64,000 nt of DNA from NCBI RefSeq assembly GCF_000092245.1, contig NC_014166.1, positions 2,294,001 through 2,358,000 on the forward strand, in the 5' to 3' direction. The notes beneath the pieces were generated by a model. That model was not told where the DNA came from and searched no databases. It saw only the letters and a list, made by a program, of their open reading frames with translations. The stretch comes from Arcobacter nitrofigilis DSM 7299 (GTDB lineage: Bacteria; Campylobacterota; Campylobacteria; Campylobacterales; Arcobacteraceae). Within the stretch, counting starts at the first letter, position 1. Every line of letters starts with the position of its first letter. Made by a program: the position numbers and the translations under genes. This document shows positions 1-64,000 of the stretch, piece by piece.

Positions 1-60
1 TAGCAAAAACAACTTTAAAAAATCATACTCTAGACCCTAAAATAATTTAATTATAAAATT

Positions 61-675
61 ATGATTCTTGGTTTAGATTATATAATCTCATCAGCAATCA
101 TAATTGCTTTTATACTACCTTTTTATATCTATAGAAAAAAAATATTCAAAAAATATTATGTTAAAAATAATATTTCTTATTTTGTACATGAAGTTACTAT
201 TTATTTAAAAGACAAATACCCAAAAGTAAATTTTGATTTTTCAAGAATTAATTCAATAATTAGAACAAACTCTTATGATCAAGCAAGAATATTGATTTTA
301 GAAGAGATGACCAAACAATTTATAGAATTAGCATTTGAAAAAAGAACTCAAAAGAATATACCAAAAGAGCTATTATGGGCAAGTTATGAAAAAGAATCTA
401 TCCCAAAAAATAGTACACCAAATAACCTTTTAAGAAGAAAAAACTTTGTTATAAAAAGAGATAATTATAAATGTAATAGATGTGGTAAAAGTATTAAGAT
501 AGATACTTCAATGTTATTATTAATAAAAGATTTAGATCAAGGGGGAACCTATCATTTTGAAAACTTGAGTATTTTATGTAATGATTGTAATAAAATAATA
601 AACTCACAAGCCCCAGAAAAACTAATAAAAGATTTGAATATTTTTAATTCAATGATGAGAAGATATATAAAATAA
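61..675 (+). CDS. Membrane-anchored HNH-like zinc protein, probably degenerate
   Basis: A hydrophobic N-terminal segment (about residues 6-24) followed by basic residues suggests one membrane anchor with the rest in the cytoplasm. The C-terminal third resembles an HNH endonuclease fold. There are two CxxC pairs (Cys138/Cys141 and Cys173/Cys176) that would hold a structural zinc, and the HFENLSILC stretch before the second pair matches the Asn-containing part of HNH domains. The expected Asp-His or His-His before the Gly-Gly turn is replaced by Lys-Asp-Leu-Asp (about 156-159), so nuclease activity is doubtful. The middle (about 40-120) is unrecognised. It runs towards the AraC-type gene on the other strand with no gap. 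The HNH-like fold is fairly sure and the function unknown. Confidence 0.6.
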   Translation: MILGLDYIISSAIIIAFILPFYIYRKKIFKKYYVKNNISYFVHEVTIYLKDKYPKVNFDFSRINSIIRTNSYDQARILILEEMTKQFIELAFEKRTQKNIPKELLWASYEKESIPKNSTPNNLLRRKNFVIKRDNYKCNRCGKSIKIDTSMLLLIKDLDQGGTYHFENLSILCNDCNKIINSQAPEKLIKDLNIFNSMMRRYIK

Positions 676-1548
676 TCAATAATTTATAGATACATAAAAA
701 CTCAAATCAAACTCATTTTCTTCATTTAAAAAGTTATTCTTTCTATATATGACATATGAGGGTTTGGTTGTTGTTTCATACTCACTTTTAGGAAGCCATT
801 CATGATAAACCCAATGTATAAATTTAAGAATATCACCCCTTTTACCTACTAAATCAAATTTAGCATAAACTCCCTCTGATATTTTAAAATTTGGCAATCT
901 ATCACTTTTTATATTCTTATCATCTGTTACAATACAAGCAATATATTGACACTCATTTAAAGGTGTAATAGTTGGATTATCGTGGAATAGTGCTATTTGT
1001 TGATAATCTTTTATATCATTTGATAAAATCCAAGTTTGAAGCTTCTGCCAAGTCTCTTTTATATTTGCATTATAACCATTATTTCTAATATAAAAACTCT
1101 CAAAAAAAGGCATTTTTACGATAGTTGGTGTCATATCACTAAAATTTGCAGTAGACTCCATCGCCTTTTGAGATTGTTGTAAAATCTTATGTGAGTAATC
1201 TTTATACCCCGTACTTCTCCACTCTTTGGGAGTCATATCAAATCTCTCTTTAAAGCTTTTTATAAAAGATGATTGTGAAGAGTATCCACACTGGTTTGCG
1301 ATATTTGAAATAGTAGAATACTTATTTGTCAGGAGTAGATTTGAGGCTTTTTGAAGTCTTATTGACTTAATACTTTCATAAATGTTTTTCCCAAAAGCAT
1401 CTTTAAAGATTCTGTGCATATGAAACTTACTAACATTTAGATCAATACTTAACTCTTCTATATCAATATGTGTATCAATATGAGTATAAATATAATACAT
1501 AATATCGTTTGCTATTTTTGTTCTTTTTTGTAAGGTATCTTTTTTCAT
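676..1548 (-). CDS. AraC-family transcriptional regulator with GyrI-like effector domain
   Basis: The N-terminal 110 residues hold the two helix-turn-helix units of the AraC/XylS family, with the second-helix signature IANQCGYSSQSSFIKSFK and then MTPKEWR. The C-terminal part (about 130-290) looks like the GyrI/AraC effector-binding domain, with the typical endings of that fold (HWVYHEWLPKSEYE and a late YVIYRK strand). This order, DNA-binding domain first, is that of Rob/SoxS-like regulators that sense small hydrophobic or cationic ligands through the GyrI-like module. The upstream region holds two copies of AGCACAAAA, 22 bases apart, which could be its own operator. The target genes are not evident from the neighbours. 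Family assignment is firm; the ligand is unknown. Confidence 0.88.
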   Translation of the reverse strand: MKKDTLQKRTKIANDIMYYIYTHIDTHIDIEELSIDLNVSKFHMHRIFKDAFGKNIYESIKSIRLQKASNLLLTNKYSTISNIANQCGYSSQSSFIKSFKERFDMTPKEWRSTGYKDYSHKILQQSQKAMESTANFSDMTPTIVKMPFFESFYIRNNGYNANIKETWQKLQTWILSNDIKDYQQIALFHDNPTITPLNECQYIACIVTDDKNIKSDRLPNFKISEGVYAKFDLVGKRGDILKFIHWVYHEWLPKSEYETTTKPSYVIYRKNNFLNEENEFDLSFYVSINY

Positions 1549-1580
1549 AAAATATTATAGCACCTTTTAACTATAAAATT

Positions 1581-1611
1581 AGCACAAAATGATTATAAAT
1601 GAAGCACAAAA
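1581..1611. promoter_or_regulatory. Direct repeat AGCACAAAA x2, candidate AraC-type operator
   Basis: Two identical 9-base copies of AGCACAAAA lie at 1581-1589 and 1603-1611. Their starts are 22 bases apart, about two helical turns, in the gap between the divergent AraC-family gene and the next gene. AraC-family proteins commonly bind direct repeats with this spacing. That they bind here is inference. Confidence 0.35.
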
Positions 1612-1670
1612 AAAGAAGAAGTATTATATTTTTTTTCCTAAAATAGATGAATCTAAAAATTAGGGTGTTT

Positions 1671-2354
1671 ATGGATAAGAATAATCAGTTAAAATTAGTC
1701 TCAAAGTATTGTAACTCTTTTAATTTAAAAAAAATAAAAGTTGATACTTTATTATTGATAATTCATATGCTTTTAAGTGATTATGAAAAAATTGAAATAA
1801 AAGATAATGTTTTAAATAAAAATCTATTAATAGATGCCCAAGAGATTGATTTTATAAATAAAAGTGTTCATGATTTGAAAAACTATTTAGAATCAAATAT
1901 TGTCATAAGTGAGACTTTGCTTTATATATTTAGAAATAAAAGCCTATCACCTACATTTTTAAAGGTTTCAAAAAATCTTGAACCAATGCGAGTTTATTAT
2001 CAATATCTAACTTCAATATTCTCTAATAAAATAAAAAAAGGTTCTTTTTGGATACCAGAATTATTAGCTTTTTCTTTAATACATTATTTCAAAAAAGAGC
2101 ATGAAAAATCTTTTTTAAGCCATCCTTTAATACAAAATTTTCCAACTGAAAAGTTTTTAAATATTTATAATAAAAATAATATCAAAATAAAAAAACAACT
2201 CTCAGAAGAAGAACAAGTTAATTCGTGGAAAATTAAAACAAACTTAGATGAAATGTATGATTTATCTGAGTATATGATAGAAAAATACTTAGAATTTAAT
2301 TATAAAATAAATGATAAAAGAGTATCAAAAACAAGAATGAAAAAGAAAAAATAG
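1671..2354 (+). CDS. Hypothetical protein, charged, no recognised domain
   Basis: I do not recognise this protein of about 227 residues. It is predicted soluble, rich in Lys, Asn, Ile and Leu, apparently mostly helical, with no signal peptide or membrane segment and a very basic C-terminus ending in KTRMKKKK. I chose the ATG at 1671 because an AGGG sits at a good distance upstream. An in-frame ATG at 1647 would add eight residues but has no visible ribosome binding site. Two bases separate its stop from the end of the convergent secretin gene. The very Lys/Asn-rich composition is normal for this genome, so it gives no sign of transfer. Confidence 0.6.
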   Translation: MDKNNQLKLVSKYCNSFNLKKIKVDTLLLIIHMLLSDYEKIEIKDNVLNKNLLIDAQEIDFINKSVHDLKNYLESNIVISETLLYIFRNKSLSPTFLKVSKNLEPMRVYYQYLTSIFSNKIKKGSFWIPELLAFSLIHYFKKEHEKSFLSHPLIQNFPTEKFLNIYNKNNIKIKKQLSEEEQVNSWKIKTNLDEMYDLSEYMIEKYLEFNYKINDKRVSKTRMKKKK

Positions 2355-2356
2355 TA

Positions 2357-3763
2357 TTAGTTTTCTACATTAGTATAAATCTTTTCTAATGCATTTGAAG
2401 AAGAAATTTTCTCCAAACTCTTTTTTTCTGTTCTTTTCTCTTCAAGTTTTTTTATTAAACTATTTACATAAACATCTTCTAAACTTTGTAGATAATCAAC
2501 CTTGCTTTTTATAATACTTAGTGTTGAATCTTTAGGAACTATATAAGGTGTTATAATTACTACAAGATTCATTTTATCATTTATATATTTTTCGTTTTTA
2601 AAAAGAGTTCCTAATATTGGAATATCCTTTAAAACTGGAAGTCCAGATTCTGTTTGAAATTTTTTAGTTTTTATTAGTCCACCTATTATTACGCTTTCTG
2701 CATTATTTAATATAGCTGTTGTTATTACTTCTTTTTTTGACGTATCAAGATTTTCACTTGTAGTTGATTCTTTTACATCTTCGAGTACTGTATTGATTTG
2801 TAAAATGATTTTATTATCTGATATTCTAGGTTTTACTTTTAGTCTTAAACCTACTTCTTCTCTTTTAAATGACTCTGTTGTTCCAGAAGTATTTGTTGTC
2901 TGTCCTGTTTTGAAAGATTTTGTTTCACCTACATAAATAGAAGACTCTTTATTATTTATACATAAAATTGAGGGTTCAGATATTACATCTATAGCTTGAT
3001 TTTGTTTTAAAAAGTTTATTGTTGCACTTAAATTCAATCCCTTTGATAAAGAGTTAAGATCAAAACCAAAGGTAGAAAACTCACTAAAATTAATTGCAGT
3101 ATTGCTCAAACTATTAAATGAACTAGAAAAAGTACTTAAGTTTGTAGAGCTATATTTATTAAAACCATTTAAACCATATTCCAAACCAACTTCTTTTGTT
3201 TTAGTTTCACTAATTTCAACAATTTTTGCTTTTATATAAATCTGTGGATTTGAAATATCAATTTTATTGATAAATTTTTTTATAATCTCTGTATCACTTT
3301 TACTTCCTACTATGATAAGAGAATTTGTATCATTTTCTATAGTTATAAGGGGATTTGTATTTGATTTTTTGTTTGGATAAATTTTATCTAAAACTTTTAG
3401 TACATTCTGGGCTTCAAGATTTTGAATAGGCATTATTTCGATTATTTTTTCTTGTGAATTCAAAGGTGCATTTATATTTTCTATTTTGAAAATAGCTCCT
3501 TCATCTTTTAAAACATAACCCTTTTTCAATAAAGTAAATTTTAAAAGTTCTAAAAGCTTCTGCTTTTTTATTGATTTATTAGTTACAAAATCTACTTTCC
3601 CTTCTATTTTTCCTAGATAAAAAATATTTTTATCCAACTGTTTAGAAGTAATTTTTATAAACTCTTCGATATCTAAATCTTTGAAGTTTATATTTATATA
3701 CTCACTATTGTTTGCCTTTGCCCCTATTGTAAAAATTAATAAAATCAAAATTATAATCTTCAA
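2357..3763 (-). CDS. Secretin of the type II secretion / type IV pilus (GspD/PilQ/MshL) family
   Basis: Outer-membrane secretin that would form a multimeric gated channel. There is an N-terminal signal peptide (about residues 1-17). An STN/N0-like domain (about 20-85) starts with INFKDLDIEEFIKITSKQLD. An N1-like domain follows, with QNLEAQNVLKVLDKIYPN and LIIVGSKSD at about 115-160. The C-terminal secretin domain (about 170-410) contains the family signature around IIGGLIKTKK and the LPVLKDIPILGTLFK stretch. At 468 residues it is short for a GspD and closer to MshL-type or reduced secretins. No pseudopilin, ATPase or inner-membrane platform gene lies beside it, so it is an orphan here. Which machine it serves cannot be told. 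Confidence 0.85.
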   Translation of the reverse strand: MKIIILILLIFTIGAKANNSEYININFKDLDIEEFIKITSKQLDKNIFYLGKIEGKVDFVTNKSIKKQKLLELLKFTLLKKGYVLKDEGAIFKIENINAPLNSQEKIIEIMPIQNLEAQNVLKVLDKIYPNKKSNTNPLITIENDTNSLIIVGSKSDTEIIKKFINKIDISNPQIYIKAKIVEISETKTKEVGLEYGLNGFNKYSSTNLSTFSSSFNSLSNTAINFSEFSTFGFDLNSLSKGLNLSATINFLKQNQAIDVISEPSILCINNKESSIYVGETKSFKTGQTTNTSGTTESFKREEVGLRLKVKPRISDNKIILQINTVLEDVKESTTSENLDTSKKEVITTAILNNAESVIIGGLIKTKKFQTESGLPVLKDIPILGTLFKNEKYINDKMNLVVIITPYIVPKDSTLSIIKSKVDYLQSLEDVYVNSLIKKLEEKRTEKKSLEKISSSNALEKIYTNVEN

Positions 3764-3825
3764 ATTGTCACCTTTAATAATTATAAAGATTATTATATAT
3801 TAATTACTTAAAAATTATATTAAAG

Positions 3826-4407
3826 TTATAGTTTTATTTCTAATTTAGTATTTAGGGGTAAATCTTTTTCAAAGATTTCAAAATCTTCTTTTGTAGATTC
3901 AAGATATAATTTGATATTAATATCAAACTCTTTATTTAAAATATTTATATTTTGATTACTTATTAGATACTCTAACTTTGATAAATCAGTATATTCACAA
4001 GTTAGTTTTCTTTGTTCTAGTTTTTCATATGTTTGTAATTTTGAGATATTAATTACACTATTAACAGCATCACTATAAGCTCTTACTAATCCACCAGTTC
4101 CAAGTTTCACTCCACCAAAATATCTCACAACTATTACGAAGGTGTTTATCAGTTCATTTCCAGCCATTACATTTAAGCAAGGCTTTCCACTAGTACCTTT
4201 TGGTTCTCCATCATCACTACTATTTTCAATAATTTGGTCAAATTCGTTTAAATATCGGTATGCATAAACAAAGTGCCTAGCTTTTGGATGCTCTTCTTTT
4301 AATCTTTTCATTACTTCATTAAACTGCGAATAAGGAGCTAAAAAAGCATGAAACTTTGATTTTTTCTCTTCAAAAACTGAACTAAACTCTTTTTGAACAT
4401 ATTTCAA
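3826..4407 (-). CDS. YigZ/IMPACT-family protein
   Basis: The protein has the conserved UPF0029 N-terminal core of the YigZ/IMPACT family: KSKFHAFLAPYS near residue 15, ARHFVYAYR near 43, then SSDDGEPKGTSGKPCLNVM and VVRYFGGVKLGTGGLVRAY, which are almost invariant in the family. A smaller C-terminal alpha/beta domain follows. The 193-residue length is usual for the bacterial members. E. coli YigZ is a ribosome- or RNA-associated protein of poorly defined role; eukaryotic IMPACT affects Gcn2 signalling. It is divergent from tlyA with a 14-base gap, so the two promoters must overlap each other's coding sequence. Family assignment is certain; biochemical function is not. Confidence 0.92.
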   Translation of the reverse strand: MKYVQKEFSSVFEEKKSKFHAFLAPYSQFNEVMKRLKEEHPKARHFVYAYRYLNEFDQIIENSSDDGEPKGTSGKPCLNVMAGNELINTFVIVVRYFGGVKLGTGGLVRAYSDAVNSVINISKLQTYEKLEQRKLTCEYTDLSKLEYLISNQNINILNKEFDINIKLYLESTKEDFEIFEKDLPLNTKLEIKL

Positions 4408-4421
4408 CTATAATTCCACCC

Positions 4422-5144
4422 ATGAGATTAGATTTATTTTTAACAAAAGCTTTCGACATACAAAGTAGAAATAAGGCGCATGAACTTATAAAAGCAAATA
4501 AAATAAAAATAGATGGTGCCATTATAACAAAACCATCTTTTAATGTAGAAGAGACTCACAAAGTTGAAATACTAGAAGATACTTTTTATGTCTCAAGGGC
4601 TGCATATAAATTAAAATACTTCTTAGATGAAATTGATTTAGACCTAAATGATTTGACAGCTTTAGATATAGGCTCTAGCACCGGTGGCTTTACTCAAATA
4701 CTTCTTGAAAATGGTGTTAAAAGTGTAACTTGCGTTGATGTAGGTTCCAATCAACTCCATGAAAAAATAAAACATAATAAAAAAATAGAGTTTTATGAAA
4801 ACTGCGATATTAGAGATTTTAAAAGTGATAAAGCTTTTGATATCGTGACTTGCGATGTCTCTTTTATAAGTTTGCACAATATTATAGATGATATAAATAG
4901 ATTATCAACAAAAAATATAATAGTATTATTTAAACCCCAATTTGAAGTTGGCACAAATGTCAAAAGAGATAAAAAAGGTATGGTAAAAGATAAAGATGCC
5001 ATAGATCTTGCAAGAAGAAAATTTTTAGGAGTAACTGTTCTTTTAAATTGGAAACTAATAAAAAGCTCTAAAAGCAAACTAGAAGGAAAAGATGGCAATA
5101 TTGAAGAGCTATTTTACTTCAAAAAAATAGAGGTAGAGAAATGA
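4422..5144 (+). CDS. tlyA: TlyA-family rRNA 2'-O-methyltransferase
   Basis: TlyA methylates ribose 2'-hydroxyls of rRNA (C1920 in 23S, and C1409 in 16S for the longer forms) and so affects sensitivity to capreomycin. The N-terminal S4 RNA-binding domain (about residues 1-60) has the RLDLFLTKAF...SRNKAHELIKAN pattern. The FtsJ-like methyltransferase domain follows, with the SAM-binding LDIGSSTGGFTQILL motif near residue 80 and VTCDVSFISL near 145. The 240-residue length fits the family, which is common in Campylobacterota. The stop overlaps the start of ribF by four bases (ATGA), which indicates a shared transcript and translational coupling. Old annotations as a hemolysin describe a side effect. 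Confidence 0.93.
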   Translation: MRLDLFLTKAFDIQSRNKAHELIKANKIKIDGAIITKPSFNVEETHKVEILEDTFYVSRAAYKLKYFLDEIDLDLNDLTALDIGSSTGGFTQILLENGVKSVTCVDVGSNQLHEKIKHNKKIEFYENCDIRDFKSDKAFDIVTCDVSFISLHNIIDDINRLSTKNIIVLFKPQFEVGTNVKRDKKGMVKDKDAIDLARRKFLGVTVLLNWKLIKSSKSKLEGKDGNIEELFYFKKIEVEK

Positions 5145-5968
5145 ATAAAGATAAAAAGAATATAACATCTATTGCAATTGGAGGATTTGATGGGATGCAT
5201 ATAGCCCATCAATCTTTATTTAATAACTTAACTTCAAATGGTGCAATTATTGCTATTGAAACTGGTCATGCAAATATGACCCCAAAAGAACAAAGAGAAA
5301 AATGCACAACTTTCCCAATATTTTATTATGAATTAAATGATATAAAAAACTTAAGTGGTAAAGAGTTTATAAAACTATTAAAAAGTGAATTCCCAAAATT
5401 AAAAAAAATAGTTGTAGGTTTTGATTTTTGTTTTGGAAAAAATAGAGCTAACTCTACAGAAGAGCTAAAATCACTCTTTGATGGAGAAGTTGTTGTTGTA
5501 AATGAAATAAGTATAAATGATATTGCAATACACTCAAGAATAATCAGAGAATACATAAAAAACGGAGACTTTGAAACAGCAAATACCCTCCTTGGAAGAA
5601 AATATGAAATAAAAGGAACTCAAATAAAGGGTCAAGGCTTAGGAAAGTCAGATTTTGTTCCAACTATTAACCTAGATATAAAAGAGTATTTATTACCTAA
5701 TGAAGGAGTTTATATCACTAAAACAAAAGTTGATAATGTAAGCTATCCATCCATTTCATTTTTAGGTCACAGAGTCACTACTGATGGAAATTTTGCAGTT
5801 GAAACACATATTTTAAATAAAGATATTTCAGCACACAATAGTAATATATCAATTAAATTTTTCAAAAAATTAAGAGACAATCAAAAGTTTGATTCTTTTG
5901 AAAAACTAAAAGAACAAATAGTAAATGATATAAATGATTGTAAAATCTATTTTAATCTTAATTTATAA
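5141..5968 (+). CDS. ribF: Bifunctional riboflavin kinase / FAD synthetase
   Basis: RibF phosphorylates riboflavin to FMN and adenylates FMN to FAD. The N-terminal nucleotidyltransferase domain starts with AIGGFDGMHIAHQSL, a form of the GxFDGxHxGH motif. It continues with VVGFDFCFGKNRANSTEEL near residue 90 and SRIIREYIKNGDFETANTLLGR near 135. The C-terminal riboflavin-kinase domain begins near 165 with GQGLGKSDFVPTINL and ends with a KKLRDNQKFDSFEKLKEQI helix. Length (275) is slightly below the typical 300-310, as is usual in this group. It follows tlyA with a four-base overlap. The catalytic motifs all look present. Confidence 0.94.
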   Translation: MNKDKKNITSIAIGGFDGMHIAHQSLFNNLTSNGAIIAIETGHANMTPKEQREKCTTFPIFYYELNDIKNLSGKEFIKLLKSEFPKLKKIVVGFDFCFGKNRANSTEELKSLFDGEVVVVNEISINDIAIHSRIIREYIKNGDFETANTLLGRKYEIKGTQIKGQGLGKSDFVPTINLDIKEYLLPNEGVYITKTKVDNVSYPSISFLGHRVTTDGNFAVETHILNKDISAHNSNISIKFFKKLRDNQKFDSFEKLKEQIVNDINDCKIYFNLNL

Positions 5969-5990
5969 AATGATTATTAATAATCATTTT
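5967..5990. repeat. Perfect 24-base palindrome between ribF and cmoA
   Basis: The bases from the ribF stop codon onward form an exact palindrome with half-site AAAATGATTATT. As RNA it would fold into a 10-bp stem with a TTAA loop followed by TTTTG, so it could act as a weak terminator for tlyA-ribF. As DNA it resembles an operator just upstream of cmoA. The two readings cannot be separated by eye. Confidence 0.5.
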
Positions 5991-6004
5991 GATAGAATAT
6001 CTAC

Positions 6005-6715
6005 ATGATAGATAAAGTATTTAATAAATCAATTAAAAAACAATTTGAATTTGACGAAGAGGTTGCATCGGTCTTTGATGATATGCTTAATCGTTCGGTT
6101 CCATACTATAAAGAGATGCAAAGATTAACTATAAACTTTGCACTAAATTTTTTAGAAAAAGATTATAAAGTTTTTGATTTAGGTTGCTCAACTGCATCAA
6201 CACTAATAGAGCTTGGTAAGCATTGCAATAAAAAGTTAAATTTGATTGGTATTGATAATTCACAAGCCATGTTAAATAGAGCTTCAAACAAAGCTAAAGC
6301 TTTTGGTGTTGATATTGATTTTATTTGTGGTGATATTCATGATGTTGATTTATCAAATGCTAACTTAATTATATCTAACTACACACTTCAATTTATAAGA
6401 CCTTTACAAAGGGAAAAACTTATAAAAAAAATATACGACTCTTTGGAAAAAAAAGGGGTTTTTATTTTTAGTGAAAAAGTAATTTCATCAAATAATGTTT
6501 TAAATAAACAGTGTATTGATGAGTATTATGAATTTAAAAAAACACAAGGTTATTCAGAATTTGAGATTTCTCAAAAAAGAGAAGCTTTGGAAAATGTTTT
6601 GATACCATATACAGAAGATGAAAATAAAAAAATGATAAAAGATGCTGGGTTTACCCATTGTGAAACACTTTTCAAGTGGGTTAATTTTGCAACATTTATA
6701 GCAATAAAAGAATAA
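6005..6715 (+). CDS. cmoA: Carboxy-S-adenosyl-L-methionine synthase
   Basis: CmoA converts SAM and prephenate to carboxy-SAM, the donor CmoB uses to make the cmo5U wobble base in tRNA. The protein has the CmoA hallmarks: [20 protein letters not shown] near the N-terminus, the SAM-binding [15 protein letters not shown] (about residue 57), [13 protein letters not shown] (about 82) and ISNYTLQFI (about 120). It ends with the [13 protein letters not shown] terminus common in the family. Length 236 is near the E. coli enzyme (247). No cmoB is in the window. It follows the palindrome after ribF and lies 11 bases before bcp. Confidence 0.93.
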
Positions 6716-6726
6716 GGAATTATAAA

Positions 6727-7233
6727 ATGTTAGAAGTAAATTCAATAGCACCAGATTTTTGTGCACCAAATCAAGATGATGTAGAAATTTGTTTAAGAGA
6801 CATAAAAGGGAGCTGGATAGTTTTATATTTTTATCCAAGAGACAATACGCCAGGTTGTACAACTGAAGCTTGTGACTTTACAGCTTCTATGCCAGAATTT
6901 GACAACTTAGATGCTACTATTTTAGGAGTAAGTCCAGATACTCCTGCAAAACATAGAAACTTTATAGAAAAACAAAATTTAAGCATAACACTACTTGCAG
7001 ATGTTGAGAAAAAAATGTGTGAAGATTATGGGGTATGGCAACTTAAAAAGTTCATGGGTAGAGAATCTATGGGAGTAGTTAGAACTACATTTATTATAAA
7101 CCCAAAAGGTGAAATTGCAGCAGTTTGGGAAAAAGTAAGTGTAAGAAAAAAGAAAAAAGTAAATGGGGAAACTATTGAGATTCTTCATGTAGATGAAGTA
7201 AAAGAAAAATTACAAGAGTTACAAACTAAATAA
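6727..7233 (+). CDS. bcp: Bcp/PrxQ-type thiol peroxidase
   Basis: An atypical two-cysteine peroxiredoxin that reduces hydrogen and alkyl peroxides using thioredoxin. The peroxidatic cysteine lies in YFYPRDNTPGCTTEACDF (Cys45), with the second cysteine five residues later (Cys50), the classic Bcp arrangement. LGVSPDTPAKHRNFIEKQNL and the MGVVRTTFIINPKG segment complete the fold. At 168 residues it is slightly longer than the usual 150-157. The gap after cmoA is 11 bases, and an eight-base gap leads into the next gene, suggesting one operon. Confidence 0.95.
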   Translation: MLEVNSIAPDFCAPNQDDVEICLRDIKGSWIVLYFYPRDNTPGCTTEACDFTASMPEFDNLDATILGVSPDTPAKHRNFIEKQNLSITLLADVEKKMCEDYGVWQLKKFMGRESMGVVRTTFIINPKGEIAAVWEKVSVRKKKKVNGETIEILHVDEVKEKLQELQTK

Positions 7234-7241
7234 GGAAAAAA

Positions 7242-8318
7242 ATGATAAATAATAAATTATTACTACTTGGAGCAACACTTTTAGTTGCAAATAGTTTAAA
7301 CGCAAAAACTACAATTTGTTATAAAAAATCTTGGGAAACTCCATCAACTATCGAAACTACTAAATTAGATGGTGGTGAATGTAAGGGTGAGAAGTCACTT
7401 AAAGAGATGAAAAGAGCTGGTTGGTACATAAAAGATATTGAAATCAAAAATGCAAAAAAAGGTTTAGACTATAATTATATTTTAAGTGATATAAATCCTG
7501 TAGTTATATCTAAAGAGTTAACTTCTAAAAATGATATAACAACTGCTTTAGATATGCAAACTCAAACAACTAAACTTTATGATGTAACAAGTGACCATGC
7601 AAAAATAAATATTGGGAACTTAAAAGTTGGACAAAGTGGTGTTATTCAACATACATATAAAGATGGTCATTCACTTATTATATCAAGTGCTTATGTTGAA
7701 AGTTCAAATTCAAACTATTCAACTGTAAAATTTATTCCATTTTTAGATTTAAAACAAAATGCAATCCCAACATCAAATAGAGTTGTCGCAAATAATGATA
7801 CATTTATCTTAAATTTTATGTATGATCAAAGTTTGTTAATCACGCCAAATATTGATGCTTTTAGAGCTACAAGAAAACAATTTACTGTAAATAACTTTGT
7901 ACACTCAGATATCTTTGGAGCATACTTAAAAAGTGAATATAGACCTCTTCCAACTCAAAAGATAATCCAAGAGTTTGCACTTTCTCAAAATATGGGAACA
8001 ATATTTATTGTTATAAAGTCAAATTTATATATCTTAGATAGTAGAACTTTTACACTTTTAAATAAACAAACTATTCCAAATATTTCAAGTAAAACACAAA
8101 TGCCATTTTATACAAGAATTGAAAAAATTGAATCAAATATTTTTACAAGTGATATTTGGAGTTGGTTAGATTTCTCTGCTATTACTAAGTTTTTAAATGA
8201 TGATAGAACAGAAGATGAAGTTTTATATGGTGATTTAGCAACTAAGAAAAGTAAAGACCAAATGGATTACAATTCTTATTATGCAAATGTCTTAGGACTA
8301 AATAATGATAAAAAATAA
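7242..8318 (+). CDS. Periplasmic protein with PgbA-N-like domain
   Basis: There is a signal peptide (about residues 1-21, ending LNAK), so the protein is exported. The central part, from about LSDINPVVIS near residue 80 through KVGQSGVI, KFIPFLDLKQNAIPTSNRVV and LNFMYDQSLLITPN near 205, resembles the N-terminal domain of the Helicobacter plasminogen-binding proteins PgbA/PgbB. That domain is widespread in Campylobacterota, including free-living species. The characterised Lys-rich plasminogen-binding C-terminus of PgbA is absent, so binding host plasminogen should not be assumed. The C-terminal part contains EFALSQNMGTIFIVIKSN and YILDSRTF. Its stop overlaps glcD by 14 bases. Confidence 0.6.
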   Translation: MINNKLLLLGATLLVANSLNAKTTICYKKSWETPSTIETTKLDGGECKGEKSLKEMKRAGWYIKDIEIKNAKKGLDYNYILSDINPVVISKELTSKNDITTALDMQTQTTKLYDVTSDHAKINIGNLKVGQSGVIQHTYKDGHSLIISSAYVESSNSNYSTVKFIPFLDLKQNAIPTSNRVVANNDTFILNFMYDQSLLITPNIDAFRATRKQFTVNNFVHSDIFGAYLKSEYRPLPTQKIIQEFALSQNMGTIFIVIKSNLYILDSRTFTLLNKQTIPNISSKTQMPFYTRIEKIESNIFTSDIWSWLDFSAITKFLNDDRTEDEVLYGDLATKKSKDQMDYNSYYANVLGLNNDKK

Positions 8319-9693
8319 TCACTTAGAATACTTTATTTCTGTTGTAGGCAAAGAAAATGTCAAAAGTGACAAAGCTCATTTAATAGCATATTGTTATGAT
8401 GCGACTAAAGAGAGATTTGAACCAGATGCTGTTGTTTTTCCAAGACATGAGCAAGATGTTTCAGATGTATTAAAATATTGTAATGATAATAAAATAGTAA
8501 TAGTTCCAAGAGGTGCTGGTTCTGGTTTTACAGGTGGCGCTCTTCCTTCTGAAGGGGGTATTATTTTAAGCCTTGAGAGACATATGAATAAATTACTTGA
8601 AATTGATATGCAAAACTTGTTAGGTGTTGTACAACCAGGTCTTATCAACATGGAATTTCAAAAAGCAGTTGAAGAAGTAGGTTTATTTTATCCTCCAGAT
8701 CCAGCAAGTGAGCACTACTCAACACTTGGTGGAAATGTAAGTGAAAATGCTGGTGGAATGAGAGCAGCAAAATATGGTATCACAAAAGATTACGTTGTAG
8801 CTCTTAGAGCTGTTTTACCAAATGGTGAGATAATAAGAGCTGGTAAAAAAACTATCAAAGATGTGGCAGGATATAACACTGCTGGTATTTTAATAGCAAG
8901 TGAAGGAACACTAGCAATTATTACAGAAATCACACTAAAACTTATTCCAAAACCAAAATTCAAACAAACATATATGGGTGTTTTCCCAGATGTAAATAAA
9001 GCTATGAATGCAGTATTTAAATCACTAGCATCAGGAGCAAATCCAGTTGCAATGGAATTTTTAGATGCTTTAGTAATAAAAGCCTTAAAACAAAAATTTC
9101 CACAAGTAAGTCTACCTGAAAATGCAGGTGGCATTTTAGTTGGTGATGTTGATGGAAGTAGCCAAGCAGAAGTTGATGAGCAACTAAAAACTCTAAAAGA
9201 CTCTTTTGCCCAATATGGTTCAACTGAATTTATAATTGCAAAAGATGATGAAGAGGCAGCTAAATTATGGTTTGCCAGACGAAATGCAAGTCCAGCAACT
9301 GCAATATATGGAACTAAAAAACTTAATGAAGATATTTCAGTTCCAAGAAGTAAACTACCAGAAGCACTAGAAGAGATATACAAAATCGGGGATAAATATG
9401 GTTTCAATGTTCCTTGTTTTGGTCATGCAGGAGATGGAAATATTCATGTTAATGTAATGGTTAAAGATAAAACAAATGAAAAAGAGATGCATGATGGACA
9501 TAAAGCCATTGAGGAGATTTTTCAGCTAGTAGTTGACATGGGTGGTACTTTAAGTGGAGAACATGGAATTGGTTTATCAAAAGCTCCATTTATGAATATT
9601 GCATTTTCTCAAGCAGAACTTGAATTATTTAAAAGTATCAAAAAAGCTTTTGATCCAAATAACATTTTAAATCCTCACAAGATGGGATTATAA
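8305..9693 (+). CDS. glcD: FAD-linked oxidase, glycolate / D-lactate dehydrogenase subunit
   Basis: A flavoprotein of the vanillyl-alcohol-oxidase fold that oxidises a 2-hydroxy acid and passes electrons to a partner or the quinone pool. The PP-loop of the FAD-binding domain is VPRGAGSGFTGGALPSEGG (about residues 68-86). PPDPASEHYSTLGGNVSENAGG near 132 and the C-terminal GHAGDGNIHVNVMV (near 375) and GGTLSGEHGIG (near 413) are family signatures. Length 462 matches GlcD and related D-lactate dehydrogenases. No glcE or glcF lies beside it, so the true substrate (glycolate, D-lactate or another 2-hydroxy acid) is open. Confidence 0.9.
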   Translation: MIKNNHLEYFISVVGKENVKSDKAHLIAYCYDATKERFEPDAVVFPRHEQDVSDVLKYCNDNKIVIVPRGAGSGFTGGALPSEGGIILSLERHMNKLLEIDMQNLLGVVQPGLINMEFQKAVEEVGLFYPPDPASEHYSTLGGNVSENAGGMRAAKYGITKDYVVALRAVLPNGEIIRAGKKTIKDVAGYNTAGILIASEGTLAIITEITLKLIPKPKFKQTYMGVFPDVNKAMNAVFKSLASGANPVAMEFLDALVIKALKQKFPQVSLPENAGGILVGDVDGSSQAEVDEQLKTLKDSFAQYGSTEFIIAKDDEEAAKLWFARRNASPATAIYGTKKLNEDISVPRSKLPEALEEIYKIGDKYGFNVPCFGHAGDGNIHVNVMVKDKTNEKEMHDGHKAIEEIFQLVVDMGGTLSGEHGIGLSKAPFMNIAFSQAELELFKSIKKAFDPNNILNPHKMGL

Positions 9694-9702
9694 AGTGAAA
9701 AA

Positions 9703-10494
9703 ATGAAAAAAAATAGTAAAAAGCTATTTGCTAAATTAATAGAGATTTTAGACTCATTTTTCAATGATGACACTACATATTATGCAGCAAGTCTTAGCTT
9801 TTTTACTATATTTTCAATTCTTCCAATTTTTGCTTTAATTATAGCAATAGTTTCAAATTTAGAACAATTTAACGATTATGTAGACTTATTTATAAACTAC
9901 ATACTAAACCTAATCAATCCATCCCATTCACAAAACTTTGCCCAAGAGTTTAAAAACTTCATAGCAAACTCAGATAAACTTGGTAACATAGGAATTATTT
10001 ACATGTTATTTGTATTTACCATGTTTTTTAAAGACTATGAATATATTGTAAATAAAATTCATAAAACTAAAAGAAAATCAATCTATGCCTCTTTTTTCTT
10101 TTATCTTTTATTTATAACCCTACTTCCTGCAATTTTTGCAGGATATATAATTTTAACAACATTTTACAATAACACAATTTTTGATTTTTTATTAACTCTA
10201 ATGTTAGGATGGAGTATATTCTTTGTATTATTTAAACTAACAGTTAATACGCACATCAGTGTAAAAGCAGCACTTATATCTTCATTTCTTACTTTAGTAG
10301 TCATATCAATAACAAAAAATCTATTTATATACTACATTTTGTACAATCAAACATATACAACCCTATATGGCTCTATGGCAACACTTCTTTTTACTTTCCT
10401 ATGGATTTATACATCATGGATAATTTTCCTTTATGGTATAAAACTTTGTCATAATTTAAATATGAAAGAGTTAAATAAATTAGAAAGTAAATAA
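9703..10494 (+). CDS. YihY/BrkB-family inner-membrane protein
   Basis: The polytopic membrane protein shows about six hydrophobic segments. It has the family N-terminus, where DDTTYYAASLSFFTIFSILP (about residues 20-39) resembles the conserved AAALAYYTLLSLFP motif of YihY/BrkB proteins. The conserved C-terminal segment SMATLLFTFLWIYTSWIIFLYG is also present. Early annotation of such proteins as ribonuclease BN was wrong, and the true function is unknown. At 263 residues it is close to the E. coli YihY length (290). Nine bases separate it from glcD, so it is probably co-transcribed. Confidence 0.88.
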   Translation: MKKNSKKLFAKLIEILDSFFNDDTTYYAASLSFFTIFSILPIFALIIAIVSNLEQFNDYVDLFINYILNLINPSHSQNFAQEFKNFIANSDKLGNIGIIYMLFVFTMFFKDYEYIVNKIHKTKRKSIYASFFFYLLFITLLPAIFAGYIILTTFYNNTIFDFLLTLMLGWSIFFVLFKLTVNTHISVKAALISSFLTLVVISITKNLFIYYILYNQTYTTLYGSMATLLFTFLWIYTSWIIFLYGIKLCHNLNMKELNKLESK

Positions 10495-10583
10495 AATTAT
10501 TTTTTACTAATAACTGATTTATTAATTATATTATAATAGTCACAATGATATAATCTTAAAATTTTAAAACCGCAGGAGATGGA

Positions 10584-10979
10584 ATGAAGAATATTTTAAA
10601 AGTATCAAGTGTACTATTTTTGGCATTATTTTTTTTAGTAGGTTGTAGAACAGCTGCTATTTATAATGTTAATAATGACCCAATAGAAGTAAAAGCGTCT
10701 ATGGATAAAGTTTATAATGCGATTAAGTTTGCAGGTGCATCAAAAGGATGGATTATTACAAAAGTTAAACCTGGATTAGCAATGGGAAAACTTAATGTTA
10801 GACAACACCAAGCAGTTGTTGAGATTCCTTACACAGAAAAAAGTTTCTCAATTAATTATAAAAGTAGTTTAAATTTAAAATATAATGCTCAAACAAATCA
10901 AATCCATAATAATTATAATGGATGGATTCAAAACTTAGAAAATGCAATCAATCTTCAATTATCAATGTTAGAAAAATAA
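10584..10979 (+). CDS. Small outer-membrane-type lipoprotein
   Basis: A signal peptide ends in the lipobox LVGC with Cys21 as the lipidation site. Residue +2 is Arg, not Asp, so sorting to the outer membrane is expected by the usual rule. The mature part of about 110 residues has a pattern seen in small lipoproteins of Proteobacteria: MDKVYNAIKFAGASKGWIITKVKPG, then MGKLNVRQHQAVVEIPYTEKSFSINYKSS, consistent with a small alpha/beta fold. Function is unknown. The start is supported by CAGGAGATGG just upstream, and two TATAAT-like sequences lie in the preceding 60 bases. A strong hairpin follows the gene. Confidence 0.75.
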   Translation: MKNILKVSSVLFLALFFLVGCRTAAIYNVNNDPIEVKASMDKVYNAIKFAGASKGWIITKVKPGLAMGKLNVRQHQAVVEIPYTEKSFSINYKSSLNLKYNAQTNQIHNNYNGWIQNLENAINLQLSMLEK

Positions 10980-10986
10980 ATTCTTT

Positions 10987-11020
10987 AATGTAATATAGTA
11001 TTAAAAGACTATATTACATT
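10987..11020 (+). terminator. Hairpin after the lipoprotein gene, terminator-like
   Basis: A 13-base perfect inverted repeat (AATGTAATATAGT / ACTATATTACATT) with an eight-base loop lies eight bases after the lipoprotein stop. The tail is AT-rich, not a clean T run, so termination efficiency is uncertain. It separates the first block from the pigment cluster. Confidence 0.55.
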
Positions 11021-11067
11021 AATAATTATGAAATAATAACTACTCTTATTCATCTTTAATAAAAAAA

Positions 11068-11082
11068 ATGATATTTTATCAT
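11068..11082. promoter_or_regulatory. Dyad ATGATA-TTT-TATCAT upstream of darA
   Basis: A 6-3-6 perfect inverted repeat lies 29 bases before the darA start, within the AT-rich leader of the dialkylresorcinol operon. It is a possible operator or part of the promoter. The sequence is low in complexity, so chance is possible. Confidence 0.3.
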
Positions 11083-11110
11083 AATAAAAATAATCTTTCA
11101 GGCATCCAAT

Positions 11111-12058
11111 TTGAACCAAAAAAAAGTTTTAGTTATTTCTTATTCTCAAACTGGTCAATTAAGTAATTTAGTTAATAATTTTACAAAATCTTTATTTGAA
11201 AATAAAAATATTAATGTTATTTATAAAAATATTAAACCCAAGAAACCTTTTGCTTTTCCTTGGACTCTTATGACTTTTATGGATAGTTTTCCAGAGTCTG
11301 TTTATCTTGATCCTTGTGAAATAAATGAGTTTGAAGAAGATGACAATGACTATGATTTAATTATACTTTCTTATTCAGTTTGGTTTTTATCACCTTCTAT
11401 TCCTATCTCATCATTTTTAAAATCTCCTTGGGCAAAAAAGAAATTCAAAAATAAACCTGTAATTACACTAATTGGTTGTAGAAATATGTGGATAATGGCG
11501 CAAGAAAAGGTGAAAAGATTGTTATTAGACCTTGATGCGAAATTAATAGATAATGTAGTACTTATTGATAAAGGTAACTCTTTAGAAACATTTATTACAA
11601 CACCACGATGGATGTTAACTGGTAAAAAAGATTCAATATTTGGATTAAGTACTGCAGGAATTGATGAAAATGAAATAACAAAATCTCAAAGATTTGGGAA
11701 AGCATTAGTTGATGCTTTAATGAATGATAAGGAAAAAGAAAATAAGAGTTTACTTTATGGGCTAAAAGCAGTTGAAGTAGATACTAAACTTATCAAAAGT
11801 GAAAAGATAGGAACAAAAAGCTTTACTATTTGGGGTGGACTAATAAGAAAAATTGGTAAACCAGGAGATATAAAAAGAAAACCGATTCTAATGTTATATT
11901 TAATATTTTTGTTATTGATGATAATAATAGTAGTTCCTATAAATATGATAATACAATCGATATTAAGAAAAATAAACAAAGATGCAGTTATAAAAGAAAA
12001 AGAGTTATATGAATTGCCTTCTGGTAGTCGTGATGAGAGAATAAAGGAATATCAATAA
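11111..12058 (+). CDS. darA: DarA-like dialkylresorcinol aromatase (flavodoxin fold)
   Basis: In dialkylresorcinol and flexirubin pathways DarA acts with DarB and aromatises the cyclohexanedione product to a resorcinol. The N-terminus has a flavodoxin-like FMN-binding loop, VISYSQTGQLSNLV (about residues 8-21). DLIILSYSVWFLSPSIPISSFL (about 87-108), TLIGCRNMWIMAQEKV (about 118-133) and TFITTPRWMLTGKK (about 154-167) follow, all typical of the dialkylresorcinol condensing-enzyme family best known from Bacteroidetes. A hydrophobic segment near residues 258-278 may anchor it to the membrane. The TTG at 11111 is chosen as start because the FMN loop begins within ten residues and the next Met is far downstream. 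darB follows with no gap. Confidence 0.85.
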   Translation: MNQKKVLVISYSQTGQLSNLVNNFTKSLFENKNINVIYKNIKPKKPFAFPWTLMTFMDSFPESVYLDPCEINEFEEDDNDYDLIILSYSVWFLSPSIPISSFLKSPWAKKKFKNKPVITLIGCRNMWIMAQEKVKRLLLDLDAKLIDNVVLIDKGNSLETFITTPRWMLTGKKDSIFGLSTAGIDENEITKSQRFGKALVDALMNDKEKENKSLLYGLKAVEVDTKLIKSEKIGTKSFTIWGGLIRKIGKPGDIKRKPILMLYLIFLLLMIIIVVPINMIIQSILRKINKDAVIKEKELYELPSGSRDERIKEYQ

Positions 12059-13204
12059 ATGTCAAATGTTTATATAAATAACATTCAAAAATTTATGCCA
12101 AATGAGCCTGTGGATAATAAAAATATAGAAGAATATTTAGGTTATATTGGTGGTAAAAAATCAAAAGCAAAAAATATAGTTTTAAGAAGTAATGGAATAA
12201 AAAGAAGATTTTATGTTTTAGAAAAAGGAACTCAAAAACCATTATTTACAAATGCACAGCTTTGTTCAAATGCAATAAATAAGTTAATTGATGAAAACTT
12301 CTCTTTAAAAGATATTGAATGTTTAGCATGTGGAACTACATCACCAGACCAATTAATGCCAGGACACACTCTAATGGTGCAAGGAGAATTGGGAATAAGT
12401 GGAATTGAAACAATATCAGCTTCTGGAATTTGCCTAAGTGGAATAAATGCACTAAAATACATCTATTATGGAATAAAAGCAGGAGATCTTACAAAAGCAG
12501 TATCTTGTGGTTCGGAAGCCTCTTCTCCAATCTTATGTGCTAGAAACTTTACAGAAGAATCTAATCATCAATTAGAAGAATTAGAAAAAAATGCAGGAAT
12601 TGCATTTGAAAAAGATTTTCTAAGATGGATGCTTTCGGATGGTGCTGGAGCTATGAGAGTAGAAAACAAAGCAAATAAAGATAAACTTTCTTTAAAAATT
12701 GAGTTTATTGATGTACTATCATATGCAGGAGAAATGCCTGTTTGTATGTATAGTGGATTAGAAATACTTGAAAATAATTCTATTAAATCATGGCGTGCTT
12801 ATGAGCAAGAAGAAGTGATGAAGAAATCATTATTAAGTGTCAGACAAGATGTAAAACTTCTAAATGAAAATATCGTTGAATACACAGTTATAAAACCTTT
12901 AATTGAAATAATAAAAAAAAGACAAATCAATCCAGAACAATATGATTATTTTCTACCACACTATTCTTCAACATACTTTAGAGATAAATTATATGAAGGT
13001 CTAAAAAAAGCTAACTTTGAGATTCCTTTTGACAAATGGTTCACAAACCTTATAACACATGGAAATACAGGAAGTGCCTCTATGTATATCATGTTGGAAG
13101 AATTATTTAACAGTGGTAATTTAAAAAGAGGTCAAAAAATCCTTTGCTATATTCCAGAAAGTGGAAGATTCTCTACTGCATTTATGTCTTTAGAAGTTGT
13201 TTAA
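12059..13204 (+). CDS. darB: DarB-like ketosynthase III (dialkylresorcinol-forming)
   Basis: A FabH/KAS III-fold enzyme. DarB family members condense a beta-ketoacyl unit with an alpha,beta-unsaturated acyl unit and cyclise the product, which DarA then aromatises. The Cys-His-Asn triad is visible: Cys125 in SASGICLSGINALK, His301 in FLPHYSSTYF and Asn336 in THGNTGSASMY. The family signature ACGTTSPDQLMPGH lies near residues 90-103. Length 381 is usual for DarB and longer than housekeeping FabH (about 320). It directly abuts darA, and its stop TAATG overlaps the next gene, so the four genes 11,111-14,587 form one translationally coupled unit. Alkyl-chain specificity cannot be read. Confidence 0.88.
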   Translation: MSNVYINNIQKFMPNEPVDNKNIEEYLGYIGGKKSKAKNIVLRSNGIKRRFYVLEKGTQKPLFTNAQLCSNAINKLIDENFSLKDIECLACGTTSPDQLMPGHTLMVQGELGISGIETISASGICLSGINALKYIYYGIKAGDLTKAVSCGSEASSPILCARNFTEESNHQLEELEKNAGIAFEKDFLRWMLSDGAGAMRVENKANKDKLSLKIEFIDVLSYAGEMPVCMYSGLEILENNSIKSWRAYEQEEVMKKSLLSVRQDVKLLNENIVEYTVIKPLIEIIKKRQINPEQYDYFLPHYSSTYFRDKLYEGLKKANFEIPFDKWFTNLITHGNTGSASMYIMLEELFNSGNLKRGQKILCYIPESGRFSTAFMSLEVV

Positions 13205-13611
13205 TGAAAAAAATTGATGTTCCACAAGAAAATAACTCTACATTAGATGGACAAAAAAAAGTTATGTATGGAACAAATGATAATGGAGAATTTCAAAGAA
13301 TAAATTATGCAAGCAGTGTTGAAGAATATGCAACAATTACAGCTGTAGAAGAGTATAAAGAGCTAGAAAAAGAGTGTTTAGAAGATATTCAAAATAATAT
13401 TGCTTCTCCCATCAAATATTACATGTATAAAAATAGAATGGATTTACCAACCCTATCAAGTGCTGTAGATATGTTTTCATTTAGAGTTAAGAGACATCTT
13501 AAAATGAAAATTTTTAAGAAACTAAAAGATGATACAATTAAAAAATATGCAGATGCTTTTAATATTAAAATAGAAGATTTAAAGGATTTTAAATATGATA
13601 GAAAACTTTAA
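13204..13611 (+). CDS. Conserved-looking small protein of the dialkylresorcinol operon, XRE-like C-terminus
   Basis: I do not recognise this 135-residue protein. The ATG at 13204 overlaps the darB stop (TAATG), which is better than an upstream in-frame start inside darB. The N-terminal half is acidic and lacks clear structure. The C-terminal half (about residues 75-130) reads like a compact helical bundle with the spacing of an XRE-type helix-turn-helix: SPIKYYMYKNRMDLPTLSSA, then FRVKRHL, then KYADAFNIKIEDLKDF. It could be a DNA-binding regulator of the cluster, or a small helper or scaffold protein for DarB or the BtrH-like enzyme. It overlaps the BtrH-like gene by 17 bases. Confidence 0.65.
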   Translation: MKKIDVPQENNSTLDGQKKVMYGTNDNGEFQRINYASSVEEYATITAVEEYKELEKECLEDIQNNIASPIKYYMYKNRMDLPTLSSAVDMFSFRVKRHLKMKIFKKLKDDTIKKYADAFNIKIEDLKDFKYDRKL

Positions 13612-14587
13612 ACACTCTCAATTTGCACATTGTGAAAGTGGAGTTGTTTCTACTTTATTAACACATTATGGACTAAACATAAGTGAACCTATGGCTTTTG
13701 GGATAACAAGTACGCTCTCTTTTGCTTTTTTCCCTTTTATAAAAATAAATAATCTTCCATTGATTGCATATAGAGATTTGCCTAAAAATATTGTAAAAAA
13801 GATTGAAAAAGTTTTAGGTGTTACAATTTTCAAAAAACAATATAAAAATCTTTTAGAAGCGAATTTGGAACTTACTAAAATAGTAGAAGATGAAAAAAAA
13901 CTTGTAGGCTTACAAACTTCTGTTTTTTATCTTCCATATATGCCTGAGAATATGAGATTTCACTTCAATGCACACAATCTATTAGTTTATGGGAAAGTTG
14001 GCAAAAAATATAAAATCTCTGATCCTGTTTTTGAAGATGTAGTTGAATGTAGTGAAAAAGATTTAACAATTGCTAGATTTGCAAAAGGAGCATTTGCCCC
14101 TAAAGGATTTATTTATTACCCTACAAATATTCCTAAAAATATTGATTTTACAACAATACTAAAAAAAGCTATTAAAAAAAATGCAAAATCTATGTTAACA
14201 CCCTTCCCTTTTGCAGGAATCAAAGGAATGAGAAAATTAGCAAAATCAATAGAAAAACTTCAGAAAAATACCGATCATAGATATATAAAAAACTATCTAA
14301 CTCATATAGTAAGAATGCAAGAAGAAATAGGAACTGGTGGCGGTGGATTTAGATTTTTGTATGCAGCATTTTTGCAAGAATCAAAAAAATATAATTTAGA
14401 TAATGAAAAACTTCAAAAGGCTAGTGAACTAATTAGCCAATCAGGAGATACACTTAGATTTTTTGCTTTAAGATGTGTGGAGTCTGCAAAAAAAATGGAA
14501 AAATTCAATAGTAAAGAAATCTCAGATATTCTAATAAAAGCTTCAACTTTAGAAGAAGAAGCCTTTAAAATATTGAAAACTATTTAG
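13595..14587 (+). CDS. BtrH-like acyltransferase (BtrH N-terminal / DUF4872 family)
   Basis: The N-terminus shows HCESGVVSTLLTHYGLNISEPMAFG (His9-Cys10 onward, within MIENFKHSQFAHCESG), with the Cys near residue 13. This is the pattern of the BtrH N-terminal domain, followed by SVFYLPYMPENMRFHFNAHNLLVYG near 110-135 and a helical DUF4872-like C-terminus with GTGGGGFRFLYAAFLQE near 248. BtrH of butirosin biosynthesis moves an acyl group from an ACP to an amine. Related proteins occur beside darA/darB in flexirubin clusters. Here it is the best candidate for joining the polyene acid carried on ACP to the resorcinol phenol (inference). Its stop overlaps the convergent CLF-like gene by four bases. 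Confidence 0.75.
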   Translation: MIENFKHSQFAHCESGVVSTLLTHYGLNISEPMAFGITSTLSFAFFPFIKINNLPLIAYRDLPKNIVKKIEKVLGVTIFKKQYKNLLEANLELTKIVEDEKKLVGLQTSVFYLPYMPENMRFHFNAHNLLVYGKVGKKYKISDPVFEDVVECSEKDLTIARFAKGAFAPKGFIYYPTNIPKNIDFTTILKKAIKKNAKSMLTPFPFAGIKGMRKLAKSIEKLQKNTDHRYIKNYLTHIVRMQEEIGTGGGGFRFLYAAFLQESKKYNLDNEKLQKASELISQSGDTLRFFALRCVESAKKMEKFNSKEISDILIKASTLEEEAFKILKTI

Positions 14588-15423
14588 TCACATTTAAAAA
14601 AGAAAAGATAAGCTCTTTTCTTAGAATCTAAACTAATATATACAGATGATTCTTCTTTCTCTTTTAACAAATCAATAATATCAGGAACACTATAAGTTCC
14701 ACAAAAGTTATTTTTACTTTTATATATTAAATTTTTATCTATTTGCAATTCACTCACATATTTTTTTGCAAATTGATTTAATCCAACAATTTTATAATCA
14801 ATAGTTTTTAAATATTTATTCAACTCTTCCAAATTTGTAAAAAATTCAAAATGTTTTATTTCAGTTAGTGAGTTTGTTTTGTCATTATTTATATACAGCC
14901 AGGATGAACCATCTTTTGAATCTAAATTATCTAAATTATTTATAAACGAGTTATGATTTGAAACATTATCAAGGGACTCATCTACTCCTCCAACTAATAT
15001 TTCATCTACTTTTTTAAAATGAAAATCAAAATAAGCTAACTCGAATGCTTTTTCAAAAGATAAATCTTCAGATGAAACATTTATATTATTTCCAATTGTT
15101 TGTAATGCTTGAGAGATAAGAAATCCAGTATTATTTGTATTTACATTTAAAAAATCAAAGGGCATAACAAAAGACTCTTTACTATTTATTTGATTCAATA
15201 CTTTTAATAAATCTTCAATACAGCCATATTCACTAGCAAGGTAGATGGATAAGTTATCTTTATATTTTATATTTTCTAATGCCTTTAATGCCCCATAAAC
15301 AGCCATAACATTTAATTTTGAATTCCGTCTAAAATTTAAACTAGAAATCTCTTTTAAATCTTTTCTATACTCTTTTGCAGATTTATTTTCATTTACTTGT
15401 TTATAAATACTTTTTATATACAT
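14584..15423 (-). CDS. Chain-length-factor-like ketosynthase partner (no active-site Cys)
   Basis: This 279-residue protein looks like a truncated ketosynthase fold with NVMAVYGALKALENI, a central NTNNTGFLISQALQTIG stretch and KAFELAYFDFHFKKVDEILVGGVDES (about 125-150), which correspond to the core of thiolase-fold synthases. The nucleophile position that is Cys in active enzymes falls in VSSEDLSFEKAF (about 116-127) and carries no Cys, and no KS-type catalytic His pair is visible. It follows directly after the ketosynthase gene 15,424-16,581, with no gap, which suits a KS:CLF heterodimer like that of aryl polyene systems. It is the last gene of the long - strand operon. Confidence 0.7.
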   Translation of the reverse strand: MYIKSIYKQVNENKSAKEYRKDLKEISSLNFRRNSKLNVMAVYGALKALENIKYKDNLSIYLASEYGCIEDLLKVLNQINSKESFVMPFDFLNVNTNNTGFLISQALQTIGNNINVSSEDLSFEKAFELAYFDFHFKKVDEILVGGVDESLDNVSNHNSFINNLDNLDSKDGSSWLYINNDKTNSLTEIKHFEFFTNLEELNKYLKTIDYKIVGLNQFAKKYVSELQIDKNLIYKSKNNFCGTYSVPDIIDLLKEKEESSVYISLDSKKRAYLFFFKCD

Positions 15424-16581
15424 TTAGCTCTCATTACTTAAAATCATAGAAGTATTACTTCCTCCAAATCCAATAAAATGAAAAAGGATAGTTGCTTTAT
15501 CTATCTCTTTACTTTTTAGTAAAGGAGTAAAATTTATGTTGTTGTATTTCTCATAAAAATTAATTGTTTTTGGTAAAAAAGAGTTTTTAATACTCTCACA
15601 TAATAGAACAATTTCATTTGTTCCACAAGCACCTAAAGTATGTCCAATATATGGCTTTAAAATCACAACATCAGTTTTTTGATTATACTTTTTAAACAAC
15701 TTATCAATAGCAACAACTTCCGATAAATTTGAATTTTCACTTCCTGTTGCATGTGCTTTTAAACAAGTAAGTTTATCTATAGATAAATTGGCTTTATTTA
15801 AAGCCTCTTCCATACAAGAAAGGGTCACTTCTCCATTTGGATTAGAACTTGTCACAGAATAACTATCAAAGCTGTTACTTGATGATAATATTTCAAAATC
15901 ATTTTCTTCTTTTTTTTCTGATTCTAATATAACAGCAGAACATGCCTCACCTAAAATCAATCCATCACTATTTATATCAAAGGGTTTATATTCTCCTGAC
16001 TTGCTTAAAAGCATCAAAGATTGAAATCCTCTATAAGTCGTATAATTAAAAAACTCAAAACCTATGACTAAAGCTCTTTTTATTTTATTATTTTTTATAA
16101 AATCACTTGCATGACAAATTGCATTTGCACTGGAGGTACAAGCAGTTTGGATTATTGTTGATTTGTATTTTGAACTAATTAAGTTTTCAATAAAATTACC
16201 AATTTCTCCATATCCTATATTTTTAATCTCATCAGATGATTGTCCCTTTTTATATTTTAAGTGTTGTTCTTCTACTATGGATATTGACATTGAAGTTGAA
16301 CCTAAAAAAATATGTAACTCCTTGGCTTCATCTTTTGATAACTTTGCATCTTCAATTGCTTTTAGTACCACTTCTTCTAAGATTGAATAAAACTTCTCTT
16401 CATTTGATACAAAGTTTTTCTTTATTTGATAATATTTCAATTCTTGAAAATTATCTTTTAAATATTCAAAATAATTATCATCTGTAATTTCTTGGATTTT
16501 TTTAACAGAATCTTTTTTATTATTTCCAAGTGCAGAAATAATTGATGAGCCTGTTATATAAACCTTATTCATTCTCTTCAA
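15424..16581 (-). CDS. Beta-ketoacyl-ACP synthase (aryl polyene type), KS-A
   Basis: A FabF-like condensing enzyme with an intact Cys-His-His triad: Cys148 in IQTACTSSANA, His277 in KAHATGS (the usual NAHGTGT is altered) and His314 in YIGHTLGACG. Length 385 is slightly short for FabF (about 410). In aryl polyene systems such a KS pairs with a CLF-like subunit and extends an aryl-polyene-ACP by malonyl units; the CLF-like gene is immediately downstream. The start overlaps the upstream ACP gene by 17 bases. The altered motif around the first His marks it as a pathway-specific enzyme, not housekeeping FabF. Confidence 0.88.
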   Translation of the reverse strand: MKRMNKVYITGSSIISALGNNKKDSVKKIQEITDDNYFEYLKDNFQELKYYQIKKNFVSNEEKFYSILEEVVLKAIEDAKLSKDEAKELHIFLGSTSMSISIVEEQHLKYKKGQSSDEIKNIGYGEIGNFIENLISSKYKSTIIQTACTSSANAICHASDFIKNNKIKRALVIGFEFFNYTTYRGFQSLMLLSKSGEYKPFDINSDGLILGEACSAVILESEKKEENDFEILSSSNSFDSYSVTSSNPNGEVTLSCMEEALNKANLSIDKLTCLKAHATGSENSNLSEVVAIDKLFKKYNQKTDVVILKPYIGHTLGACGTNEIVLLCESIKNSFLPKTINFYEKYNNINFTPLLKSKEIDKATILFHFIGFGGSNTSMILSNES

Positions 16582-16819
16582 TATATTTTGCTAAAGTATT
16601 AATTGAAACCATTATTTTTCTAAGTTCTTTACTATCGGTTGTCTTCATTCCGTATTTTTTATGTAAAGCCATGGATATTTGAAGAGCATCCATTGAATCA
16701 AGTTCTAAAGGAGATTCTGGATCAAATAAGATATCATCATCTTTAATATCTTCTACTTCACACTCTTTTTCACACTCTTCAATAATTAACTTTTTTAATT
16801 CATATTTTAAATCACTCAT
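16565..16819 (-). CDS. Acyl carrier protein, ACP-A
   Basis: A small acidic four-helix carrier protein of 84 residues. The phosphopantetheine attachment site is Ser42 in LELDSMDALQISM, where the usual DSLD is DSMD. It would carry the growing polyene or its starter. Its end overlaps the ketosynthase gene by 17 bases, and its start overlaps the stop of the ABC permease gene by four (ATGA), so all are co-translated. No phosphopantetheinyl transferase gene is in the cluster, so a housekeeping enzyme must activate it. Confidence 0.9.
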   Translation of the reverse strand: MSDLKYELKKLIIEECEKECEVEDIKDDDILFDPESPLELDSMDALQISMALHKKYGMKTTDSKELRKIMVSINTLAKYIEENE

Positions 16820-17979
16820 TGATTATTTCCTTTTTTTAATATCATATATGCCAAAAGTAAAAATGTTATGGCAAATATTATCAAATATACTAAATAAATT
16901 TTTATATCACTAAAATTTCCACCCCTAACAAAAATTTCCAATAAACCTTCCAATCCCCAAGACATAGGAGAATAAGAAGAAATATCTTGCATAAATTGTG
17001 GCATCACAAATTTAGGAACCATGATTCCGCCAAGTGCCGCTAAAACTATGTTTGTAACTCCACCAATAGAAGTTGCTTCTTCTGTAGTTTTACTAATATT
17101 TGCTATAAATAAAGCAAAGCATATTGCCGCAAGTGAAATAGCACTACTCATACAAAATATAAGTAAATAGTTTCCACTTATAATCAAAGAATCACCACCA
17201 AATAAAGGAACAATAAATATTCCTACTAAAATCATAATCACAACTTGAATTTGATTTACAATAAAATATGGAATGATTTTACCAAGTAATATAGGGAACA
17301 AAGATAAATTTATACTTCTAATTCTTGAAATTGTACCAAAATTTTTCTCATTTATAAAAGTATTAGAAATAGGTATTAAAATAAAAAACATAGAAAATAC
17401 AAGCCAAGCGGGAACACTTTGTTGTACTGAACTTGGTTTCAATCTTGGTTTATTATTTTTATAAATATATGTATTACTTATTTTATCACTCAGAACTGAA
17501 AGTGTCCTAGCATCGATTTTTGATTTTATAAAATAATCTTTCATAATACTTTTTGAAATAATCTCAGCTATACTATTTTTTAATATATAAAAATACTCAT
17601 TTTTTATATTAGATTTACTAAAAGTTTTTATCTCAAAATTTTTAGCATTTTTATTTATTTGTGACTTGAAATTTTTATCAATCATTACAATAAAATCATA
17701 ATTTTCTTTATAAATCAAAGTATCAAAAGTACCCTTTTTTACTAAACTTGCAGAAAAATACTTACTTTTATTTAAACCTTTGACAAATTCTTTTATATCA
17801 CTGTTTTCAGAACTTACTACTGCAACTTTTAATTTTGTTTCAAAACTATCTGAATATGTATTTTTTAAAGCCAATGACATTATCAAAATAAAAAGTGCTG
17901 GCATAATAAATAATACCATCAAAGCATGAATATCTCTAAATATTAATAATAACTCTTTTTTTAAAATATATTTAAACAT
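16816..17979 (-). CDS. ABC-2 type transporter permease
   Basis: Permease of an ABC exporter of the ABC-2/NodJ-YhhJ type. One membrane helix near residues 15-37 is followed by a large extracytoplasmic domain (about 40-185). Five or six further helices follow, including PAWLVFSMFFILIPISNTFI (about 190-210) and a late GGVTNIVLAALGGIMVP segment. The length (387) fits subunits that work as homodimers with one ATPase. Its start overlaps the ATPase stop by one base (TAATG), so the pair forms one transporter. It sits between the AMP ligase and the ACP of the pigment operon, as ABC genes do in flexirubin-type clusters. The substrate is inferred only from context. Confidence 0.88.
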   Translation of the reverse strand: MFKYILKKELLLIFRDIHALMVLFIMPALFILIMSLALKNTYSDSFETKLKVAVVSSENSDIKEFVKGLNKSKYFSASLVKKGTFDTLIYKENYDFIVMIDKNFKSQINKNAKNFEIKTFSKSNIKNEYFYILKNSIAEIISKSIMKDYFIKSKIDARTLSVLSDKISNTYIYKNNKPRLKPSSVQQSVPAWLVFSMFFILIPISNTFINEKNFGTISRIRSINLSLFPILLGKIIPYFIVNQIQVVIMILVGIFIVPLFGGDSLIISGNYLLIFCMSSAISLAAICFALFIANISKTTEEATSIGGVTNIVLAALGGIMVPKFVMPQFMQDISSYSPMSWGLEGLLEIFVRGGNFSDIKIYLVYLIIFAITFLLLAYMILKKGNNQ

Positions 17980-18839
17980 TAGTCTCTCAAATCCTCTTTT
18001 GTAAGGGATAAAAATAGCTTTTCTAACTTTTTATCTGGAAAATTAATATTTTTGATATTTTTATTTTTACTTTTTATTTCAAGCATTAAATCCAAAAACT
18101 TATCATAAGAATTAGAAATATCAACATCTATTTTTTGATTATCTAGCTCAACTTCAATAATAGATTTTTCTTTTACTAAAACATCTTTTTTCTCTTGTAA
18201 TATAATTTTATTTTTATCTAATACAGCTATTTCATCGCATAAATATTCAACCTCTTCCATATAATGTGAAGTATAGATAATAGTTGTATCTTGGGTTTTA
18301 TTTAGATTCTTTATTACTTCTAAGATATATTTTCTTGATTGGGGATCAATTCCAACTGTTGGTTCATCAAAATATATTATTTTAGGAGAATTAAGTAAAC
18401 CAATAGCAATATTCAATCTTCTTTTTACTCCCCCTGAATATGTCGAAGCTCTTTTATTTATAAACTTTTCTAAAGAAGTAGCTTCAATACAATATGAAAT
18501 TTGTTTTTTTAGCTTATCACTTTTGAGTCCATATAAAGCTGCAAAAAATTCCAAATTTTCATAACTTGTTAAATTAGGATAAAAAGCATATGTTTGAGGA
18601 ATATAAGATGATATCTTTTTTATTTCATTTTTCTGTTTTTCAAAATCTAAGCCATAAATTTCTATATTACCAGAGTCTTTTAAAATAAGATGATTTAAAA
18701 TAGATACAAGAGTAGTCTTCCCCGCACCATTTGGACCTAATAAACCAAATACAGAACCTGTCTTAATCTCTAAGCAGAGGTTTTCTAAAATAGGAACATT
18801 ATTATATGACTTATTCAAATCTTTTATTATAATAGACAT
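17979..18839 (-). CDS. ABC transporter ATP-binding protein
   Basis: The nucleotide-binding subunit has Walker A GLLGPNGAGKTTLVS (about residues 32-46), Q-loop YIPQTYAFYP near 80, signature YSGGVKRRLNIA (about 137-148), Walker B IIYFDEPTVGID (about 157-168) and the switch His in YTSHYMEEVE (about 193-202). The YSGG signature and the 286-residue length are typical of ABC-2 exporters of the drug/Nod-factor class. It pairs with the adjacent permease. The gap of 48 bases to the upstream AMP-ligase gene is the largest in this operon and could hold a secondary start or nothing notable. Confidence 0.92.
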   Translation of the reverse strand: MSIIIKDLNKSYNNVPILENLCLEIKTGSVFGLLGPNGAGKTTLVSILNHLILKDSGNIEIYGLDFEKQKNEIKKISSYIPQTYAFYPNLTSYENLEFFAALYGLKSDKLKKQISYCIEATSLEKFINKRASTYSGGVKRRLNIAIGLLNSPKIIYFDEPTVGIDPQSRKYILEVIKNLNKTQDTTIIYTSHYMEEVEYLCDEIAVLDKNKIILQEKKDVLVKEKSIIEVELDNQKIDVDISNSYDKFLDLMLEIKSKNKNIKNINFPDKKLEKLFLSLTKEDLRD

Positions 18840-18887
18840 TAATTTACTTTATTTTTAGTATGTTGATTATAGCTGATTACCAATAAA

Positions 18888-20105
18888 TTATTGAATTGCA
18901 AGTTTTTTACCAACAACTGATGTTTTTATTTTATCGACAATTTTTAAATTAATGGAAAATTTAATATTTGATAACTCACTTTGTAATATCTTTCTTATAT
19001 CTTTAGCTAAGAACTCTTGCTTACTCTCAATTGTGATATCCAAAACCTCATCTTTTAAACTATTCTTTTCATTTGAATTTACAAATACAACTGCTTTTTC
19101 GATTCCATCAACCTCTTCTAAAATATTTTCTATTTGTATTGTAGAGTATCTTTTTCCAGCTATTTTAAGAATTTGTGAGCTTCTGCCTATTAACTTAAAT
19201 TTATTTTCATAAAACTCCACATAATCGAAAGTTTGTATTTTGTAATCTGTTATTTTAAACTCATTTTCATAAATCAAATTTGAAATAAAAGGAGACTCCA
19301 CTTTTAACTCATTTTTTTCATTTGTAGAGGTAATTACTTTTGGAGTGGTTGTCCAAAGAGAATCATCATTAAACTTATATGATATTCCACCTGTTTCAGT
19401 TGAACCAAATATTTGTAAAATATCTGTAGAAAATTTTTCATTAAACTCTTTTGCATCATCTGCAAATAATGGTCCTGTTGAACTTACAAATAAAGATTTA
19501 GAAAGATCTTTTGATTCATTGATTCTATTTAGTGCTTTTATATATAAAGGTGTTGTTACTACTAAAGAATTATCATCTATTATATCTAGAAGGTCATGGG
19601 GTAAAAAATGTTCTTTTAGTATTATATCTATTCCATTTAACAAAGGGAAAAACAATCCATATAATGATCCATAAAGCTGAAGAAAAGGTACAGTGACAAT
19701 AACTCTTTTTATATTAAACTCTTTTAAAGATGAAGTAATTACTTCTACTTCTTCTAAAATATTTTCTTTTGTTTTTAGTGCTCCACTTGGAAATCCTGTA
19801 CTTCCTGAACTAAAATATAAAAACATAAAATCTTTATCATAAAAAATATTTTCATTATCTCTTGGCTCATTAAACTCTTTTATATTTAATTTATCTAAAG
19901 AATCACTCAATGCTTTATTTGTCTCATCAAATAAAATTGACTTAGCACCTGAAAAATATGATTTAATCATATTTAAAACATTTGTTTCTTTCTTTGAAGA
20001 AGCTATATAGGATACTTTATTAAAGCATTCTTTATCAAAAAATAATTCTTTTTTTATTTCATATTCATTTATTGAACCATTATCATTAAATACTTTAAGA
20101 GTCAT
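18888..20105 (-). CDS. AMP-dependent aryl/acyl-ACP ligase (starter loading)
   Basis: An ANL-superfamily adenylating enzyme. The P-loop-like A3 motif reads YFSSGSTGFPSGALKTKENI (about 92-111) and the A5 region is IFGSTETGGISY (about 212-223). The A8 hinge is KLIGRSSQILKIAGKRYSTIQIE (about 298-320), where the RSSQILKIAGKR part matches the conserved D/R-x-K-hinge pattern. At 405 residues it is shorter than most ligases, as are the aryl polyene ApeH-type enzymes. By analogy it activates the aromatic acid made by the ammonia-lyase and loads it on an ACP. The N-terminus overlaps the MMPL gene by 11 bases. Confidence 0.82.
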   Translation of the reverse strand: MTLKVFNDNGSINEYEIKKELFFDKECFNKVSYIASSKKETNVLNMIKSYFSGAKSILFDETNKALSDSLDKLNIKEFNEPRDNENIFYDKDFMFLYFSSGSTGFPSGALKTKENILEEVEVITSSLKEFNIKRVIVTVPFLQLYGSLYGLFFPLLNGIDIILKEHFLPHDLLDIIDDNSLVVTTPLYIKALNRINESKDLSKSLFVSSTGPLFADDAKEFNEKFSTDILQIFGSTETGGISYKFNDDSLWTTTPKVITSTNEKNELKVESPFISNLIYENEFKITDYKIQTFDYVEFYENKFKLIGRSSQILKIAGKRYSTIQIENILEEVDGIEKAVVFVNSNEKNSLKDEVLDITIESKQEFLAKDIRKILQSELSNIKFSINLKIVDKIKTSVVGKKLAIQ

Positions 20106-22218
20106 AAGAAGGCCTTTTTAAAATTATTATTAGAAGTGTAATTGCAAGTATACCAACAGATGCAACTACACCTATTGAGAATAAAGCATTTACCTTAGAA
20201 AAAATCAATACACCAAATCCAGCAAAAGTAGATAGTAAAGAGTAAAAAATAGCTATATAAGTATTTTTATCTAAATTTTTTGAACCTAGGTAAATACCAA
20301 AATCTATGCTTATGGACAAAATAATAAATAGCATAAATAAATGCAAAATATTAAATGTCATAAAAAATGACAATGATAATATTAAGGCTATTGGGAAAAT
20401 CAGATATGCAAAAGATAAGAGGTAATTATCTTTTGTTGATAAAAATAACATAAACAAAATAAATAAAATAGTTATTGCTCCATAAGCTATAAGTTCGTCA
20501 TATATAGAGCTTAGATTTTGTTCAAACATTGTTTTGATACTTATATTTACAATAAAGTCATACTTAGAAAAATCACCAATTTTATCCTTAGGCAAATTTG
20601 CATAGGTTAAATAATAGTCTTTAAAATGAAGTAACTCTATACCTAAATCATTTATTGACTCTTTTGTATAAATTGGTATATTTTCATTTAAATTATATGC
20701 ATCTTTAAAATAATTATTTTTAAAACCAAAGATTATAGCTTTTTTATTCAATTGTTCTTTTATACTTTTTAAATCTATTTTTTGTAATAAAAGCTTTTTA
20801 TCTAAAAAACTTTTTTCATCTATTAATACAGAAATTGGAATATAAGAATTAGGATATTTATTTTTCAATATCCTTGCATCTTCAATTAACTTTTCTATAG
20901 ATTTCGCTTTTATTAAAACAGGCATATTCTTTTGAATATCTAAACTATTATTAAAGTATTTTTCTGTTTGCTTCAGTCGTGTATTATTTACATCAAGATT
21001 TTTTAGGTTTAAGTCAAAATGAAATTTATCTATAGAAAATATCAATAATACAACTGCAAAAAATATAACATATATAGGTCTAATTTTTGAATATAGTTTA
21101 TAATATTTTGTAGTAATACTTTTTTTGGAAAACTTAATTTTCGGATATAAAAAGGCAAACTGATAATATGAAAACAGAAGAGAAATAATAGAAAAATAAC
21201 AAAACTGCTTGATCAAATCAAAAGAAACAAAAGACAAAATTATAAATGCACCAACAGTAGTAAACATCCCTAAAAAAACATCTTTATTAAAAGCTTTTTT
21301 CTTTTCATAATAGTCATGCATATAATGATGAAACATATAATCAATAGCAACAGTAGAAATAGATATACCAAAGACCATAACAAAAATAGATAATTTATCA
21401 AAGAAAAAAGAACAAAGTAATAGTGAAAAGAGAATAGATGAAACCAAAGTAACAATAGTATTTAAAAGCAATTTCACATTTTTTAAAATGACCAAATACA
21501 GTAATATCAATAATAAAGTAGAAATCGCAATTATTTTATTTACATCATTTTTTATTGTTCTTGAATTTTCTACAAAATAAAAAATAGGTGAGAATACTTT
21601 TATATTCTTTTCATTACTAATTGTTTTTTCTATTGAATCATATATTTTTTCATATTTTGAGATTGTGTTTATTGAATTATCAAGATTAAAAATAGAGATA
21701 TAAGCCTTATCTTTTATACTTAGGTGATTATTTTTTATAGACAAATTTGTAAATGAAGTAGCCTTAAAAAAAAGATTTAAAGGATCTTGTTTATTTATAA
21801 AATATGAGAAATTAGATTTTAATAGATTTGATTTTATCTCTTCAAGTTTTTTAGTTATATTTAGATTATCTAAGCTTTTTTTATCTAATTTTTCTATATA
21901 AACTTTGTATTTATCTTTGTACTTTTTTAAATTTTCATTTTCTTGTATTTTTGCAAAACTTACACCCTCAATTTTAGAAAATGAATTTTCTAGTTTCTTG
22001 ATTTTAGTTAAAGCATTATTATCTAATCCTTCAACACTTAAAAAGATCTTTTTAGTGCTTTTAAAAGTATTAAATTCATTTAATAACTCTTTTTTTTCGC
22101 TATTTGGAATTATTGATTGAAGATCAGTTGATATATGATTAAAAGAGCCAAAAGATAATGTTAATATGATTAAAACAAATAATGCTAATATATTAATATA
22201 GTTAGTTAGTTTGAACAA
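20095..22218 (-). CDS. MMPL/RND-family predicted exporter
   Basis: A 707-residue polytopic protein with the RND/MMPL plan. One helix at the N-terminus is followed by a soluble extracytoplasmic domain (about 30-205) and a first cluster of helices (about 215-375, including VFGISISTVAIDYMFHHYMHDYY). A second soluble domain (about 385-575) and a second helix cluster (about 580-705, including ILSISIDFGIYLGSKNL) complete it. The paired D-Y/F-H/G motifs in helix 4 and helix 10 positions mark the proton-relay region. Such exporters accompany aryl polyene clusters (COG4258) and are thought to move the lipid-linked pigment. It overlaps the LolA-like gene by 17 bases. Confidence 0.87.
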   Translation of the reverse strand: MFKLTNYINILALFVLIILTLSFGSFNHISTDLQSIIPNSEKKELLNEFNTFKSTKKIFLSVEGLDNNALTKIKKLENSFSKIEGVSFAKIQENENLKKYKDKYKVYIEKLDKKSLDNLNITKKLEEIKSNLLKSNFSYFINKQDPLNLFFKATSFTNLSIKNNHLSIKDKAYISIFNLDNSINTISKYEKIYDSIEKTISNEKNIKVFSPIFYFVENSRTIKNDVNKIIAISTLLLILLYLVILKNVKLLLNTIVTLVSSILFSLLLCSFFFDKLSIFVMVFGISISTVAIDYMFHHYMHDYYEKKKAFNKDVFLGMFTTVGAFIILSFVSFDLIKQFCYFSIISLLFSYYQFAFLYPKIKFSKKSITTKYYKLYSKIRPIYVIFFAVVLLIFSIDKFHFDLNLKNLDVNNTRLKQTEKYFNNSLDIQKNMPVLIKAKSIEKLIEDARILKNKYPNSYIPISVLIDEKSFLDKKLLLQKIDLKSIKEQLNKKAIIFGFKNNYFKDAYNLNENIPIYTKESINDLGIELLHFKDYYLTYANLPKDKIGDFSKYDFIVNISIKTMFEQNLSSIYDELIAYGAITILFILFMLFLSTKDNYLLSFAYLIFPIALILSLSFFMTFNILHLFMLFIILSISIDFGIYLGSKNLDKNTYIAIFYSLLSTFAGFGVLIFSKVNALFSIGVVASVGILAITLLIIILKRPSYDS

Positions 22219-22681
22219 TATTTATCCAATCATCATTTGTAAAATATATCTTCAAAAACTTTAATTTTGAATCTATTTTTTTGTACTCTATTCTTTTTAT
22301 CACATTTGCTACATATTCACTTGGAATTAAAGTTGTGTACCCATCACTCTTTTTTATTTGAAAATACTCTTTTATATTTTCTATTTTATTTGTATAAATA
22401 CTTTCTATAACTTTTGAAAAAATTGTCAAATCCAAATTATCTTCATAAGTAATAATGTTCTCTTTTTTACCATCTTTTTCTATTATATTTTCTTTTGTGA
22501 AAGTAAATGATTTATTTTGTTGGGGATATGCAACTTTTATAAAGTCATTATTTATATTTAAAATACCATTTCGATATACGCTAGCATTTAGTGCACTTAT
22601 ATATTTTTCTTCTTTAAATTCAATTTCATTTGAAAATAAAAAAAGAGTAGAAAATAAAAATAAAAATAAAACTTTAAACAT
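22202..22681 (-). CDS. LolA-like outer-membrane lipoprotein carrier
   Basis: I place the start at the ATG ending at 22681, giving 159 residues with a clean signal peptide (MFKVLFLFLFSTLFLFSNE). A longer reading frame begins 42 residues upstream but runs inside the preceding gene. The mature part has the shape of a LolA/LolB-like half-barrel: beta strands SVYRNGILNINNDFIKVAYPQ, EKDGKKENIITYEDNLDLTIFSKVIESIY, and a C-terminal FLKIYFTNDDWINI strand. LolA-like proteins are regular members of aryl polyene clusters and probably carry the lipid-linked product across the periplasm together with the MMPL exporter that follows. Its start overlaps the upstream membrane protein by eight bases. Confidence 0.7.
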   Translation of the reverse strand: MFKVLFLFLFSTLFLFSNEIEFKEEKYISALNASVYRNGILNINNDFIKVAYPQQNKSFTFTKENIIEKDGKKENIITYEDNLDLTIFSKVIESIYTNKIENIKEYFQIKKSDGYTTLIPSEYVANVIKRIEYKKIDSKLKFLKIYFTNDDWINIVQTN

Positions 22682-23210
22682 CAAATTTTCCTTCAAAATA
22701 AATTTTTCTATGAATAAATTGTGCAATTCCAGCAATAATAAACAAAAAATACCAACCAACTGATGAATAAAATGTCCAGTAAAACATATCTTTTGAATAA
22801 AGTACAAAAGAATGAATTAGTACATTTATCAAAGATATATAAAACCAAAAAAGTGTTGATTTATGAATATAATTTTTCTCTTCCTCTTCAACATTTTTAT
22901 TTAATCTTTTTAAAAATATAAAAATAAAAGAATTTTTAGAAAGATAACTATATAAAATATAAATTGAAATCAATCCAGAAATTAATAATGGTAACATTTT
23001 TAAAAATAAAAAATTATCCAAAAAATACGCCAAAATAGATACACTCAAATAAAAAAGAGGAAAAATATACTCTTTTATACTTTTCTTTATAGAAAAAATG
23101 AACCAAGACAAAGAAAAAATAAAAATTATAAGTGAAACAGTTTTTAATTCAAAATTTCTTAATGAATAAAAAACAATAGGTGCATAAAATAAAGATATGA
23201 GTAAATTCAT
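22674..23210 (-). CDS. COG4648-like polytopic membrane protein of aryl polyene clusters
   Basis: The protein is almost entirely membrane-embedded, with five or six hydrophobic helices in 178 residues. It ends with VGWYFLFIIAGIAQFIHRKIYFEGKFDV. A very similar size, topology and Trp/Phe-rich C-terminus occur in the uncharacterised COG4648 family that accompanies aryl polyene and xanthomonadin genes. Function is unknown. Position, between the ketoreductase (five-base gap) and the LolA-like gene, suggests a role in anchoring or transferring the product at the inner membrane. I am surer of the membrane topology than of the family name. Confidence 0.6.
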   Translation of the reverse strand: MNLLISLFYAPIVFYSLRNFELKTVSLIIFIFSLSWFIFSIKKSIKEYIFPLFYLSVSILAYFLDNFLFLKMLPLLISGLISIYILYSYLSKNSFIFIFLKRLNKNVEEEEKNYIHKSTLFWFYISLINVLIHSFVLYSKDMFYWTFYSSVGWYFLFIIAGIAQFIHRKIYFEGKFDV

Positions 23211-23215
23211 AAACT

Positions 23216-23920
23216 TTATCTAACCATTGCCCCACTAATATTTAATACCTCTCCACTTACATAAGTAGCATCTACACCTATAAAATAAGCACATTTTGCC
23301 ACTTCTTGAGCTTTCCCAAATCTTTTAAGAGGTATTGCTTTTTTTAGCTCTTTTACATTTGGTATATTTTCAATCATCTCTGATTCTATTATTCCAGGAG
23401 CAAGGGCATTTACTCTAATATTATATCTTCCTAGTTCTATTGATAAAGTTTTAGTAAAAGCAATAACTCCACCTTTACTTGCACTATAATTTGCTTGTCC
23501 AGAATTTCCACTTATTCCTGAAATTGATGCAACATTTACAATACTACCTCGCTTGTTCATCATCATATTTTTAGAAATAACTTTTGTAACATAAAAAAGT
23601 CCAGTTAGATTTGTATTAATTACATCTTCCCATTCATCATCATTCATAAAGAAAAACAAGTTATCTTTTATAATTCCAGCATTATTTACTAAAACTTCAA
23701 CATCAAGATTTTCTAAAACCTCTCTTATCGAGTTTTTATCTTGCATATTAAAAGAAATAAGTTCTCCATTTGAATTTATATCTTTTAAAAGTTCTTGTGC
23801 TTTGTCTTTATTACTATTGTAATGAATATAGACGTAGTATCCATTTTTCGAATATTCTTTAACAATAGCTTGTCCAATAGAGCCAGTGGCTCCAGTAACT
23901 AATACTTTTTTATTTTCCAT
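23216..23920 (-). CDS. FabG-like 3-ketoacyl-ACP reductase
   Basis: A short-chain dehydrogenase/reductase of 234 residues. The nucleotide-binding motif is TGATGSIGQAIV (about residues 9-20), NNAG appears near 80, and the catalytic Ser-Tyr-Lys are in NVASISGISG and NYSASKGG (Tyr near 145, Lys four residues later). It would reduce each 3-ketoacyl intermediate before dehydration, as ApeQ does. A terminal YVSGEVLNISGAMVR matches FabG's VTGxxLxVDGG end, with the final Gly-Gly replaced by Gly-Ala. Being inside the operon it is the pathway reductase, not the housekeeping FabG. Confidence 0.9.
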   Translation of the reverse strand: MENKKVLVTGATGSIGQAIVKEYSKNGYYVYIHYNSNKDKAQELLKDINSNGELISFNMQDKNSIREVLENLDVEVLVNNAGIIKDNLFFFMNDDEWEDVINTNLTGLFYVTKVISKNMMMNKRGSIVNVASISGISGNSGQANYSASKGGVIAFTKTLSIELGRYNIRVNALAPGIIESEMIENIPNVKELKKAIPLKRFGKAQEVAKCAYFIGVDATYVSGEVLNISGAMVR

Positions 23921-23929
23921 TTTACTTCT

Positions 23930-25450
23930 TTACACTAGTTTTGCACTTCTAAGTATTTTATTTATATTTACTATATCAAAATCCATTCTTCTATCTTCAT
24001 AAAGTGGTTTAACCATCTTTCTTATCTCATCATAAATATTTTTAAGATGAAAAGATACTTCACCCTCACCTCTAATATCAACAGCTTGTGCCATACCAAT
24101 AAAAGCAATTGAAAGCATATTATACAAGTCTGGAATCATTTTTGCAAAATCATTTGCAGCAGTTGTTCCCATAGAAACTTTATCTTGATTTAAAGACTCT
24201 GTTGGTCTTGAATGAATAGAAGCAGCTGTTGTATTTTTGATAACATCAGCACTTAAAGAACTAAGACTTATTTGCATAGCTTTAAAGCCATGATAAAATG
24301 GCTCATGTGAAAGTTTTAAATTCTCACCTAATCCTCTGTTAAATTTATGATCAACTAAAAGAGCAAACTCTTTATCTAATAAATCAGCAAGATTTGCGGC
24401 ACATATTTTTAAAGTATCCATTGAATGGGCAACATATCCACCATAAAAGTTACCTGATGTATATATTTTTTTGTTTTCACCATCAATCAAAGGATTATCA
24501 TTTACAGAATTTATCTCTGTTTCAACCCAATTTTTAGAAATCACTAAATTATCTCTTATCACACCTAAAACTTGTGGTGCACATCTCATAGAATATGTAT
24601 CTTGAATATTTAAGTCATTATCAACAAAAAACTTATCATATCTGTCATCTCTTCCATGGGTTAATTTTGAACCTTGAATTTTCTTTTTAATATTCTTTGC
24701 AGTTTCTATTTGTCCATTAAATGGTTTTGATTCATGTACAAAATCTTCCACAGGAGTATCATCTCCTAAAAGAACTTCAAACATCCCTGCAACATATGAT
24801 TCCATAGAGTTCAATATAATTTCAAACTCTTCAATGGCATCTAGTGCAATAGCACTCATAATTGTAGTTCCATTCATGATTGCTAAGGCTTCTTTTGGTT
24901 TGAATTCATATGCAGTTATATTTAGCTTATTATAAACTTCCATCACATCTTTTATTTCACCTTTATAATAAACTTCTCTCTCTCCTGCAATAACAGCTGC
25001 AATATATGATAAAGGAGTTAAATCACCACTCGCTCCAACTGATCCTTGAGAAGGAATAACAGGAATAATATCTTCTTTGATTAAAAGTTCTAACCTTTTG
25101 AGAAGTTCAACACTTACTCCTGATTTTGCTTTACTTAAAGATATTGTTCGCATAATAACTGCATATCTACAAACTTTATGTGATAAATTTACTCCAATAC
25201 CACACCCATGAAATCTAAAAAGATTTTTTTGTAAAGTTTTACTATCTTCATAACTTACATAGTTCTTTCCACTTGCCCCATATCCTGTTGTAATACCATA
25301 AATTGGTTTACCATCTTTTATCTCATTCATCAAAAAATCATGTGTATGATTTATATAATTCAAAAATACATTATCTTTTGAAATCTCAATATTAGAGGCT
25401 TTAATAATTTCATCTAATGTTATATATCTTTTATCTATTTGTAAATTCAT
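23930..25450 (-). CDS. Aromatic amino acid ammonia-lyase (HAL/PAL/TAL family)
   Basis: The enzyme removes ammonia from an aromatic amino acid to give an arylacrylate. The Ala-Ser-Gly triad that forms the MIO cofactor is at about residues 140-142, in SQGSVGASGDLTPLS. TTGYGASG near 54, NDNPL near 316 and a C-terminal region with SMGTTAANDFAKM and SIAFIGMAQAVDIRGEGE match the family. The pair at the substrate-selectivity site reads Phe80-His81 (NLFRFHGCG); characterised HAL has Ser-His, TAL His-Leu and PAL Phe-Leu. Flexirubin clusters use a tyrosine lyase to make the 4-coumarate starter, the likely role here. Start: the ATG at 25450 has GGGAG just upstream, better than a TTG at 25462. It overlaps the acyltransferase stop (ATGA). 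Confidence 0.86.
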   Translation of the reverse strand: MNLQIDKRYITLDEIIKASNIEISKDNVFLNYINHTHDFLMNEIKDGKPIYGITTGYGASGKNYVSYEDSKTLQKNLFRFHGCGIGVNLSHKVCRYAVIMRTISLSKAKSGVSVELLKRLELLIKEDIIPVIPSQGSVGASGDLTPLSYIAAVIAGEREVYYKGEIKDVMEVYNKLNITAYEFKPKEALAIMNGTTIMSAIALDAIEEFEIILNSMESYVAGMFEVLLGDDTPVEDFVHESKPFNGQIETAKNIKKKIQGSKLTHGRDDRYDKFFVDNDLNIQDTYSMRCAPQVLGVIRDNLVISKNWVETEINSVNDNPLIDGENKKIYTSGNFYGGYVAHSMDTLKICAANLADLLDKEFALLVDHKFNRGLGENLKLSHEPFYHGFKAMQISLSSLSADVIKNTTAASIHSRPTESLNQDKVSMGTTAANDFAKMIPDLYNMLSIAFIGMAQAVDIRGEGEVSFHLKNIYDEIRKMVKPLYEDRRMDFDIVNINKILRSAKLV

Positions 25451-26307
25451 TTGCTCTCCCAAAAATTATAAAAATTAAACCATTGATTTGGATATTTTAA
25501 TAAAATATCTTCAAATAATTTAACATATTCTTTTATAGCTATTTCAATAGCTTCTTTCTCTTTTAAATTAAAATCTAAGTTTAATTTTATTGTTTCTACC
25601 TTATATTTTTGTAATCCAGTATTCACTACAAAACAGCACAAAATAGGTGTTCTGGTTTTATAAGAAATTTTAAATGGATTTTTATTAAAATATGCATCTT
25701 TACCAAAGAATTTTGTTTTATATTTATATTTATCACTTGTTGGTCTATCTGCCATTATTGCTATAATTTCATTATTAGAAATTGCATTTGCTATTTCAAT
25801 AGAAACAGGAATTTGTCCCATTGATTGGTCAATAACATGAATATTTGAAAGTTTTTTTTCAATACTATTTTCAATCTCTTTTATACTGTCTAAAATAACT
25901 TCATGCATAACAATATTAATTCTATTTTTAGTTACTGGATTACTAGAACTTGAAGCCCAACCTCCAAAGTGAGAAAATAGTAAAATAGTTTTAGAATTCA
26001 TTATTTCTAAAATAGTTTCTTTTTCTTCATAAATAAAATTATATGAATTTGAGTCATATTTAGATATAAATCTATCTACTAGACAAATTGCAAACATTCT
26101 TAAATGTTCAAAATAAATCCAATTATTAAATTCTAAACCTAATGTTTTATAGTATTTTTTCAAAGAATATTTTACATTTGATGCAAGTAAAAAATAGAAA
26201 AAACTCACGGGATACATTAAAAAATAAACAAATTTATAACCAAAAAGCTTGTATAAATTAAATACAAGTTTTATACTCCAACCACTTCCTCTTTGTTTAA
26301 CAGTCAT
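25447..26307 (-). CDS. LpxL/HtrB-like acyltransferase of the pigment cluster
   Basis: This lysophospholipid-acyltransferase-fold protein of 286 residues has a basic N-terminus and a hydrophobic stretch at about 24-42. The catalytic region reads ILLFSHFGGWASS (His113), then MADRPTS near 190 and FGKDAYFNKNPFKISYKTRTPIL near 202, all typical of the LpxL/HtrB group. The classical HxxxxD/E is HFGGWA, so the acidic residue is Ala. Aryl polyene clusters contain such acyltransferases, thought to attach the polyene to a lipid anchor. It follows the glycosyltransferase without a gap and overlaps the lyase by four bases. Confidence 0.8.
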   Translation of the reverse strand: MTVKQRGSGWSIKLVFNLYKLFGYKFVYFLMYPVSFFYFLLASNVKYSLKKYYKTLGLEFNNWIYFEHLRMFAICLVDRFISKYDSNSYNFIYEEKETILEIMNSKTILLFSHFGGWASSSSNPVTKNRINIVMHEVILDSIKEIENSIEKKLSNIHVIDQSMGQIPVSIEIANAISNNEIIAIMADRPTSDKYKYKTKFFGKDAYFNKNPFKISYKTRTPILCCFVVNTGLQKYKVETIKLNLDFNLKEKEAIEIAIKEYVKLFEDILLKYPNQWFNFYNFWESK

Positions 26308-27012
26308 CTACTTATATCTTTTTTTTAAAAAGAATTTAAAAGGTAAGAGCCTAATATGAACCATTACAATGGCTGCTGTGTCCCAAAATTTTTTGAAGTG
26401 ACTAACTCTTTCTTCAGCAGTTGGGTAATAGCACTCAATAGTCACTTCTTTAATCAATCTTTTTTTCCATGAATGTTTCACTAAAACTTCCATTTCCCAA
26501 TCAAATCTTGAAGTTTTGATATCTAAATCTAAAATGGAAGTGGGATATAATCTGAATCCTGATAGTGAGTCTTTTATCTCTTGTTCTGTATCCCATGTTG
26601 CCCAAAAGTTACTAAACCAACGACCAAACTTAGAACCACTAGGTACATTATCTATCTCAAAATTTCTTGCACCAATTATTATTTGGTTATCCCCATCACA
26701 TGCATTTATGATTTTTTCTATTTGGCTTGCTAAATGTTGTCCATCGCCATCTAAACTAATAAAATACTTGTAACCTAGCTCTTTTGCTTTCCTGGCACCA
26801 GTTAAAATTGCTTCACCTTTTCCTTTATTTAAAGGATGTCTTAAAACAATTAAATTTGAATTTTTATTTAACTTTTCTTCTACTGGATTATCATATCCAT
26901 CATCAACAACTATTGTTTTAATATTATAAGATAATACATCATCAACAACTCTTTGTATTGTTGAATCATTATTATATGTAGGTATTACAACTATAATTTC
27001 ACTAAATTTCAT
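26308..27012 (-). CDS. Family 2 glycosyltransferase
   Basis: A GT-A-fold glycosyltransferase of 234 residues. VVIPTYNNDSTIQRVVDDVL opens the domain (about residues 8-27), VVDDGYDNP follows near 35, and the metal-binding DxD-type motif is SLDGDGQHL (about 87-95). The pattern is close to DPM1/polyprenyl-phosphate glycosyltransferases, with no C-terminal membrane helix. Aryl polyene clusters often contain a GT2, proposed to add a sugar to the lipid anchor or the pigment. It overlaps the dehydratase gene upstream by 11 bases and abuts the acyltransferase. Sugar and acceptor cannot be told. Confidence 0.87.
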   Translation of the reverse strand: MKFSEIIVVIPTYNNDSTIQRVVDDVLSYNIKTIVVDDGYDNPVEEKLNKNSNLIVLRHPLNKGKGEAILTGARKAKELGYKYFISLDGDGQHLASQIEKIINACDGDNQIIIGARNFEIDNVPSGSKFGRWFSNFWATWDTEQEIKDSLSGFRLYPTSILDLDIKTSRFDWEMEVLVKHSWKKRLIKEVTIECYYPTAEERVSHFKKFWDTAAIVMVHIRLLPFKFFLKKRYK

Positions 27013-27319
27013 ATGTTATTTCACTTATTTTCTTATTTTCACTTTTTATTATTATTTTATATTTAGATACATTTACACAAGTAATATAATATTCAATTAT
27101 ATCTTCAGGTTTTATGATTGATATAAACTTTACTTTTGAAATAGTAATAATTTTATGATTTAATATATCTGAGATAATATCAATTTGCATAAATCCAGGC
27201 AGAATTTCGTTTTGAGGAAAATGTGCTTTAAATACGGGATGTTCTTTATTTGCCAGTTTAACTTTGTAATAGTTTTCTGATTTTTCTAAAACTTCAAATA
27301 AATTCTTAAATAACTTCAC
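27002..27319 (-). CDS. Hotdog dehydratase subunit with catalytic His (ApeI-like)
   Basis: A single hotdog fold of 105 residues, shorter than FabZ (about 145). The active-site loop is VFKAHFPQNEILPGFMQID: His33 and the Pro-Gly at 41-42 match FabA/FabZ, and the acidic residue on the central helix is Asp47, as in FabA, not the Glu of FabZ. In characterised aryl polyene systems, two hotdog proteins (ApeI and ApeP) make a heterodimeric dehydratase; the second one here is the gene at 29,437-29,787. This is the first gene of the 14-gene - strand operon. The promoter should lie in the 126-base divergent region. Confidence 0.78.
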   Translation of the reverse strand: MKLFKNLFEVLEKSENYYKVKLANKEHPVFKAHFPQNEILPGFMQIDIISDILNHKIITISKVKFISIIKPEDIIEYYITCVNVSKYKIIIKSENKKISEITYEI

Positions 27320-27445
27320 TATGATTTTCTTTCTATATGTATTCGTTATTGTACAAAATAATTTATTAAAAGATAATTTATAAGATGATTAAAAGATGAA
27401 AAACAGTACTATTTCGTAAGATTACTTAGAAGGTTAAAATAAAAT
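27320..27445. promoter_or_regulatory. Divergent promoter region of the two polyene operons
   Basis: This 126-base AT-rich gap lies between the starts of the - strand operon (dehydratase) and the + strand operon (ACP-B), so promoters for both should be here. A TTGTAC at 27,350-27,355 with downstream TATAA-like sequences could serve the + strand. For the - strand, TTATCT 17 bases before TACAAT is a weak match. No clear operator is visible. Confidence 0.5.
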
Positions 27446-27697
27446 ATGACAACTATTAATGAGTTTAAAGAAGTACTAATTGAAGGCCTAAATTTAGAAG
27501 ACTTCACGATTGATGATATTGAAGATGATGCACCTTTATTTGGAGATGATGGAATAGGATTAGACTCTGTTGATTCAATTGAATTAGTTTTAATTATCGA
27601 AAAAGAATATGGTGTAAAAATAAGTAATACTGAACAATATCAAGATATTTTTGCATCTGTATCTAGCTTATTAAACTATATTAATGAAAATAAATAA
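27446..27697 (+). CDS. Acyl carrier protein, ACP-B
   Basis: An acidic carrier protein of 83 residues with phosphopantetheine attachment Ser41 in IGLDSVDSIELVL, the more typical form of the motif. It is the first gene of the + strand block and overlaps the start of the next ketosynthase gene by 14 bases. With ACP-A it gives the cluster two carriers; one may hold the aryl starter or the polyene and the other the chain for the resorcinol, but the sequences do not say which. Confidence 0.92.
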   Translation: MTTINEFKEVLIEGLNLEDFTIDDIEDDAPLFGDDGIGLDSVDSIELVLIIEKEYGVKISNTEQYQDIFASVSSLLNYINENK

Positions 27698-28799
27698 TAA
27701 AGCCTATATAAATTATTTTGATTCAATTTCTTGTGCAGGAAATAATTCAGAAGAGTTATTTGAATCAATTTGCCTAAAAAAAGATACCATTTCAATCAAT
27801 TCAACTTATGTTAAAGAAAGAAATGTTGCAATTGGTGGAATACAAAGAGATAAAGACTTAAATAATATTTTAAAAGAAAGATGTGATAAATTATTAGACA
27901 TTACAAAGTTACATGATTTTTCAAATACTCTTTTAATAATTGGTTCTTCTGTTGGAGGAATGAACGAAACAGAAAAACTTTTTTTCAAAAATAAGAACTA
28001 TAAAGAAATCAATCCAAAAAAACACCCTGTTGATGCAATATCACATTTTTTAAAACAACATTATAAATTCTATGATGATGTATCTTTTTCTACGGCATGT
28101 ACTTCAAGTGCAAATGCCTTAGGCTATGCAAAAGAAGTAATTGAAAAAGGCATATATGAAAATGTTTTAGTTATTGGAATAGATTCCTTATCACATACTA
28201 CAGTTTGTGGATTTTCAGCATTAAGTGTTCTATCATCAAAAACATGTACTCCCTTTGACAAAAACAGAGATGGAATGAATGTAGCTGAAGGTTTTGGAAT
28301 TTTATTATTACAAAATAAAAAAGAAGAAAATTCTATTGAATTATGTGGAGTTGGATATAGTTCAGACTCTCATCATATGACACAACCACATCCAGAAGGA
28401 TTAGGTGCAAAAAAAGCAATGGAAAATGCTTTAGAAAATGCAAACTTACATAAAAATGATATCTCATATATAAATGCTCATGGTACAGGAACTTTTGCCA
28501 ATGATTTTTCTGAATTAAACGCAATAAAATCTTTGTTTATAGAAAATAAACCAAAAGTTAGCTCAACTAAATCAACAACAGGACATACTTTAGGAGCAGC
28601 TGGGGCTATCGAAGCAATTATTTCATGTATGGTTTTAAAAGAACAGATTATTCCAGCAAATAAAGGCTTAATAGAAATAGAAATAGAAGATATAAACTAC
28701 TCATTTGAAACTACTTCATCTAAGGTTGATTATGTACTTAGTAACTCTTTTGCCTTTGGTGGAAATAATACTTCATTGATTTTTGGACTTGTCAAGTGA
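27684..28799 (+). CDS. Beta-ketoacyl-ACP synthase (aryl polyene type), KS-B
   Basis: A FabF-like condensing enzyme of 371 residues with the complete triad: Cys139 in FSTACTSSANALG, His266 in NAHGTGT and His301 in STTGHTLGAAG. Its motifs are more canonical than those of KS-A. It starts within the ACP-B gene and its stop overlaps the chain-length-factor gene by four bases (ATGA), so ACP, KS and CLF are translated together. The pairing matches the KS:CLF heterodimers of aryl polyene synthases. Which of the two KS pairs does the bulk of polyene extension cannot be decided from sequence. Confidence 0.9.
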   Translation: MKINNKAYINYFDSISCAGNNSEELFESICLKKDTISINSTYVKERNVAIGGIQRDKDLNNILKERCDKLLDITKLHDFSNTLLIIGSSVGGMNETEKLFFKNKNYKEINPKKHPVDAISHFLKQHYKFYDDVSFSTACTSSANALGYAKEVIEKGIYENVLVIGIDSLSHTTVCGFSALSVLSSKTCTPFDKNRDGMNVAEGFGILLLQNKKEENSIELCGVGYSSDSHHMTQPHPEGLGAKKAMENALENANLHKNDISYINAHGTGTFANDFSELNAIKSLFIENKPKVSSTKSTTGHTLGAAGAIEAIISCMVLKEQIIPANKGLIEIEIEDINYSFETTSSKVDYVLSNSFAFGGNNTSLIFGLVK

Positions 28800-29437
28800 A
28801 AATAAATTTAGAAATATTAGATGCATCTTATATCTTTGATGAAAAAGAAATTACGAATCTAAAAACTAAAGAACTAGTTCCTAAAATGATAATAAGAAGA
28901 AGATTAACAAGGGCTTCAAAGCTTATAATTGAACTTATGTCAAATATAAATTTTAAAGAGGGTAGAATAATATTTGGAACATCTTATGGAGAATTATTAG
29001 CAACATCAAAAATATTAAATGCAATTTCCAATAATGAAATTTTATCTCCCACAGATTTTCAAAACTCTGTTTATAATACTCCTGTATCATATGCTTCTAT
29101 TTTGTCTAATAATACTAATGAAATATTAACTATCTCTTCAGGAGAAGAGACCTCTTTAAAAGTTTTGAAAGTAGGTGCAGTAAAAGCTTTAGATGGTGAT
29201 GAGATTTTATTAACTTGTACAGAAACATTAAATATAAACAATATTGAAGAGGTAAATAGTTGTATAAAATATTTAGAAAGTGCTGTTGCCTTAAAAGTTA
29301 GAGTTACTAATGAAAATGCAAATATAGATTTAAAAAATATACAAAATGAAAACTATCCAAAATCAATAGAACATATACTTCATGTCGCTAAAAACTTTCA
29401 AAAAGATAAAAAAAATATAATAGAAGTCAATATCTAA
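28796..29437 (+). CDS. Ketosynthase chain-length factor (ApeC-like, Ketoacyl-synt_2 type)
   Basis: The 213-residue protein resembles the short chain-length-factor family (Ketoacyl-synt_2, PF13723) of aryl polyene clusters. An N-terminal PKMIIRRRLTRASKLIIEL (about 29-47) is followed by IIFGTSYGELLATSKILNAIS (about 58-78), then LSPTDFQNSVYNTPVSYASI (about 83-102) and LTISSGEETSLKVLKVGAV (about 111-129). The nucleophile position lies in SSGEE and has Glu in place of Cys, so it cannot condense on its own. The ending overlaps the next gene by one base. It pairs with KS-B. The same SS-x-E/D pattern at the nucleophile site occurs in the other CLF-like protein of the cluster. Confidence 0.82.
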   Translation: MKINLEILDASYIFDEKEITNLKTKELVPKMIIRRRLTRASKLIIELMSNINFKEGRIIFGTSYGELLATSKILNAISNNEILSPTDFQNSVYNTPVSYASILSNNTNEILTISSGEETSLKVLKVGAVKALDGDEILLTCTETLNINNIEEVNSCIKYLESAVALKVRVTNENANIDLKNIQNENYPKSIEHILHVAKNFQKDKKNIIEVNI

Positions 29438-29787
29438 TGAATTTACCACATCAAGCACCTATAAGATTTGCCCAAGAAATTTTAGAAAGAGATAAAAACT
29501 TTTACATTGTAAAATGTTCTTTTCCTTATATCCCAACACTTTCAATGATTAGTGAAGCTGCTGCTCAAAGTAGTGCTGCTTTTGCACAAGATGAAAAAGA
29601 ACCAAGAATAGGCTTTTTAATCTCTTTAAAAAATATAAAGAAGTTATCTGAGTTAGACAAAGAAGAGTATCAAATTAAAATATCAAAATCCTTTAACTTT
29701 GGGGCAATGACTGAATACAAATTTGAATTATTTGACGAAAAAGAAACTTATGCAGAGGGTGAGTTAACAATAGCACTTAAAAATTAA
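29437..29787 (+). CDS. Hotdog dehydratase partner subunit (ApeP-like)
   Basis: A single hotdog protein of 116 residues. The opening NLPHQAPIRFAQEIL resembles the LLPHRxPFLLVDRV start of FabZ-type dehydratases. The central helix TLSMISEAAAQSSAAFA (about 34-50) carries Glu40 at the place of the catalytic acid. No His matching FabZ's catalytic HFP is present in the loop before it, where the sequence is SFPYIPTLS. It therefore complements the other hotdog subunit (27,002-27,319), which has the His. This fits a DH:DH' heterodimer as described for ApeI:ApeP. It shares one base with the CLF gene. Confidence 0.75.
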   Translation: MNLPHQAPIRFAQEILERDKNFYIVKCSFPYIPTLSMISEAAAQSSAAFAQDEKEPRIGFLISLKNIKKLSELDKEEYQIKISKSFNFGAMTEYKFELFDEKETYAEGELTIALKN

Positions 29788-29801
29788 TAAAAAAGAGTAA
29801 T

Positions 29802-30866
29802 ATGAAAGATTTTTTCAAAGATAACGATAAAATAAGTGCAATACAAGCACAATATGAAGCTCAGAAAATTGCATTCGCTCCGATTGTATTCCAAGTTGTA
29901 AGAACTATGAGAGATCTAAAATTATTAGAAATATTAGCTGATAATAAAGATGGATTAACATATGAAGAATTAGCGAAAAAAAGTGATTTAACTAAGTATG
30001 CAATACAATTACTATGTGAAACAGCACTAAGTGCAAATATAATTTCAATAAAAAATGAAAAAATATATCTAACAAAAATTGGCTTTTTTATTCATAGTGA
30101 CAAAATGACTAACACTAATATGAACTATAACCACCATGTGAATTACTTAGGATTATTTTACTTGGAAGAATCAATAAAAAGTGGGAAAGCAGAAGGATTA
30201 AAAGTACTTAGTGATAAAGATACAATATACCCAGCCCTTTCAACCTTACCACAAAAAGTAAAAGACTCTTGGTTTGACTTTGATCATATGTATTCTGATT
30301 CTGGATTTCCAAAAGTAATAAAAATACTAGAAGAACTAAATCCTAAATCAATACTTGATATAGGTGGAAATACTGGTAAATTTGCCATGCTGTTTGCAAA
30401 AAAGAATCCAAATGTAAATATAACAATAATGGATTTACCACAACAAGTAAAACTAGCAAAACAAAATATTTATGAAAATGATATAAAAAATATTTCAACA
30501 TATGAAGCAAATATTTTAAAAGAAGAAACTTCAATACCAAAAGATTTTGATATTATTTGGATGAGTCAATTTCTAGATTGTTTTAAAGAAGAACAAATTA
30601 TAAGTATTTTGAAAAAAATAATGAATTCCGTTGATGTAAATAGTGAAATATGTATTATGGAACCATTTTGGGATAGACAAAGTAATGAAACAGCTGCATA
30701 CTGTGTAATAAATACTTCTCCTTACTTTACAGCTATGGCAAATGGTTATAGTAAAATGTTTAAATATACTGATTTTGAAAAATTATTAAAAATAGCAGGA
30801 TTAGAAGTAATTGAAATAATAGACGATATTGGTTTATGCCAAACTCTTATACGTTGCAAAAAATAA
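29802..30866 (+). CDS. SAM-dependent methyltransferase with N-terminal winged helix
   Basis: The 354-residue protein has the plan of small-molecule O-methyltransferases. A winged-helix dimerisation domain (about residues 25-105) includes LKLLEILADNKDGLTYEELA. The Rossmann-fold catalytic domain carries motif I ILDIGGNTGKFAML (about 184-197), MDLPQQVKLAK near 215 and IIWMSQFLDCF near 247. In the pigment setting it probably methylates the phenolic oxygen, or a ring carbon, of the aryl head group. Which atom is methylated cannot be read. It is the last gene of the + strand block; after 12 bases of non-coding sequence comes tRNA-Thr on the opposite strand. Confidence 0.85.
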   Translation: MKDFFKDNDKISAIQAQYEAQKIAFAPIVFQVVRTMRDLKLLEILADNKDGLTYEELAKKSDLTKYAIQLLCETALSANIISIKNEKIYLTKIGFFIHSDKMTNTNMNYNHHVNYLGLFYLEESIKSGKAEGLKVLSDKDTIYPALSTLPQKVKDSWFDFDHMYSDSGFPKVIKILEELNPKSILDIGGNTGKFAMLFAKKNPNVNITIMDLPQQVKLAKQNIYENDIKNISTYEANILKEETSIPKDFDIIWMSQFLDCFKEEQIISILKKIMNSVDVNSEICIMEPFWDRQSNETAAYCVINTSPYFTAMANGYSKMFKYTDFEKLLKIAGLEVIEIIDDIGLCQTLIRCKK

Positions 30867-30878
30867 ATAAAAAACAAG

Positions 30879-30954
30879 TGGTGCTCACAGTGGGAATCGA
30901 ACCTACAACCTCTCCCTTACCATGGGATTGCTCTACCGTTGGAGCTATGCGAGC
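30879..30954 (-). tRNA. tRNA-Thr (GGU), with unusual D-loop and stem mismatches
   Basis: Read on the - strand, this is a 76-base cloverleaf with a 7-bp acceptor stem (GCTCGCA/TGTGAGC, one G-T), discriminator A and encoded CCA. The anticodon loop ATGGTAA gives anticodon GGU, decoding ACC/ACU. The D-stem GCTC/GAGC is intact. Three features are odd: base 14 is C where A is nearly universal, the anticodon stem has an A27-G43 mismatch, and the T-stem has an A51-C63 mismatch. It lies downstream of the rRNA operon terminator on the same strand. It may be functional or a decayed copy. Confidence 0.8.
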
Positions 30955-31057
30955 TAATAATAGAGAATAACTAATAATGAATAGTGACTATTGGCACATA
31001 AAAGTAGAAAATAAATTCTAGCACGAATAATATTATAATATTCAGTAAAAACAGGCT

Positions 31058-31110
31058 AAAAAAAAGCCTCTATCAAATAACTAGAAAACTAGCAATTAGA
31101 TAAAGGCTTT
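31058..31110 (-). terminator. Terminator of the rRNA operon
   Basis: On the - strand, AAAGCCTTTATC pairs with GATAGAGGCTTT (one G-T) and is followed by a run of T (31,058-31,065). An inner CTAG/CTAG stem extends the hairpin. It lies right after 5S rRNA. It is a clear Rho-independent terminator. Confidence 0.85.
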
Positions 31111-31120
31111 AAAAACTCAA

Positions 31121-31238
31121 GAGTTGGCGACGACTTACGTTTCCACAAGGGGACCCTGCAGTATTATCAGCGATGAAGTGCTTGACTTCCGGGTTCGGAA
31201 TGGAGCCGGGTATTTCCACTTCTCTATAATCACCAACA
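31121..31238 (-). rRNA. 5S ribosomal RNA
   Basis: The terminal helix bases TTGGTGATTA...CGTCGCCAAC close on themselves. The internal CCCGGCTCCATTCCGAACCC stretch is the loop B/C hallmark of 5S rRNA. The region is on the - strand, downstream of 23S, with a length of about 118 bases. The ends are estimated from the pairing. Confidence 0.93.
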
Positions 31239-31324
31239 AAGTTGAGTAGTAAAAGCGAAGCTTTTAAATGAAAAATCAAATTTCAATTCGCTCTTAATAC
31301 TCAACTCTATCTTGAGATAGAATG

Positions 31325-31342
31325 TTTAATGTTAAAGTCTTT
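31325..31342 (-). other. 3' arm of 23S rRNA processing stem
   Basis: TTTAATGTTAAAGTCTTT (+ strand) is the exact reverse complement of 34,515-34,532 on the other side of 23S. The 18-bp perfect stem would bring the ends of pre-23S together for RNase III cleavage. Confidence 0.75.
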
Positions 31343-31446
31343 ACACACAGAAAAAATAAAAGAAAAATTTTTCATTTTTAACTTTTCATTTTTCACTCAT
31401 TAAGTATGTACTTAATAAGATAGTAAACCAAGAAATATATAAAATA

Positions 31447-34362
<2,916 letters not shown>

Positions 34363-34514
34363 TAACTAAATCTCTTTAGTTACCTTTTTTGATAATTATT
34401 CCTTGGCTACTATCTTATTAAATACAATATTTAATAAAAATAGTAATTGTGTGTTTAAATTGTTTTCTATTTTGTATTAAAATAAATCTCTTTATTCTAA
34501 TTCGAAAAAATTTT

Positions 34515-34532
34515 AAAGACTTTAACATTAAA
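34515..34532 (-). other. 5' arm of 23S rRNA processing stem
   Basis: AAAGACTTTAACATTAAA (+ strand) pairs perfectly over 18 bases with 31,325-31,342. This is the usual layout for an RNase III site around pre-23S rRNA. Confidence 0.75.
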
Positions 34533-34656
34533 TTTTTAAATAACATTTTCAGGAAATGCCTGAAAGCATTTTGATTCGAAAACCAAATATAAATCTTATT
34601 TTTAAGACTTATATTTAGTTTTTATCTCTATTCTACTTTGGTTTAGGTGCTAATGT

Positions 34657-34732
34657 TGGTGGAGAATAGCGGGATCGAACCGCTGACCTCCTGCGTGCAA
34701 GGCAGGCGCTCTCCCAGCTGAGCTAATTCCCC
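34657..34732 (-). tRNA. tRNA-Ala (UGC)
   Basis: The gene lies in the 16S-23S spacer on the - strand. It is a complete cloverleaf with encoded CCA, acceptor stem GGGGAAT/ATTCTCC (one G-T), and anticodon loop CTTGCAC giving UGC. This is the standard second tRNA of such spacers. Confidence 0.97.
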
Positions 34733-34751
34733 AACAAAGATTATCTTCTCA

Positions 34752-34828
34752 TGGTGGGCCTACCAGGACTTGAACCTGGGACCTCACGATTATCAGTCGA
34801 GCGCTCTAGCCAGCTGAGCTATAGGCCC
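34752..34828 (-). tRNA. tRNA-Ile (GAU)
   Basis: The gene lies between 16S and tRNA-Ala on the - strand. The 77-base cloverleaf has encoded CCA, acceptor stem GGGCCTA/TAGGCCC, and anticodon loop CTGATAA giving GAU. The gap to tRNA-Ala is 19 bases. Confidence 0.97.
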
Positions 34829-34860
34829 ATTCTTCACCTATTATTTTCAATAACCTTTAC

Positions 34861-34876
34861 AAACCGAATATGATAT
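34861..34876 (-). other. 3' arm of 16S rRNA processing stem
   Basis: AAACCGAATATGATAT (+ strand) is the exact reverse complement of 36,584-36,599 on the other side of 16S. The 16-bp stem fits an RNase III processing site. Confidence 0.75.
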
Positions 34877-34939
34877 TGGATATTTACCCATTGTTTTTTA
34901 TTTCTTGAAGTTAGAACCGAATCTAACTTCATTACTCTG

Positions 34940-36457
<1,518 letters not shown>

Positions 36458-36583
36458 GTTTAGTTTAATCATGACTAGTGTCTAACTCTTTTATTCAACT
36501 TCCGTAAAAGTTAATTGCAATTGTTTACTGACATTACTCATTGTTTTTTTAATAGACGAGAATTGTATAAATTCTCTTGTTTT

Positions 36584-36599
36584 ATATCATATTCGGTTT
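36584..36599 (-). other. 5' arm of 16S rRNA processing stem
   Basis: ATATCATATTCGGTTT (+ strand) pairs perfectly over 16 bases with 34,861-34,876, enclosing 16S rRNA. Confidence 0.75.
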
Positions 36600-36631
36600 A
36601 TAAAAGTTACTTACTTCTTTAAACCGTAGTT

Positions 36632-36643
36632 TGTTAAAGAACA
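36632..36643 (-). promoter_or_regulatory. boxA antitermination site in the rRNA leader
   Basis: On the - strand the leader contains TGTTCTTTAACA, one base different from the E. coli boxA TGCTCTTTAACA. boxA recruits NusB-NusE to make rRNA transcription resistant to Rho. It lies about 35 bases after the expected start of transcription. Confidence 0.8.
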
Positions 36644-36682
36644 TCAACCCTTCGCGACGTTTGTCACTCAAATTGGACGGGA

Positions 36683-36711
36683 ATTATAATAGGTTTTTTC
36701 TTCTTTGTCAA
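36683..36711 (-). promoter_or_regulatory. Consensus promoter of the rRNA operon
   Basis: On the - strand, TTGACA (36,706-36,711) and TATAAT (36,683-36,688) are separated by exactly 17 bases. Both hexamers are perfect. The sequence after the -10 (TCCCGTCC) is G+C-rich for this genome, as expected for a discriminator under stringent control. The start of transcription should be near 36,676. Confidence 0.88.
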
Positions 36712-36816
36712 GTGCTACAGATTAATCCTGGCTTAAATTTTGAAAAAAAATAAAGTTTGTAAATTTTAGTAATAATATATAGAGTTTTTTGTTAGTTTTT
36801 ATTGAGTTTAGTAGTT

Positions 36817-36842
36817 AAAATAAGAGTGAAACTCTTATTTTA
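36817..36842 (-). terminator. Terminator-like hairpin at the mtnN stop
   Basis: AAATAAGAGT and ACTCTTATTT form a perfect stem with a three-base loop, overlapping the mtnN stop codon and followed on the - strand by AT-rich sequence. It would end the fabD-mtnN transcript before the rRNA promoter. Confidence 0.5.
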
Positions 36843-37530
36843 ATAATTCATCTACTATTTTAATTAAATAGTCAGCTGAGTTTTTTGCACTTGATTTTAA
36901 AAATTCATCAAAATCAAAGCCTGCATCCATATCTGCTGTATCAGATATAGCTCTAAGAATAAAGAAAGGAATATTTAAAGCATCACATACAACTGCAACA
37001 CTTGCACCCTCCATTTCTAAAGCATCAGCATTAAAAGTACTTTGTATAAAGTCTTTTCTTTCAGATGAATGAACAAACTGATCACCTGTTGCAATAGTTC
37101 CTTCAATAACTTTCATTCCATTATTAGAAGCTACTTTTTTTGCAATATCGTTTAACTCTTTTGTTGTTTCAACAAATACATTGCCCCCTGGAACATATCC
37201 ATGAGGATGTCCAAAAGCAGTAATATCTAAGTCGTGTTGACAAAGTTTATTTGCAATAATTAAATCACCAATATTAAGTTCTGGATTAATTCCACCTGCA
37301 ACTCCTGAAAAAAGTAAAGTATCACATCCAAATTTTTCTATCATAGTTGTTGCTGTTAAACTAGCAAATACTTTTCCTATCTTAGAATATGCAATTACAA
37401 TATCTAGACCTTTATAAGATACCTCATAATATTTATTATTTGCAAACTCTACTACGTTTACATTATCAAAATGAGCTAATAGAGGTTCAATTTCCTCTTC
37501 CATAGCTCCCATTATTGCTAATTTATTCAT
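36835..37530 (-). CDS. mtnN: MTA/SAH (and aminofutalosine) nucleosidase
   Basis: The 231-residue nucleosidase cleaves methylthioadenosine and S-adenosylhomocysteine. In Campylobacterota the same enzyme also cleaves 6-amino-6-deoxyfutalosine for menaquinone. The N-terminal IMGAMEEEIEPLLAH holds the catalytic Glu. LLFSGVAGGINPELNIGDLII (about 75-95), DALEMEGASVAVVC (about 168-181) and ILRAISDTADMDAG with the catalytic Asp (about 192-205) are all family signatures. Length equals the E. coli enzyme (232). The start overlaps the fabD stop by eight bases. Confidence 0.95.
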   Translation of the reverse strand: MNKLAIMGAMEEEIEPLLAHFDNVNVVEFANNKYYEVSYKGLDIVIAYSKIGKVFASLTATTMIEKFGCDTLLFSGVAGGINPELNIGDLIIANKLCQHDLDITAFGHPHGYVPGGNVFVETTKELNDIAKKVASNNGMKVIEGTIATGDQFVHSSERKDFIQSTFNADALEMEGASVAVVCDALNIPFFILRAISDTADMDAGFDFDEFLKSSAKNSADYLIKIVDELLK

Positions 37531-38452
37531 TTATTTCTCCAATCACTTTTTCCAATGAGTTCATATCTGATACATTAGATGTAGGCACTTTTACTATTTT
37601 TCTATTTAAACCTTTTAAAACAACACCATTACCAAACTCAATAAATAAATCTATTTTAGAAGCATATTTTTCTATTGATTGTTTATATTTTACTGGACTT
37701 GTTAGTTGCGAAGCTAATAGTTCTATTGCTTCTTCTTTAGTAGTATATATTTCTGTTGATACATTTGAAACTACTGGTAAGAATTCATCTTTAATATACT
37801 CTTCCAAATATGGTCTTAGATTTTCAACTGCACTTGTAAGCAACTCACAATGACTAGCAACACTCATATCAAGTACTATTGCTCTTTTTGCACCAGCAGT
37901 TGTAAAAGTCTCTACTAATGATTCTAAATCAGATTTAATACCTGCAAGAACTAATTGTCCATCCATATTATAATTTGCTGGCCAAACTTTTTTACCATTT
38001 TCTCTTTGTTCTTCGCAAATAAGTTCAACTTTTGAATCTTCTAATCCAACTAATGCCATCATCCCAGCATTTCCACCCAAACAAGCTTCATTCATAAATA
38101 GCCCTCTTTTATGAACTAATTCAATTGCATCTAAATAATCAATTGCCCCAGCTGCTACTAAAGCTGAAAATTCACCAAGTGAGTGTCCTAATAGAAACTC
38201 TGGTTTAATATCACATTTATCTTTTAAAAGTTCATATGCAATTGCTGACACTAAAAGAATAGCTGGTTGTGTGTATTCAGTTTTTCCTAAATTTTCATTT
38301 TCTTCAAATAAAAGCTCTTCAAAATTTATTCCTAATCTATCACTAGCTTTTTTAATCATATCTTTTGCGATATCACTATTTTCAAAAAAATCTTTTCCCA
38401 TACCAACTTTTTGACTGCCTTGTCCAGGGAATATAAAAGCGACTTTTTTCAT
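37523..38452 (-). CDS. fabD: Malonyl-CoA:ACP transacylase
   Basis: FabD moves malonyl from CoA to ACP, supplying extender units to fatty acid synthesis and probably to the polyene synthase of this window, which has no acyltransferase of its own. FIFPGQGSQKVGMG opens the protein, the catalytic Ser91 is in LLGHSLGEFSAL, and the second catalytic residue, His, lies in SVASHCELLTSA (near 200). Length 309 equals that of typical FabD. It is part of a - strand pair with mtnN. Confidence 0.96.
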   Translation of the reverse strand: MKKVAFIFPGQGSQKVGMGKDFFENSDIAKDMIKKASDRLGINFEELLFEENENLGKTEYTQPAILLVSAIAYELLKDKCDIKPEFLLGHSLGEFSALVAAGAIDYLDAIELVHKRGLFMNEACLGGNAGMMALVGLEDSKVELICEEQRENGKKVWPANYNMDGQLVLAGIKSDLESLVETFTTAGAKRAIVLDMSVASHCELLTSAVENLRPYLEEYIKDEFLPVVSNVSTEIYTTKEEAIELLASQLTSPVKYKQSIEKYASKIDLFIEFGNGVVLKGLNRKIVKVPTSNVSDMNSLEKVIGEINE

Positions 38453-38526
38453 ATATTTTAATCCTTATATCTTTTACTTGGTTTTTAAAAATAGCATTAT
38501 ACTATTTAATATTTGTCATAAAAATA

Positions 38527-38562
38527 AAATGCCCAAAAGCAGATGTGCTTTCGGGCATTTTA
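38527..38562 (-). terminator. Terminator after slyD
   Basis: On the - strand, AAAATGCCCGAAAGCA / TGCTTTTGGGCATTTT forms a stem of about 15 bp with a CATC loop, followed by ATTTTTATG. Its position 25-60 bases after the slyD stop suits a Rho-independent terminator. Confidence 0.8.
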
Positions 38563-38586
38563 AATATTTGTGTAGAGCAATAAATA

Positions 38587-39162
38587 CTAGTGGCTACAAC
38601 CACAACCACCATGAGATTCTTGTTTAGGTTCACTTGAACAACAACCACCTTCAGATGATCCATGATCATGGCTTCCACCACCACAACAACCGCCACCCAT
38701 AGCAGCCATTCCACCAACAACACCTGTTTGAATCTCTTCATCAGTTGCAGCTCTTGAGCTAAGAATAGCTACTGAGAACATTAAAGTTTTTCCAGCCATT
38801 GGGTGGTTATAATCAATTGTTACTTCATTATCATTAAAACCTGTAACTGTAACTTGAACAGTTTCACCTTGTTCACCTGTTCCATAAAGACTCATACCTT
38901 CTTTTAATTCAATACCTGCAAATTGCTCTTTTGGTAATGTTTGTACAGCTTCTGGGTTTAATTCACCATAAGCATCTTTTGGTTCAACTAAAACATCAGC
39001 TTCTTCACTTACAGCCATTTCAATTAATTTTGATTCTAATCCTGGGATTATTTGACCTTTTCCTGAAACGAACTCTAATGGTGCAGCACCAACATTTGAA
39101 TCTAAATGATCTCCTGTATTAGCATCTTTTAATGTATATTCTATACCTATAACTTTTGACAT
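38587..39162 (-). CDS. slyD: SlyD-like FKBP peptidyl-prolyl isomerase with metal-binding tail
   Basis: The 191-residue protein has a split FKBP domain with an inserted IF chaperone domain. VIGIEYTLKDANTGDHLDSN opens the domain, and GKGQIIPGLESKLIEMAV is the insert's entry (about 34-51). VTIDYNHPMAGKTLMFSVAIL closes it (about 112-132). The C-terminal 45 residues are a Gly/Cys/His-rich tail with GGGCCGGGSHDHG and GGCCSSEP and GGCGCSH, which binds nickel and related metals in E. coli and Helicobacter SlyD and helps deliver nickel to hydrogenase or urease. It stands alone, followed by its own terminator; cpoB is upstream after 13 bases. Confidence 0.94.
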   Translation of the reverse strand: MSKVIGIEYTLKDANTGDHLDSNVGAAPLEFVSGKGQIIPGLESKLIEMAVSEEADVLVEPKDAYGELNPEAVQTLPKEQFAGIELKEGMSLYGTGEQGETVQVTVTGFNDNEVTIDYNHPMAGKTLMFSVAILSSRAATDEEIQTGVVGGMAAMGGGCCGGGSHDHGSSEGGCCSSEPKQESHGGCGCSH

Positions 39163-39175
39163 GTTTTTCCTTTTT

Positions 39176-40171
39176 TTAATTTAATTTTGATAGATTTTTA
39201 TCTGCACTTTTTGCTTCTTTTGACTCTGGATAATTACTCATCAAAGTCTCATAAAAAGAAGCTGCATTTTTAAAATCACCAGTTTTTTCAAATGATATCG
39301 CACTATGAAGCAATAATGAAGGCATCCAATCAGCCTTATCATATAACAAAGCAGACTTTTTAAAATATGATATTGCTTTATCATAATCTTTTCTATAATA
39401 CCAAATCTCTCCCAAATAATAGTTAGATTCAGCTGGTTTATAATTAGCAGCAATCAAACCTTCAAACATTGGGATAGCTTTTGTAAAATAATCAATTTTA
39501 AAAAGTCTTTTTGCTTCTTCTAAAATAGAAGCATTATCATCCGTAGAACTTATCTTTTCCGCATTATCACTTTTTACACTTACATTGGATTGAGTTTTTT
39601 TACTACTTTTGATATTTAAGCTTTTTTTCAATGCCTCAAATTCTTTTATTGTTACAAATTGATCCATATTTTTCTTATAATCTTTTTCAGACAAATAGCT
39701 AGAATCAATTTTATTAATTTTATTAGTTAATTTTTCAATAGCTTCTTTTAAATTTTTTAAATTTTTAGTATTCTCATCAGAAATATTTTTTTGTAAAGTA
39801 TTTAATTGATCTATAGATTTTTTTAATTCTTTTACATCTGCAGTATTTTTATCTGTAAGATTTTGATTTGTTTCAAAGTCATTTAAAAGTTTATTTAATG
39901 TTAAAACAACATTGTTTAATTTTTGAGAATCACCTTCATAGATTGATTCTAAACCATCGATTCTCTCACTTAAAGTATTAACAGTAGTATTTACTGTTTT
40001 TACTTTCGTATCTATTGAACCTAATTCATTTTTGTTCTTTAAAATACGTTTTTCTGTTTTTGTAAGTCCATAGGGATTAGCAGAATCTAAATTACCAGCA
40101 CCAAAAACAGATACCTCTTGGGCATATGTTAATGTGCTCGTTAATAAAATAATTATAAAAAATTTGTTCAT
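39176..40171 (-). CDS. cpoB: Tol-Pal system protein CpoB (YbgF)
   Basis: A periplasmic protein that coordinates peptidoglycan synthesis with outer-membrane constriction through the Tol-Pal system. The signal peptide spans about residues 1-17 (LTYAQEV). A long coiled-coil region (about 40-175), rich in Leu/Lys/Asn heptads, is followed by a TPR-like C-terminal domain (about 215-331) with EAKRLFKIDYFTKAIPMFEGL, YYLGEIWYYRKDYDKAISYF and DFKNAASFYETLMSNYPES. Length 331 is above the E. coli protein (263) because of the longer coiled coil. It is the last gene of the tol operon; the three-base gap from pal shows co-transcription. Confidence 0.9.
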   Translation of the reverse strand: MNKFFIIILLTSTLTYAQEVSVFGAGNLDSANPYGLTKTEKRILKNKNELGSIDTKVKTVNTTVNTLSERIDGLESIYEGDSQKLNNVVLTLNKLLNDFETNQNLTDKNTADVKELKKSIDQLNTLQKNISDENTKNLKNLKEAIEKLTNKINKIDSSYLSEKDYKKNMDQFVTIKEFEALKKSLNIKSSKKTQSNVSVKSDNAEKISSTDDNASILEEAKRLFKIDYFTKAIPMFEGLIAANYKPAESNYYLGEIWYYRKDYDKAISYFKKSALLYDKADWMPSLLLHSAISFEKTGDFKNAASFYETLMSNYPESKEAKSADKNLSKLN

Positions 40172-40174
40172 ATA

Positions 40175-40717
40175 TTATGGAAGTGGCTTATATTCTGCTC
40201 TTCTATTTTTAGCCCAACACTCTTTAGTTTTTTCAGAACAAACAGGGTTACTTTCACCAAAACTTACAATTGAAATAGAATTTGAAGCAATTCCATCAGA
40301 AACTAATGCATCTTTTACAACTTTTGCTCTTTTTAAACCTAAAGCATAGTTATATTCATCTGTTCCCCATTCATCACAGTTACCCTCAATTTTAACACTT
40401 CCACTTAAACCTTTTAGTTTTGAAGCATTATCAGAAGCAACTTTTCTTTGATCTTCAGTTAATTTAAATTTATCAAATCCAAAATAAATTGATTCAACAA
40501 ATACTTTTTTACCATTAACTACAAAATAGTTACCTTTTCCATCAGTCGTCATATTATCAGCAGTCATACCACTATTGTCAGTAGTTTCAACTGTATTTAA
40601 ACTAGACTCTGAATTTGTTGGAGTTGGAGTTGTGTTTTCCATTTCAACTGTTTTCTGACTACAACCTGTAAATAGTAATGTAGCTGCCATAAAAGCTAAT
40701 AAACCATATTTTTTCAT
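40175..40717 (-). CDS. pal: Peptidoglycan-associated lipoprotein
   Basis: An OmpA-like outer-membrane lipoprotein that binds peptidoglycan and TolB. The lipobox LLFTGCSQ gives Cys19 as lipidation site. The OmpA-C domain has VESIYFGFDKFKLTEDQRKV (about 75-94) and the peptidoglycan-binding IEGNCDEWGTDEYNYALGLKRAKVV (about 112-136), with the invariant Asp and Arg. EGNCDEWG and the Cys pair near the end (VCSEKTKECWAKNRRAEYK) are usual for the campylobacterotal proteins. Length 180 fits. It is located between tolB and cpoB, as expected. Confidence 0.95.
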   Translation of the reverse strand: MKKYGLLAFMAATLLFTGCSQKTVEMENTTPTPTNSESSLNTVETTDNSGMTADNMTTDGKGNYFVVNGKKVFVESIYFGFDKFKLTEDQRKVASDNASKLKGLSGSVKIEGNCDEWGTDEYNYALGLKRAKVVKDALVSDGIASNSISIVSFGESNPVCSEKTKECWAKNRRAEYKPLP

Positions 40718-40787
40718 TAATTATCCTTATTGTGAATTGTTAAATTCTACTCAAACCAAACTTAACTCATTATTATATAATGACATT

Positions 40788-42056
40788 TTACCAATCTATT
40801 GATTGTAATTTACCACTAGTTAACGGAAATAAAAACGATTTGTTGTAATTTAATCTAATAATACCAACATTACTTCTATTTTGATAATTTTTAATAAATA
40901 AAACAGATTCTCCATCATTTGAAAATTTTGGAAACTGATTTACTCCATTAGTTGTTAGTCTTCTAATAAAATCACTTTTTAATGAGATTAGATATAAATT
41001 AAAGGTATTATCAGTAAATTCATTTTGTGTTTCTCTACTACTATAAACTACATAACTATCGAAAGTTGTAGCAGAAGAGTTGTTTTTACCATGATAAACT
41101 AATCGCTCAACTCCTCTTCCATTAATTTTTTTTGAAAATATATTTGGATGATTTAATCGATCAGATACAAAAACTATTTTTGTATCGTTTTCTGCAAAAT
41201 GAGCTCCAACATCAATTCCTTTATAGTTTGTCAATCTCTCTTTTCTTTTATTTTTTGTATCATACAAATATATATCAGGTTGACCTTCAGGAGAGGCTGT
41301 GATTAAAAGTTTTGAACCATCTTTATTAACATCTGAACAAACTATCATACCTTGTGATTTCATAATATAATCTACTTTTCTGGTGTATAAATTATATTTA
41401 ATAAGTTGAGGAGAAGAACCTCTATATGAAGTGTAATAAAAACTATCTTGTTTATCATTAGCCCATTTAGGAAAAATATTTAACCCACCTTTTATAATCG
41501 TTTTTTGAAATGTTAAAGTATAATCACCTATTACAATATTTGCTTCTTTTGCATCTTTGTATACAGAAAAAATCACAAATTTATCCATCCAATCAATTGA
41601 TGGTGCATTTAAATGCTTATTTATAATAATTGCTGCTCTATGTGCAACAAATGGATATCTATCTAATTGAGATGAAGAAATAGTCTTTTCTAGAATTAAT
41701 TGCATTAAATTATTATCAAAAAGTTTGATGTTTAAATTTAATCCACCAAAACTACTCTCTTTTATTGATATATTTAAAAATAAATCAATGCCTTTATTTT
41801 TTAGACCTAACATATTTGGATTAGACGAAAAACTTATTTTTTCATTACTTGACATTGCTTCAAAATGACCACTTACTAGTAAGTCTTGAATCAATAACTT
41901 TTTTATTTTATTTACATATTCAATATTTGCTGTATCACTTGCTGCTGATATCTCTATTTTTGGCAAATTATCAGATTTTTTAATAATCTCCATTGATGCA
42001 TCAACTGCAAATAAATTAATGCAAATTAATGTTAATAAAAAAAATACTTTTTGCAT
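40788..42056 (-). CDS. tolB: Periplasmic Tol-Pal protein TolB
   Basis: TolB links Pal to the inner-membrane Tol complex. The signal peptide is about residues 1-18. The N-terminal alpha/beta domain (about 20-155) precedes a six-blade beta-propeller with repeated (W/Y)xxDG-type blades: VCSDVNKDGSKLLITASPEGQPDIYLYD, FAENDTKIVFVSDRLNHPNIFSK and FPKFSNDGESVLFIKNY. Length 422 is near the family norm (430). The gap to pal is 70 bases and the gap to tolA five, so it is part of the tol operon. Confidence 0.93.
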   Translation of the reverse strand: MQKVFFLLTLICINLFAVDASMEIIKKSDNLPKIEISAASDTANIEYVNKIKKLLIQDLLVSGHFEAMSSNEKISFSSNPNMLGLKNKGIDLFLNISIKESSFGGLNLNIKLFDNNLMQLILEKTISSSQLDRYPFVAHRAAIIINKHLNAPSIDWMDKFVIFSVYKDAKEANIVIGDYTLTFQKTIIKGGLNIFPKWANDKQDSFYYTSYRGSSPQLIKYNLYTRKVDYIMKSQGMIVCSDVNKDGSKLLITASPEGQPDIYLYDTKNKRKERLTNYKGIDVGAHFAENDTKIVFVSDRLNHPNIFSKKINGRGVERLVYHGKNNSSATTFDSYVVYSSRETQNEFTDNTFNLYLISLKSDFIRRLTTNGVNQFPKFSNDGESVLFIKNYQNRSNVGIIRLNYNKSFLFPLTSGKLQSIDW

Positions 42057-42061
42057 AATTA

Positions 42062-42802
42062 TTACCTTTCTGATTTAAATATTACTTCAATTTTTACTTC
42101 AGAACCTTTATCATGTTCTGGGTATGTAATATTAACTTGTTCATTTAAAAAAGAGGTTAAAGATTTATCAAAAAACTCATTTCCAGAGTATTTTAAAAAT
42201 CTATAATCAAATTTACCATCATTTGTAATAATAACTAGTACTTTTGCAGATAAATCATCTCCAACTAAACTTGGATTCCATCTTTTTGCTAATAACTCAT
42301 AAATCTTTGAATAATAAGGATCAATAGAGTTTTTTGATTCATTACTTGGCATTACCGAGGCTTTCGATTTAACATTATTCAATAAAGTAGATACTGAAAG
42401 TTTTTCACTTTTTCTTTCTTTTTCAAATTTTGCTTTAAATCTACTTGCTACTTCAGATTTAACAACATTATTAACACTATCTTCAATAACATTATCATTA
42501 GTATCTTTAACATTTGCAAAAAGAGATTTTACACTATTTTGTTGTTTAGCACTTATTGATTTTGATTTTTCAACAACTTTATCAATTGTTTTGGTCTTCT
42601 CTTTATGAGACTCTTTATTTATAATTTTGCTATCTTTATCTAATAAAATACTAAGTTCAATTGTAGTTGTTTTATTAAAAGCATCAAATTTTTTAACATC
42701 AGAAGTTTTTACATAAAGAAAAAATAAAAATATAATAATAAAATATGTGAATAAAGCAATGAGAAGACTATTTTGCTTTGAAATAGAATTTGAAAAAAAC
42801 AT
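42062..42802 (-). CDS. tolA: TolA / TonB-C-terminal-like protein
   Basis: The inner-membrane linker of the Tol complex. One transmembrane helix (about residues 14-30, LIALFTYFIIIFLFFLYV) is followed by a Lys/Ser-rich stalk (about 45-150) with no repeats. The C-terminal domain (about 160-246) has the TonB/TolA plan IYELLAKRWNPS, AKVLVIITNDGKFDYRFLKYSGNEFFDKSL. Length 246 is much shorter than E. coli TolA (421), with a reduced stalk, as usual in this phylum. It lies between tolR and tolB, so TolA is the better name than TonB. Confidence 0.85.
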   Translation of the reverse strand: MFFSNSISKQNSLLIALFTYFIIIFLFFLYVKTSDVKKFDAFNKTTTIELSILLDKDSKIINKESHKEKTKTIDKVVEKSKSISAKQQNSVKSLFANVKDTNDNVIEDSVNNVVKSEVASRFKAKFEKERKSEKLSVSTLLNNVKSKASVMPSNESKNSIDPYYSKIYELLAKRWNPSLVGDDLSAKVLVIITNDGKFDYRFLKYSGNEFFDKSLTSFLNEQVNITYPEHDKGSEVKIEVIFKSER

Positions 42803-42804
42803 AA

Positions 42805-43194
42805 TTATCCATCTGTGATTAAAGAAACTTTAAAAAACCCAGCTTCCTTGACTGTTTTTAGCACAAAGATAACATCATCATAAATTAAACTTTTATCAGC
42901 TCTTATATGAATTGGAGTATCTTTATTTTTATTATTTGCATAAAGAATAAAACTATCAGCAAAATTTTTTAATTTGTATTTATTTTTTCCAATAATAATT
43001 TCTCTATCTTTTGTAATTAAAATAGATATTTTTTTTACATCTTGTAATTGTCTAGATTTACTACCGTTTGGTAGATTTACAGGTTCCTCAAACTCTATAA
43101 CAGGAGCTGTAATCATTAAAATTGCTAGCAATACTAGCATAATATCTACCATTGGAGTAATATTTAAATCAGGCTTTTGATTATAATCATACAT
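42805..43194 (-). CDS. tolR: TolR/ExbD-family inner-membrane protein
   Basis: One N-terminal helix carries the proton-path Asp in the conserved DLNITPMVDIMLVLLAILMIT (about residues 8-28). A periplasmic ExbD/TolR domain of about 90 residues includes VNLPNGSKSRQ and ILYANNKNKDTPIHIRADKSLIYDDVI. Length 129 is normal. With TolQ it forms the motor that couples the proton gradient to Tol-Pal. The gaps to both neighbours are 2-5 bases. Confidence 0.93.
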   Translation of the reverse strand: MYDYNQKPDLNITPMVDIMLVLLAILMITAPVIEFEEPVNLPNGSKSRQLQDVKKISILITKDREIIIGKNKYKLKNFADSFILYANNKNKDTPIHIRADKSLIYDDVIFVLKTVKEAGFFKVSLITDG

Positions 43195-43199
43195 ATTTT

Positions 43200-43760
43200 T
43201 TATGCCTTAGCAATCAAAATTTCAGATTGAGCCTTTAAATAGGTGTTTAATTCATAAACTTTTCTAGTCAATATTTGATGAAAGGTATAAGCAAAAATTG
43301 CTACGAAAATTCCACCTGCAGTTGCAACTAATGCTTCTGAAATAGCAGGAGCAATAATTGAAAATCCAACTTTTGATTGAGTTGAAAATTTTGCAAATGA
43401 CTCTAAAATTCCAACAACAGTACCAAATAAACCGATAAATGGAGAAGTTGAAGATACTATAGATAACCAAGATAAACCTTCACTGGCATCTTTAATAATT
43501 GAAATTTCACAAGCATGTAATAAGGGTTTTGATTTAGATGTTTTTGCACATCTACTTAAACCAGACAGTGGACTTAGCATTGAATCTCTAGAAGTAAGTG
43601 TTTCTAAAGACTTTTTTTCATTAGTAATTAGTCCAGATAGTTGACTATTTTTATAAATAAAAAGCCAAAAAATCAAAACAAAATAAACAGATAGTAGGGC
43701 TAATACAACAAGTGTAATAGCACTACTATTTGTAAAATAATTTAAAATTAGATCAATCAT
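43200..43760 (-). CDS. tolQ: TolQ/ExbB/MotA-family proton channel protein
   Basis: Three membrane helices: one near residues 15-35 and two in the C-terminal half (SIVSSTSPFIGLFGTVVGILESF, about 98-120, and ISEALVATAGGIFVAIFAYTFHQIL, about 142-166). These carry the conserved TSPFIGLFGTV and EALVATAGG motifs. Length 186 is shorter than E. coli TolQ (230). It begins right after atpC, only six bases downstream, so the tol operon may be read from the ATP synthase promoter. Confidence 0.93.
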   Translation of the reverse strand: MIDLILNYFTNSSAITLVVLALLSVYFVLIFWLFIYKNSQLSGLITNEKKSLETLTSRDSMLSPLSGLSRCAKTSKSKPLLHACEISIIKDASEGLSWLSIVSSTSPFIGLFGTVVGILESFAKFSTQSKVGFSIIAPAISEALVATAGGIFVAIFAYTFHQILTRKVYELNTYLKAQSEILIAKA

Positions 43761-43766
43761 TTTAAC

Positions 43767-44144
43767 TTAACTAAATGAGTTGATTTTTGCTTCAACAGAT
43801 GCGATTGATACGTTAGCATCAGAAACTGAATTAACAAGTTCTTTTGCAGCATCAATAGCTTTAGCAATATCAGAGTCTCCACCCTGAGTAAGTGCAACAG
43901 CACCATCAGCTAAAACATCAACTGAAGTCTCACTAACATTAACGTGACCCCAATTAATTGCTACTGCCTCAGTTGTATTCTCTTTTTCAATTACAATCAC
44001 ACCAACTGTTAATGAAGATACCAATGATGAGTGACCTGGTAATACTCCAAACTCTCCCTCTTTTCCAGGAAGAGTTACAGTTTTAACGTCACCATTAAAT
44101 ATTGGTCCATTTGGTGTAACTATTGATAATTTTAGTGTATCCAT
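43767..44144 (-). CDS. atpC: F1 ATP synthase epsilon subunit
   Basis: The 125-residue central-stalk subunit regulates ATP hydrolysis. The N-terminal beta sandwich has LKLSIVTPNGPIFNGDVKTVTLPGKEGEFGVLPGHSSLVSSL, the usual family opening, and a short helical C-terminus follows (DAAKELVNSVSDANVSIASVEAKI). The C-terminal inhibitory helices look short, as in other Campylobacterota. It ends the atp operon directly before tolQ. Confidence 0.95.
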   Translation of the reverse strand: MDTLKLSIVTPNGPIFNGDVKTVTLPGKEGEFGVLPGHSSLVSSLTVGVIVIEKENTTEAVAINWGHVNVSETSVDVLADGAVALTQGGDSDIAKAIDAAKELVNSVSDANVSIASVEAKINSFS

Positions 44145-44161
44145 AAATTTACCTTAATGGT

Positions 44162-45574
<1,413 letters not shown>

Positions 45575-46459
45575 TTATTTTAATGCTTCAACACCACTGA
45601 TAATCTCTATCAGCTCTGTTGTAATTGCAGCTTGTCTAGCTTTATTATACTCAACTGTTAAACTATCAACTTTTTCTTTTGCATTCTTAGTTGCAGCTTC
45701 CATAGCTTGCATTCTTGCACTATGTTCAGCAGCTAAAGAATCAAGTAAAGAGAAATACATATTAAATTGAATATATTTCTCAGTTAATTCATTTAACACT
45801 TCTTCATCATCATCTGGCTCAATATTAAGCATAGATGATTCATCTTTTAACTCAACATTTTCTAAACTGATTGGTAAGATTTCTTTAATTTTTAACTCTT
45901 GAGTTAACATATTAAGAAATCCATTATAAATTAGAACTACTTTATCAGTAACTCCATTTTGAAAATCAGTTACAACTTCTTGAATAAAATCAGAAGCTCT
46001 ATTATAATCAGGTGTAGAAGATAAGTCACTAACTTTTTGGCTTAATGTTTCACCTTGGAAAGTAAAATAATCAACGCCTTTTCTTCCAGCAACTCTTAAT
46101 CTTACAGTTACACCTTTTGCTCTGTATTCATTCATCATGTGCATTACAGCTTTAATCGTAGCCATGTTGAATCCACCACAAAGACCTTTGTCAGCAGTAA
46201 CAAAAACAATATCTACTGTTTTTGGATTTTCATTTTGAATAAATGCTCTATTGTGCATTCCATCATCTTGAACTTTGCCAACTCTGTGTGCAATCTCAGA
46301 AAGAACTTGATTAATCTTCTCTGCATAACTTTTGGCTTGATCAGACAATTGTCTAGTACGCGTAAGTTTTGCAGAAGATACAAGCTTCATAGCTTTTGTA
46401 GTCTTCTGAGTATTTTTAACACTACCAATTTTTAATTTAATCTCTTTTAAGTTAGCCAT
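45575..46459 (-). CDS. atpG: F1 ATP synthase gamma subunit
   Basis: The 294-residue rotor shaft. The N-terminal helix LKEIKLKIGSVKNTQKTTKAMKLVS (about 4-28), the central domain with FVTADKGLCGGFN, and the C-terminal helix with NAKEKVDSLTVEYNKARQAAITTELIEIISGVEAL match the family fully. It lies between atpA (10-base gap) and atpD (18-base gap). Confidence 0.97.
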   Translation of the reverse strand: MANLKEIKLKIGSVKNTQKTTKAMKLVSSAKLTRTRQLSDQAKSYAEKINQVLSEIAHRVGKVQDDGMHNRAFIQNENPKTVDIVFVTADKGLCGGFNMATIKAVMHMMNEYRAKGVTVRLRVAGRKGVDYFTFQGETLSQKVSDLSSTPDYNRASDFIQEVVTDFQNGVTDKVVLIYNGFLNMLTQELKIKEILPISLENVELKDESSMLNIEPDDDEEVLNELTEKYIQFNMYFSLLDSLAAEHSARMQAMEAATKNAKEKVDSLTVEYNKARQAAITTELIEIISGVEALK

Positions 46460-46469
46460 TGACTAATCC

Positions 46470-47987
46470 TTATTTTGCACTAAAAACAGTTTTAAACTCT
46501 TCTAACGCAGATTTTAAATTATCTTCAGTATCTTCGTCTAATTTTTTCTTAGATTTAATTTCATCTAAAATATTTGAGTATTTTTGCTCAATAAATGCAT
46601 GTAATTCATCTTCAAATCTAACAACATCAGAAACTGCGATATCATTTAAATATCCTTTAGTTCCAGCATAAATAATAACAACTTGTTTTTCAATAACTAA
46701 AGGTTTATTAACACCTTGTTTTAATACTTCTACCATTCTTTGACCAAGTTCAAGTTCTCTTCTTGTACTTTCATCAAGATCAGATGCGAATTGAGCAAAT
46801 GCTTCAAGTTCTCTATATTGTGCAAGTGATAATTTTAAAGTACCAGCAACTTGCTTAGTAGCTTTAATTTGTGCTGCTCCACCAACTCTTGATACTGAAA
46901 GCCCTACATTAATTGCAGGTCTGATTCCTGAGTTGAAAAGGTTAGTTTCTAGGAAGATTTGACCATCTGTAATAGAAATAACATTTGTTGGAATATATGC
47001 AGCAACGTCTCCAGCTTGTGTTTCGATAATAGGTAAAGCGGTCATTGAACCAGCTCCTCTTTCATCTGACATTTTAGCAGCTCTCTCAAGTAGTCTTGAG
47101 TGAAGGTAAAATACATCCCCTGGATAAGCTTCTCGACCTGGAGGTCTTCTTAAGATTAATGACATTTCTCTATATGCAACTGCATGTTTTGATAAATCAT
47201 CATAAACGATTAATGCATGTTTACCATTATCTCTAAAGTACTCACCAATTGTAACACCTGTATATGGAGCTAAGAATTGTAATGTAGCTGAATCTGCAGC
47301 TGAAGCATTAACAACAATTGTATATTCCATTGCACCAGAGTCTTCTAATGTTCTAACAACAGAAGCTACTGAAGATGATTTTTGACCAATTGCAACATAA
47401 ATACAAATTACATTTTCACCTTTTTGGTTAAGAATTGTATCAATAGCAACAGTTGTTTTACCAGTTTGTCTATCTCCAATAATAAGTTCTCTTTGCCCTC
47501 TTCCTATTGGAACAAGTGCATCAATTGCTTTAATACCTGTTTGTAATGGTTCATGAACTGATTTTCTAGCCATGATTCCAGGAGCTTTTTCTTCAACAAA
47601 TCTTGTTTCACTTGTTTCAATAGTCCCTTTTCCATCAATTGGTTCACCTAATGCATTAACAACTCTTCCAACCATAGCCTCACCAACTGGTGTTTCTAAT
47701 AGTTTTCCAACTCTTTTACAAGAAGAACCTTCTCTTAATCCATTACCAGAACCTAAAACAACAACACCTACTGAAGATTCTTCAAGGTTAGAAGCTAATC
47801 CTCTTTCGCCATTTTCAAATTCTACAATCTCACCAGCCATAACATTCTTAAGACCGTAAACTTGAGCAATACCATCTGCATAAGAGATAATTTTACCAGT
47901 CTCATTTACATCTACATTTAATTCAAAGTTATCAATTCTTTCTTTGATGATCGAACTGATTTCATCAGCTTGAATTTTTGCACCCAT
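46470..47987 (-). CDS. atpA: F1 ATP synthase alpha subunit
   Basis: The 505-residue non-catalytic subunit. Walker A is [17 protein letters not shown] (about 170-186), with [16 protein letters not shown] near 270 and the Arg finger region [14 protein letters not shown] near 370. The N-terminal [16 protein letters not shown] and C-terminal [15 protein letters not shown] helices are as expected. All motifs are intact. Confidence 0.98.
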
Positions 47988-48008
47988 TCAATTTCTCCTT
48001 TATAAGTT

Positions 48009-48539
48009 CTAAACTGCTTTTAAAATATGATTTATCATTTGTGATTTAAGTCTATCTTTTGAGAAGCTAATCTCAACTCCAAGTCCATCAATATCAACTT
48101 TAATACCATCATAATCACATACATTTTGAGTTAAAGATAATTTAACATCAAATTTCTTACTAAATTGCTCTGCAATAGAGTTAATATATTGATCAGATAA
48201 CGCATTGTTAGTATAAACAACACCTTCATAAGAATTTTCCATTACTGCAATATTAGCTTTTAATTCTGCAAGTATAAATGGAATAATTTCTAATCTTTTT
48301 TTACTACCTAACAATTTTATTAAATTTTTTGTAGTATCAGAAATATTATCAATCAACGAGATTATTAAATCTGTTTTTTGAATTTCTTTTACTTCAATTG
48401 AAGATATGATAGAGATAAACTTTTCATCAGCAAATGCTTTTGAAATTTCACTTAATTCATTACAAATTGAAGTTGCAGTAGCTACATCTTTACCATCTAA
48501 TAGTGCTTTAACGTATCTTTTTGCTATTAAATCATTCAT
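48009..48539 (-). CDS. atpH: F1 ATP synthase delta subunit
   Basis: The 176-residue protein links the peripheral stalk to F1. The N-terminal helical domain starts with LIAKRYVKALLDGKDV, and the C-terminal part ends in LGVEISFSKDRLKSQMINHIL, resembling the conserved GSVRxxLxxL end. Sequence divergence from model organisms is high, as usual for delta. The stop of atpF overlaps its start by one base, supporting the assignment by operon order. Confidence 0.93.
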   Translation of the reverse strand: MNDLIAKRYVKALLDGKDVATATSICNELSEISKAFADEKFISIISSIEVKEIQKTDLIISLIDNISDTTKNLIKLLGSKKRLEIIPFILAELKANIAVMENSYEGVVYTNNALSDQYINSIAEQFSKKFDVKLSLTQNVCDYDGIKVDIDGLGVEISFSKDRLKSQMINHILKAV

Positions 48540-49051
48540 TACGCCACCTTCTTAAGGATAATACTTGCTAATTCATCTTGCGACAATGCAATATTTTCAG
48601 ATTTAAGTAGCTCTTCAAGAATTTCTTCAACAACTTGTCTTTGCACTTTTTTAGTTTCAACTTCGATTTTTTCAGCGAAATTTCTGTTTAATTGAGCAAT
48701 ATCATTGTCAACTGCATCTGCAACTTTTTGTTTCAATGCACCAACTTCTGATTTTGCAAGTTCAACAGTTTCTGCAGCTAATTTTTTAGCTTCATCTAGT
48801 TTTACTGCTGCTTCATCAATTTTTGATTGTGAAGCTTTTAAAGTATCTTGTACTTTATCTAATTCAGATTGAATTTCTAAAGTTCTGTTTGCAAAAAAGG
48901 CTTTAATTTTATCGGCTAATAAATACCATAAAATTCCAGCAAAGATTACAAAGTTAACGGTTCTTTGAATAATATCAGTTTCCGCACCATCACTATTAGC
49001 AAATAACGCTACAGGAGCTAAAGCTAATAAAGTTAATAATAATTTGTTCAC
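48539..49051 (-). CDS. atpF: Fo ATP synthase b subunit
   Basis: The protein has an N-terminal signal-like helix (about residues 2-19, ending LFANS) and a membrane helix (about 29-48, VNFVIFAGILWYLLADKIKAFF). A long charged amphipathic helix forms the peripheral stalk. The double hydrophobic start is typical of campylobacterotal b subunits. Length 170. It pairs with the b'-type protein encoded upstream (10-base gap) to give a heterodimeric stalk. Confidence 0.93.
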   Translation of the reverse strand: MNKLLLTLLALAPVALFANSDGAETDIIQRTVNFVIFAGILWYLLADKIKAFFANRTLEIQSELDKVQDTLKASQSKIDEAAVKLDEAKKLAAETVELAKSEVGALKQKVADAVDNDIAQLNRNFAEKIEVETKKVQRQVVEEILEELLKSENIALSQDELASIILKKVA

Positions 49052-49061
49052 TTCTTCTCCC

Positions 49062-49484
49062 TTATATTGAGCTTAACTTAGCTTTTAAGCTCTCATTAAA
49101 TTGAGGCATTGCAGCGATTAATGAATCTTTTAAGGCTTTTGAATCTTTATCTAAAGAATCTTTAAAATCAGAATATTTTGTTTCAATATCTGATTTTGCA
49201 AGTTCTAATTTAGAATCAGCAACTTTTTTAGCTTCATTAAAAGCTTCTTCTCTAATTACAGCAGCTTCTTTTTTAGCTTTTGCAATAATATCATTTGCTT
49301 CAGCTAGCATTCCATCTACATCAGCAGTATTTGACTTTGCATTCTCTAAATCACTTTTGATAGATTTTGCTCTTTCATCCATATGCTTTAGTAAAGGCGT
49401 AAATAGACAACTGTTTAGTCTGGCAAGTACCAATAAGAAAATAATACCAGAGCTAAGCAACAATACAGGACTTATGTCTAACAT
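49062..49484 (-). CDS. atpF': Fo ATP synthase b' subunit
   Basis: The 140-residue b'-type subunit has one N-terminal membrane helix (about 5-25, SPVLLLSSGIIFLLVLARLNS), then the LFTPLLKHMDERAKSIKSDLENAKS stretch typical of b'/b proteins and a long Ala/Lys/Glu-rich helix. It is the first gene of this partial operon. The a and c subunits are elsewhere, the usual split arrangement in the phylum. Confidence 0.93.
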   Translation of the reverse strand: MLDISPVLLLSSGIIFLLVLARLNSCLFTPLLKHMDERAKSIKSDLENAKSNTADVDGMLAEANDIIAKAKKEAAVIREEAFNEAKKVADSKLELAKSDIETKYSDFKDSLDKDSKALKDSLIAAMPQFNESLKAKLSSI

Positions 49485-49587
49485 TCATTCCTCCATATTT
49501 TTTACAGTTTAGTTTGACTAAAACTTATAAATTTTAGCGAAAAATTTTATAATATTTTATTAAATGGGTGAAATTGTTAGATAAATT

Positions 49588-50469
49588 TTATAAAGTGTTA
49601 CGAAAGTAATTAGATATCTTTTCAATATCCTCTTGAGATTTAATTTCTATCTTAAAGCAATTCTTTTCAAGTTTTACTTTTAGATTATTTTTTGATAATT
49701 CATCAACTACACTATTTAAAGGATTTAAATCATAATTTTTAGGTAATGATTTAGTTTTTTTAACTGAACTTGTTTCAGGTTTTTTAATATCTTTTATTAA
49801 TAGTTCTGTTTCTCTTACAGACAATTTTTGTCCAATGATACTATCTGTAACTTTTCTTTGTGTTTCTTCATCAAGTCCAACCATTATTTTTGCATGACCT
49901 GCTGTTATTTTATCATTAGCTAACATTTGTTGAACATAAGAAGATAATTGTAACAATCTTAATGTATTTGTTATAGAAGTTCTACTTTTAAAAACTTTTA
50001 CTGATAGTTCTTCATGTGTTAAAGAGTGCTCATTTATAAGTTGTGCGTATGAATATGCTAATTCGATTACATTTAAATCATCTCTTTGAATATTTTCAAT
50101 TAAAGCAATTTCTCTTAACTTATCACTATCAATATCTAAAATGTTTGCTTTGATTTTATCAATATTTGCTAATTTATGAGCTCTTAATCTTCTCTCACCA
50201 GCAATTAATATATATTCACCATATTCACTTGACTCAATTACACTAATAGCTTGAATAAGTCCATGTTCTTTAATTGAATCACTTAATTCTTTTAATTTGT
50301 CTTCATCAAATATTTTTCTAGGTTGTGCGGGATTTGGTTTGATACTATTTACATCTAAATAAATATCCATACCTCTTTCTTTAGAAGAAGAACTGTTATT
50401 ACTTTCATAAGCTGATTCAACTTCCCCTAATAATTCACCTAAACCTCTACCTAATGCTGCTTTTGCCAT
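49588..50469 (-). CDS. parB: Chromosome-partitioning protein ParB
   Basis: The centromere-binding CTPase. The N-terminal ParA-activating region carries KAALGRGLGELLGE (about 3-16). The ParB domain starts with VNSIKPNPAQPRKIFDEDKLKELSDSIKEHGLIQ (about 40-73) and includes the GERRLRAHKLA CTP-binding motif and ALIENIQRDDLN. A helix-turn-helix with LTHEELSVKVFKSRTSITNTLRLLQL (about 154-179) binds parS. A dimerisation domain ends the protein. Length 293 fits. parA lies four bases upstream. I saw no clear parS site in the window. Confidence 0.96.
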   Translation of the reverse strand: MAKAALGRGLGELLGEVESAYESNNSSSSKERGMDIYLDVNSIKPNPAQPRKIFDEDKLKELSDSIKEHGLIQAISVIESSEYGEYILIAGERRLRAHKLANIDKIKANILDIDSDKLREIALIENIQRDDLNVIELAYSYAQLINEHSLTHEELSVKVFKSRTSITNTLRLLQLSSYVQQMLANDKITAGHAKIMVGLDEETQRKVTDSIIGQKLSVRETELLIKDIKKPETSSVKKTKSLPKNYDLNPLNSVVDELSKNNLKVKLEKNCFKIEIKSQEDIEKISNYFRNTL

Positions 50470-50472
50470 TTT

Positions 50473-51249
50473 TTATCCTGCTATTGCTTTTGCTAAATTT
50501 GTATAAGCTTTTGTACCAATTGCTGCCGCATCATAAAGCATAATTGGTTTTCCAAAACTTGGACTTTCTGCAAGTTTTATGTTTCTTGGTATTACTACAT
50601 ATGAGCTACCATCAATTTTAAACAATTTGCTTTCAAAGTGTTGAGCGAGGTCTGCAAATACTTGTTTAGCAAGATTATTTTGTGCACTATACATAGTAGG
50701 TAAAAAACCTCTAATTTGTAATTGTCTATTGATAGTTTGTTTTACTAATTTTATAGTATTAAGTAATTGTGCTAAACCTTCAAGTGCAAAAAATTCACAT
50801 TGAATTGGTATTAAAACAGAATTAGAAGCACTTAGTGTATTAATTGTAATAGGTCCTAAGGCTGGGGGTGAATCAATAATGATATAATCAAAATCTTTTT
50901 TAATAGGGTCAATTTTTCTTTTTAAAATCACTTCCCTATCTTTTGTATTTTTATAAAATTCTCTTTCAATACCAACTAAACCAATATTTGAAGGTGCTAC
51001 TTTCAAATTATCAATTTCTGAGTCTAGTATAATTTCATTTAGTTCTTTTGTTCCAAGCATAACGTGATAAATATTATATTCATAGGTATCTCTGTGAAAC
51101 CCTAAACTTGTAGTTGCATTTGCTTGTGGATCTGCATCTATTAATAATACTTTCTTCCCTTGTAAGGCTAAAGCTGCACTTAAATTCACAGCTGTAGTTG
51201 TTTTACCAACTCCACCTTTTTGATTTGCTATTGTTATTACTTCTGCCAT
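50473..51249 (-). CDS. parA: Chromosome-partitioning ATPase ParA/Soj
   Basis: The deviant Walker A motif is KGGVGKTTTAVNLSAALAL (about residues 11-29), with A' region LLIDADPQANATTSLG (about 36-51) and Walker B DYIIIDSPPALGPIT. With ParB it segregates chromosome origins. Length 258-259 is as in Soj. Two consecutive ATG codons are possible starts (51,249 or 51,252); both overlap the birA stop, indicating coupling, and I use the inner one. Confidence 0.96.
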   Translation of the reverse strand: MAEVITIANQKGGVGKTTTAVNLSAALALQGKKVLLIDADPQANATTSLGFHRDTYEYNIYHVMLGTKELNEIILDSEIDNLKVAPSNIGLVGIEREFYKNTKDREVILKRKIDPIKKDFDYIIIDSPPALGPITINTLSASNSVLIPIQCEFFALEGLAQLLNTIKLVKQTINRQLQIRGFLPTMYSAQNNLAKQVFADLAQHFESKLFKIDGSSYVVIPRNIKLAESPSFGKPIMLYDAAAIGTKAYTNLAKAIAG

Positions 51250-51884
51250 CATCTTAGACTAAAAACCTTTTTATTATTAATATTTATCGAACCATCACTA
51301 TTTAACTGTGCATTGATTAAGGGTATTTTTTCATTGTTAATTGTTGCGTGTAAATTTTTACTTCTTTCGAATTCTACCACATATTCTTTTAAAATATCCT
51401 CCCATAAAATCTTTTTTTCAATATTTTGGAAATATAATTTAAATAATTCTTTTATATTTATTTGTATATCTAGTTTTAAGAACTCACTATTAACATTATT
51501 TAAATTTAATCCTATTCCACAATAAACTAATCCGTTTGATAGTGAAGTTATAGTTCCGCCTATTTTATAATTATTTATATAAAAATCATTTGGCCACTTA
51601 AGCCAAACTTCTGAACCAAGTTGTTTTAATATATCTTTTAAAACAAAAGAAAAATAAATTGATGAACTTTGTATTTCTAAGTCATTTGGCAAATCATCTT
51701 GTTTTATTACGAAAGAAAAAAACAAATTTCCTTTTGTACCTATCCAAGAATTACCGCGACTACCTATTCCTGCAGTTTGTTCTTGGGTATAAAAACATAA
51801 ACTATTGGAAAAACCATTTCTCTTTATATATTCTTTTAAATATGTATGTGTAGAATCAACACTTTTTAAATACCTAATTTCCAT
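51249..51884 (-). CDS. birA: Biotin-protein ligase
   Basis: BirA activates biotin as biotinyl-AMP and transfers it to the biotin carrier protein. The 211-residue protein has only the catalytic and C-terminal domains; the N-terminal DNA-binding repressor domain of E. coli BirA is absent. Its motif QEQTAGIGSRGNSWIGTKGNLFFSF (about 34-58) is the Gly-rich biotinyl-AMP loop, and WPNDFYINNYKIGGTITSL (about 96-114) holds the active-site Lys. A short SH3-like end (NINNKKVFSLR) closes it. The stop overlaps parA. Confidence 0.93.
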   Translation of the reverse strand: MEIRYLKSVDSTHTYLKEYIKRNGFSNSLCFYTQEQTAGIGSRGNSWIGTKGNLFFSFVIKQDDLPNDLEIQSSSIYFSFVLKDILKQLGSEVWLKWPNDFYINNYKIGGTITSLSNGLVYCGIGLNLNNVNSEFLKLDIQINIKELFKLYFQNIEKKILWEDILKEYVVEFERSKNLHATINNEKIPLINAQLNSDGSININNKKVFSLR

Positions 51885-51966
51885 AAATGTATTGTACTAA
51901 ATTAATCTACAAGTTCATATTAATGAACTTGTATATATAATACTTATTTTTTAATTTGGAGAGATA

Positions 51967-52860
51967 ATGTTAGATCCAGTTTTACCAATTGCTTTATATT
52001 TAATGATAGGATATTTTTTTAAAATTTTTATAAAAGATAATTCTCAAGCTTTAGTTGATTTTGTTATATATTTTTCACTTCCAGCAATGGTTTTTATAAA
52101 AATTTATCCACTTGCCTTAGATTTTAAATTTTTAAATATGATATTCATGTTTAATACTATAATTTTAGCAAATTTAGTTTTAACATATTTTATTGGTAAA
52201 TTTTTGAAATTTGAGAAAAAAACCTTAGCAACTTTTATGGCTGTTGGTACTTTTGGTAATACTTCATTTGTTGGATTTTCATATATTGATGCTTTTTATG
52301 GGCAAGACTATGTCGTTTATGCTCTTATTTATGATCTTTTTGGTTCCTTTTTATTAGTAGTTTCATTAGGTTCTATTATTGTAAACTGGGGAAGTGGTGA
52401 GCTTATAAAATTTAAAGCCATGACTAGAAAAGTACTATTTTTCCCACCTATTATTATGTTTTTTGTTACTATTATTTTAAAGTTTTTTACAGTTCCTACT
52501 TTTGTAATGAACACTGCAAGTGCAATAGGTGCCACAGTTGTACCTGTAGCCATGATTGCTATTGGTATGAAATTAGAAGTAAAAAATATTTTTTATAAAT
52601 TTAAAACTGTTAGTTTACTTCTTGGTATAAAAATGTTTCTAATGCCAATACTTGTAATGATAGGATTTTCAATATTTTATAATCTAGATGATACTTGGAG
52701 TAAAGCAACAATATTAGAAGTTGCAATGCCACCAATGACTATGGCTGTAATTTTAGCTATTCAAGGTGGATTGGATGAAAGATTAGCAGTAAATGCCTTG
52801 GTTATTGGTGTTTTACTTTCACTATTGAGTGTAACTGGTTTTTACTATTTCTTAGCTTGA
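51967..52860 (+). CDS. AEC-family (auxin efflux carrier-like) transporter
   Basis: About ten hydrophobic helices in 297 residues. LPIALYLMIGYFFKIFIKDNSQALVDFVIYFSLPAMVF at the N-terminus is the AEC family opening. Mid-protein, TFMAVGTFGNTSFVGFSYIDAFYG (about 85-108) and late VAMPPMTMAVILAIQGGLDE (about 259-278) match PF03547, which contains YfdV-like and malonate-type permeases. The substrate is unknown. Its last 16 bases overlap the end of the convergent sensor kinase gene. Confidence 0.9.
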   Translation: MLDPVLPIALYLMIGYFFKIFIKDNSQALVDFVIYFSLPAMVFIKIYPLALDFKFLNMIFMFNTIILANLVLTYFIGKFLKFEKKTLATFMAVGTFGNTSFVGFSYIDAFYGQDYVVYALIYDLFGSFLLVVSLGSIIVNWGSGELIKFKAMTRKVLFFPPIIMFFVTIILKFFTVPTFVMNTASAIGATVVPVAMIAIGMKLEVKNIFYKFKTVSLLLGIKMFLMPILVMIGFSIFYNLDDTWSKATILEVAMPPMTMAVILAIQGGLDERLAVNALVIGVLLSLLSVTGFYYFLA

Positions 52861-54230
52861 AATTCAATAGTAAATAAAGCTCCTGTACATTGAATACCTT
52901 TATATTCAAATGTACAATTTTCAGCTTTTATTGAACCACTAAAACTTTTATCAATAATTACTTTTGTCATATATAAACCTATACCTGTACCTTTATTTTC
53001 ATCTTTTGTAGTAAAATCTTTTGTAAATATTTTTTCTAGAATATTTTCTTTTATTCCACCTGCATTATCTTTGATTTTAATTGATATTAAATCATCATTT
53101 CTTTCCAAAGTAATAAAAATATATCTGTTTTTATTATTTATATTCATGTTAATGTGGAAGGCATCTTTTGCATTTTGTAAAATATTTAAAATAGCTTGTT
53201 TTAATTCATTTTCTAATCCAAAAAAATCAATACTCTCATCCAAATCAAATATTACTTCAATATCTTCTTCTGATAAAACAACGTCAATTATTGATATACT
53301 TTGATGTAGATTTTTTGCTAAATTAAAAGTTTTTTCATATTTATCAATTTTGTAAAAATTTCTAAAATCATCAATAGTATCAGAAAGATATCTAGTAGTA
53401 TCTACAATTTTATCTAAAGTTTCTATGGCTTGATTTTTATCAGAAGTATTTAACTCCAAGTTAAAACTAAGTGCACTAGCTAATGTACTAATAGCACTTA
53501 ATGGTTGTCTCCATTGATGGGCAATATTACCAATCATTTCTCCCATCGATGCTAATTTTGACTGATGGAAAATTATTGCTGATTTTTTTTCATTTTCACT
53601 AATTTCATACTCGACTTTTTTTGTTAGTTTTTCATTTGCGATTTTTAGTTCATCGTTTAACTCTTTTAACTTGATAAAATCATCATGAGCTTGACAAATA
53701 GACAAAGAAATCAAAGAACTAGCTATTGCTAAAGTATCTTTATCTTTTTCATTAAAATCAAAATTATTATGATTAGCTATTTTATTTATAAGTTGAATTA
53801 CACCTAACTTTTTATTCTCAATTGGATGTATTATTGGAGCTGTGATTATGGAGTGAGTCTTATAATTATTCTCTTTGTCATACTCCTTTACCCCTAAAAA
53901 TTCATATCTTTTTGTTTTATAAACATCATTAACAATTATAATTTTTTCACTTATATAAGCATCAACTGCAAGATATTTTGAGTTTGGGTCAAGGGGAAGT
54001 TTTACATCTTTTAGTTTTTTATATTGAAGAAAAATATCTTCATAAGTCATAGAATCATTTTGAAAAACATTAAAAAACAAAGCATCATTATTTACAGTAT
54101 AAATAGTTCCTGCTTCTGCATTAATTATTTCTCTTACTTGCTTTAATATCTTGTGTAGTAAAATATCAAAATCATCTATATTGAAAAGTTTTAGATCGTA
54201 AATATTGTATCGACTTTTACTTTTTTTCAT
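52845..54230 (-). CDS. Cytoplasmic sensor histidine kinase with GAF domain
   Basis: The protein has no membrane helix. A GAF domain (about residues 15-180) includes EIINAEAGTIYTVNNDALFF and LGVIQLINKIANHNN, suggesting a small ligand or redox signal. A coiled-coil linker follows, then the HisKA-type region LASMGEMIGNIAHQWRQPLSAIS with the phospho-accepting His near 238. The HATPase_c domain has N box ILNILQNAKDAF, G1 IKIKDNAGGI and G2 GTGIGLYMTKVI. The HQWRQPL motif is common in Arcobacter kinases. No response regulator lies beside it. Confidence 0.92.
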   Translation of the reverse strand: MKKSKSRYNIYDLKLFNIDDFDILLHKILKQVREIINAEAGTIYTVNNDALFFNVFQNDSMTYEDIFLQYKKLKDVKLPLDPNSKYLAVDAYISEKIIIVNDVYKTKRYEFLGVKEYDKENNYKTHSIITAPIIHPIENKKLGVIQLINKIANHNNFDFNEKDKDTLAIASSLISLSICQAHDDFIKLKELNDELKIANEKLTKKVEYEISENEKKSAIIFHQSKLASMGEMIGNIAHQWRQPLSAISTLASALSFNLELNTSDKNQAIETLDKIVDTTRYLSDTIDDFRNFYKIDKYEKTFNLAKNLHQSISIIDVVLSEEDIEVIFDLDESIDFFGLENELKQAILNILQNAKDAFHINMNINNKNRYIFITLERNDDLISIKIKDNAGGIKENILEKIFTKDFTTKDENKGTGIGLYMTKVIIDKSFSGSIKAENCTFEYKGIQCTGALFTIEFQAKK

Positions 54231-54273
54231 AATTAATACTTATATTGAAATCTTTTAGTAATGATATAATAAA

Positions 54274-55194
54274 TTAAATTAAAAGACTCCCAAGAGAAAT
54301 TCTTTGACCTCTTATATAATCAATTGCATTAACTTCTTTTTTTGAAGGAGCTTGTAATGTAGCAATTTTTATACTACCTTTTTGGCAAGCTATAATTATA
54401 CCATCATCTTCAATGGCTAGTATTTCACCTGCATTATTTAAAGAATTTTTTTCTATAAGAGATATTTTTTTTAATTTTAGTCCTGATTTTAAATAAACAC
54501 CAGGCCAATAAGAATAAGCTTTATATTTTTTATAAAGAGTTTGTGCATTATCAAAACTTACTTCTCCATACTCTTTTTTTATTTTTTTACAATAACTTAC
54601 ATTTGTCTCATTTTGAACTTTTGGACTTATATTTTCAAAATTATTTAAAGTCTCGATTGTAAGTTTAGCAGCTACAGTAGAAAGCTCTGAAAATAATTCT
54701 TCTACTTCCATATTTTGAGGTATTTTAAAATATTTCAATCCCAAGATATCACCGCTATCAAGTCCTTCTTCCATAAGCATAGAAGTTACACCTGTATAAT
54801 TATCTCCATTTAACAATGACTCTTGTATAGGACTTGCACCTCTATATTTTGGCAATAATGAAGCATGTAAATTAATACATGGAGCAATGTCTAAAATCTC
54901 TTTTGGTAAAATTTGTCCATAAGCAGCAACTATTATAAAATCTGGGTTTAAGTTTTCAATTTGCTGTTTAGCTTCTTGATTATTTCTTAATTTTTGAGGT
55001 TGATAAATTGGAATATCTAAATCATTATCTATGCAAAATTGTTTAATATGAGGAGCAGTTATAATTTGTTTTCTACCAATAGGTTTATCTGGCTGAGTAA
55101 AAAGCCCTACTATTTCATAAGAACTATTTAAAATCTCCTCAAAGATTTTTGTAGCATAATCTGGTGTTCCCATAAATAGTATTCTTTTACCCAT
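54274..55194 (-). CDS. fmt: Methionyl-tRNA formyltransferase
   Basis: The enzyme formylates Met-tRNA(fMet) using 10-formyltetrahydrofolate. ILFMGTPDYATKIFEEIL opens the protein. The catalytic region INLHASLLPKYRGASPIQESLLNGD (about 125-149) contains the Asn-His-Asp system (the His in INLHASLLP, the Asp in LMEEGLDSGDIL), and the C-terminal tRNA-binding domain runs from about 205. Length 306 is normal. The gap of nine bases to proB shows a shared transcript. Confidence 0.96.
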   Translation of the reverse strand: MGKRILFMGTPDYATKIFEEILNSSYEIVGLFTQPDKPIGRKQIITAPHIKQFCIDNDLDIPIYQPQKLRNNQEAKQQIENLNPDFIIVAAYGQILPKEILDIAPCINLHASLLPKYRGASPIQESLLNGDNYTGVTSMLMEEGLDSGDILGLKYFKIPQNMEVEELFSELSTVAAKLTIETLNNFENISPKVQNETNVSYCKKIKKEYGEVSFDNAQTLYKKYKAYSYWPGVYLKSGLKLKKISLIEKNSLNNAGEILAIEDDGIIIACQKGSIKIATLQAPSKKEVNAIDYIRGQRISLGSLLI

Positions 55195-55203
55195 AAAATT
55201 CCT

Positions 55204-55968
55204 TTATTTTTTAAATAGAGTTCCACTTTTATGATCTTCTTTTAATAAAAAATCATATGCATTTGTTAAATCAAAACCAGAAGATAGATACATCATTTTG
55301 TCATTTTTTAATAAAAGGTTTGCAGCTTTTAACTTTGTAACAATCCCACCAGTTGCAAACTCTGAGTTTGGACTATATTTCATCTCTAACTCATCTTCTT
55401 TTAAAAAACTAACTATTTTTCTCATTTTTGCTTCTGGATTTTCATGGGGATTACAATCATATAGACCATCAACATCAGAAAGAATTACTAACATATCTGC
55501 ATCAAAGAAAATTGCTGCATGTGCACCCAATTGATCATTATCTCCTATTAGAAGTTCTTCATTTGCAATTACATCATTTTCATTTAAAATAGGAATGATA
55601 TTATTTTCTAATAAAATTTCCATCACACCTTTTGCATTTTTAGATCTTTTTCTAGAATCAAAATCATTTGCAACAAGAAGCATTTGAGCACAAGTAAATC
55701 CATGTTCTCTAAATCTTTTTTTGTAATGTTTCATCAATAAGGGTTGCCCAATTGCTGCTAAGGCTTGTCTATTTAGAACCTTTGTTCTATCTAACTCTAA
55801 AGTTATATTTCCAGCAGCAACTGCTCCAGAAGAGACTAAAATAATCTCATATTTTTTTTCTGCTTTTAATTTTGCTATTAAGTCAACTAAATTATTTAAT
55901 CGATCAACTGCTAGAACATTACCTTCTCGTAAAACAGCACTCCCAACTTTAATAACTATTCGTTTCAT
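55204..55968 (-). CDS. proB: Glutamate 5-kinase, short form without PUA domain
   Basis: The first enzyme of proline synthesis. IVIKVGSAVLREGNVLAVDRL starts the amino-acid-kinase fold, with LVSSGAVAAGNITL near 45, ILNENDVIANEELLIGDNDQLGAHAA near 129-154 and YSPNSEFATGGIVTKLKAANLL near 193-215 as ATP and glutamate sites. At 254 residues it lacks the C-terminal PUA domain of E. coli ProB (367 residues), as in other Campylobacterota. proA is not in the window. It directly follows obg with no gap. Confidence 0.94.
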   Translation of the reverse strand: MKRIVIKVGSAVLREGNVLAVDRLNNLVDLIAKLKAEKKYEIILVSSGAVAAGNITLELDRTKVLNRQALAAIGQPLLMKHYKKRFREHGFTCAQMLLVANDFDSRKRSKNAKGVMEILLENNIIPILNENDVIANEELLIGDNDQLGAHAAIFFDADMLVILSDVDGLYDCNPHENPEAKMRKIVSFLKEDELEMKYSPNSEFATGGIVTKLKAANLLLKNDKMMYLSSGFDLTNAYDFLLKEDHKSGTLFKK

Positions 55969-57060
55969 TTATTTACCTTGAGTAATTAGGTTGTGTAAAG
56001 CAAATTTTAGTGCATTGATATTATTATGAGTTACAGATGAAATTGGCAAAATGAAAAAAGGTTTACTTTTATCAAATTTTTCATAAACTGTATCTTGAAC
56101 ATAATAAGGTAGTTTTTTATCAAAACCAAACTCATTTGATTTTGTAACTTCTAAACCTAATTCATTAATAAAATTAGTTATATCAGCACTTAAGTCTTCC
56201 CCATAATAGGCATCAGTTTTAGTTAATGCTATAGCATAGTTTCTTTTACTTAAATCACTTGAGAATTTTTCTAACTCTTCTTTTAAAACATTAAATTGGT
56301 CAAGTGTATTTCTATAATTAGTAATGTCAATAGTAAAAAGTAAAGTTTTTGTTCGCTCAATATGTCTCAAAAACTCCAAGCCTAAACCTTTACCTTCACT
56401 TGCCCCATCAATAATTCCTGGAATATCTGCCATTACAAAAGAATTAAAATCACCAAGTTCTACAACACCTAATTTTGGAGTTAATGTAGTAAATTCATAA
56501 TTTGCAACTTCAGGAGTTGCATTTGATGTAGTTGATATTAGTGTTGATTTTCCAACATTTGGATAACCCACAAGTCCAACATCTGCTATTAGTTTTAATT
56601 CTAATCTTAAGTTCATAGTCTCACCTGGAAGTCCTGGTTGGAAATATGTTGGTCTTTGATTTCTTGAATTTTTAAAGTGAGTATTACCTAATCCACCTTT
56701 TCCACCTTCAAGTAAAAGTTTTTTATCACCCTCTTCTAATAAATCTGCAATAACTTCATCAGTATCATCATTAATTACTTGCGTTCCAGGAGGAACTACT
56801 AATACTAAAGTTTCTCCACTTTTCCCAGTACATCTACTTCCTAAACCTGGTTTCCCATTATCAGCTTTTAATTTATGCTTCCCTTTATACCAAGATAAAG
56901 TATCAGTGTTATTGTCTACAACGAAACAGACATCGCCACCTTTTCCTCCATCACCACCATCAGGTCCACCTTTTACTACGAATTTTTCTCTTCTAAATGC
57001 AGCACAACCTTGTCCACCTTTTCCAGAAGAAACACTAAATTTTACACTATCTATAAACAT
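55969..57060 (-). CDS. obg: Obg-family GTPase
   Basis: The ribosome-assembly and stress GTPase. The N-terminal Gly-rich Obg fold (about 1-157) includes [22 protein letters not shown] and [14 protein letters not shown]. The GTPase domain (about 158-325) has G1 [17 protein letters not shown], switch I/G2 in [11 protein letters not shown]3 [18 protein letters not shown], and G4 ALTKTDAY. Length 363 lacks the C-terminal extension seen in some Obg proteins. Its location after rplU-rpmA is highly conserved across bacteria. Confidence 0.97.
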
Positions 57061-57140
57061 TACAAACCTTTAATATATACTTATGTAATTATAACTATTA
57101 TTAAGTACAACTGCTTGTATTTAACAATAATTATAAACTA

Positions 57141-57178
57141 AAAAAAAGGGTGTAGGCAAATGCACTACACCCTTTTAA
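57141..57178 (-). terminator. Terminator after rplU-rpmA
   Basis: On the - strand, AAAAGGGTGTAG / CTACACCCTTTT makes a perfect 12-bp stem with a nine-base loop, followed by TTT. It lies 19 bases after the rpmA stop. A strong Rho-independent terminator; obg must then be read by readthrough or from its own promoter in the 80 bases downstream. Confidence 0.9.
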
Positions 57179-57196
57179 AACAAAAAGAAGTTTAAC

Positions 57197-57451
57197 TTAC
57201 GAAGCGTAAACTGAAACTTTTTTTCTATCTTTATCTTTAATTTCGAATTTTACAACTCCGTCAATTAAAGCAAAAATTGTGTGGTCTTTACCTATACCAA
57301 CATTATTACCAACATGTATCTTAGTACCTCTTTGTCTAATAATGATATTTCCAGCTTTTACAGCTTCCCCACCATATTTTTTAACTCCAAGTCTTCTACC
57401 AGCTGAGTCTCTATTATTCTGTGTACTACCTTGTCCCTTTTTGTGAGCCAT
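57197..57451 (-). CDS. rpmA: Ribosomal protein bL27
   Basis: The 84-residue protein is a full-length L27. The start [29 protein letters not shown] is cleanly recognisable; [32 protein letters not shown] follows. No N-terminal extension needing cleavage (as in Firmicutes) is present. It is co-transcribed with rplU (11-base gap). Confidence 0.98.
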
Positions 57452-57462
57452 AGTCTATCTCC

Positions 57463-57780
57463 TTATGCAGCTATTTTAGTAATTCTAATTTTTGTAAAGC
57501 TTCTTCTGAAACCTTTTTTTAATTTAGAATCTTTTCTTCTTCTTTTTTTGTAAATAAGAACTTTTCTGTCTCTATTTGCACCAGTACCGTCTAATACTAC
57601 TACAGCTTCTACTTTTGCAGAAGAGATAGCATCACCACATTTTAATTCTCCATCGTTTACTGCTAATACATCAGTAATCTCTAAAGATTCTTTCGCAGCT
57701 TTTCCAGTATAGTCGATATCGATCATATCGCCTTCTGAAACCTTATACTGCTTACCACCACACTTTATAATTGCATACAT
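57463..57780 (-). CDS. rplU: Ribosomal protein bL21
   Basis: The 105-residue L21 has [24 protein letters not shown] at the start and [27 protein letters not shown] at the end, both hallmarks. It is the first gene of the rplU-rpmA unit. Its 99-base leader holds nothing I can name beyond a possible promoter. Confidence 0.98.
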
Positions 57781-57879
57781 ATCTTTTCCTCTAACTTATC
57801 AATTCTTTAGTAACTTTCTTATTTAACGGGACGGAATGTTACCAAACATTAGTTTAAATTAACTTTAAGCGAAAAATCA

Positions 57880-58269
57880 TTATAGATTAATTATATCATC
57901 ACAAATGGCAATTGTGTCCATTTCAACTAAAACATTTTTTGGTAAAGTTTTTACAGCAACTGTACTTCTTGCAGGCTTATGATCCCCAAAATATTCACCA
58001 TAAATAACATTTACAATACCAAAATCTTCCATATTTTCTAAATAAATTGTAACTTTTAAAACTTTTTCTAAAGAGCTATTTGCTTCTGCCAATACATTTT
58101 GCAAATTTGTTAAAACTTGATGTGTTTGTTTTTTTATATCTCTCTCAACTAACTCACCTTCAGGAGTAAGAGCAATCTGACCAGAAGTATAAACTATTCC
58201 ATTATATTTAACTGCTTGAGAATAAGGTCCTATTGCAGCTGGTGCGCTTTCTGTTTTAATTATTTCCAT
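57880..58269 (-). CDS. ridA: RidA-family enamine/imine deaminase
   Basis: The 129-residue protein hydrolyses reactive 2-aminoacrylate-type enamines from PLP enzymes. PAAIGPYSQAVKYNGIVYTSGQIAL (about 10-34), VLKVTIYLENMEDFGIVNVIYGEYF, and PARSTVAVKTLPKNVLVEMDTIAI (about 96-119) include the conserved Arg in the PARSTV motif. It forms trimers in the family. It lies between dnaG and rplU on the same strand. Confidence 0.96.
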   Translation of the reverse strand: MEIIKTESAPAAIGPYSQAVKYNGIVYTSGQIALTPEGELVERDIKKQTHQVLTNLQNVLAEANSSLEKVLKVTIYLENMEDFGIVNVIYGEYFGDHKPARSTVAVKTLPKNVLVEMDTIAICDDIINL

Positions 58270-58325
58270 TATATTTCCTTCAATTTTTGTAATTTTACTT
58301 TAAAAAAAGTTTTATGACTATTAAT

Positions 58326-59963
58326 TTATAAATTATAAGTTATCAATTTACCTTTTTTTAACATTGAGATATTATCTCTTATCTTTCTTATTAAAGAACT
58401 TTTTTCATTGAAAGTATAGTTCTTATCATATAAAACTTCATTTAATTTATTTGAATAAAATTTTCCCAATAGAATTAATAGTTCTGCATTTAATCTTTCA
58501 TCATCATAATCTTCTAATCTTTCATTCAAAAGTACTGAATTTAATCTTTCATCATCTATATTTGTTAATAAAATTTCAAACTCGTTTTTATGATAATCAA
58601 ACATAGAAGCATCAATTATATCTAAAACACTTGATAATCTATTTTTATCATTTAAAATTGCTTTTATGATACAAAGTTCACCAATATCCACTTTTGATAG
58701 TTGTACATTATTATTTCTGTTTGTTGTACTCTTAGTTATTTTTATTAGATTTTCTCTAATATTCAATTTTTGTGCTATATATCTTGAATATTCATCATGA
58801 TAAATTGCATTTAAAGTATTTAAAAACTCATTTACTTCATGCAGAGCTTTTTGCTTATTTTGTGGATCATTTAAATCAAACTGTGAAATTATATGATCAA
58901 TTGTAAAAGGAATAAAAGGTTTTGGTTTAGAAAATATTTTATTTAACTCTTCTATTTTCCCATCTTTTACCATATCTGCTGGGTCAAATCCCTTTTCAAA
59001 AATAATAACTCCACCTTCAAAATCATTGTGTGCCATTAGAAGTGAAGCTTTAAAAGCAGCATTAAGTCCGGCATTATCTCCATCATAAGCCACAATTACT
59101 CTTGGTTCTCCTCTTTTTAATATGGGTAAATGATCTTTTGTAAGTGCAGTTCCTAAGGTTGCAACTGCATTATCAAATCCTGCTTGATGTAACATTATTA
59201 CATCTAAATATCCTTCAGTGATTATTATCTCTTTTTTCTTATAGATTTTCTCTTTTGAAAGATTGTAACCATATAAAAGTCTTGATTTATTGAAAATTTT
59301 TGTTTGAGGCGAATTTACATATTTTGCATTGTGTCCAGTGATTGTTCTACCACCAAAACCAACTAAGCCACCATTTAATGAATAAATAGGGAAAGTAATT
59401 CTTTCTATAAATCTTGCATATAAACCATTTGCTCCCGTATCAATAATCCCTAACTCTTTTGCATCATTTAAATTTAAAAATTTTGATTTTAAATAATTTA
59501 TTGTCTCCCCTGAACTTGGAGCATAACCTATCTCAAACTTTTCTATTGAAGATTCGTAAATACCTCTACTTTTTATATACTCTTTTGCCGTATCATTAAC
59601 AACAAAATTTTTTTTATAATATTTATTAATCTCTTCAATTGCTTTTGTATCTTGTTTTTTTTGTTCTGTATCATCATAAACTAAAGTAAAATTATTCATG
59701 CTAGCTAATTTTTCAATAGCTTCTGGATATGAAAGTTTTTCATATTCCATTACAAACTTAATAGAATCTCCACCTACTCCACAACCAAAACAGTGGTATA
59801 TTTGTTTTGCAGGACTAACTACAAAAGAGGGAGTACTTTCTCCATGAAAAGGACAACAAGCCTTAAAATTGGCACCAGATTTTTTTAATTGTAAGAATTG
59901 TGAGATTGTATCAACTATGTCAACGTTATTTTTTAAATTTTCTATAGAATCTTTGTTTATCAT
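58326..59963 (-). CDS. dnaG: DNA primase
   Basis: The 545-residue primase has three parts. The N-terminal zinc domain carries CPFHGESTPSFVVSPAKQIYHCFGCG (His and three Cys, about residues 38-63). The TOPRIM core has IITEGYLDVIMLHQAGFDNAVATLGTALT (about 248-276, with Glu) and VIVAYDGDNAGLNAA (Asp-x-Asp, about 290-304). The C-terminal helicase-binding part is poorly conserved, as usual. It is transcribed away from the LapB-like gene. Confidence 0.97.
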   Translation of the reverse strand: MINKDSIENLKNNVDIVDTISQFLQLKKSGANFKACCPFHGESTPSFVVSPAKQIYHCFGCGVGGDSIKFVMEYEKLSYPEAIEKLASMNNFTLVYDDTEQKKQDTKAIEEINKYYKKNFVVNDTAKEYIKSRGIYESSIEKFEIGYAPSSGETINYLKSKFLNLNDAKELGIIDTGANGLYARFIERITFPIYSLNGGLVGFGGRTITGHNAKYVNSPQTKIFNKSRLLYGYNLSKEKIYKKKEIIITEGYLDVIMLHQAGFDNAVATLGTALTKDHLPILKRGEPRVIVAYDGDNAGLNAAFKASLLMAHNDFEGGVIIFEKGFDPADMVKDGKIEELNKIFSKPKPFIPFTIDHIISQFDLNDPQNKQKALHEVNEFLNTLNAIYHDEYSRYIAQKLNIRENLIKITKSTTNRNNNVQLSKVDIGELCIIKAILNDKNRLSSVLDIIDASMFDYHKNEFEILLTNIDDERLNSVLLNERLEDYDDERLNAELLILLGKFYSNKLNEVLYDKNYTFNEKSSLIRKIRDNISMLKKGKLITYNL

Positions 59964-60064
59964 AAAAAAGATTATACAATTTAATCTCTTTGATTTAACA
60001 ATTTAGATTTTTATATGTTCAATTATGTTAATATTAATTACAAAATAAAAACAAGGTTTTATAA

Positions 60065-61111
60065 TTGCAATCAGCATTTGAGTATAGAGATCCACTTTTT
60101 GGAATTTTAGTACTTCTATTACTTATATTCGTAATTTCATTTTTAACTTATACTTTTGGCGTTTATAAAGAAAAACTTGCCAGAAAAGAGTACAGAAAAC
60201 TTCTTAAGCGTTTTGAATTAGGAAAGCTAAAAGAAGAGGATTATGTACACTTGTATAAAACTTATAACTTGCCTTTTGATTCTATTTTACTTTTAGCATC
60301 TACTTTTTTACATAAAGGTGATTATACTAAAGCTATAAGTGTTTATTTAGCACTTTTAGAGCATGTTAAAGATAGAGTAAAAAAAGAAGAGTTATTAGAA
60401 TTGTTGGGTTCTACATATTTTAAAGGTGGTTTTTTACAAAGGTCAAGGGAAATATTTCTAAAGATTTTAAAATTTTCTCCAAGAAATAATGAAGCACTAA
60501 AATATTTACTTTTAATCAATGAAAGACTAAAAGAGTATGACAAAGCTATTGATGTTTTAAATTCACTAGAAGAGATAGATGTAGATACAGTAAGAGATAG
60601 AATTTATATAGAAACACTAATCATACTTAATGACCCAATTATCTCATTTGATAAAAAAACTGAAAAGCTTTATACCTTTTTTAAATTTAATAAAATCATT
60701 GAAAGAATGTTTTTAGAATACTTATTACAGTTCAATAAAGAGTTCTTTTGGGAAAATATTGATAAGTTTGATTTAACAAAAATTATTGATTTACTTTGGT
60801 ACTTAGATTTTAATGATATAGATTTTGATAAAGTTGATAGTAATGAAGTATTAAAAGAGTTATATAATGCCAAAGGTTATTTGAATAATTTAGAAAAAAG
60901 TGAAGATTTTAGTTTTCAAATTTTGATGTTAATAAAAAGAAATAATGCTGACATAAATGCTGATTTAAATTTTGACTTTTTATGTACAACTTGTAAAAAA
61001 ACTCTTCCAATATATTCTACAAGATGTCCACATTGTCACAATACCTTAACATTTAAAGTAAAACATAGTTTAATCAAGGGAACAAGTGAAAAAAATCAAT
61101 CTTTACAGTGA
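60065..61111 (+). CDS. LapB-like membrane TPR protein with zinc ribbon
   Basis: An N-terminal membrane helix (about residues 13-30, ILVLLLLIFVISFLTYTFG) is followed by TPR-like repeats (about 60-290: LLASTFLHKGDYTKAISVYLALLE, LELLGSTYFKGGFLQRSREIFLKIL). The C-terminal rubredoxin-like zinc ribbon is FLCTTCKKTLPIYSTRCPHCHN. This is the plan of LapB/YciM, which controls lipopolysaccharide synthesis via LpxC, though E. coli LapB is 389 residues. The start is a TTG at 60,065; the membrane helix begins soon after and no other start is near. It overlaps rnhA by 26 bases. Confidence 0.75.
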   Translation: MQSAFEYRDPLFGILVLLLLIFVISFLTYTFGVYKEKLARKEYRKLLKRFELGKLKEEDYVHLYKTYNLPFDSILLLASTFLHKGDYTKAISVYLALLEHVKDRVKKEELLELLGSTYFKGGFLQRSREIFLKILKFSPRNNEALKYLLLINERLKEYDKAIDVLNSLEEIDVDTVRDRIYIETLIILNDPIISFDKKTEKLYTFFKFNKIIERMFLEYLLQFNKEFFWENIDKFDLTKIIDLLWYLDFNDIDFDKVDSNEVLKELYNAKGYLNNLEKSEDFSFQILMLIKRNNADINADLNFDFLCTTCKKTLPIYSTRCPHCHNTLTFKVKHSLIKGTSEKNQSLQ

Positions 61112-61532
61112 TGGCTCGTCTTTAGGAAATCCAGGTCCGGGTGGATATGGAACAATCTTAGAGTTTAATGGCAAACAAAAAGAGCTAAGTGGTGGTGAAG
61201 ATAATACTACAAATAATAGAATGGAATTAAAAGGTGTTATTGAAGGATTAAAGGCTTTAAAAGAGCCTTGTGATGTACATATTACTTCTGATTCCACTTA
61301 TGTAGTAAAAGGAATAAATGAATGGTTAAGTTCCTGGATTAAAAATAATTGGAAATCATCAACTAAAAAACCTGTAAAAAATGATGATTTATGGAAAGAG
61401 TACGTAGAAGTATCAAAAAATCACAAAATTTTAGCTTCTTGGGTAAAAGGTCATGCTGGGCATGAAGAAAATGAAAGATGTGATATACTTGCAAAAGAAT
61501 TTGCACAAAATATAAAGGAAAAAAATGAATGA
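61086..61532 (+). CDS. rnhA: Ribonuclease HI
   Basis: The enzyme degrades RNA in RNA-DNA hybrids. The catalytic acids are Asp in [16 protein letters not shown] (D8), Glu in [12 protein letters not shown] (near 48), Asp in ITSDSTYVV (near 70) and Asp in [11 protein letters not shown] (near 132). Length 148 is normal. It uses a GTG start at 61,086, which is clear because the first catalytic motif begins at residue 6. It overlaps the preceding gene by 26 bases and rnc by eight. Confidence 0.96.
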
Positions 61533-62196
61533 TTATGTAAATTTAGAAAAGTGCCTGGATTATCAGTTTAAAAATAAAGACCTGATAGTCGAAGCACTTA
61601 CCCATAAAAGTTTTAAGAAACCATACAATAATGAACGACTAGAATTTTTAGGTGATGCAGTTTTAAACTTAATTGTTGGAGAGTATTTATATAAAAAGTT
61701 TCCCCAATCAAATGAGGGAGACTTATCTAAAATAAGAGCCTCATTAGTAAATGAAACTGGTTTTACTAAATTAGCAAATGAGATAAAACTTGGTGATTAT
61801 ATCTACTTATCAATTGCTGAAGAGAGAAATAAAGGAAGAACAAAAGCTTCAATTTTATCTGATGCTTTTGAGTCAATAATGGGTGCTATTTATTTAGAAT
61901 CTGGATTAGAAACTCTAAAACCAATTATTTTAACTTTATTGGAAAAGTCATATGATAAAATAAATTTAGATGTATTATTTAGTGATTATAAAACAGCTCT
62001 TCAAGAGATAACACAAGCTGAATTTGGCTCAATTCCAGATTATAAAATTGAGGGTTCTTATGGACCAGATCATAAAAAAGAGTTCGAAGTATCTATTTGG
62101 ATAAATAATCAATGTTATGGACAAGCCATAGGGAAAAGTAAAAAACTAGCACAACAAGCTGTTGCTAAAATTGCTTTAGATAAATTAAAAGGTTAA
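61525..62196 (+). CDS. rnc: Ribonuclease III
   Basis: The double-strand RNA endonuclease that, among other tasks, cuts the rRNA processing stems seen in this window. The signature [20 protein letters not shown] (about residues 34-53) and [15 protein letters not shown] (about 112-126) hold the catalytic Glu and Asp. The dsRNA-binding domain (about 150-223) includes [19 protein letters not shown] and [18 protein letters not shown]. Length 223 is standard. The order rnhA-rnc-aroC is usual in related genomes. Confidence 0.97.
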
Positions 62197-62203
62197 TAAA
62201 GAG

Positions 62204-63277
62204 ATGAATAGTTTTGGGCAGAAATTTAGATTTTCAACATTTGGAGAAAGTCATGGAAATGCATTAGGTTGTATTGTTGATGGAGTTCCTGCTGGAATAA
62301 AAATTGATGAAAAATTCATACAATCAGAGATGGATAGAAGAAGACCTGGTAAAAATGAATTTGCCACTGCTAGAAAAGAAGGTGATAAAGTAGAAATACT
62401 TTCAGGAGTATTTGAAGGTACAACAACAGGTTCACCTATTGCAATGGTTATATTTAATGAAAACCAAAAAAGTAAAGATTATACAAATATAAAAGATCTT
62501 TTTAGACCAGGACATGCAGACTTTACATATTTCCACAAATATGGAATAAGAGATTATAGAGGTGGAGGAAGAAGTAGTGCAAGGGAAACAGCAGCAAGAG
62601 TTGCAGCTGGATCAATAGCAAAACTTCTTTTAGCAGAAGTTGGTGTTGAAATAAGAAGTGGAATATATGCAATTGATGGAGTTGAAGCTTCAAGTTTTGA
62701 TTTTGATTATGCGAAATCTTCTGATATTTATTCACTTGATAAAAATAAAGAAGAGTTTCAAAAAGAAGCAATTTTAGCTGCTAAAAACTCTCATAATAGT
62801 GTGGGTGGAGTAGCCCTTGTAAATGTAAAAAATGCACCAATTGGTTTAGGTGAACCATTATATTATAGATTAGATGCTCAAATAGCAGCTGCTATGATGG
62901 GAATCAATGCAGTTAAAGCTGTAGAAATTGGTGATGGAATTGAGGCTAGTAGAGTAAAAGGTTATGATAACAATGACCAAATAGACAAGAATGGATTTAA
63001 AACAAATCATTCAGGTGGAATTTTAGGTGGGATATCAAATGGTGATGATATCAATGTAAAAGTATACTTCAAAGCAACTCCATCTGTATTTATAAAACAA
63101 GCTAGTATTGATATCCATAATAATGAAGTATCATGTGAGCTAAAAGGAAGACATGATCCTTGTGTTGCTGTTAGAGGTTCAATTGTTGCTGAATCGATGA
63201 TGTCAATAGTTATTGCTGATATGTTACTTTTAAACATGAGTAGTAACATAAATAGTATAAAAAAAGTTTACAGTTAA
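62204..63277 (+). CDS. aroC: Chorismate synthase
   Basis: The last step of the shikimate pathway, needing reduced FMN; the product feeds aromatic amino acids, including the presumed starter for the pigment made by the ammonia-lyase. GQKFRFSTFGESHGNALGCIVDGVPAG (about 5-31, with the catalytic His), RPGKNEFATARKEGDKVEILSGVFEGTTTGSP and DYRGGGRSSARETAARVAAGSIAK (about 118-141) are signatures. The C-terminal HDPCVAVRGSIVAESM holds the second His/Asp. Length 357 is normal. A strong terminator follows. Confidence 0.97.
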   Translation: MNSFGQKFRFSTFGESHGNALGCIVDGVPAGIKIDEKFIQSEMDRRRPGKNEFATARKEGDKVEILSGVFEGTTTGSPIAMVIFNENQKSKDYTNIKDLFRPGHADFTYFHKYGIRDYRGGGRSSARETAARVAAGSIAKLLLAEVGVEIRSGIYAIDGVEASSFDFDYAKSSDIYSLDKNKEEFQKEAILAAKNSHNSVGGVALVNVKNAPIGLGEPLYYRLDAQIAAAMMGINAVKAVEIGDGIEASRVKGYDNNDQIDKNGFKTNHSGGILGGISNGDDINVKVYFKATPSVFIKQASIDIHNNEVSCELKGRHDPCVAVRGSIVAESMMSIVIADMLLLNMSSNINSIKKVYS

Positions 63278-63342
63278 AAGATATCAAAGCAAAGATTATG
63301 TATTATTTATGTGATCTTTACTTTGGTTAAGTTGAAAGATCG

Positions 63343-63369
63343 AAGCTGGATTATTCCAGCTTTTTTTTT
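63343..63369 (+). terminator. Terminator after aroC
   Basis: AAGCTGGA / TCCAGCTT makes a perfect 8-bp stem with a TTAT loop, followed by a run of nine T in total. It lies 65 bases after the aroC stop. A textbook Rho-independent terminator. Confidence 0.93.
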
Positions 63370-63400
63370 GATTTATTTTTATTGATTTTAATTTAAAAAA

Positions 63401-63452
63401 TTTTGTAAAAACCGAAAAAATTATAATATTTATTAAAATGGTTTTTACAAAA
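63401..63452 (-). terminator. Terminator-like inverted repeat of the candidate small RNA
   Basis: TTTTGTAAAAACC (63,401-63,413) and GGTTTTTACAAAA (63,440-63,452) are exact reverse complements. On the - strand, the stem is followed at once by six T (63,395-63,400). The stem is AT-rich, so strength is uncertain. Confidence 0.55.
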
Positions 63453-63484
63453 TGAAGGGGCGCTTATTAGACTTATTCCTCGAA

Positions 63485-63493
63485 GGGGGGGGG
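63485..63493. repeat. G9 homopolymer tract
   Basis: There are nine consecutive G (nine C on the - strand) in strongly AT-rich DNA. Poly-G tracts of this length slip at high rate in Campylobacter and Helicobacter and cause phase variation. Here it falls in the loop of a predicted RNA hairpin, not in an evident gene. Confidence 0.9.
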
Positions 63494-63609
63494 AAGAGAA
63501 TAAGAATAATAATGTATGTTTTAAGTTAGATTTCAAATAGATAACAAAGGAGTAAAAGATTTTAAATACTGTAAAAATATTTAGATAAATTTTACTTTCT
63601 AACGTTAAT

Positions 63610-63654
63610 GAACATATGACAAGAATTATAACAGCATTTTGAACATATGTCAAG
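63610..63654. promoter_or_regulatory. Paired repeat GAACATATG[A/T]CAAG, candidate operator
   Basis: Two 14-base copies differing at one base lie at 63,610-63,623 and 63,641-63,654. Their starts are 31 bases apart, about three helical turns, so they sit on one face of the DNA. One overlaps the -35 box and the other the predicted start of the - strand promoter. They also lie 40-85 bases upstream of the DUF134 gene, whose product has a helix-turn-helix. Binding by that protein is a guess. Confidence 0.45.
63625..63653 (-). promoter_or_regulatory. Consensus sigma-70 promoter reading leftwards
   Basis: On the - strand, TTGACA (63,648-63,653) and TATAAT (63,625-63,630) are both perfect and 17 bases apart, equal in quality to the rRNA promoter of this window. 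Transcription would start near 63,618. No convincing protein gene lies downstream on this strand, which points to an RNA product. Confidence 0.7.
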
Positions 63655-63692
63655 TATATTATGGTAGAATGTTAAATAAATTAAGGTAATCA

Positions 63693-64000
63693 ATGGCAAG
63701 AGACAAATTAAAACGGAAATTAGAACTTGTACCAGTATGTAAATACTTTGGTCCAAAAGATATTGAAGCAAAAGAAGACATCGTATTATTGCATGAAGAA
63801 CTAGAAGCTATACACTTAATGGATTCATTTTGTATGTACCAAGAAGATGCTGCGAAGAAGATGAATGTATCAAGAGCAACCTTTGCAAGAATTGTAAAAA
63901 GTGCCAGAAAAAAAATCTCCCTAGCCCTAGTTACAGGAAGTAATATTAAAGTTCATGAAATAAATAATGAGTTCCATTTAGCTGTTTGTTCTAATTCAAA
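63693..64000 (+). CDS. DUF134-family DNA-binding protein, cut by the window end
   Basis: The start ATG at 63,693 follows AAGG and the frame stays open to the end of the window (about 102 codons seen). The sequence MARDKLKRKLELVPVCKYF, the segment FGPKDIEAKEDIVLLHEELE and YQEDAAKKMNVSRATFARIV, a sigma-70 region 4-like helix-turn-helix, match the DUF134 family. Members are about 90-150 residues, often next to NifX/NifB-like or Mrp ATPase genes. The function is not established; DNA binding is likely from the helix-turn-helix. It is divergent from the candidate small RNA. The 3' end is missing here because the window ends. Confidence 0.8.
   Translation, partial: MARDKLKRKLELVPVCKYFGPKDIEAKEDIVLLHEELEAIHLMDSFCMYQEDAAKKMNVSRATFARIVKSARKKISLALVTGSNIKVHEINNEFHLAVCSNS

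Follow-up and report, generated by a model that had tools for sequence, protein, structure and literature searches.

The aroC-DUF134 gap and its promoter

The window (the whole stretch of DNA analysed, 64,000 nt) comes from the type strain CI (DSM 7299) of Arcobacter nitrofigilis, a root-associated bacterium that fixes nitrogen; the published genome size of the strain is 3,192,235 bp (PMC3035288). The genome used here is a single contig of 3,192,235 bp, and near the end of the window it contains a gap of 415 nt, without a convincing gene, between aroC and the gene for a DUF134 protein. We name aroC by recognition of its sequence. The features of the region are as follows:

62204..63277, plus strand: aroC (chorismate synthase, as we read it), ORF of 357 aa, convergent neighbour
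63342..63363, plus strand: aroC terminator, 9-bp stem with T tail
63394..63618, minus strand: predicted noncoding RNA of ~225 nt, ends placed from promoter and terminal hairpin
63400..63453, minus strand: domain III, terminal hairpin AUUUUGUAAAAACC-N26-GGUUUUUACAAAAU, followed by T5-6 at 63394-63399
63454..63463, minus strand: GCGCCCCUUC, unpaired, nearly invariant in Arcobacter
63464..63512, minus strand: domain II, hairpin with C-rich loop (predicted fold)
63485..63493, minus strand: C9 tract (G9 on the plus strand), in the loop of domain II
63513..63616, minus strand: domain I, closed by pairing of 5' UAUGUU with AACAUA
63543..63552, minus strand: CUCCUUUGUU, complementary to AAAGGAG, invariant in three species
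63609..63622, minus strand: operator copy 2, TTGTCATATGTTCA, covering the transcription start and forming the RNA 5' end
63625..63653, minus strand: promoter TTGACA-17-TATAAT, 12/12 match with 17-nt spacing, conserved
63639..63653, minus strand: operator copy 1, TTGACATATGTTCAA, overlapping the -35 hexamer, kept in all genera with the locus
63665..63670, plus strand: TAGAAT, probable -10 of the DUF134 gene, judged by sequence
from 63693, past the window end at 64000, plus strand: DUF134 regulator gene, whole gene 196 aa

An earlier note on this DNA had placed in the gap a candidate small RNA with a perfect TTGACA-17-TATAAT promoter, and the promoter is indeed there, matching at 12/12 positions on the minus strand (63653..63625). 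A promoter scan of the region was expected to give about eight weak sites by chance, and all other sites in the region reached at most 9/12. The sole ORF of at least 60 aa that spans the gap is an 86-aa frame on the minus strand whose TTG start lies inside the promoter; we rejected it as a small protein because the frame is broken in a sister species (69 aa, with another C-terminus).

The -35 hexamer doubles as part of operator copy TTGACATATGTTCAA, and TTGTCATATGTTCA lies just past the -10 hexamer. A neighbouring pair of such sites with at most one mismatch occurs in the A. nitrofigilis genome only at this locus. Relatives carry the same operator pair, 30-31 bp apart, around the same -10 and divergent from a DUF134 gene. 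The results show that a tandem, CATATG-centred operator is conserved across Arcobacteraceae, with DUF134 always divergent from its promoter. In relatives, the operator promoter stands upstream of DUF4492-cydA (the cydA behind DUF4492 being our assignment by sequence recognition) or, in five genera, of a noncoding RNA, with or without a NifX-like gene after it. The DUF134/DUF4492-cydA loci of other Arcobacteraceae thus share the operator and promoter layout, divergent from DUF134 (PF02001), but the promoter of those loci serves protein genes directly, whereas in A. nitrofigilis it precedes a predicted noncoding RNA. Partly on the basis of named database records with identical or matching loci, we take the genera handled here as g1, g13 and g19 to be Arcobacter (strict sense), Malaciobacter and Halarcobacter, respectively.

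The DUF134 protein matches the Pfam PF02001 profile at 57.8 bits (cut-off 27), and DUF134 was found in 11 of the 20 genera of Arcobacteraceae. Operator sites over the -35 and over the start form a layout that suggests repression, and copy 1 would also fall in the -35 region of the DUF134 gene. DUF134 is a probable repressor of both the RNA and its own gene, its association with the operator being one of co-location across genera. The C-terminal half of DUF134 proteins looks NifX-like by eye, and such a half would suit metal-cluster or redox sensing. The papers that our search for DUF134 returned apparently do not deal with regulation.

Several variants of this arrangement occur in relatives. 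A second DUF134 class (L136-L146, L005, L007, L012, L016) diverges from DUF4492 plus a cydA-like gene with the same operator, and Malaciobacter genomes hold both classes. In genus g9 (L014, L057, L059) the operator promoter is accompanied by an extra downstream CATATGTTCA copy and a NifX-like gene, and the RNA is absent. In L046 (G113) and L066, Malaciobacter halophilus, the inter-operator stretch including the -10 is missing and one TTGACATATG is left, with the RNA body kept; either the promoter has been lost in nature or the assembly has a gap here. The locus of G001, a sister species of A. nitrofigilis, is rearranged: an MFS transporter gene (L002:183-1361), not aroC, adjoins the RNA, which is 96% identical, and the RNA and DUF134 stayed together.

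Structure of the predicted RNA and its conservation

The predicted transcript (63618-63394) has a folding energy of -35.3 kcal/mol vs. -19.8 +/- 3.3 kcal/mol for dinucleotide shuffles (z -4.8; 0/200). Its 5' end derives from the operator and, in the predicted folds, pairs with a segment farther downstream, closing domain I in Arcobacter, Halarcobacter and Malaciobacter, and within domain I CUCCUUUGUU is predicted to be mostly unpaired save for its first two bases. In domain II the tract is presented as the earlier note had described, in an exposed hairpin loop (UUC9UUC) in which C9 is unpaired with a predicted probability of ~1.0. In domain III the hairpin and T6 of that description were found, with a stem of 14 bp instead of 13 bp. 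The stem is A+T-rich, with mostly A-U pairs, and the loop is 26 nt, which by the usual rules makes a weak terminator; how strongly it would terminate is uncertain. Searched against Rfam, the window gives only rRNA and tRNA at the gathering score, and neither this locus nor the related loci match at E<=1.

Conservation of this structure in relatives was assessed genus by genus. In an alignment of 16 Halarcobacter loci, four helices are paired in 98.7% of cells, and seven pairs are changed on both sides, vs. 0-1 in slid controls; the pyrimidine-rich loop TTGTCTTTTCCCTAGTCATTAC-TTTTTTTCACTC hardly varies. In Malaciobacter, the C/U-rich segments CCCGCTCTCTC and ACACTCCTCTCTTGG are invariant save for one terminal indel. 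The terminal hairpin, as TTTTGTAAAAAC-N~25-GTTTTTACAAAA, is present at the locus in 3/3 Arcobacter, in 6/6 Malaciobacter and in g10, and in g15 it is exact in G032 and carries two-sided changes in G016. Among 12 sequences from these four genera, 4 of the 14 hairpin pairs show two-sided changes; among the three Arcobacter species, no pair of the RNA does. Conserved RNA structure is thus evident from covariation in Halarcobacter and from covariation of hairpin III across four genera. In some relatives the hairpin has no clean T run, and its A/T-rich loop of ~25 nt (63400-63453 in A. nitrofigilis) is nearly constant across genera, which is unusual in a terminator. Elsewhere in Arcobacteraceae the hairpin pattern is sporadic; one Malaciobacter genome has a second, unrelated site.

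A Malaciobacter profile matches the window sequence at 23.4 bits (1000 shuffles at most 2.7 bits; 0/1000 as good), and the same profile without the terminal hairpin does not detect it. Between genera, homology of the RNA body is undetectable apart from hairpin III and the body is unalignable, so that Halarcobacter is placed in the RNA family by its locus, operator, promoter and layout. Within Arcobacter, the RNA body is 96% and 84% identical between species, whereas fourfold codon sites reach 73% and 63%, and the aroC-side spacer is conserved to a similar degree as the RNA body (86%). Promoter, operators, noncoding body, structure and terminal hairpin are all conserved, and the candidate small RNA of the earlier note gains support, of a comparative kind, from the promoter, the locus, the structure and the conservation of the terminal hairpin across genera. 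We conclude that a structured, repressor-linked and previously unlisted RNA at this locus is likely real.

The C tract and candidate targets

The A. nitrofigilis genome contains three G/C runs of at least 8 nt: the C9 analysed here, a C11 and a C8. With one genome compared per species, A. nitrofigilis has C9, G001 has C10 and G002 has C5; the stem is formed in each of these species. Apparent homopolymer length can also stem from sequencing error. The homopolymer is absent in other genera, where the loops are mixed C/U, and within Arcobacter CUCCUUUGUU and GCGCCCCUU, both largely unpaired, are better conserved than the C tract.

In Helicobacter pylori, the sRNA RepG (HPnc5490) uses a C/U-rich terminator loop to pair with a variable G-repeat in a target mRNA leader, and a published search that included Arcobacter found no homologue outside Helicobacter (PMC8295292). 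The two RNAs are alike in coming from Campylobacterota and in presenting a C/U-rich loop, with pairing to a purine-rich leader shown for RepG and proposed for A. nitrofigilis. They differ in that the variable G-repeat of the RepG system lies in the target, whereas the A. nitrofigilis tract lies inside the RNA, in an internal hairpin, and in that the targeting loop of RepG is its terminator loop, whereas the terminal-hairpin loop of A. nitrofigilis is A/U-rich. RepG-like action of the C9 loop would lead one to expect G-runs in leaders. Among G6+ runs at most 30 nt upstream of an ATG in A. nitrofigilis, all lie inside long ORFs save the antisense of the tract itself, so that the search gave no mRNA-leader match. 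The RepG-like, phase-variable targeting that the earlier note had proposed is therefore unsupported.

The motif AACAAAGGAG precedes the ATG of five A. nitrofigilis genes. One of them, which we take from its sequence to encode a putative acetate kinase, shares the site with G001, and the gene for a TAXI-type transporter protein has the site in all three Arcobacter species. Because AACAAAGGAG resembles an ordinary ribosome-binding site, these leaders are a weak lead, and pairing with them is suggestive only.

Proposed function of the RNA

Our preferred reading, which we hold with moderate confidence, is that the locus encodes a trans-acting, minus-strand sRNA of ~225 nt, controlled by DUF134, whose C/U-rich segments repress translation of target mRNAs at Shine-Dalgarno regions. 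For this reading we infer transcription of the RNA, its repression by DUF134, a ligand and targets. DUF134 would bind both CATATG-centred sites flanking the -10 and so block RNA polymerase, at its own promoter too, and would leave the operator when a metal or redox ligand is lost from, or gained by, its NifX-like C-terminal domain. The RNA, when free, would then fold into three domains with the C/U-rich CCUUUGUU, the C9 loop and GCGCCCCUUC exposed, and these segments would pair with Shine-Dalgarno regions of target mRNAs, repressing translation. In this best explanation, C9 would be a lineage-specific, slippage-prone extension of one C/U loop with its stem intact.

On a different reading, the main role of the region is that of a regulated leader, similar to an attenuator or riboswitch, at the 5' end of the NifX-like gene, whose product gives a Nitro_FeMo-Co match below the curated cut-off; Arcobacter and g15 would carry remnants after loss of that gene. 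The arrangement in Malaciobacter, Halarcobacter and g10 accords with it, since the RNA there sits between the promoter and the NifX-like gene, with the start codon within tens of bases of the RNA in Malaciobacter and Halarcobacter and with no clear terminator between the two in Halarcobacter. However, 3/3 Arcobacter and 2/2 tested g15 genomes lack the NifX-like gene in a search that finds the Halarcobacter and Malaciobacter copies, and Arcobacter and g15 nevertheless retain promoter, operators and terminal hairpin; moreover, the RNA body evolves more slowly than fourfold sites, and g9 has the NifX-like gene without the RNA. We therefore consider a leader unlikely as the main role, and, with the RNA kept without the NifX-like gene in two genera, we think it probable that this RNA acts in trans as an sRNA and is not a leader only. 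The preference for trans action draws on the loss of the NifX-like gene, on the rearrangement in G001 and on the conservation of the body beyond that of fourfold sites.

It is doubtful that slippage of C9 alters the targeting loop and hence the target set or strength, the idea being that replication slippage in the poly-C targeting loop of a repressor-controlled sRNA makes cells differ in how strongly or how broadly that sRNA pairs with ribosome-binding sites. The location of the tract in a loop whose stem persists across C9, C10 and C5, and the great rarity of such tracts in the genome, speak for it; the failure to find G-run leaders (G6+, at most 30 nt upstream of an ATG), the mixed C/U loops of genera without the homopolymer, and the better conservation of other C/U segments speak against it. 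Variation of the tract within a strain is possible, and if the idea is true, the slippery-loop sRNA would be a contingency locus inside a regulator, not in a promoter or a target. We give least weight to the view that operator and promoter alone matter and that the rest is spacer or acts at the level of DNA (hairpin III, for instance, as a palindrome bound by a protein), with any transcript incidental. Such a view would fit the divergence of the RNA body between genera and the nearly constant spacing of the hairpin III arms, odd for a terminator; it is very improbable given that the Halarcobacter domains covary, that loop sequences are invariant and that hairpin III occurs at the locus and hardly elsewhere, unlike the site of a regulator. 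As a genome-wide regulator site, hairpin III was rejected on the same ground, being confined to this locus in RNA-bearing genera.

The preferred reading, a DUF134-controlled sRNA, has partial parallels. NikS (HPnc4160/IsoB) of H. pylori is repressed by NikR, and a variable T stretch upstream of its -10 alters its expression (PMC8322730). Both are homopolymer-associated sRNAs with a promoter-bound repressor, a putative one in A. nitrofigilis, but in NikS the repeat lies upstream of the -10 and the regulator is NikR, whereas in A. nitrofigilis the repeat lies in the RNA and the regulator would be DUF134. The same review notes H. pylori sRNA candidates with internal repeats (PMC8322730), so that there is some precedent for sRNAs with repeats within them. 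Staphylococcus aureus RNAIII (PMC2837412) likewise has unpaired C-rich loops complementary to ribosome-binding sites; the likeness of such anti-Shine-Dalgarno RNAs to the A. nitrofigilis RNA is one of loop features, not of sequence relation. The main text of the noncoding-RNA survey of Arcobacter sp. L does not mention A. nitrofigilis.

If confirmed, the RNA would be a structured noncoding RNA without an Rfam match, found in no fewer than five Arcobacteraceae genera and linked with DUF134, a transcription factor family scarcely mentioned in the literature searched. In sister genera this operator controls a cydA-like oxidase operon, and for that reason the RNA would be a first point of entry to the signal sensed by DUF134, as well as to regulation by RNA in a species of Campylobacterota that fixes nitrogen.

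The two other long tracts of the genome, C11 (L085, 2128775-2128785) and C8 (L089, 2130813-2130820), were rejected as poly-G targets, being intergenic with the C's on the strand of the flanking genes. The two spacers that contain them resemble each other and adjoin paralogous genes for membrane proteins, ~2 kb apart; both tracts are possible slippage sites.
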